IMG/VR virus record: IMGVR_UViG_3300042534_000339
Coordinates: 1-27,193 of that record
Reading direction: 5' to 3' (one strand)
Source: a virus
Length of the DNA stretch: 27,193 nt
A program made the position numbers and the translations under genes. Shown here in pieces: positions 1-27,193 of this stretch. Position 1 is the first letter of the stretch. Each line of letters starts with the position of its first letter. A model generated the notes under the pieces. The model was not told the DNA's origin, searched no databases, and saw nothing but the letters and a program-made list of their open reading frames with translations.

Positions 1-42
1 CCCCGCCCCCCCCCGCGCGGGGGCCCCCCCCCCCCCCCCGGC
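1..42. other. G/C homopolymer smear at contig edge
   Basis: The first 42 bases are almost only C and G runs, unlike anything else in the window. This may be a sequencing or assembly artefact at a contig end, or a real low-complexity terminus. No gene can be read here. Confidence 0.7.
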
Positions 43-752
43 CTAGGGCATGGGGTCTGGATCGTTCAAAATAAAAACACCCAACAATACCCACGCACAG
101 ACTAAGTGACCCAGAAGAGCCTGTTTCCCTTTGCCCTATATCCCCTATTAATTTTATATATAAAAAATAATTATTAATAATATATTATATATAGGGGGGT
201 AGTATGGGAGGATTGGATAGGATAGATGGGGAAGAATAGGTGGATGGGGGAATAATTGGGGGAGTTATTATTGGGGTATAGGGGGCGCGGGGGCGCGGGG
301 GGGGCTGTTACGCGATTACATGCGTACATGGATTACATAAGAGCAAAAATAAGTGAGTCAAAACAAAGAGAAAATCTTTTCTGTTTAGTTTTTGCCAAGG
401 ACCAGGAAAAGGCCTCGCCGGCAAAGACCCCTGAACTCACTCGGGCATTAGGAATGATTCTCATTCTCATTCCCCCATAGGCAACAGCTATTGCCAGGGC
501 CAAAAATGCCTAGAATCCAGCCAAAATCCAGGGGAATTGATAGAAAAATATAATCCCTGCCAGACCTTGGAAACTCATATAATTTCGGCTCGCTCTTTAA
601 AAACCTGCCTCGCAGTTCCCCGGGTTCCCGTGCAAGCTCGCCGCGCGCGAAGACTGCGGAATCCGTGGACTGCAAAACCTATATATTCTCGGGATATATT
701 AACTTATATTCCACGGATATATTATCTGAAAACCAATCTTAGGAAACCCGAA
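43..752. other. Non-coding left region with AT-rich and G-rich blocks
   Basis: No convincing gene lies here. Bases 145-193 are almost pure A/T, flanked by CCCCTAT at 142-148 and its complement ATAGGGG at 191-197. Bases 194-305 are strongly purine-rich on the + strand, with many GGG-GGGGG runs ending in a GGGGGCGCGGGGGCGCGGGG tract, which could form G-quadruplexes. TTTGCC at 391-396 can pair with GGCAAA at 420-425. Two TATAAT hexamers at 549-554 and 578-583 have no -35 partner. A 50-codon reading frame from 328 has no ribosome binding site. Function is unknown; possibilities are a replication or terminus region, a control region or partly mis-assembled sequence. Confidence 0.5.
661..724 (+). 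promoter_or_regulatory. Inverted and direct repeats in the leader of the 753 gene
   Basis: ATCCGTGGA (661-669) is the exact reverse complement of TCCACGGAT (710-718), enclosing about 40 AT-rich bases. GGATATATTA occurs at 692-701 and again at 715-724. Slightly upstream, CGCAGT (611-616) can pair with ACTGCG (653-658). The arrangement lies just ahead of the gene start and could be a protein-binding site or an mRNA leader structure. No protein partner is identified. Confidence 0.4.
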
Positions 753-1355
753 ATGTCTGAATTGATGATTTATTCCACGCAACCGCCGGTTGATGAGGGA
801 AAGAAAACGATATCAGTCAAGTTCAATAACCCGGTGAGAAAATACTGGGTTCAAATTGAACCGGCATCCTGGACTGATATTGATACTGTGCCGGAACAAT
901 TTCGGTCAATTGTCGATATTGCCCTGGATAATGCTGCAAAGAATATCTTTGCAAATTATCTCAAGGCCTACAGCACAGTCCCGTCAACAATGCCAGGGCA
1001 CATCCTGGCAGAGAGTGAGATTTTGGACGCAGCCAGCAACGACAGCGCATCCTGGCTTTCGAAGGAGGAGCTGGAGCAGGCCTGGAAGGCCAGTGCGACG
1101 CGCAAGCGTATCATCGATACTGACAAATACACTAAGAGTGCAGAGTATCGGAAAGTCGCAAACATGTATAGCGAATTGGTTCTGAAACTGAGTGGAAATA
1201 AAATCAGTATTGAGCCAGAAAAACTTGATTGGATTATCGCCAAGATGGAATCCGATGACCTTAACAGTGAGTTTGGAATCTTCGTGATAAAGAGAATCCG
1301 GAAACTCAAGATGAAGCCGCCAGTCGAAAAAGTTGATAATCTGGACATTATCTAA
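753..1355 (+). CDS. Hypothetical 200-aa protein
   Basis: I do not recognise this protein. The reading frame is open from 537, but the ATG at 753 is preferred because AGGAAA lies about 7 bases ahead and the codons upstream overlap a repeat-rich leader. The 200-residue product begins MSELMIYSTQ, is hydrophilic and mostly helix-forming, and ends in a basic stretch (KRIRKLKMKPPVEK). No signal peptide, membrane segment or catalytic motif is visible. The gene stands alone between two long non-coding blocks and has its own terminator 27 bases after the stop, so it is probably a single-gene transcript. A regulatory, DNA-binding or early-phage role would fit, but that is a guess from position and charge only. 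Confidence 0.7.
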   Translation: MSELMIYSTQPPVDEGKKTISVKFNNPVRKYWVQIEPASWTDIDTVPEQFRSIVDIALDNAAKNIFANYLKAYSTVPSTMPGHILAESEILDAASNDSASWLSKEELEQAWKASATRKRIIDTDKYTKSAEYRKVANMYSELVLKLSGNKISIEPEKLDWIIAKMESDDLNSEFGIFVIKRIRKLKMKPPVEKVDNLDII

Positions 1356-1381
1356 TAACACCAACAAACCCACACACAAAG

Positions 1382-1404
1382 AAACCCGCTTCGGCGGGTT
1401 TTTT
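1382..1404 (+). terminator. Intrinsic terminator after the 753 gene
   Basis: AAACCCGC (1382-1389), a TTCG loop and GCGGGTTT (1394-1401) form a perfect 8-bp stem with a stable UUCG tetraloop, running into a T tract to 1404. This is a textbook rho-independent terminator, 27 bases after the stop codon. Confidence 0.93.
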
Positions 1405-1490
1405 CTTTTGGGAAACTCATTTTGAGATATTGAAAACAAATTGCATCAATAATTCAACATGGAGAATCGTATATTTTCAAAAATTCTACC

Positions 1491-1579
1491 CCCCACATAT
1501 TTTTATATCCCCACATATTATTAACTAACTATATTCAAACATAATATAAACAACTCAAAAACATATTCCAACATAATAT
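1491..1579. repeat. Iteron-like AT-rich direct repeats
   Basis: CCCCACATATT occurs at 1491-1501 and again at 1509-1519. ATATTCAAACATAATAT at 1531-1547 recurs with one mismatch at 1563-1579, 32 bp (about three helical turns) apart. Each 17-mer is itself a partial palindrome (ATATT...AATAT). Repeated motifs in AT-rich DNA suggest a protein-binding array, such as a replication origin or operator. The function is inferred, not shown. Confidence 0.5.
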
Positions 1580-1607
1580 TATCTCAAAATATTCCCTGCC
1601 AAAAAAA

Positions 1608-1918
1608 TTTTTTATTTTACTTCGCTTCGCTACGTAAAATAAAAAAGCGGGCAGCTTTGCTGCCCTAAACAGATGGTTGAGCAGCTTCGCTGCAGCGGCT
1701 TACGCCGCATCCAGAGTGTTGATTGCGGCTTACGCCGCAGCTGGGGTCAAGTGAATGTTGATTACGGCTTCGCCGTGTCCAGCAGGCTTCGCCTGTGAAT
1801 AGTAATTTATCTAGAATGTTGAGCAGCTTCGCTGCAATTGTTCACTCATTTCATTCGTTCACGATGCTGCGCATCACAAAACAAATGAAATTGATTGCAG
1901 CTGGCTACGCCAAGCTGC
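1608..1918. repeat. Array of ten small hairpins, mostly with TTC/TTAC loops
   Basis: Ten short perfect or near-perfect inverted repeats follow each other: 1608-1646 (13-bp stem), 1649-1665, 1681-1693, 1695-1708, 1724-1739, 1764-1776, 1783-1795, 1823-1835, 1863-1875 and 1897-1918. Most have 5-7 bp GC-rich stems and loops TTC, TTAC, TTT, TGC or TAC. GCAGCTTCGCTGC and GCGGCTTACGCCGC each occur twice. Four hairpins or hairpin pairs are preceded by TGTTGA or TGGTTGA (1674, 1717, 1756, 1817), and a 19-base copy recurs at 1676-1694 and 1818-1836. The stretch is non-coding. The first hairpin has A/T tracts on both sides and could terminate transcription in either direction; the rest could be small palindromic mobile repeats, protein-binding sites or RNA stability elements. 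Confidence 0.8.
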
Positions 1919-1947
1919 TTAGAACAAGGGGGGAGAGGCCTTTTTTA

Positions 1948-1977
1948 GTGTCGCTCCTGGGAATATTCCTATGACAC
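1948..1977. promoter_or_regulatory. Nested palindrome, operator-like
   Basis: GTGTC (1948-1952) pairs with GACAC (1973-1977) around the perfect palindrome GGAATATTCC (1960-1969). It sits about 95 bases ahead of the next gene, where an operator or control hairpin would be expected. No clear promoter hexamers accompany it. Confidence 0.4.
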
Positions 1978-2070
1978 CCTCCGAAATTTTCTAAAATTTT
2001 TAAGCAGGATTTGCATCTTTGCTGTCTGAAATAGTGTGAAAAAATCTTTATAGTTTTTAAGGGACTAAAC

Positions 2071-3438
2071 ATGCCAAATGTTTCCAGCGCTGAACGGGAT
2101 AAAATAGTTGCCAACATGCGTGCCCAGCGCCAGGCCACGGACTCGGCGTTGTGGAGTGCACTGAAAAGAACTCCTGGCATTCTCGCCGGCGGAGCTGCAG
2201 ATATTGGAAACTTGGCGTTGGGACTGATTACTGGCCGCGGCGCCAAGGGCCTTGTTGACAAACCAATTGGCGGCAGTGAACGCATCAATGAAGCTTTTGG
2301 GATGCCCAAAAGTGACAATGCTACTCAAAACATTGCAGAAGGTGTGCTGAGTATGCTCAGCCCTGGTGGGGCTGCGGCCGCGGGCTCAAAAGCAATCATA
2401 GTTTCTGCAGCATTGCTAAAAAGGCCAGAGCAAATTAGAGACGCTGCAAAACTTACAAAAGCAGGCAAAGCAGATGAGGCTTGGCAAAAGCACGGTATTT
2501 ACATTGATCCACTTGATCTAGAGCCAAAAACTTATATTTCAGCCGCAGGCGCTAGCATTAACCCTGCAAAAGTAGGACAAAAAGGTGCAGCAGATCAAGA
2601 CAAATTTCCTATCCTTACACGCCCAAATATTTTTAATAAAAATAGACTTGATTATGTAATTAACGATAACTATCCTTTTACAGGAGTGTCAAAATTTACG
2701 CTTGGGCAAGTTGTAGATTTTCCTGAAGCATACAAAGCTATGCCAGATTTGCAAGACATAAAAATTATGTCTGAGTTTGGCGGGTGGAAAAGCGGCAGTT
2801 ATGCCCGAGACACAGATATTATTCGTGCCGGCGCTACTGAGTCTCTCAATGATTTGCTATCTGTACTCTTGCATGAAGCGCAGCATGGAGTACAAAAACG
2901 AGCAGATTTTATGCCAGGCGGTAATTCTGAAATGTTTTATTCTAGCCCAGCAGCAAAACAAGAAATACAGGATGCCTTGACAAGCCTGCGAACAGTTGTG
3001 AATGAAGCATATGCAGTCAAATATGCACTGCCAGGAGAAGGAAAAGCAGTGCAAAGCATTCTTGATACTCTAAATCCCACTATAAAACCACTAGAGCAGG
3101 CTAACGCCCAGGCATTTATAAATTACATGCGGCTTGGCGGAGAATCTGAAGCCAGAGCTGTACAGGCTCAGCTTGCAAATCCGCAACTATTTCAAACAAA
3201 ATCTCCTTTGCAAGTGCAAGTAGATCAGTTGACAAATATGTATGGCCAGGGCACGGACAGAATTGGGTTGCCAGATTGGCCACTTGTGCCCACAACCCTA
3301 CAAGTGGACCAAACTCCAGAAATGCAACTACGGATGCAAATCATGCAAAATCCACTATTTCAAGATACTTTGAACCAATTTACAAAGTATCTGCAGAGCA
3401 AAAAATCAGCCAGCCCTCCTGGGTGGGGCAGCGTTTAA
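2071..3438 (+). CDS. Polyvalent-type phage protein with HExxH metallopeptidase-like domain
   Basis: This 455-aa protein carries HEAQH at residues 268-272, preceded by hydrophobic LLSVLL and followed by GVQKRADFMPGGN. GGESEAR further on (358-360 carries E-S-E) is a plausible third zinc ligand. This pair of motifs resembles, from memory, domains fused into large polyvalent phage proteins that may enter the cell with the DNA. The first 110 residues contain Gly/Ala-rich, possibly membrane-active stretches (GILAGGAADIGNLALGLITG), as in ejected phage proteins. The DNA for the first ~105 codons is GC-richer than the rest, suggesting a domain join near 2385. GGGAC just ahead of the ATG gives at best a weak ribosome binding site. 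The small terminase candidate follows after 18 bases. Peptidase activity and substrate are inferred. Confidence 0.7.
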   Translation: MPNVSSAERDKIVANMRAQRQATDSALWSALKRTPGILAGGAADIGNLALGLITGRGAKGLVDKPIGGSERINEAFGMPKSDNATQNIAEGVLSMLSPGGAAAAGSKAIIVSAALLKRPEQIRDAAKLTKAGKADEAWQKHGIYIDPLDLEPKTYISAAGASINPAKVGQKGAADQDKFPILTRPNIFNKNRLDYVINDNYPFTGVSKFTLGQVVDFPEAYKAMPDLQDIKIMSEFGGWKSGSYARDTDIIRAGATESLNDLLSVLLHEAQHGVQKRADFMPGGNSEMFYSSPAAKQEIQDALTSLRTVVNEAYAVKYALPGEGKAVQSILDTLNPTIKPLEQANAQAFINYMRLGGESEARAVQAQLANPQLFQTKSPLQVQVDQLTNMYGQGTDRIGLPDWPLVPTTLQVDQTPEMQLRMQIMQNPLFQDTLNQFTKYLQSKKSASPPGWGSV

Positions 3439-3456
3439 TAAGGAGCGCGCAGCGCC

Positions 3457-4065
3457 ATGAATCCCAAAGAACACGCAATTCTTCTCCTGTCCCAAGGCAT
3501 TCCCACTTCCCAAGTGGCCGCGGCCTGTGGCGTTAGTGACTCATATGTCAGCCAACTCAAGGCTGATCCAGAAGTTCAGACTCAGATTGCAGAAAAGCAA
3601 GCTGCGCATAGCATTGCAGATATGCAGTTTGATGATGATCTGGAAACTGCTGAAAACATGGCGCTGCAAAAGATCAAGAGCAATATTGCTTTTGCAAACA
3701 TGGGCCAGGCAATTGCGGCATTTCGCATTCTCAATACTGCACGGCGCAGAGCTGATCCAGTTGTCACACCTGACGCCGCAGTAAGTGTCACAGTTAACCT
3801 TACGTTGCCGCAATCTGCAGTGCCAAGGTATGTGACCAATGCAAACAATGAGATTATTGAAGTTGAAGGACAAACTATGTTGAGTGCCACGGCCAAAAAT
3901 TTGGATCAGATCCTGGCTGAGAAACATGGAAAAGTTTCAACGCTCCCACAAACTACTGCTGCTGAGCGTGCGGCAAACATTTTGGATAAACTCTCGACGC
4001 CAAAATCTTTCCTCCAGCGTGCGGCGCCACGATCTCCTATTCCCTTGTCTGCGGATATGCTCTGA
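3457..4065 (+). CDS. Probable terminase small subunit (HTH protein)
   Basis: The 202-aa product begins with a helix-turn-helix pattern at about residues 8-36 (GIPTSQVAAACGVSDSYVSQ, then LKADPEV), the usual N-terminal DNA-binding fold of small terminase subunits and related phage regulators. A charged helical middle (about 40-95) could drive oligomerisation, and the tail is Pro/Ser/Ala-rich. Small terminases recognise the packaging site and hand DNA to the large subunit. AAGGAG lies 12 bases ahead of the ATG and the gene follows the previous stop by 18 bases. It is separated from the large terminase by about 2.3 kb of candidate RNA and spike genes, which is unusual. A plain transcription regulator is the main alternative. 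Confidence 0.6.
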   Translation: MNPKEHAILLLSQGIPTSQVAAACGVSDSYVSQLKADPEVQTQIAEKQAAHSIADMQFDDDLETAENMALQKIKSNIAFANMGQAIAAFRILNTARRRADPVVTPDAAVSVTVNLTLPQSAVPRYVTNANNEIIEVEGQTMLSATAKNLDQILAEKHGKVSTLPQTTAAERAANILDKLSTPKSFLQRAAPRSPIPLSADML

Positions 4066-4296
4066 TTCCTGGGGACGGGCTAGGAACTATATAGCGCAGC
4101 GGAACGTCAGGCCGTGGCCGCGTGGCGAAGCAACGAGATGACGCGGGGTCCCCTGTCAAGGGTGAAAGGAGCAAATACCGCAGGGCGCAGCCCGAGGATG
4201 ATTTGCGACTGGAAAGCGCAGCGTCCCTTGATTGGGGTTAGTCATCGAAGTAAGCTAGCCATGGCGGCTGCGCGCCTGAAGTGGAGCGGAGCGTAG
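4066..4296 (+). ncRNA. Candidate structured non-coding RNA
   Basis: This stretch has a base composition unlike the AT-richer bases after it and contains many exact complementary pairs: TTCCT/AGGAA (4066-4070/4082-4086), GGGACG/CGTCCC (4072-4077/4222-4227), GGCTAG/CTAGCC (4078-4083/4255-4260), CCGCGT/ACGCGG (4118-4123/4141-4146), TCAAGGG/CCCTTGA (4156-4162/4225-4231) and GCAAAT/ATTTGC (4171-4176/4201-4206). The last pair encloses GGGC/GCCC (4183-4186/4190-4193). Some pairings compete or cross, so pseudoknots or alternative folds are possible. AGCGCAGCG is repeated at 4093 and 4215. The only frame over it (4114-4296) has no good ribosome binding site and an unconvincing product. No tRNA, tmRNA, RNase P or group I intron core was recognised. 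Its family is unknown to me. Confidence 0.5.
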
Positions 4297-4370
4297 TAGA
4301 TTCTCAATTCCTTTACTCATATCTCACAATCTATACTATTTTTAACTTCTCCTTTGTAGAGGAAATAAAC

Positions 4371-4604
4371 ATGAGCAACGTCAGTGATCCCGCAAAGTAC
4401 GGTGCAGCCGTAACTCCTTCTGATTCTGTCAATCTTGTGGCACCTACGCGTGGCTTGCATATTGGCAGTGGAGGAAACATCTCAGTAGAAATGGCAAATG
4501 GCACAGTGGTAATTCCTAACGTACAAGTAGGTATTCAACCTATTCAAGTCACGCGCGTGAATGCTACAGGTACAACTGCAGGAAGCATTGTAGCTCTGTG
4601 GTAA
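4371..4604 (+). CDS. Spike-base protein (Rcc01079-like)
   Basis: This 77-aa protein reads AVTPSDSVNLVAPTRGLHIG, then SGGNISVEMANGTVVIPNV, and ends RVNATGTTAGSIVALW. From memory this order of motifs matches the small spike-base proteins named after Rcc01079 of the Rhodobacter gene transfer agent and found in many tailed phages, where they anchor head spikes. An upstream in-frame start at 4281 is rejected because AGAGGAAA lies just ahead of the ATG at 4371 and homology-like sequence begins there. Its neighbour downstream is a probable head-spike/fibre protein, a fitting partner. The 75 bases ahead of it, after the candidate RNA, are AT- and pyrimidine-rich and non-coding. Confidence 0.8.
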   Translation: MSNVSDPAKYGAAVTPSDSVNLVAPTRGLHIGSGGNISVEMANGTVVIPNVQVGIQPIQVTRVNATGTTAGSIVALW

Positions 4605-4640
4605 TTTGCGCCTGGCCATGTTTTTGCAGGATGTAAAATT

Positions 4641-5936
4641 ATGAGACTTTCAAATATTGCACTTGCAATTGCAGCGCTTCCATATGGGGCATACCCAGCG
4701 TACCAACCTACGCTAAATTTAGATTTTATAAGCAACACAATTTTAGATCCTCAAATCACCTTCACCCGCGCCAGTACAGCTACGTTCTTCAACAGTTCTG
4801 GCGTGCTGACCAGCGCGGCAATTGACGCGCCACGCTTTGACTACGACCCTGTGACGCTGGCTCCGAAGGGCTTGCTGATTGAGGAACAGCGGACGAACAG
4901 CATCCGCAACAACACGATGCAGGGTGCGGTGGCGGGAACGCCGGGGACGATGCCGACGAACTGGTTTGCTGCAACGTCTAGCAACGGTCTGACTAGGCAG
5001 ATTGTCGGGGTGGGCTCAGAAAACGGCATCAACTACATTGATGTTCGTTATTCAGGAACTACATCAGCGGCCAATTTGACTGCAGTTTATCCAGCGACTG
5101 CAACGGAAGTCACTGCGTTGTCTGGACAAACTTGGACTGGTTCGTTTTATGTGTCATTAGTAGGTGGTTCAACGGCAAACACTGTTTTTACGGTTGTTGG
5201 CATTGACGAAGTAAATTCAGGCGGAGCATTTTTGGCTGGCTCAAATACTGCGTTTACGCTCACATCTGGTGGATTAGCGGGCAAAAGATACACGCACACT
5301 AGGGCACTAAACAATGCGTCAACTGCGTTTATCGTGCCGTATGTGTTCTTCACATATAACTCCGGTGTCGCCATCGACATCACCCTCCGCATCGGCATGC
5401 CGCAGCTAGAGCGGGGCGCATTCGCCACGAGCGTCATCCCCACCACCACAGCCGCCGCAACCCGAGCCGCTGACATCGCCGTGATGACTGGCACGAACTT
5501 CTCGTCTTGGTATAACCAGAGCGAGGGGACGATGTTTGCGGAAGTTGGGTATCAACAAAATAACCCCGCATCGACGCAAGCGGTCGCAAGTTTTAACGAT
5601 ACAACAGCAAACAATCGCTGGACTACAGCTTTTGGAACAACCGGCTCAGGCGTAATGCTTAGAAATACAGGCGGCGCTGGTCTCCTGTCCACCAGCACAT
5701 CAAACTTAGCAACTCTTGGTGCAACAAACAAGATTGCCGTGGCAATTTCTACCGGAGCGTCTTTGGTCTTGAACGGTGGAACAGTAGCAACAAACGCTTC
5801 TTATGCGGCTCCAACGGTGACGCAGCTAGAACTTGGCCGTCAGCTAACGGCTGCTTATTTTAACGGCCACATCCGCCGCATCACCTACTATCCCCGCCGC
5901 CTGAGCAATGCCCAACTCCAAAGCCTTACGAGCTAG
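4641..5936 (+). CDS. Head-spike / fibre protein
   Basis: The 431-aa product has the phage fibre signature ITFTRASTATFFNSSGVL, then APRFDYDPVT and GLLIEEQRTNSIRNN (about residues 39-92). This motif series recurs in many phage head-spike and tail fibre proteins and precedes beta-sandwich, lectin-like domains. The middle and C-terminal parts are Ser/Thr/Gly/Ala-rich beta-type sequence, ending in a segment typical of concanavalin-like folds (HIRRITYYPRRLSNAQLQ). It probably binds cell-surface sugars and is held by the spike-base protein encoded just upstream. GCAGGATG serves as a ribosome binding site. The gene alternates between GC-rich blocks (about 4790-4995, 5350-5540, 5860-5936) and poorer ones (5035-5345, 5570-5830), suggesting exchange of variable domains on a conserved frame. 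Confidence 0.75.
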   Translation: MRLSNIALAIAALPYGAYPAYQPTLNLDFISNTILDPQITFTRASTATFFNSSGVLTSAAIDAPRFDYDPVTLAPKGLLIEEQRTNSIRNNTMQGAVAGTPGTMPTNWFAATSSNGLTRQIVGVGSENGINYIDVRYSGTTSAANLTAVYPATATEVTALSGQTWTGSFYVSLVGGSTANTVFTVVGIDEVNSGGAFLAGSNTAFTLTSGGLAGKRYTHTRALNNASTAFIVPYVFFTYNSGVAIDITLRIGMPQLERGAFATSVIPTTTAAATRAADIAVMTGTNFSSWYNQSEGTMFAEVGYQQNNPASTQAVASFNDTTANNRWTTAFGTTGSGVMLRNTGGAGLLSTSTSNLATLGATNKIAVAISTGASLVLNGGTVATNASYAAPTVTQLELGRQLTAAYFNGHIRRITYYPRRLSNAQLQSLTS

Positions 5937-5938
5937 TC

Positions 5939-6046
5939 ATGACCCACTTCCTCCGAGGCTTCTGGGCCGGCTTGGCGTTGATGCCGCTGGTGCGGTGGAT
6001 TAGACAAAGGACACATCATGGAAGAACAACAACCTCTCAGCCTTGA
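5939..6046 (+). CDS. Possible 35-aa membrane peptide
   Basis: An ATG 3 bases after the fibre stop opens 35 codons: MTHFLRGFWAGLALMPLVRW followed by a basic, polar tail. The hydrophobic segment at residues 8-18 flanked by Arg looks like a short membrane anchor. The frame overlaps the next gene by 29 bases. No clear ribosome binding site precedes it, but it could be translated by coupling to the fibre gene. Function unknown. Confidence 0.35.
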   Translation: MTHFLRGFWAGLALMPLVRWIRQRTHHGRTTTSQP

Positions 6047-6314
6047 CTACCATCTGCGCTTCGACTCCGAAGCTGCTGCTGATGCGGTGCTGTTTGAAGG
6101 AGACGGCGAAGAACGCCAAGCCAAATACCAGGCCATCGACGTCATTGGCGTGATCTACAAGCCCACGGGCGAGATGCTCATCACCGACGAAGGCGAAGTG
6201 CCTGAGATGGCTCCGGTCGATGGCTGGCATGTCAACGTGCGGCACAAGGAAGAAGCGCCTGAACTGGATGCCTTTCGTATTTTTCCGCAGAGCCCTGTGC
6301 GTGTGTGGGCGTGA
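6018..6314 (+). CDS. Conserved-type small phage protein of unknown function
   Basis: The 98-aa acidic protein contains AIDVIGVIYKPTGEML, then TDEGEVPEMAPVDGWHVNVR. From memory, similar sequences are common beside fibre genes of tailed phages and have no assigned function. AAGGA lies about 9 bases ahead of the ATG. The stop codon lies inside the first copy of a 13-bp tandem duplication. Its position between a host-binding fibre and the terminase suggests an accessory role in fibre assembly, but nothing in the sequence proves it. Confidence 0.7.
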   Translation: MEEQQPLSLDYHLRFDSEAAADAVLFEGDGEERQAKYQAIDVIGVIYKPTGEMLITDEGEVPEMAPVDGWHVNVRHKEEAPELDAFRIFPQSPVRVWA

Positions 6315-6330
6315 CAAGTGGGCGTGACAA
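6305..6330. repeat. 13-bp tandem duplication at a gene junction
   Basis: GTGGGCGTGACAA occurs twice back to back (6305-6317 and 6318-6330). The first copy carries the TGA stop of the 98-aa gene (6312-6314); the second fills the short gap before the terminase ATG at 6336, which lacks a good ribosome binding site. It looks like a recent slippage duplication. Confidence 0.85.
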
Positions 6331-6335
6331 ATTAA

Positions 6336-7808
6336 ATGTCTGGCCAAACTTCAGAACTCAATGCAAGTTCTCAGGAAGCAGCGGAGCTCTCTCGTAGAGA
6401 TCTAAACTTCCTGGGGATGCTCGCAGCGCCGGAGGAGTTCACATACTCTTTTCCGGCGTTTTATATTGCCCTCTTTTCTCTCCTCACAGCATTCAAAAGC
6501 AAGCTTGAACGCTACGCTATTGGCATTCCCCGAGGTTTTGCAAAGACTACTTTTGTCAAACTCCTGTGCCTTTGGTACATTCTTTTCTCTCACAAGCAAT
6601 TCATTCTCATCGTAGGTGCCAGCGAAGATTTGGCAGTCAACACGCTTGCTGACATCTGCGATCTGCTGGGTGCAGCAAATATCAGAAAACTTTTTGGCAA
6701 CTGGCAAGCCCAAGTAGAGGTTGACACGCAATCTCTGAAAGTCTTCTATTTCCGCGGCCGCAACATCATCCTCCGGGCCATTGGTGCCGGCACAGCAGTC
6801 CGTGGTATCAACAGAAAGAACAAGCGTCCAGATGTCATTATTATGGATGACGTCCAAAAACGTGAAACATCTGAGAACAAAGAACTCAGTGACCAGCTTC
6901 TCAAGTGGATTCTTGGCACGCTGATGAAGGCGCGGTCCAATGATGGATGTACTTACATCTACGTTGGAAACATGTATCCACAAAATTGTATTCTTGAAAA
7001 ACTCAAGCACAATACTCAGTGGACTTCGTTCATCGTTGGTGGCATTCTTGCAAACGGTACGTCTCTCTGGGAAGAACTTCGCCCTATTGAAGAACTTCTT
7101 TCCGAATATCAGTCTGACTCAGAGCTCGGGCACGCAGACATTTTTATCTCAGAAATTCTGAATTCCACAGACATTGCTGCAGCCAGCGGCATTGATATCT
7201 CCAAAATCCCATCTCTGCCCTCTTATTATGACGGGTCTGAGCCAGAAGGCTCATTCATTCTTATCGATCCATCAGCTGGAAAGAAGACATCAGATGATTG
7301 TACAATCTCACACTACTCAGTATGTGACGGCAAGCCAATATTTGATGACCTTTATTACGGCACTTTTTCCCCATTAGAAACTATTAAGGCTGCAATTCTT
7401 CTTGGCCTAGAACGAAACACCAGACTTATAGCCGTAGAAGGCGTTGCGTATCAATCAACTCTTCTTTATTGGTTTCAATATTATTGCGAACAAGAAGGTA
7501 TCACAGGCTTTGAATTCGTAGAGCTTAGCCCTAAAGGGCAAGCTAAAAATAATCGTATTAAACGCGGTCTTCTCCGCTTGATTTCAGGGGAAATCTATCT
7601 ACACCCCAATGTGCGTAGCAAAGTTCTAGCCCAGATCATGGATTGGAACCCCCTGAAGATCAACAATGTCGACGATATAATTGATCCCATCGGCTATGTG
7701 GAGGAAGTCATGCGTGAGTACCCACATCTTGTGGTAAAAAATATCTTCGACACTGAAGATTACAGTGCAAGTGCATCACACTCTGGCACTCTGGCGCTGC
7801 CCTTCTAA
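6336..7808 (+). CDS. terL: Terminase large subunit
   Basis: This 490-aa packaging motor has an N-terminal ATPase and a C-terminal nuclease. The Walker A-type loop is PRGFAKTT (about 65-72). Walker B is DVIIMDD (166-172). The RNase H-like nuclease region begins FILIDPSAGKKTSDD (D311), continues with LIAVEGVAYQ (E368) and ends near NNVDDIIDPIGY (D446/D447/D450), giving the expected acidic metal-binding set. It translocates DNA into the prohead through the portal encoded next and cuts it at the end. Length is normal for the family. The ATG at 6336 has only an A-rich leader, so initiation may be weak or coupled; the next in-frame Met (residue 28) would remove little known structure. Confidence 0.95.
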   Translation: MSGQTSELNASSQEAAELSRRDLNFLGMLAAPEEFTYSFPAFYIALFSLLTAFKSKLERYAIGIPRGFAKTTFVKLLCLWYILFSHKQFILIVGASEDLAVNTLADICDLLGAANIRKLFGNWQAQVEVDTQSLKVFYFRGRNIILRAIGAGTAVRGINRKNKRPDVIIMDDVQKRETSENKELSDQLLKWILGTLMKARSNDGCTYIYVGNMYPQNCILEKLKHNTQWTSFIVGGILANGTSLWEELRPIEELLSEYQSDSELGHADIFISEILNSTDIAAASGIDISKIPSLPSYYDGSEPEGSFILIDPSAGKKTSDDCTISHYSVCDGKPIFDDLYYGTFSPLETIKAAILLGLERNTRLIAVEGVAYQSTLLYWFQYYCEQEGITGFEFVELSPKGQAKNNRIKRGLLRLISGEIYLHPNVRSKVLAQIMDWNPLKINNVDDIIDPIGYVEEVMREYPHLVVKNIFDTEDYSASASHSGTLALPF

Positions 7809-7855
7809 GTGCTTTCGCAGCGCTTTCCAACCCGCTTTGCAAACAAGGATCCAAA

Positions 7856-9781
7856 ATGGCTACCAACATCTCGATCATCAACACTCTGACTATTGATCAG
7901 AGAAAAGAATTTCTTCAGTACGCACGGGATTGTGCTCTGCGACTGGGCAGCTCAAATCTGTCAGATTTTCGTGCGCTCCTGCGGTATCGCGACAAAGCAT
8001 ATCAACGGCAACTGAACACGACTGATGAGCACATTCGTGCTGTCCGTGCCAACATGGCCGGAGACTCACGCAAGCTGCAAGACATCAGTGTGCCAATTGT
8101 CATGCCGCAGATTGAATCGGCTGTGGCGTATCAAACTGGTGTCTTTCTGACATCCTATCCGATCTTCGGCGTCGTATCTTATCCTGCAAATCAGACTGCT
8201 GCTATGCAGTTTGAAACAGCACTTGGTGATCAATCCATTCGCTATGGCTGGGCACGAGAGCTGATGAAAGTCTTTCGTGATGGATTCAAATACAATTTTG
8301 GCGCCGCTGTCGTTGAGTGGAAAAAGACCCCACTGACTGCAGTTGTCACAGATACTCGCATTTCTGCTGCTGGACTTGCGGCGCTGAAAGAGTATTCATA
8401 TGGTGGCAACTGCATCACTCACGTTGATCCATACAACTGCTTCATGGACATGACAGTTGCGCCTGCGGAACTGCACACGGAAGGTGAGTATTTTGGCTAC
8501 AACCAACTCATCAGCCGCATTCAGCTGAAGAAGCTCTTTGCCACGCTTGATACGCAGAAGACCACTTCTGCAACCGAGGCATTCAAGTCTCCTTTCTCTG
8601 GCTCATCTCAAGATGAGTCCAGCGCAATGAGTTATTATATTCCTGAGATCAACAAGTATCTCAACCTTTCTCAGATTCAATTTGGCACCAGCAATTGGGG
8701 CCAGTGGATGGGCTTGCCAGGATCCTCCAAGAACAAACTTGAATACCGTGATCACTATCTTTTGACTCATTTTTACTGCCGCGCATTGCCCTCTGATTTC
8801 GGCGCCCGCGGCAATCAAGTCAAGCTCTATCACGGCATCATCGTTAATTGGTCTGTTGTAATCTTTGTTGAAGAGCTCAACGTAGGTTACGATTACCTTC
8901 CTTGCCTCATCATGCAACCGTATGAAGATGGCTTGGGATACCAGACGCAATCAATGCTTGACAATGCTTTGCCATTCCAAGACATGTCCAGTGCACTCTG
9001 GAACATTAGTTTGGAGTCCAAGCGGCGCCTTGTCTTTGACCGTCTCATTTACAATCCCAGACTGATTGATAAAAAGGACATTGACGCAGTTTCTGCAGTC
9101 TCCCGTATTCCTCTGCGCAATGCCTCGTTGGCTAAAGATGACAACACGATGGCTCGTGCTGTTTATCAGATTCCCTATCGGGAAGACAACTCTGGCACGA
9201 ATATTCAAATGTCAGAGATGATTTCTGCTATGGCGGATCAAGCCACAGGTCAGAACAAAGTTGATCGGGGACAATTTCAGAAGGGTAACAAAACCAAGAC
9301 TGAGTTTGAGACGACAATGTCGAACTCAAATTCCCGTCAACAACTGTGTGCTCTTACCATTGAGCATCAGTTCATGACTCCTGTCAAGGAAATTGTCAAG
9401 GCAAATACTCTACAATATCAACAGCCTGGGTCTATTCTCAATCGAGAACAGCGTGCTGTTGTTGATGTTGATCCTGTGGCGCTGCGTCAAGCCATGCTGG
9501 AGTTCAAGCTCACAGATGGCCAGCTGCCCGCAGAGAAGATGCTCAATTCCAATCTGCTCACTGTATTCCTGCAAACTGCTCAGGCTTTGCCTGCGGTTGG
9601 CACAGAGTACGATGTGCTTGGAATGTTTATCTATTGGGCAAAGCTGCAAGGCGCGTATTGGTTGGAAGACTTCAAACGCAGCCCTACACAGCAGCAGCAA
9701 TTCCTGCAGACTCTCCAACAAACGTCTGCAGCTCAGCAACCGCCTCAACCGCCTCAACCGCCAACTGCACCAAGTGCATAA
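7856..9781 (+). CDS. Portal protein
   Basis: The 641-aa protein follows the large terminase directly and has the size expected of podovirus-type portals. It has a helical N-terminal part (LQYARDCALRLGSSNLSDFR), then a segment on bound conformations of DNA-channel proteins (VPIVMPQIESAVAYQTGVFL), a wing/stem-like middle and a Pro/Gln-rich C-terminus with CCGCCTCAA repeats encoding QPPQPPQPP (about 9740-9770). As the dodecameric ring at one capsid vertex it is the DNA entry and exit channel and the docking site for terminase and adaptor. AAGGA lies about 9 bases ahead of the ATG. The assignment rests on order, size and sequence style; no catalytic motif is expected. Confidence 0.85.
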   Translation: MATNISIINTLTIDQRKEFLQYARDCALRLGSSNLSDFRALLRYRDKAYQRQLNTTDEHIRAVRANMAGDSRKLQDISVPIVMPQIESAVAYQTGVFLTSYPIFGVVSYPANQTAAMQFETALGDQSIRYGWARELMKVFRDGFKYNFGAAVVEWKKTPLTAVVTDTRISAAGLAALKEYSYGGNCITHVDPYNCFMDMTVAPAELHTEGEYFGYNQLISRIQLKKLFATLDTQKTTSATEAFKSPFSGSSQDESSAMSYYIPEINKYLNLSQIQFGTSNWGQWMGLPGSSKNKLEYRDHYLLTHFYCRALPSDFGARGNQVKLYHGIIVNWSVVIFVEELNVGYDYLPCLIMQPYEDGLGYQTQSMLDNALPFQDMSSALWNISLESKRRLVFDRLIYNPRLIDKKDIDAVSAVSRIPLRNASLAKDDNTMARAVYQIPYREDNSGTNIQMSEMISAMADQATGQNKVDRGQFQKGNKTKTEFETTMSNSNSRQQLCALTIEHQFMTPVKEIVKANTLQYQQPGSILNREQRAVVDVDPVALRQAMLEFKLTDGQLPAEKMLNSNLLTVFLQTAQALPAVGTEYDVLGMFIYWAKLQGAYWLEDFKRSPTQQQQFLQTLQQTSAAQQPPQPPQPPTAPSA

Positions 9782-9786
9782 CAAAC

Positions 9787-10077
9787 ATGAGATCCATCAC
9801 GCTTGATGCCGGCAGCCAATTCTGTCGGCTCACATTGACTCCGGAGGATACAAAACTTGCAATGCAAGTTTCTCCGCTGTTTCTTGCGTATCTTCAAAAC
9901 AAAATTGAAGCGTATGCAAGTGCTCTCGTAGAGGGCACGTTGCCGTACAGTTCCAATCCATCGGAGCAAGTACAGGCAATTTTGGCTCATGAGAAGCTGC
10001 GCAATTTTGTGCAAGCCTATCAAGAGCTGCAAGCCGAGCTTCTCGAAGCTCATGCAACTGAGTCATCTGACTCGTAA
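9787..10077 (+). CDS. Small helical protein between portal and scaffold
   Basis: I do not recognise this 96-aa protein. The frame is open from further upstream inside the portal gene, but the ATG at 9787, five bases after the portal stop, is the sensible start. The second half is helical and acidic (EQVQAILAHEKLRNFVQAYQ, then ELQAELLEAHATESS). No membrane segment is seen. Its place between portal and scaffold suggests a head-assembly helper. The ribosome binding site is weak, so translation may be coupled to the portal. Confidence 0.65.
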   Translation: MRSITLDAGSQFCRLTLTPEDTKLAMQVSPLFLAYLQNKIEAYASALVEGTLPYSSNPSEQVQAILAHEKLRNFVQAYQELQAELLEAHATESSDS

Positions 10078-10098
10078 TTTCCAAAAGAGGTAATCATC

Positions 10099-10896
10099 AT
10101 GGCTTTTCTTCCTGGCATTTTTGGTCGTGCAAATGCAAACGCACCTGCCCCTGCTGCTCCCACGCTTGCTGCTCCGCAGCCACAAGCAGCACTGAATAAC
10201 AATCAGCTTCAGCCTGCTGCGGCGCCACCATCTGGTGCGGGCCCTGCCAGTAGGCAAGCAGATCTTGCCAATCCTGGCGCCAATCCAGCGCAGATGGTCA
10301 ATGGTCAGAATGCTGCTGTCAATCCCTTGGACAGCTTTGCCACAATGTTCAAGCCGAAGCCCGTGGACCCCAATGCTCCCAAGGCTCCGACTTTGCAAGA
10401 TCCTCTTCTTGGCCCTCTTGATCCTACTGCTTTTCGTCAGCAAATCAATCAAGCAAATTTTGCTGCAAGCATTCCGCAAGACACCATTCAAAAGGCCATG
10501 TCTGGAGATGCTCAAGCGTTTTCTGACGCTATCAATTCTGCTGCGCGCGAAGCATTTGCTGCTGCTGCACAGCTCTCTCACGGACTTGTTGAGCACGGCG
10601 CCAGAACTGCTGCAGAGCGATTGAATGGCTCACTGGATTCGCGCATCAGAAACATTCAGATCAAGAATCAAAATACTTCCCATGAAGCGCTTTCGCACCC
10701 GGCAGTGGCCCCTATGTTGAGTGCTGTCAAGATGCAGATTGCGCAATCCAATCCTCAACTTTCACCGGAAGCGGTGCAACAGCAAGCAGAACAGTACTTC
10801 ACGCAAATGGCTGACGTACTTACTGCACCCAAGCGCGCAGCGGCTCAAGCTGCAAGTACCCCAAAAGAGATGGATTTTTCTTCTTACTTGAATTGA
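10099..10896 (+). CDS. Probable scaffolding protein
   Basis: The 265-aa product has a disordered Ala/Pro/Gln-rich N-terminus (about 1-75) and a helical C-terminal half. The end is charged and close-packed (QQQAEQYFTQMADVLTAPKR at about 230-249). It lies directly ahead of the major capsid gene, the normal place for a scaffold that templates prohead assembly and is later released. AGAGGT precedes the ATG by about 7 bases. Sequence alone does not exclude a different capsid-morphogenesis role; no protease motif is seen, so proteolytic maturation cannot be claimed. Confidence 0.7.
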   Translation: MAFLPGIFGRANANAPAPAAPTLAAPQPQAALNNNQLQPAAAPPSGAGPASRQADLANPGANPAQMVNGQNAAVNPLDSFATMFKPKPVDPNAPKAPTLQDPLLGPLDPTAFRQQINQANFAASIPQDTIQKAMSGDAQAFSDAINSAAREAFAAAAQLSHGLVEHGARTAAERLNGSLDSRIRNIQIKNQNTSHEALSHPAVAPMLSAVKMQIAQSNPQLSPEAVQQQAEQYFTQMADVLTAPKRAAAQAASTPKEMDFSSYLN

Positions 10897-10921
10897 GCGC
10901 ATAAGCGCAAAAGGAACTGAA

Positions 10922-12127
10922 ATGGCTGTTGGACTTCTTTCTTCCGCAAATGCTCCGCAGAATCTGAATGCGATCAGCTTTGCACAAGCTATCACTCGGC
11001 TGATGCCGAATGGTACTGCTCCGCTGTTTGGCCTGACTTCTCTTCTCAAGGATGAGACTGCTGCCAACATCGAGCATGGATATTTCTCCAAGACGATGAT
11101 CTTTCCGTTTGTGAAGATCAACAATGGTGCGGGATACGCTGCCGGCGATACCACGTTCACTGTGGACACCTACACCAACGTGGTTCCTGGTGATCTGATT
11201 CGTGTGGACCGCACGGGTGAAGTGATGATGGTGAACACCACGCCGTCGGCCACTTCTATCACTGTGACCCGTGCAGTGGGCACTGTGGCTGCTGCGGCGC
11301 TGCTGGACGATGATGATCTCTTCACCATTGGCAATGCCTTTGAGGAAGGTTCTGTTCGTCCGTCGGCTGTGGCAATCATTGCTGATCGCTACGTCAACAA
11401 CACGCAGATCTTCCGCAATTCTTGGGCTGTTACCAAGACTGCCGCTGCGATTCCGCAAATTGCCGGTGCTGGCTATGTCAGCGAAAGCAAGCAAGATTGC
11501 GCTGCGTTCCACGCAATGGCCATTGAGAAGGCGCTGTTCTTCGGTCAGAAGTTCATGGGCACGAAGAATGGTCAGCCGCTGCACACGATGGAAGGCATCA
11601 TTGCTCGCGTGACTGCCTCTGCTCCTGGCAACATCACGACGCTTGGTGCTACCACGAACTGGACGCAGCTGGAAGCAGCTCTGGACAAGACGTTGGAAAC
11701 CGTCACTGATCCGAAGGGTGGCAACATTCGCACGATGTTTGTTGGGGGTACGGCTCGCCGTGTTCTGCACAACATTGCACGTCTGAATGCCACTTATCAG
11801 ATCCAGACGATGGAAACTTCGTGGGGGCTGCAACTCGACATGCTGCGCACTCCGCGTGGTACGTTTGAGTTGATCGAGCATCCGCTGTTCAATGCTTATG
11901 GTGCAGCTTCCACCTGGGCAAAGATGGCTGTGATCGGTGATCTCAATGCTTTCTCGATGGCTTATCTGCGGAAGACCAGCGATGCTGCGTACAACGCCAG
12001 TGGTGCCCTCGTGGACAATGGCATTGATGCGGAAGGCGGCACGCTGACCACTGAGCTGACTTGCACGATCAAGAACCCGGCTGCGTTCGGCATTCTGTAC
12101 AACTTCACTGCGGCTGCTGCAGGCTAA
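10922..12127 (+). CDS. Major capsid protein, SU10-like HK97 fold (probable)
   Basis: The 401-aa protein has the layout of an HK97-fold coat protein. An N-terminal arm leads to a beta-rich insertion (about 65-130, TTFTVDTYTNVVPGDLIRVD). Then comes NTQIFRNSWAVTKTAAAIPQ and an E-loop/A-domain region rich in Ala and Gly. The NTQIFR...VTKT pattern and the EKALFFGQKF helix recall the coat proteins of SU10-type podoviruses. Codon choice differs from its neighbours (many CTG, AAG, and C-ending Thr/Asn codons), as expected for the most abundant virion protein. AAGGAACTGA just ahead of the ATG serves as ribosome binding site. Confidence 0.88.
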   Translation: MAVGLLSSANAPQNLNAISFAQAITRLMPNGTAPLFGLTSLLKDETAANIEHGYFSKTMIFPFVKINNGAGYAAGDTTFTVDTYTNVVPGDLIRVDRTGEVMMVNTTPSATSITVTRAVGTVAAAALLDDDDLFTIGNAFEEGSVRPSAVAIIADRYVNNTQIFRNSWAVTKTAAAIPQIAGAGYVSESKQDCAAFHAMAIEKALFFGQKFMGTKNGQPLHTMEGIIARVTASAPGNITTLGATTNWTQLEAALDKTLETVTDPKGGNIRTMFVGGTARRVLHNIARLNATYQIQTMETSWGLQLDMLRTPRGTFELIEHPLFNAYGAASTWAKMAVIGDLNAFSMAYLRKTSDAAYNASGALVDNGIDAEGGTLTTELTCTIKNPAAFGILYNFTAAAAG

Positions 12128-12142
12128 GCAAGGAGGCATATC

Positions 12143-12337
12143 ATGGCAGTCGTTCAAGTGAACACTCCTGGTATGCTTTCTACTGATCCTGGCTACATCA
12201 GTAGCATTACGATTCGGACTGGTGGCTCTGCCGCTGTGCTGGTTCCAAATGCTACTACTGGCCAAGTGACAGTAGATGAGCTTGCCGCAACCAAACTGGT
12301 GCAAGATATTTCTCGGCTCAGATTGATTACTGGCTGA
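12143..12337 (+). CDS. Small protein after the capsid gene
   Basis: I do not recognise this 64-aa protein. It begins after a strong AAGGAGG site and consists mostly of beta-type sequence (SITIRTGGSAAVLVPNATTG) followed by a short helical C-terminus. The 15-base gap to the capsid gene and the strong ribosome binding site suggest high-level expression with the coat protein, so a capsid decoration or cement protein is a reasonable inference. A terminator follows almost at once, making it the last gene of this transcript segment. Confidence 0.7.
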   Translation: MAVVQVNTPGMLSTDPGYISSITIRTGGSAAVLVPNATTGQVTVDELAATKLVQDISRLRLITG

Positions 12338-12346
12338 GAATAAGAA

Positions 12347-12376
12347 AAGGGCCAGCCAGCAAGCTGGCTCTTTTTT
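12347..12376 (+). terminator. Intrinsic terminator after the capsid segment
   Basis: AAGGGCCAGC (12347-12356) can pair with GCTGGCTCTT (12363-12372), with one G-T wobble and a 6-base loop, extending into the T tract 12371-12376. An alternative register pairs AGCCAG with CTGGCT around CAAG. It lies 10 bases after a stop codon and would limit or shape transcription from the capsid genes into the tail genes. Confidence 0.88.
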
Positions 12377-12428
12377 CATCCTGAGAAGGGTTTAACTTTC
12401 CCTCTCATTTCCAACTGAAAGGCAAATC

Positions 12429-12794
12429 ATGGCAATCGGCGCTATTTCTTCTCGTCAAGTTCTGCAAAATCTGCAAGCTTCTGAGCCTGCTACTGTCATT
12501 CGTTCTGGCGAATCAATGGGCACTTCCCAGGAAGCTCTGAAAGATCCCAACTCCAAAACGTACTATCACAGCGTGCATGGTGCAAAGTTTATCATGCCTG
12601 ATGGCTTGGAGCTGATCTTCCTTGGCGGGCAACTGACCACGAATGATCCTGATGTCATTCACCAGCTTGATGCGGTGGCGAACAAGACTGCAAGTTTGAT
12701 CTTCACCAAGCGTGAAAATTTGAATGCAGTCAGTGAATTGCAACGCCAAGCTGCAGCCTCAGCTGCTGACACTGCTGGCAAGACCGCGGCGTAA
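12429..12794 (+). CDS. Small structural-region protein, unknown function
   Basis: The 121-aa product contains HGAKFIMPDGLELIFLGGQL, then TTNDPDVIHQLDAVANK (about 49-88). From memory, this GA-KF..PDG...F.GG..T.DP..I..LD pattern is seen in small proteins downstream of phage capsid genes. The C-terminus is Ala-rich and probably disordered. AAAGG precedes the ATG. Possible roles are head completion or decoration; none is proven. The gene is separated from the capsid segment by a terminator. Confidence 0.65.
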   Translation: MAIGAISSRQVLQNLQASEPATVIRSGESMGTSQEALKDPNSKTYYHSVHGAKFIMPDGLELIFLGGQLTTNDPDVIHQLDAVANKTASLIFTKRENLNAVSELQRQAAASAADTAGKTAA

Positions 12795-12818
12795 TCTTTT
12801 TTGCCCTGAGAGACCATC

Positions 12819-13424
12819 ATGACTACTTTTGCTGAAATGGAAGCTCTGGTCACGTCGCAAACCCGGCGTCCGGAAGTGCCAGATATTACCAAGGCAGCAA
12901 TCAAGTCTGCAACTCTCAGGGCACATCACACTGATTTTTTCCCCCGGGATCTGCAAGTCACTGCACTCCCGTATGCTATCTCTTCCACTGCTGTTTATTA
13001 CGATTTTCCAAATATTAACCTGAGTTTGCCGCGGCTGAGAAGCTTGAAATTTCTTCAGAGCATTGATGCTGCTACATTTGCTCCTACCGAATCTTTGGAA
13101 TATCGTGATGCGGATGATTTGTTTGATCGTGATGGCGTGCGTCGTGCCTCCATGTACACGGTCATTGGCGCCACGGTCCGTGCTTATCCGCAATCTGTCA
13201 CAGGCTTGCTAAACTTTTATTATTTCCAAAACCCAGATGTTGCAGAGCTGACATACAGCAGCTGGATTGCTGACACCTATGCTGAAGAGCTGGCCATGTG
13301 GGCAGCTGGCATTGTGTTTGCAAGAACTGGCTATGTGGAAATGGCGCAGAAATTCAAGGAAGATCACGTTGACCCGTTCAAGGGAATGCTGATCGCATCT
13401 CATTTGCTTGGCAATGTTGCTTAA
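12819..13424 (+). CDS. Head-tail adaptor/connector protein (probable)
   Basis: The 201-aa protein begins with a helical region (MTTFAEMEALVTSQTRRPEV, then TKAAIKSATLRAHHTDFFPR). A central beta-rich segment follows (LPRLRSLKFLQSIDAATFAP). It ends SSWIADTYAEELAMWAAGIV and FARTGYVEMAQKFKEDH. This order resembles the phage adaptor proteins that form the first ring below the portal in podoviruses. Its place after the capsid genes and before the fibre and tail genes fits. The GAGA ahead of the ATG is a weak ribosome binding site. Confidence 0.75.
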   Translation: MTTFAEMEALVTSQTRRPEVPDITKAAIKSATLRAHHTDFFPRDLQVTALPYAISSTAVYYDFPNINLSLPRLRSLKFLQSIDAATFAPTESLEYRDADDLFDRDGVRRASMYTVIGATVRAYPQSVTGLLNFYYFQNPDVAELTYSSWIADTYAEELAMWAAGIVFARTGYVEMAQKFKEDHVDPFKGMLIASHLLGNVA

Positions 13425-13444
13425 GATTTAGAGGATCACAAATC

Positions 13445-15064
13445 ATGGCCACGTACGTTCCAAACGCTACAGATTCTTCCCAGCCGACTGCTAGTCAGAC
13501 TGTTGAGAGTGCCGCAGCCGAATTTAGGACATTGAAAACTCGAGTTAATGCGCTTGAGACCGCAATGAATGCAGAAGATGTAAAAGATCTTCGTGTTCCA
13601 GAATTAGCTGTTGGGCTTGTTCCGCCTGTTGTTACGCGCGCGGGAAAAGTTCTTGGGTTTGATGCTGGCGGAAACCCAGTAGCTGTTGCCGTTGCTGGGG
13701 CAACTGACCCAAATCTTCGTGCCGATCTTGCTGCATCTAGTGGGTCTTCACTCGTCGGTTTCCTCCAGTCCGGTTCTGGCGCAGTCCCCACCACCGTGCA
13801 GGCCAAGCTGCGGGAGACGGTGAGTGTGAAGGACTTTGGGGCTGTTGGAAACCCCACTGCAATTGCAAACGCACTTGCCGCATCTGCTGGCAATCCAATC
13901 ATGTTGGATGACGGCATCTACGGCGGTCATCTTTATGACCCATTGCACCCATCACGCGAGACTCGCTACATCGGTGGCGCAGTTCGCGCTGGCGCTGGCG
14001 CTTCATTTACTGCGTCTATCAGCGGCACGACAATGACCGTGACCTCTGTATCGTCTGGAACAATTCAAAAAGGCCAATCTGTATTCGGCTCTGGTGTTGC
14101 AGCAAACACCTACATCGTCAATTACATCTCTGGGTCTGGTGGCAATGGGACTTATGAGGTCAGTGTTTCTCAGGCTCTTGGATCAACAGCTTTGACAACC
14201 CCTGCAACATGGGCGTTGATTGACGATGGTGGCCACGACCCACTCGGCCTGACTGCTGTTTACCAGACTAATCCTTACACATTGCGCGTGGAATACAACG
14301 GCGACAATGTTGAAGTTGGGACGATTCTTGTTTCTGTAGACGCAGAACTTGCACCTTACGCAATCATTGGCGGCGCGTCTGCCAGCGCTAACTATTCCGA
14401 CTTTAAGTTTTACGCACCCGTTATTGTAGATTTACAAGCTAGCGGTACGGTAAGCGTTGCGCCTTGGCTTTCATCTTATGTGACGCTGAATGCTTCCGGT
14501 GCGTATTCAACAATCATTAATCACCCTCCACGCGCTCTTAATGTAGACCCGCCAAGTGCAACATTGTTAAATCGAGTGCAAGGCGCATCAAGAAATTTTG
14601 CAACAATTTGGGGTGCTACAACCACCACAATTACAACAATTGGACCTCTCGGTGCTTTAGTTCAACGTACTGGATCAGGCGTGTTCACGGTGTCGCAACA
14701 GTCAACTCTTGGAACAGTGACGGCGGCTTGGAACGCTGGCTTGTTGACAATTACTCACCCTGATTGCAGTTCTACTTCAACCCCTATAGTTTGTTCGTTC
14801 AACTCGGCGTATAGGGCTGAAGTGTTTAATTTTTCTGCAACAACTATAGGCGTTCAGTTTAGAAATGCTGCTGGTGCAGTTGTAGGCCCAACAGACGACG
14901 CTGAAATGAAATTGCTGTTTACTCGCAGTAATGCTTTGTTTGATACATTAATGCCATCAAGTTTTTCAGCGCAAATTAATCTTGGCTATTTAGCTGTTCC
15001 TTTGGCTGCTGTTTCAAATATTAGCTTGAACAATTTCTGGATCACCGGCGCAATGATTAAGTAA
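13445..15064 (+). CDS. Tail fibre / tail spike protein
   Basis: The 539-aa protein starts with a short coiled coil (about 15-45) like trimeric fibres. It then carries the widely shared spike block ADLAASSGSSLVGFLQSGSG ... LRETVSVKDFGAVGNPT (about 95-140), which normally introduces a right-handed beta-helix. A beta-rich repeat-like module follows (SISGTTMTVTSVSSGTIQKG). The remainder is Thr/Ser/Ala-rich beta sequence without a recognisable lyase active site, so sugar binding rather than cleavage is likelier. TAGAGGATC precedes the ATG. The conserved block is GC-rich (about 13740-13850) inside an AT-richer gene, suggesting modular exchange. Confidence 0.8.
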   Translation: MATYVPNATDSSQPTASQTVESAAAEFRTLKTRVNALETAMNAEDVKDLRVPELAVGLVPPVVTRAGKVLGFDAGGNPVAVAVAGATDPNLRADLAASSGSSLVGFLQSGSGAVPTTVQAKLRETVSVKDFGAVGNPTAIANALAASAGNPIMLDDGIYGGHLYDPLHPSRETRYIGGAVRAGAGASFTASISGTTMTVTSVSSGTIQKGQSVFGSGVAANTYIVNYISGSGGNGTYEVSVSQALGSTALTTPATWALIDDGGHDPLGLTAVYQTNPYTLRVEYNGDNVEVGTILVSVDAELAPYAIIGGASASANYSDFKFYAPVIVDLQASGTVSVAPWLSSYVTLNASGAYSTIINHPPRALNVDPPSATLLNRVQGASRNFATIWGATTTTITTIGPLGALVQRTGSGVFTVSQQSTLGTVTAAWNAGLLTITHPDCSSTSTPIVCSFNSAYRAEVFNFSATTIGVQFRNAAGAVVGPTDDAEMKLLFTRSNALFDTLMPSSFSAQINLGYLAVPLAAVSNISLNNFWITGAMIK

Positions 15065-15078
15065 CCAAAGGAGAACAA

Positions 15079-15336
15079 ATGGCATTAACTAAAGATACAG
15101 TCACAGCAAATGGAATTGCTGTCAATGGTGCATACATCAGAGCGCAGTATGTCTCTATCTCTGACAAATCAAAAGGATTGGTGACGTTAGGGTACTACGT
15201 CAACAACGCAGCAGAGTCTGCTTTCCAATCTCAAAGTTTTGAGTTCGATTACAAAATCGAAGGAGCAAATCCAATTGAGCAGGCATATGTTCACATCAAA
15301 ACTTTGCCTGAGTTTTCGGGCGCAAAGGACTGCTAA
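15079..15336 (+). CDS. Small phage protein after the fibre gene
   Basis: The 85-aa protein ends with PIEQAYVHIKTLPEFSGAKD and Cys, a motif I remember from many small phage proteins of unknown function beside tail fibre genes. The body is beta-type and polar (GLVTLGYYVNNAAESAFQSQ). AAAGGAG precedes the ATG by about 8 bases. A role in fibre assembly or attachment is inferred from position only. Confidence 0.7.
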   Translation: MALTKDTVTANGIAVNGAYIRAQYVSISDKSKGLVTLGYYVNNAAESAFQSQSFEFDYKIEGANPIEQAYVHIKTLPEFSGAKDC

Positions 15337-15338
15337 TC

Positions 15339-15512
15339 ATGCTTAAATCAGTTGGATTCCCATCAACACGCACAGGCGACCAGACCATCGTAGATGGCAA
15401 TCTTGTCATTGGCACAGCAGGTAAAGGCATCGACTTTTCTGCCGATCCATCTGCTCCTGGAATGACCAGCGAAGCCACTACCGTCTACATCACCCCCGGC
15501 GAAGGCCCATGA
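15339..15512 (+). CDS. 57-aa tail-fibre-like fragment
   Basis: This short frame lies between two longer genes. It encodes TRTGDQTIVDGNLVIGTAGK, then GIDFSADPSAPGMTSEA. The NLVIGTAGKGIDFSA motif is a familiar block in the C-terminal part of phage tail fibre proteins, where it is usually followed by a long beta-rich tip. Here the protein stops after 57 residues, so it may be the remnant of a lost fibre tip or a separately expressed piece. Its TGA overlaps the ATG of the next gene (ATGA at 15509). No strong ribosome binding site is seen, so coupling to the upstream gene is likely. Confidence 0.6.
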   Translation: MLKSVGFPSTRTGDQTIVDGNLVIGTAGKGIDFSADPSAPGMTSEATTVYITPGEGP

Positions 15513-15772
15513 CCCCCAAGACCGCCCGTGGCCCGGTGCGCTGGTTCCTCCGCACCACCGGTTACGCAGGCATCTGCCTGCCCCCGGTGGGCATCTTCAT
15601 CTTGGCCGCGCACCTCTACAGCGACCGCCTGATCCGGCACGAGCAGGCGCACTGGGCGCAGTGGCAGCGCATGGGCACAATCAGGTTCTACGCTGCGTAT
15701 CTGTGGGGGCTGCTGCGCCACGGTTACCGTAATCATCCGATGGAAATTGAAGCGCGTGGAGAAGAGGTTTGA
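15509..15772 (+). CDS. Small HExxH phage protein with a hydrophobic N-terminus
   Basis: The 87-aa protein has a hydrophobic stretch at about 17-36 and then RHEQAHWAQWQRMG (HEQAH at 44-48), with glutamates E79 and E81 in NHPMEIEAR as possible third zinc ligands. This is the layout of small membrane-linked phage proteins with a metallopeptidase signature; I remember similar ones near phage tail or lysis genes. Starts overlap the previous stop by 4 bases (ATGA). The gene is clearly GC-richer than its neighbours, which points to recent transfer. Whether it has peptidase activity is unproven. Confidence 0.65.
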   Translation: MTPKTARGPVRWFLRTTGYAGICLPPVGIFILAAHLYSDRLIRHEQAHWAQWQRMGTIRFYAAYLWGLLRHGYRNHPMEIEARGEEV

Positions 15773-15774
15773 CC

Positions 15775-15978
15775 ATGAATTCAAAATCTGATTTTGCACA
15801 TCTCACAGAAGAGCAGATCGAAGAAATTGCTGAGCGTGCTGCAGAGCGTGCTATGAAGAAGCTCACGGATCATATGTACAAAGAAGTCGGCCGCGGCGTT
15901 GTGAACAAACTCTTCTGGATCATTGGCGTCATTTCTGTTGGCCTGTATCTCTGGCTAAAACAGAAGGGAGTTTTGTAA
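15775..15978 (+). CDS. One-TM phage protein (DUF6127-like, possible holin or spanin helper)
   Basis: The frame is open from a TTG at 15769, but the ATG at 15775, two bases after the previous stop, is preferred; the product has 67 residues. A charged coiled helix (LTEEQIEEIAERAAERAMKK) is followed by one C-terminal membrane segment (NKLFWIIGVISVGLYLWL) and a short basic tail. The shape recalls DUF6127-like phage proteins, a resemblance from memory. A membrane role in lysis or in tail/DNA entry is possible. Its TAA overlaps the next ATG by one base (TAATG), so the two are translationally coupled. Confidence 0.65.
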   Translation: MNSKSDFAHLTEEQIEEIAERAAERAMKKLTDHMYKEVGRGVVNKLFWIIGVISVGLYLWLKQKGVL

Positions 15979-17708
15979 TGGCCATTCAAAGATTTCGCCT
16001 TGCTCTCAACAACGCTTCATTTCCATTTGTATCCACCGAAGCACCGAGAGCAACATTTGTTCCTGGCCTTGATCTTCCTAACCGCGCACCGCGCGGCTAT
16101 GTTGCTGGCCCAGAATCTGCAGACTACAATCTCACACAGATTATCTATGGTGAGAACTTCATGCCTGTTGGCTCCGGAGTGCGGTCCGTAGGGTATAAGC
16201 AAGTCATTGCGCCGACAGCCAATACTGATTTTGATTCTGTATTCCCCCTGCGGGATCAGGATGAGAACTATGTTCTTTACAGTCCTGGCAAAGGCAAGAA
16301 CTACGTCTACGATACTACTACTTCCGCATGGACGACTGAGACGATTCCGTCTATTTATGGTCTCACTCTGGATGCAGGCTCAAACCCTGCAAACAGCAAA
16401 GTCACCTATGCGTATGTGGAAGGCTATACGTTTGTTTGCTTCTCAAGACTGAAGTCAAATGATCCAAGTCCTGTGGACATGAGCATTCTGCTCTGGGATC
16501 CTACGACAAAAACATTTGATGTTCCGACTGCAGTCATTCTCAATCTGTTCAGCCTGACTGGTGCAAACTTTGTGCCTGGAGAGATTGACGGAATCTCTGC
16601 ATCTTCTGGCTATTTGCTTGTCTGGTCTGGCAACAGAATTGCTTGGGCATTTGATTTTGCGGCGGCCGGCGTATTTGACTTTGACGTCGTAGTTTCTGGC
16701 GAGCCTACAGGCTCAAGTGCTGTAGTGCCGCCAGATGTCAAAGGGCCAATCGCTGCAGTCATTCAAGTCTCTGGCGGCTTCATTGCATTCACATCTCGCA
16801 ATGCTCAAGGCGCACAGTTCAATCCTAACTCTCTTTCTGCCCCCTGGGTGTTTCGTGAGATTCCAAACGCCGGCGGACTGGAGAGTTACGAGCAAGCCAC
16901 AGTGGAAGGAAATCTTGGGGCAGTCATTGCATATACTACCTCAGGACTGCAAAAGGTTTCACTGAACTCTTCGGAGCTTGTGCACGCTGATTTGAGTGAT
17001 TTTATTGCTGCACGGCAGATTGAAAGATATAATAGCTCTAATCAAACTCTGACACAAGCGTCAACTACGCTTGATTTTTATGTCAAGATTTCTGACGTAG
17101 GAAATCGATACATTGTTCTTTCTTACGGCACATATCCAGGCATCTACTCCTTTGCACTTGTGTATGATGCTGCAGTGCAGCGGTGGGGCAAATTGCGGAT
17201 TGTGCACAGGGATTGTTTCTATTACAACTACGGCGTCATCACTGCGCCATTGACTTATTCAATGCTGGGGGATGTTCCGTATTCTCTCTTTAGCAGCACC
17301 ACATATCTGCAAACCACACAGCAAAGCAATGCTTTTACTGCAGCTCCGCATGGTCTGGCATTTCTGCTTGAGACTGGGGAAGTGCAGATTGCAGACTGGT
17401 CAAAGCAAGAGAGAGCTACGCAGGACACTGGCGTCGTAGTCATAGGCCGCGTGCAACTCACGCGCGCAAGGAATATTCAACTCAACCGTGCTGAGATTGA
17501 GGGCTTCTCCTCTGGCAACGCCTACATTGTTCCTTCCGCAGATGGCAAGACTCTTCTTTCTCCTCAAGCACTAACTCTGATCTCTGCCATTGATGAGTAC
17601 AAACTCTATGGCACCATGACAGATTGCAAGAATTTTAATCTCATTCTTCAAGGGACATTTGATCTCAGCACTATCGTGCTGGAAGCAATGCCCACAAGCC
17701 AGCTGTAA
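15978..17708 (+). CDS. Probable tail nozzle/tubular protein
   Basis: The 576-aa protein is almost wholly beta-type, with repeated short Gly-rich strands and aromatic residues, as in the beta-propeller nozzle proteins that close the tail of podoviruses. The N-terminus (MAIQRFRLALNNASFPFVST) and the stretches NYVLYSPGKGKNYVYD and GLQKVSLNSSELVHADLSDF look like structural repeats. It follows the adaptor and fibre genes, where a tail tube or nozzle gene is expected. No catalytic motif is seen. It overlaps the upstream one-TM gene by one base. A different tail structural role cannot be excluded. Confidence 0.55.
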   Translation: MAIQRFRLALNNASFPFVSTEAPRATFVPGLDLPNRAPRGYVAGPESADYNLTQIIYGENFMPVGSGVRSVGYKQVIAPTANTDFDSVFPLRDQDENYVLYSPGKGKNYVYDTTTSAWTTETIPSIYGLTLDAGSNPANSKVTYAYVEGYTFVCFSRLKSNDPSPVDMSILLWDPTTKTFDVPTAVILNLFSLTGANFVPGEIDGISASSGYLLVWSGNRIAWAFDFAAAGVFDFDVVVSGEPTGSSAVVPPDVKGPIAAVIQVSGGFIAFTSRNAQGAQFNPNSLSAPWVFREIPNAGGLESYEQATVEGNLGAVIAYTTSGLQKVSLNSSELVHADLSDFIAARQIERYNSSNQTLTQASTTLDFYVKISDVGNRYIVLSYGTYPGIYSFALVYDAAVQRWGKLRIVHRDCFYYNYGVITAPLTYSMLGDVPYSLFSSTTYLQTTQQSNAFTAAPHGLAFLLETGEVQIADWSKQERATQDTGVVVIGRVQLTRARNIQLNRAEIEGFSSGNAYIVPSADGKTLLSPQALTLISAIDEYKLYGTMTDCKNFNLILQGTFDLSTIVLEAMPTSQL

Positions 17709-17710
17709 TC

Positions 17711-18712
17711 ATGCCACAGTTTCTTGTCTCCGCCGGTCTGCCGCTGTATCCTGCAGGACTCTCTGACAAGGAGGCGGCTATCATTGTGCCGCTGTACAAT
17801 GCAATCAATGCACTGTCTCAGCAAGTTGCAGCAGTCACTGGCAATGTTAGATATACTGAAGGCGAGCAGGCAACGTATGACCAGTTCACAAAACTGATTT
17901 CTGCGCGGGAGCAGAAGATCTTTGTCAAGGCTGGCGAAGTGTTGGCGTATGGTAATGTTGTAACTCTCAGCCTGTCTGGTGGCAAAGTGGTTGCAAACAA
18001 AGCTGATGCAACTGATCTCGCCAAGCCTGGACACGCAATTATTGATGCGCCGGCAGGCATTGCATTGAATGGCTACGGCGAGGCAATTCTCCTCACTGGC
18101 AGGACTCTGGGAATCACAGGCACCACATTCATGGCGCCGTATTATCTCAGCACCGCAGGGCAAGTGCAGGCTACAAGGCCACATGGCCCTGGCATTATTA
18201 CTCAATTCATTGGCTACGGTCTTGGGTCTGCCGGTTTTTATGCCGCCATTCAAAATCAGCAAGACACTGATTATGGTGCGTTTGTCAGTACGCAAGATCA
18301 AACTATAGCCACTGTTGGCACGCCACAGGCAGTGACTTTTAATACTACAAATGTTTCTCGCGGCGTCAGTGTAGGATCTCCAAACTCTCGCATTTATGTC
18401 ACTAAGCAGGGAGCCTACAACTTTCAATTCTCGCTGCAAGTGGATAAGACTTCTGGAAGCAGGGGCTCAATCTGGATCTGGCCGCGGGTGAATGGCGTAG
18501 ATATTGCAGACTCTGCCTCTATTGTCACCATCAAAGACAATCATTCTGAAACAGTCCCGGCATGGAACTTTGTGCTTGCACTGAATGCAGGAGACTATTT
18601 TGAACTCATGTGGGATGTGGACACTGCAGATCTGAGGCTGGAATATTTTGCTGCCACAGCTACAGTTCCAGAGATTCCATCTGCAATTCTGACTGTGACA
18701 AACAATCTGTAA
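17711..18712 (+). CDS. Receptor-binding or tail-tip structural protein
   Basis: The 333-aa protein has a short helical N-terminus (LSDKEAAIIVPLYNAINALS) for trimerisation or attachment, a beta-rich middle, and a C-terminal jelly-roll-like domain (about 205-333). That domain carries SRIYVTKQGAYNFQFSLQVD and IWPRVNGVDIADSASIVTIK, a pattern seen in receptor-binding and fibre-tip proteins of many phages. It starts 2 bases after the nozzle stop without an obvious ribosome binding site, so coupling is likely. It may sit at the tail tip beside the nozzle. Confidence 0.65.
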   Translation: MPQFLVSAGLPLYPAGLSDKEAAIIVPLYNAINALSQQVAAVTGNVRYTEGEQATYDQFTKLISAREQKIFVKAGEVLAYGNVVTLSLSGGKVVANKADATDLAKPGHAIIDAPAGIALNGYGEAILLTGRTLGITGTTFMAPYYLSTAGQVQATRPHGPGIITQFIGYGLGSAGFYAAIQNQQDTDYGAFVSTQDQTIATVGTPQAVTFNTTNVSRGVSVGSPNSRIYVTKQGAYNFQFSLQVDKTSGSRGSIWIWPRVNGVDIADSASIVTIKDNHSETVPAWNFVLALNAGDYFELMWDVDTADLRLEYFAATATVPEIPSAILTVTNNL

Positions 18713-18723
18713 GGAGTTTGCCT

Positions 18724-19107
18724 GTGACATTTAAATTCTCAGCTCGCAGCGTTGAAAAGCTCAACACTGCACATCCTGATCTACAACTGGTCATGATGCA
18801 GGCCATTACTCTGACTCCTATTGACTTTGCAATCACTGAGGGGATCAGGACTGTGAAGAAACAACGGACTCTGGTTATCCGTGGCGCCAGCAAGACCATG
18901 AACTCACGTCATCTCACTGGGCACGCTGTGGATGTGGCTGCATATATTGGCAGAGAAGTCCGCTGGGACTGGCCACTGTATGAACTCATTGCAGATTCTG
19001 TGAAACAAGCTGCAAAGAATCTCAAAATTCCAATCGAGTGGGGCGGAGATTGGAAGCGGTTTCGTGACGGCCCTCATTTTCAACTTCCTTGGGAGATCTA
19101 TCCATGA
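18724..19107 (+). CDS. Endolysin, M15 family L-Ala-D-Glu/D-Ala-D-Ala-type peptidase
   Basis: The 127-aa protein carries the M15 (VanY-like) signature SRHLTGHAVD at 61-70, giving zinc ligands H63 and D70, and DGPHFQL with the third ligand H118. WGGDW just before supplies the usual catalytic acidic residue (D109). It cuts the peptide cross-bridges or stems of peptidoglycan to release progeny. The GTG at 18724 is chosen because AAGGAG (18712-18717) lies ahead of it; in-frame codons upstream overlap the previous gene. There is no signal peptide, so it needs the holin encoded next, which overlaps its stop (ATGA). Confidence 0.92.
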   Translation: MTFKFSARSVEKLNTAHPDLQLVMMQAITLTPIDFAITEGIRTVKKQRTLVIRGASKTMNSRHLTGHAVDVAAYIGREVRWDWPLYELIADSVKQAAKNLKIPIEWGGDWKRFRDGPHFQLPWEIYP

Positions 19108-19271
19108 CTTCGAGTGTTATTCAAGCTCTTGTTCGCCACCTTTTGACTGCCGTTGCTGGTGGTTTTGCTGTCAAATACGGCATTGATGGTGGCACGATGG
19201 ACGTGATTATTGGTGGTGCAGCTGCTGCCGCTGGCGTCGCGTGGAGTGTGTACGACAAAGCCAAGAAGTAA
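19104..19271 (+). CDS. Small holin (Pam3-gp28-like)
   Basis: The 55-aa protein starts inside the endolysin stop (ATGA at 19104). It has two hydrophobic segments, about 9-25 (RHLLTAVAGGFAVKYG) and 31-50 (MDVIIGGAAAAAGVAWSVYD), and a basic C-terminus (KAKK). The pattern of RHLLTA, a short polar turn and a Gly/Ala-rich second helix resembles small phage holins of the Pam3-gp28 type. It would form membrane lesions that let the signal-less endolysin reach the cell wall. Size and operon context support the call. Confidence 0.8.
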   Translation: MTSSVIQALVRHLLTAVAGGFAVKYGIDGGTMDVIIGGAAAAAGVAWSVYDKAKK

Positions 19272-19293
19272 TTCAGGCTTTTTCACAGGATGT

Positions 19294-19338
19294 GTGCCTG
19301 CTGGTATTTCTGGGGATACCTAGAATATTAGCAGGCAC
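19294..19338 (+). promoter_or_regulatory. Bulged hairpin between lysis and internal-virion genes
   Basis: GTGCCTGCT (19294-19302) pairs with AGCAGGCAC (19330-19338), and GGTAT (19303-19307) pairs with ATACC (19316-19320) on top, leaving a 9-base bulge on the 3' side. No T tract follows, so it is not a standard terminator. It may stabilise or process the mRNA ahead of the internal virion genes. Confidence 0.6.
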
Positions 19339-19359
19339 TTTGCATTGGAGTAAAGAATT

Positions 19360-20235
19360 ATGGCTGATGGAAAAGTTCCACAATCAAGTGGCACAGGGTT
19401 GGAAGCAGTTATTCAACTCGCTGATTTGCTTGGTGGGAAGCGACAAACTACCACCCAGACAATGAATCCTGGAGATGTTGCTGCACTGCAAAAAGTTGTT
19501 GCAGACGCGCAATCTCAGGATTTTACCAAGCTGCTTGAAAGTATTTTTGCTCAAGCACAGGGTGCAATTCCACAAGTTGGTGCAAATTATGGCCGACGCA
19601 TGGGGAGATCTTATGGCAACGTCGGCGCACAGTCCGCACTCAATGAGATTCTCAAGCAAGCTACGCTTGAAGGTCAGAAACAGATTGCTGAACAGCAGAT
19701 CCGCAACAGAGAGCTTCAGGCGAATGCGGGCGCAGCAATTGCACAAGCCACAAAAGGCACCACGCAAACTACTTCACAGCGCACAAAGAATCCGTTGGGT
19801 GCGCCCATTGGCTTGCTTCTTGCTGCCAATGCCCTCAATGATGTGAGCAAGGGTGCAGTATTTGAGATGCCCAAGAAGATTCTTGGTGGCATTGGCGCTG
19901 GACTTGGCAGTGGTGGCGGATCTGGTGGCTCTGTGAGTTCTGCTCCGGCATACTCTGCACCTACGGCAGCTCCTCAAGTCACTGCAATGTCTGCGCCGGC
20001 AGCGGCAAGACCGTTGACTAGTGCCCCGGCGCAAGGCTTTAGCCTCTTCCCAGAGGTTTCTCTTTCTGCTCCAAACTGGGCGGCAGGTGATTCTGGTCTG
20101 GGGCAGTTTGTGCAAAATCCGATCAGTACCATTACTGACATTGCAACAGCACCTATTCAGTGGGGCATGCAAGGTATTGACTATGCTTCTGAGCAGGTAA
20201 ACAATATTTGGAAACTTCTGAGCGGTGGAAGGTAA
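19360..20235 (+). CDS. Probable internal virion (ejection) protein A
   Basis: The 291-aa protein has a helical N-terminal half (about 35-130; ALQKVVADAQSQDFTKLLES) and a low-complexity Gly/Ser/Ala/Pro-rich C-terminal half (GSGGGSGGSVSSAPAYSAPT). A hydrophobic stretch lies at about 148-160 (IGLLLAANAL). Such proteins lie after the tail genes in podoviruses and are thought to be packed in the head and ejected with DNA to form a channel. TTGGAG lies 10 bases ahead of the ATG. The role is inferred from position and composition. Confidence 0.6.
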   Translation: MADGKVPQSSGTGLEAVIQLADLLGGKRQTTTQTMNPGDVAALQKVVADAQSQDFTKLLESIFAQAQGAIPQVGANYGRRMGRSYGNVGAQSALNEILKQATLEGQKQIAEQQIRNRELQANAGAAIAQATKGTTQTTSQRTKNPLGAPIGLLLAANALNDVSKGAVFEMPKKILGGIGAGLGSGGGSGGSVSSAPAYSAPTAAPQVTAMSAPAAARPLTSAPAQGFSLFPEVSLSAPNWAAGDSGLGQFVQNPISTITDIATAPIQWGMQGIDYASEQVNNIWKLLSGGR

Positions 20236-20239
20236 GATC

Positions 20240-21364
20240 ATGGCAACCCAACCTCTCGGCGGAAACAGGGCATATTATACTCCTTCCTTTTTTGGATCTG
20301 GCAATGCTGCGTTTGATCCTAGCGGAGGAGTTGGGACTGCTGCCATTGGTGAAGCAGATGCCCTAAGGGCACTTATTTCTGCCATGTTGCAAGGGTTTAC
20401 TCCTGACCCTGGCAATCAAATGAGTGGCGGCGTTGATCTTGGTACTGGTGGTTCAGATTTCGGCAGTGGAGTTGTTGGTGGTGACACTGCAGGCGGCAGT
20501 GAGATGCCTGTGGATCCCATCACTGGGCAGCAAACACTGAACACTATTAGCAAAGCTGGACAAGCACTAGGAATGATCTCGGGCATGACTGGAAACCCTG
20601 ATCTTGGAAATTTTTTGAACACTGCTGGGCAACTGTCTGGCGCCGTTGCTGGTGCATACAATGACCCCGTGCGGCAAGCCTTGCAAGATCAATTCAATGA
20701 AGATCTTGAAATGGCAGGCTTGGAGGGAAATATTGATTATGGCTCTTACGGCTACAATCCTGCGGGTGTCGCAGCTGCAAATGTTGCACCAATTTTTGCA
20801 AATGTTGCAGGATTGAGTCCTATTCTTGGAGGCCTTGCAAGAGAAGGCATTATGCTGGCTGCTGACCCTGTGACAAGCACTCCAGCAGATCTTGCAAAGA
20901 GTGGCGTGGATGCTCTTGTGCCAGGTATTTTGAATGGTATTGTACGGGCACTGGCAGGAAATACTATTGGGGAGCAAATTAAAGGAGCATTGACTCCTGT
21001 TGAAACTGCCGTCCCTGTCGAAGACCGCAGTACGTACCCTGGCGAAGCTCCAGCAGGCAAAACTCCAGAGCAAGCACTAGCAGAAATGCTTGCAGAAGGT
21101 GTCAATGTCAACATGCTAGACGCCGGCATTCCGCAAGTTTCAGATACTATTGAACCTATGTCCACTCAGCTTGAGGCATCAGGATCTCCACAAAGTATGA
21201 GTGTGGAAAGTCCTGTTGGAACTGTGAGTGACACTGATTTCTTCTCTGCAATGGATGCAATATCTAGCTTTGGTAGCAGTAGCGATAGCGTTACTAGCTC
21301 TGCAGAATCTGGAGGTGACTTCGGCTTTGCAGATGCCTCCGCCGATGGCTATGGATATTATTAA
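20240..21364 (+). CDS. Probable internal virion protein B, Gly-rich
   Basis: A GTG further upstream in the same frame is rejected because GGAAGGTAAG places the ribosome binding site ahead of the ATG at 20240. The 374-aa product is Gly/Ala/Ser-rich throughout with Gly-Gly turns (GGVDLGTGGSDFGSGVVGGD), and hydrophobic patches such as LGMISGMTG and GILNGIVRALAG. The C-terminus is Ser-rich and acidic. It sits between two helical ejection-type proteins. A role in the internal core or as a membrane-active ejected protein is inferred; no known domain is recognised. Confidence 0.55.
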   Translation: MATQPLGGNRAYYTPSFFGSGNAAFDPSGGVGTAAIGEADALRALISAMLQGFTPDPGNQMSGGVDLGTGGSDFGSGVVGGDTAGGSEMPVDPITGQQTLNTISKAGQALGMISGMTGNPDLGNFLNTAGQLSGAVAGAYNDPVRQALQDQFNEDLEMAGLEGNIDYGSYGYNPAGVAAANVAPIFANVAGLSPILGGLAREGIMLAADPVTSTPADLAKSGVDALVPGILNGIVRALAGNTIGEQIKGALTPVETAVPVEDRSTYPGEAPAGKTPEQALAEMLAEGVNVNMLDAGIPQVSDTIEPMSTQLEASGSPQSMSVESPVGTVSDTDFFSAMDAISSFGSSSDSVTSSAESGGDFGFADASADGYGYY

Positions 21365-21392
21365 ATTTTAAGGCCCACACAAGGAATCAATC

Positions 21393-23162
21393 ATGGATCT
21401 GAACGCACTGCTCCAAAGCTCTCTTGCTGGCCTGACTTCAACTACAGACGCACGAGTCAAGCAACTCAATGAGCAAACTGCAGCAATGACTGCAGAAACT
21501 CAGCGAATTGAAGAGCTCATGACTGGAAGCACTACTGTTGCTAGGAATGCTGCAAACGCCGCGGCTCAAGTGGCTGGCCAGCGTGCTGGCGTGCAGGCTG
21601 AAGTTGACACTGCTATCCAACGTATTGATGATCTGTTCGGTGTAGATCCAGATCAGAACAACTCTGTTATTCAGCAGCGCATGGCAGAGTATACGTCTGC
21701 GGAAGATGCTCGCAAGCGTGTGCGGAAAGAATATGACTCTCTGACGGGGACATCTCTGCTTTCCAATCCAGTCACTTATATTCTCAACCAGCTCAAACTT
21801 CCTACTGTTGCAGCACAGCACAATGCTCTTGTGGACATGCGGGACGCGGCGGCAGGTGATATTGCTACACGTCAGCGTCTTGCCACTGCTCAGCGCAGCG
21901 CACAGCTTCCCAATGTTGCACAGCAGCTTAAAGAAGTCTCTCTTGCAGATGCTGAAGCAAAGCGTATGCAAGCTGAAGCTGAGATTCAATCTCGGGAAGC
22001 TACGATGGCGTCTCAGATGGCTGGACAGAAGCTGCAAATCTATGGACTGTCTGACCGTGCATTGCAAGCTCAAGGTGATTTGTTTAGTAAGCAACTCACC
22101 TTTGCATCTGTTCAAGCGCAGCGTGAAGCTACTGCAGCAGATCGTGCTGCAAGGCAGCAGATTCTTAACGAGGCAGCAGCAAAAAGATCTGCGGAAGACG
22201 CAGAAGTTGCAGAACTTAATACTAGGCTGGCTACAATTTCAGAATTCCTGGGCCGCGGCGATGCCCCAATGACAGTTGCAAAATTGAGAACTCTTGGCAA
22301 TCCCAAGCTCAGAGAAGCATGGCTTGCTGCAAGCACTGGCCAGCTTGGAGACAGTATTGCAGATTCTGTAGGTTTTATTCAAGCCAATGGAAATTTGCAA
22401 ACAATGGGCAGCACAAATTATTACGCCCCCATCGTGTTCCGGGGGTTTGCTTCAGGCCTGCGCAGCATTCAAGATAGTCTTGCTGCTGAAGCACGCACAA
22501 ATCCCAGCATTTCAGCTGTGATGAAGAAGCCAGCTGAAGCTGCCAAACTTGCGTCTGAGCGGTATACTGCTGATCTTATTGATTCTATGAGCAGCTTGAC
22601 TTCGCCAAATAGTTTGCTTGCAGAGCGATATGATCTCCTATTCAATCCGTACAGGGCAAATCACAAGATCATGCTTGCTGGCATCAATAGCAATCTTGCT
22701 CTGCGTGACAATGCAATGGTCAAAGCTTTGCAAGCATCCCAGATTGGCAAAGAAAGTGTTGTTGCTGCCAGTCCGAATATTCCAGTGGAATTGGAAAGGA
22801 ATGCGTTTCTCAGTATTATTGAGCAAGTCAAGGGCGGCACGCTTGGCGTAGATGATGCAGCTCGGCAGGTCACGCAATATTATACGGCCGGCGCTCGAAG
22901 CAATTTGCAATATTATCAATACACACTGTATGGCTTGCCCAGTCAGACAAACTACATGGTCACGCTGCCGGCGCCTGGAATGTTTTCTGATCCTGTGAAA
23001 GCTGACTTGATGAACTTTGCCAGCACAAAGACTGCAATTGCAAAGTACGCAAGGCAAAGTGTAATTCCTCAGCAGCTGTATAATGCTCCATTTATTGGTC
23101 CTGCACTGACTGGTGCCGAAGTAATTCGCAGCAGGATCATGCCAACGCCAGCAGCGCAATAA
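21393..23162 (+). CDS. Probable internal virion protein C, coiled-coil
   Basis: The 589-aa protein is almost entirely helical, with Ala/Gln/Glu/Arg-rich heptads at about 15-60 and 165-290 (SLADAEAKRMQAEAEIQSRE). The middle (AAQVAGQRAGVQAEVDTAIQ) and the C-terminal part contain a more globular region (YYQYTLYGLPSQTNYMVTLP). Long helical proteins of this size in this position form the inner core or the ejection conduit of podoviruses. AAGGA precedes the ATG. No enzymatic motif is seen. Confidence 0.6.
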   Translation: MDLNALLQSSLAGLTSTTDARVKQLNEQTAAMTAETQRIEELMTGSTTVARNAANAAAQVAGQRAGVQAEVDTAIQRIDDLFGVDPDQNNSVIQQRMAEYTSAEDARKRVRKEYDSLTGTSLLSNPVTYILNQLKLPTVAAQHNALVDMRDAAAGDIATRQRLATAQRSAQLPNVAQQLKEVSLADAEAKRMQAEAEIQSREATMASQMAGQKLQIYGLSDRALQAQGDLFSKQLTFASVQAQREATAADRAARQQILNEAAAKRSAEDAEVAELNTRLATISEFLGRGDAPMTVAKLRTLGNPKLREAWLAASTGQLGDSIADSVGFIQANGNLQTMGSTNYYAPIVFRGFASGLRSIQDSLAAEARTNPSISAVMKKPAEAAKLASERYTADLIDSMSSLTSPNSLLAERYDLLFNPYRANHKIMLAGINSNLALRDNAMVKALQASQIGKESVVAASPNIPVELERNAFLSIIEQVKGGTLGVDDAARQVTQYYTAGARSNLQYYQYTLYGLPSQTNYMVTLPAPGMFSDPVKADLMNFASTKTAIAKYARQSVIPQQLYNAPFIGPALTGAEVIRSRIMPTPAAQ

Positions 23163-23184
23163 GTCTCTTTCAACCTCAACTTTT

Positions 23185-23200
23185 TCATCCGATGGGATGA
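23185..23200 (+). promoter_or_regulatory. Small hairpin ahead of the last gene
   Basis: TCATCC (23185-23190) and GGATGA (23195-23200) form a perfect 6-bp stem with a GATG loop, just ahead of the ribosome binding site GAGGA. It may stabilise the messenger or tune translation. Confidence 0.45.
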
Positions 23201-23212
23201 CACGAGGACAAC

Positions 23213-26200
23213 ATGGCAACGATGCTCCCTGAGTACCACCCCGCAGTTCTGGCTTCTGAAACCACAGATTACCAGGCAAATACGCTGGCGTCTATCACCA
23301 ATGCTCTTACCTACGGAGCCGGCAGCGCGCTGGCCTCAGGCGCTCTGAGCATCTATAATACTGTTGTAGACTACGCCGGTGGCGAAGGTGTCAATATTGA
23401 AAATGCCGTTCGTACTTACGGTGGCAACAACATGGGAGATTACTACAGGGACAATAAAGATACTATTGACCTTGTTGGCTTTGTTGGCACATCTCTGATT
23501 CCTGGAAGCATTGGCATCAAGGGCCTGAGTCTGGCACGAACTGGTTACCTTGGCGGCAACGTTGCAAAGTACACGGCGTTGCCTGTTGTGAGAAAACAAG
23601 AGTACACACGCCAAGCTCTGCAAGAAGTTGCTGCGGATGGTGGAGTGCTCAAGTCTATTTTGTCTTCAAACCAGCGCAAGATTATTGGTTGGGAAATGGC
23701 TGACCAAGCCATGACTGCTGCAGCATTTGAGCTTGGCGTTGCTGCGCTGATGAATGACAGTCCGATTTTTGATGATGCCGGTGTTACTGAGTTCGCTTGG
23801 AATGCGGCGCTTGGCCTGGGCTTTGGCACAACTGTCGGCACTGTCTTCAACTCTTTCGTCTCCCGTGGCCTGCTGCGCTCTGCTGAACGTGAAGTTCAAG
23901 CTCAGATGCGCACTGTTGACATTCTGGAAGATAAGGCAAAGATGAGTCTAGTGGCAGGCACTGATAGCTTGCTGCTTGCTGAAAGTATTGTCTCTCTTCC
24001 CAAGGCTTTTGACAATCTCAACTTTGAGTACACCACTGTCAACGAGGCAGGCAAGCGTGTAAAGACTTCTATTGAACTCGAGACTGCAAACAAGTTGCAG
24101 ATTCGGAAAGAGGAAGTTGAAAGGCTTGGCCAGGATAAACTCAAACTCAAGTTCAATCAGCTGGCCCAAGGAAATGAGAATGTTGGGCAGTCATTTTATG
24201 AAGCTCTGAAGGGCAGGCTTGATATTCTGCGTGAGATTGGCACGCCCCCTGCGGAGCAAGTGCAAGCCATTCATGGCTATTTGAATCTGCTGGAAAGCGT
24301 GAGGCCAGTGGATGCTGAGCGCCTGGCGCTGGAAGCACGTAAATTTTATATCGTTATCAAGCCTGAAGGAATGCCAAAGGAAGATAGAACGCTGGCAAAT
24401 ATGTTTTCTCTCAAGCGGCTGAAAGGTCCAGCAGGCAACGAGATCACTAGCAAGCAAGCATATTATCTTTCTGAAGGTGTGACTAAAGAGGATCTGAACA
24501 TTGCAGATTGGCTGCAAGTATCTGGAAGAGAGACTAACGTAAAGAGATACTTTGCACAGAATCCTGATGTTGATGGTGTGTTTCTGCCTAACGGTGCAAT
24601 TTCTATCAATCGGAACTCTAAGAAAATTCTCAAGTTCAAAGAGGATCCTGTCAGATTCTCAATGCTTGCAGACTTGGAAAGTCTTAGCTTGTCTCCTGAG
24701 GCTGTGCTGGCATTTGGTGACATTGTTGAAAAGGGCAAACTTGTCTTTGCACCGGATGCCATTTATGGCGGTGGCAAAAAGTTTGTTCAAGAGGCTTCGA
24801 GGAAAGCTGGCATTTTTTCTGATCCTCTGGAATCCAGTGCAAGGTTTGCATGGGCCAGCAAGCTGACGTCTTCAGAAGTTCAAAAGATCATTGGCACAAA
24901 TCTTGATGCCAGTGACTTGCCGTTGTTGGACAGGCTGATTGAGTTGATTGATGAAAAGGTTATTTCTGAAAAGTTTTTGACGGGAGTTACGTTCAAGACT
25001 GCACAGGGAGATCTGCGCTACGCGGATCTGGTGAATGTTAGAAATCTTGCAACTCAAGAGCGCATTGCAATTCTTGCTGAACAGCTTGGAGAGGCTGGTA
25101 CGAAGGGCCGAGTTCCCACTACGCAAGAGTTGGCCATTCATATGAACTCAGAGCGGCGCTGGGTTGAAGATGTTATCTCTCGGGGCTTTGCACCAGACAC
25201 TGCAGTCAATGCAGTAGGACGAGTCTACAAGACTGACCGCGCTCTTGTGCCTCGCACTGTGCAGCTTCAGTGGAACTTTTCTCCAGTTTCATCTGGCCGT
25301 GGAAATTATCTTCTGCCTGAAGAGGCATACAATCTCAACATGGGGCCAAATCATTTGGTCACCAAGGAGATGAGCAGGCAGTATCAGTTGGAGGTGGCGA
25401 GAAAGATTAACATTAGCGCCGCAGACTCTGTGCTTGAGCAGGATGCTGTCCTCATTCCCCATGAGACGGATTTTCTAGAGATTGGAAACAAGCTCAGCAG
25501 GACTGCATCTATTGAGGGTGCTGGCGCTAGTTTGCTGGGTGCATCGAATGCAGGATACGGAGAGAAAGCTAAACTTTTTGTGCAAGAGCTTGGCAAGAAT
25601 GTGGCGTTGCTTTCTCAAAAGTTCCGGGACAGGACTATTGAGACACTCTCTCCCAATGTCAATGCACTGCGTGCAAACCAAGCAGCCTCTGCTGAGCTTG
25701 GCATCCTGACCACGGCTCTGAGAAAGTCTGAACATAAGTATGTCTTTGCTCCGTTTGACACCGGTGCAGGAGACAATGTTCTGATTTCTGAAGCTGTGAG
25801 CAAGATTCTGGGGGACCCCAAGTTTACTGGCAGCCTGGATGAAGCTGTGCAGTATGCAAGTATCACCCAGCCCAGCCGCAGCCCACACAGGTTTGAAATT
25901 CAAAATCAGGAAGTCGTAGACTTTTTGGTTACCAGCACACGGATCAATGATCTGAGGCAGCAGAAGTTTACTACTCTTTACAATGCGGCAGGAGTCACAA
26001 AAAATCACACGGTTGGCCATGTCTATGCTCCGCCTATCAACACTGCCTTGTATCCTTACCATGCGTTTGTGAGAACAAAAGAAAAGCTGGGCTTGGGCAG
26101 TGACGTGTCCATGATTGTTGCAAGGTCTGATGCGCAGCTGCGAAAGTTGGCGTCAGAAGTTGGCGATGATTATGATGTCTTCTACACGACTGACACTGAT

Positions 26201-27193
26201 AACTATTTCAAGGCCAAGGGAAAATATGAATATCAGAACACTCTGAACGAGACTGCTGTGAACAGCGATCTTGCTCGGCGCGGGGTGCTGGCTGACTTCT
26301 TCCCAGAGACTAGGCTTGAAAATATTATGAATGACTGGCTTGGTTGGCACGCCAAGCAGGAAGAGAAACTCGTTCGCAACGCTGTTCAGGTGAAGAATAG
26401 AGAGTTCTTCTCTGAAATGCAGTTTCTCAGCGATCAGTACCGTCGCGTTCCTGAGGCCCGTGTTGGCGGGATTGGCGCGAGGTTGAAGTCTAAAATCTCT
26501 GATCCATTCGGAGATTATATCAAGACTGCACTCAACATCTCCAAGCAACAGGAGTTTCCACTTCTTGACTCGCTCAATGAGTTCATTGACGGACTCAGTA
26601 TTCGCGCTGGCGAAGCAATGCAGAATGCTTTTGGGCAAGCAGAGAAAGGTATTGTGTCTTGGCAGGATGCAAACAAAGTTGCTCAACGCTACGGCTTGCC
26701 GCAACCTTATCAGAACATTGAAACTTATATTGAAGCAAACAAGTCTGTCCCAGTCAATGTTGTCAGAGAGTTCTTCCAAAAGGCCAATGCAGTTCTTGCA
26801 ACTACAACGCTGCGCTTTGACTTCTTCAACAGCCTAATCAACATTATTTCTACCCCCATCATGCTGGGCACTGAGATGGCCAGTGTGAGAAGGATGATGT
26901 CGCAGACTCCTGAGCTTGCAGGAAAGTTGGCAGAGCTGACAAGTATCCGGGTTCCTGGACAAAACTATTCTGTCCCATCAACTACCAAACTCATTGCCGA
27001 GTCTGTCACCAACTTCTTCGGTGCAAACAAAGATGCACTGATGCAGCGGTACAAGGACATTGGTGCGATCAAGGAGATCAGCAAGATCTATCATGAGATG
27101 ATGGATGATCTTGCGTATCGGCCGAACATTGCACCAAAGGAGTGGGTTGATAAGCTCAAGCGCGGCACAGAGAAGGCGGCGACTATCACAGGG
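23213..27193 (+). CDS. Giant internal virion protein, 3' end cut by window
   Basis: From the ATG at 23213 the frame stays open to the last base, giving at least 1327 codons without a stop. GAGGA lies ahead of the start. The N-terminal part is Ala/Gly-rich and mildly hydrophobic (LASITNALTYGAGSALASGA; FVGTSLIPGSIGIKGLSLAR), as in membrane-penetrating ejection proteins. The rest is long, charged and helical, without any enzymatic motif I recognise. Size and position at the end of the ejection-protein cluster match the large internal virion or polyvalent proteins of podoviruses, which may carry an enzymatic domain further on. The end and any C-terminal domain lie outside this window. Confidence 0.75.
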   Translation, partial: MATMLPEYHPAVLASETTDYQANTLASITNALTYGAGSALASGALSIYNTVVDYAGGEGVNIENAVRTYGGNNMGDYYRDNKDTIDLVGFVGTSLIPGSIGIKGLSLARTGYLGGNVAKYTALPVVRKQEYTRQALQEVAADGGVLKSILSSNQRKIIGWEMADQAMTAAAFELGVAALMNDSPIFDDAGVTEFAWNAALGLGFGTTVGTVFNSFVSRGLLRSAEREVQAQMRTVDILEDKAKMSLVAGTDSLLLAESIVSLPKAFDNLNFEYTTVNEAGKRVKTSIELETANKLQIRKEEVERLGQDKLKLKFNQLAQGNENVGQSFYEALKGRLDILREIGTPPAEQVQAIHGYLNLLESVRPVDAERLALEARKFYIVIKPEGMPKEDRTLANMFSLKRLKGPAGNEITSKQAYYLSEGVTKEDLNIADWLQVSGRETNVKRYFAQNPDVDGVFLPNGAISINRNSKKILKFKEDPVRFSMLADLESLSLSPEAVLAFGDIVEKGKLVFAPDAIYGGGKKFVQEASRKAGIFSDPLESSARFAWASKLTSSEVQKIIGTNLDASDLPLLDRLIELIDEKVISEKFLTGVTFKTAQGDLRYADLVNVRNLATQERIAILAEQLGEAGTKGRVPTTQELAIHMNSERRWVEDVISRGFAPDTAVNAVGRVYKTDRALVPRTVQLQWNFSPVSSGRGNYLLPEEAYNLNMGPNHLVTKEMSRQYQLEVARKINISAADSVLEQDAVLIPHETDFLEIGNKLSRTASIEGAGASLLGASNAGYGEKAKLFVQELGKNVALLSQKFRDRTIETLSPNVNALRANQAASAELGILTTALRKSEHKYVFAPFDTGAGDNVLISEAVSKILGDPKFTGSLDEAVQYASITQPSRSPHRFEIQNQEVVDFLVTSTRINDLRQQKFTTLYNAAGVTKNHTVGHVYAPPINTALYPYHAFVRTKEKLGLGSDVSMIVARSDAQLRKLASEVGDDYDVFYTTDTDNYFKAKGKYEYQNTLNETAVNSDLARRGVLADFFPETRLENIMNDWLGWHAKQEEKLVRNAVQVKNREFFSEMQFLSDQYRRVPEARVGGIGARLKSKISDPFGDYIKTALNISKQQEFPLLDSLNEFIDGLSIRAGEAMQNAFGQAEKGIVSWQDANKVAQRYGLPQPYQNIETYIEANKSVPVNVVREFFQKANAVLATTTLRFDFFNSLINIISTPIMLGTEMASVRRMMSQTPELAGKLAELTSIRVPGQNYSVPSTTKLIAESVTNFFGANKDALMQRYKDIGAIKEISKIYHEMMDDLAYRPNIAPKEWVDKLKRGTEKAATITG

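Follow-up and report, generated by a model that had tools for sequence, protein, structure and literature searches.

The gap between the small terminase and tail-fibre-type genes

The window, by which we mean the whole 27,193-nt stretch of DNA analysed (IMGVR_UViG_3300042534_000339), is a fragment of a podovirus genome in which the small terminase (TerS) gene (3457-4065, + strand; HTH_23, terminase small subunit) is followed downstream by the genes for TerL (6336-7808), the portal and a SU10-type major capsid protein (10922-12127). TerL and the capsid protein were ~35-39% identical to those of Pseudomonas phages PaP2/119X, Polaromonas phage Tiera, Aeromonas phage P5 and EBPR podovirus 3. Within this packed structural operon, the interval from the TerS stop (4065) to the next real start (4371), which opens a small tail-fibre-type protein gene (4371-4604, + strand; phrog_12296), held no credible gene, bearing out an earlier note that had singled out 4066-4296 as gene-free. 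This stretch has ~60% GC, compared with roughly 42-51% in its surroundings, and neither a sigma-70-like promoter nor a U-tract terminator was seen beside the structured element that we describe in it. ARAGORN made no call in the window, in agreement with the note, which had recognised no tRNA or tmRNA in the stretch. A coding role for a 60-aa frame (4114-4296) was rejected, since homologues do not keep the frame open; the note had named codon-level conservation of this overlapping frame as evidence against a structured RNA.

Further features of the window were recorded. A second gene-free stretch (1606-1930, - strand) carries a row of small hairpins whose loops are of the GCGAAGC/GCGTAGC type and which are set apart by TCAAC-like spacers (fold z -5.4); it is not a copy of the element below, whose model gave only a weak match there. 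The C(GNA)G mini-hairpin motif, GCGNAGC, occurs 47 times in positions 1-27193, compared with 19.8 expected from shuffles, and clusters at 1624-1910 (- strand) and 4094-4292. At the other end, a frame that stays open for at least 1327 aa (23213-27193) runs past the window end; it had no significant Pfam or PHROGs family and is likely a large internal virion protein of this phage group, related to ~1610-aa proteins of two other contigs (G048, G049).

A bulged rod with covarying helices

A stretch of roughly 200 nt in this gap is, with very little doubt, a real and previously undescribed structured RNA element. The earlier note had based a similar proposal on at least six exact complementary segment pairs of 5 bp or more; 20 such pairs are present, and dinucleotide shuffles give 19.8 ± 4.1. 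Pairs of at least 6 bp were in excess at 4066-4296 (12 vs 4.8 ± 2.2, a count reached by 2 of 100 shuffles), and folding was unusual on the + strand, with z of -2.9 for 4066-4320 and -4.6 for 4094-4298 (- strand, -0.9 and -3.1). The conclusion that the stretch is structured was therefore right on weak grounds, since its 5-bp pairs are at chance level while its fold is not ordinary.

Stronger evidence came from covariation over homologous phage loci, an analysis that the note had suggested. TerL relatives in IMG/VR were the first source of such loci, and a covariance model (R1) was built from eight sequences, the window and seven of the copies in TerL relatives. The consensus structure is a single unbranched bulged rod of 47 pairs, about 130-220 nt long across the family. 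Changes on both sides with pairing kept were found at 28 of the 47 pairs among 13 copies, at 30 of 47 among 19 copies, and again at 28 of 47 in a set made of the window and six copies absent from a later model, R3. In this held-out set 86.4% of cells were paired, compared with 68.2% in shuffled and 22-38% in slid controls; over the alignments the figures were 86-87%, 67-73% and 22-39%, respectively. Alignments fitted to a covariance model lean towards its structure, and the slid and shuffled controls, together with single-sequence folds, served as guards: several distant copies reached the same rod by energy alone, and the copy in L032 folded into the same rod with an energy no better than that of its shuffles. 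Covariation over homologues, copies left out of the model included, thus strongly supports the structured RNA of the earlier note. The crossing pairs that the note had read as possible pseudoknots found no support, because the covariation fits one nested rod. G-U made up 7.1% of pair cells and A-C 1.7% (~4:1), so the selected, folding molecule is a single one of the two strands.

In the window the rod occupies about 4092-4299 on the + strand (model match 4090-4310; 196, 176 and 167 bits with R1, R2 and R3; z -4.6); it starts inside the extent given previously, 4066-4296, and reaches slightly beyond the right edge of that extent. Its outer helices, which are helices 1-5 of the counted structure, join a 5' arm at 4094-4124 to a 3' arm at about 4257-4295, with 77-100% of cells paired and many two-sided changes. 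Inside them lies an internal loop whose 5' side (GCGAAGC-AACGA, 4125-4136) is conserved, AGC and the C of CGA being nearly invariant in 19 copies while the flanking helices vary freely, and whose 3' side (GAAGTAAGCTAGCC, 4247-4260) is the most conserved stretch of the element, with GTAAGCT nearly invariant in the same number of copies. Across the family this loop is asymmetric and conserved, with 5' GCGNAGC..CGA facing 3' GAAGUAAGCUAG. The clearest helix is H3, in which GATGAC (4137-4142) pairs with GTCATC (4241-4246) and every one of the six pairs shows two-sided changes among homologues (GATGAC/GTCATC, AACTGC/GCAGTT, GGCCGC/GCGGCC, ACCCGT/ACGGGT). A purine-rich linker, GCGGGGT (4143-4149), G-rich in most copies and unpaired in the consensus, leads from H3 to the apical helix H4, formed by CCCC-U-GUCAAGGG (4150-4162) and CCCUUGAU-U-GGGG (4225-4237); 86-95% of its cells are paired, and its internal UCAA/UUGA is nearly invariant. 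The tip (4163-4224) is variable in length and sequence among copies and contains small C(GNA)G hairpins, with GCGCAGC at 4185 and 4216. All these parts lie on the + strand. To judge by the sequences, AGC..C on the 5' side, GAAGUAAGCU on the 3' side and UCAA/UUGA, which hardly change amid a varying background, look like a recognition site, and the conserved internal loop is probably the site of a protein.

Distribution and genomic sites of the copies

Covariance models grown from the window locus found more than 20 diverged copies in related podoviruses, represented by over a dozen phage fragments besides the window; the carriers are distantly related to Pseudomonas phage PaP2 and Polaromonas phage Tiera. 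As in the window, the TerS junction holds a copy in L001-L003, L009, L010, L012 and L013, and related copies followed the portal gene in L022 and L025. R1 also recovered copies outside its training set (L032, L026, L027, L021, L096 and L267; E 5e-18 to 1e-6). Whole-record searches with R2 and R3 gave four copies in each of two ~45-kb contigs (G048, G049), one in G021 and one in L401/G082, and a last scan added three in G098 and one in G106. Across ~1.7 Mb of pattern-fetched phage loci, significant matches were confined to this phage group. Most matches from pattern scans of viral contigs for the core motifs were due to chance, and the covariance model eliminated them; the single pattern match in a bacterial genome, inside a uvrB-like gene, was likewise judged to be chance. 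Blastn of the region showed no similar DNA among cultured phages or plasmids, R2 and R3 found no copy in PaP2, Tiera or EBPR podovirus 3, and several relatives with large contigs had no detectable copy. A cultured distant relative, Aeromonas phage P5 (OM519319.1; L292 33983-34139), tentatively carries one: the candidate fills the gap between P5_0032 and P5_0033, has a rod fold with z -5.97 and contains GUCAAGG/CCUUUAC, like the copies of L022 and L032, with a marginal R2 match (E 0.012-0.018) and no R3 match.

All copies are intergenic and were found in one podovirus group only, many of them 0-14 nt from the next start codon. They lie after TerS (window, L001, L009, L013, G021), before TerL (L021, L026, L027, G048, G049), between TerL and portal (L032, L401), after the portal (L022, L025), before a p201 homologue (L096, G048, G049, G098), at the convergent early/late junction on the early strand (G048, G049, G098; the L267 copy is also at the early/late junction) and inside the early region, antisense to the neighbouring genes (G048, G049, G098). 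At seven of the eight kinds of site, counting the tentative one of P5, the rod is sense to the upstream genes, the early-region site being the exception. Three genomes (G048, G049, G098) hold three to four copies each and share both sites and strands; most other phages have one copy per record. With the tip excluded, the copies that a genome carries at its different sites are ~51-69% alike, and some are closer to their site-mates in other genomes; this degree of likeness indicates that the copies are old. In G048, the early genes end, ahead of the junction rod, with one (27498-27845; L319 7498-7845) that encodes an Acb2/Tad1 hairpin domain of the anti-CBASS/anti-Thoeris type.

Some close relatives have the same flanking genes and no rod (L006 and L016, compared with the window and L001; L007, compared with L013). 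At the empty TerS junctions of L006 (430-560) and L007 (3935-4200), small unrelated inverted repeats replace it and a GCG(T/C)AG-like sequence is kept at the 3' border, a pattern that would fit either deletion of the rod or a target site for insertion. Because sites differ among phages and some close relatives lack the rod at the same junction, no single junction needs it.

Relation to known RNAs and possible functions

The comparison with Rfam 15 that the earlier note had advised, run with gathering cut-offs and also more loosely (up to E≤10 with the region and several of its homologues, up to E≤1 with additional copies), gave no family match for the region or its homologues, with HEARO, pRNA, 6S, GOLLD and ROOL included, and a search of the open-access literature turned up no account of an element like this one in the phage group. 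The note had proposed a HEARO/OMEGA-type RNA, and these systems do share with the rod a structured RNA at variable places. No Rfam match appeared, however, even at E≤10 (region and several homologues), the TnpB-type domain PF07282 was absent from six records in which controls worked, and the rod differs in having no guide-like end and in its old copies at fixed sites; a search for the IscB RRXRR domain was empty, as was its control. A packaging RNA like that of phi29, also suggested there, resembles the rod as a structured phage RNA, and the window copy does lie in the packaging module. The pRNA of phi29 is a three-way junction with interlocking loops, whereas the element here, which matched no pRNA family, is a rod without such a junction, is present in up to four copies per genome, one of them antisense, and belongs to another phage group. 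6S RNA is rod-like too, about 200 nt long, with internal loops and a large central bubble; the present element has no large central bubble and is multi-copy and intergenic in phages.

A close analogy in layout is with the RNase III processing sites of phage T7, which are intercistronic hairpins of about 60 nt: in both cases several hairpins with internal loops are dispersed between cistrons, and architecture is shared more than sequence. The rod differs in its length (about 130-220 nt), strictly conserved loop sequence, variable tip and one antisense site, and its cleavage is a proposal. The T7-type trait of a sense intercistronic hairpin in more than one copy per genome holds at seven kinds of site (one tentative) and not at the early-region site, with several copies in three genomes and a single one in most.

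We infer functions in cis, in trans, in mobility or as single-stranded DNA for a rod that most likely works as RNA. Our preferred reading, offered tentatively and at somewhat less than an even chance, is an intercistronic cis element of the mRNA, cotranscribed with its neighbours and bound or processed by a protein through the internal loop. The rod would be copied as part of the late mRNA, neither a promoter nor a terminator having been seen that would serve it alone; a protein that binds RNA, such as RNase III of the host, might recognise the helices and internal loop and cut or coat the message there, and the cistrons on either side could then be separated, stabilised or translated at different levels. 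By analogy, this would be the logic of the T7 sites on a longer, more specific RNA scaffold. A role in late mRNA is preferred because no promoter or terminator adjoins the rod, most sites are sense and the fit between cistrons is tight. That three diverged phages each keep three or four copies, with sites and strands that correspond, is also what position-bound elements would lead one to expect. Against it, the early-region copies of G048, G049 and G098 are antisense, an orientation left unexplained by a simple site of mRNA processing, the fixed loop sequence exceeds the known needs of RNase III, and, as noted, no single junction needs the rod. The 17 early proteins of G048 that were scanned included no phage-encoded RNase III or dsRNA-binding protein.

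Those antisense copies would suit a discrete phage RNA acting in trans, made from its own gene or released from mRNA and binding a host or phage protein, for example to lure away a nuclease or defence protein of the host, to regulate host transcription or to serve structurally in the head or in packaging. We keep this alternative as possible, though rather unlikely, because sites change and antisense copies exist. Most phages have one copy per record whose place and strand vary, as for a gene able to sit anywhere; the conserved loop resembles a protein site, and copies prefer the TerS-TerL-portal neighbourhood, this location being the sole ground for a possible link to packaging. Yet one trans-acting gene would do where three genomes hold three to four diverged copies at fixed sites, no promoter or terminator was seen beside the window copy, and no copy is detectable in several relatives represented by large contigs. 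The fuller form of this idea, in which a phage has as many as four paralogous genes for a new class of non-coding RNA that Rfam lacks, with a structural or decoy role (part of the packaging motor, or decoy for a host nuclease or defence protein), is a slightly more doubtful proposition.

Variable placement also bears on mobility, which the earlier note had raised. The site does vary between phages (six or more sites within a single phage group), close relatives that share the flanking genes have an empty site (L006 and L016; L007 vs L013), and GCGTAG-like direct repeats stand at the ends of some copies; a clean target-site duplication and a mobility gene were not found. A non-autonomous element that passes from one phage genome to another and whose RNA or hairpin serves its own movement, HEARO/OMEGA-like or IS200-like, is distinctly unlikely given the HEARO and TnpB searches above, the divergence of same-genome copies (only about 51-69% alike, some nearer site-mates elsewhere), which speaks for old rather than recently moving copies, and their absence from plasmids and the bacterial-genome pattern scan. 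That the rod acts as a single-stranded DNA hairpin, a signal for replication, recombination or packaging that is read once the strand becomes exposed, appears quite improbable. C(GNA)G mini-hairpins are unusually stable in DNA, and the tip and base are rich in this motif, itself enriched across the window (47 vs 19.8 expected); the strand relative to genes is not fixed either. Such a hairpin fits poorly with G-U kept as pairs (G-T is possible in single-stranded DNA, and weaker), with an unpaired conserved loop showing GA/GA features typical of RNA and with the flush sense-strand fit between cistrons at most sites. A compositional artefact, the hairpins that any GC-rich spacer forms, could account for 5-bp pairs at chance frequency; it can hardly account for the held-out covariation, for model matches with E 1e-5 to 1e-18 in sequences outside model building or for the restriction of significant matches in ~1.7 Mb of pattern-matched loci to this phage group.

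Large structured phage RNAs are few and mostly orphan. The present element combines strong held-out covariation and a sharply conserved, probable protein site with fixed multi-copy sites in some phages and changes of site in others. Were it a trans-acting RNA, it would represent a new phage RNA class; if the preferred cis module is true, it would show how the expression of terminase, portal and capsid is tuned from one operon.
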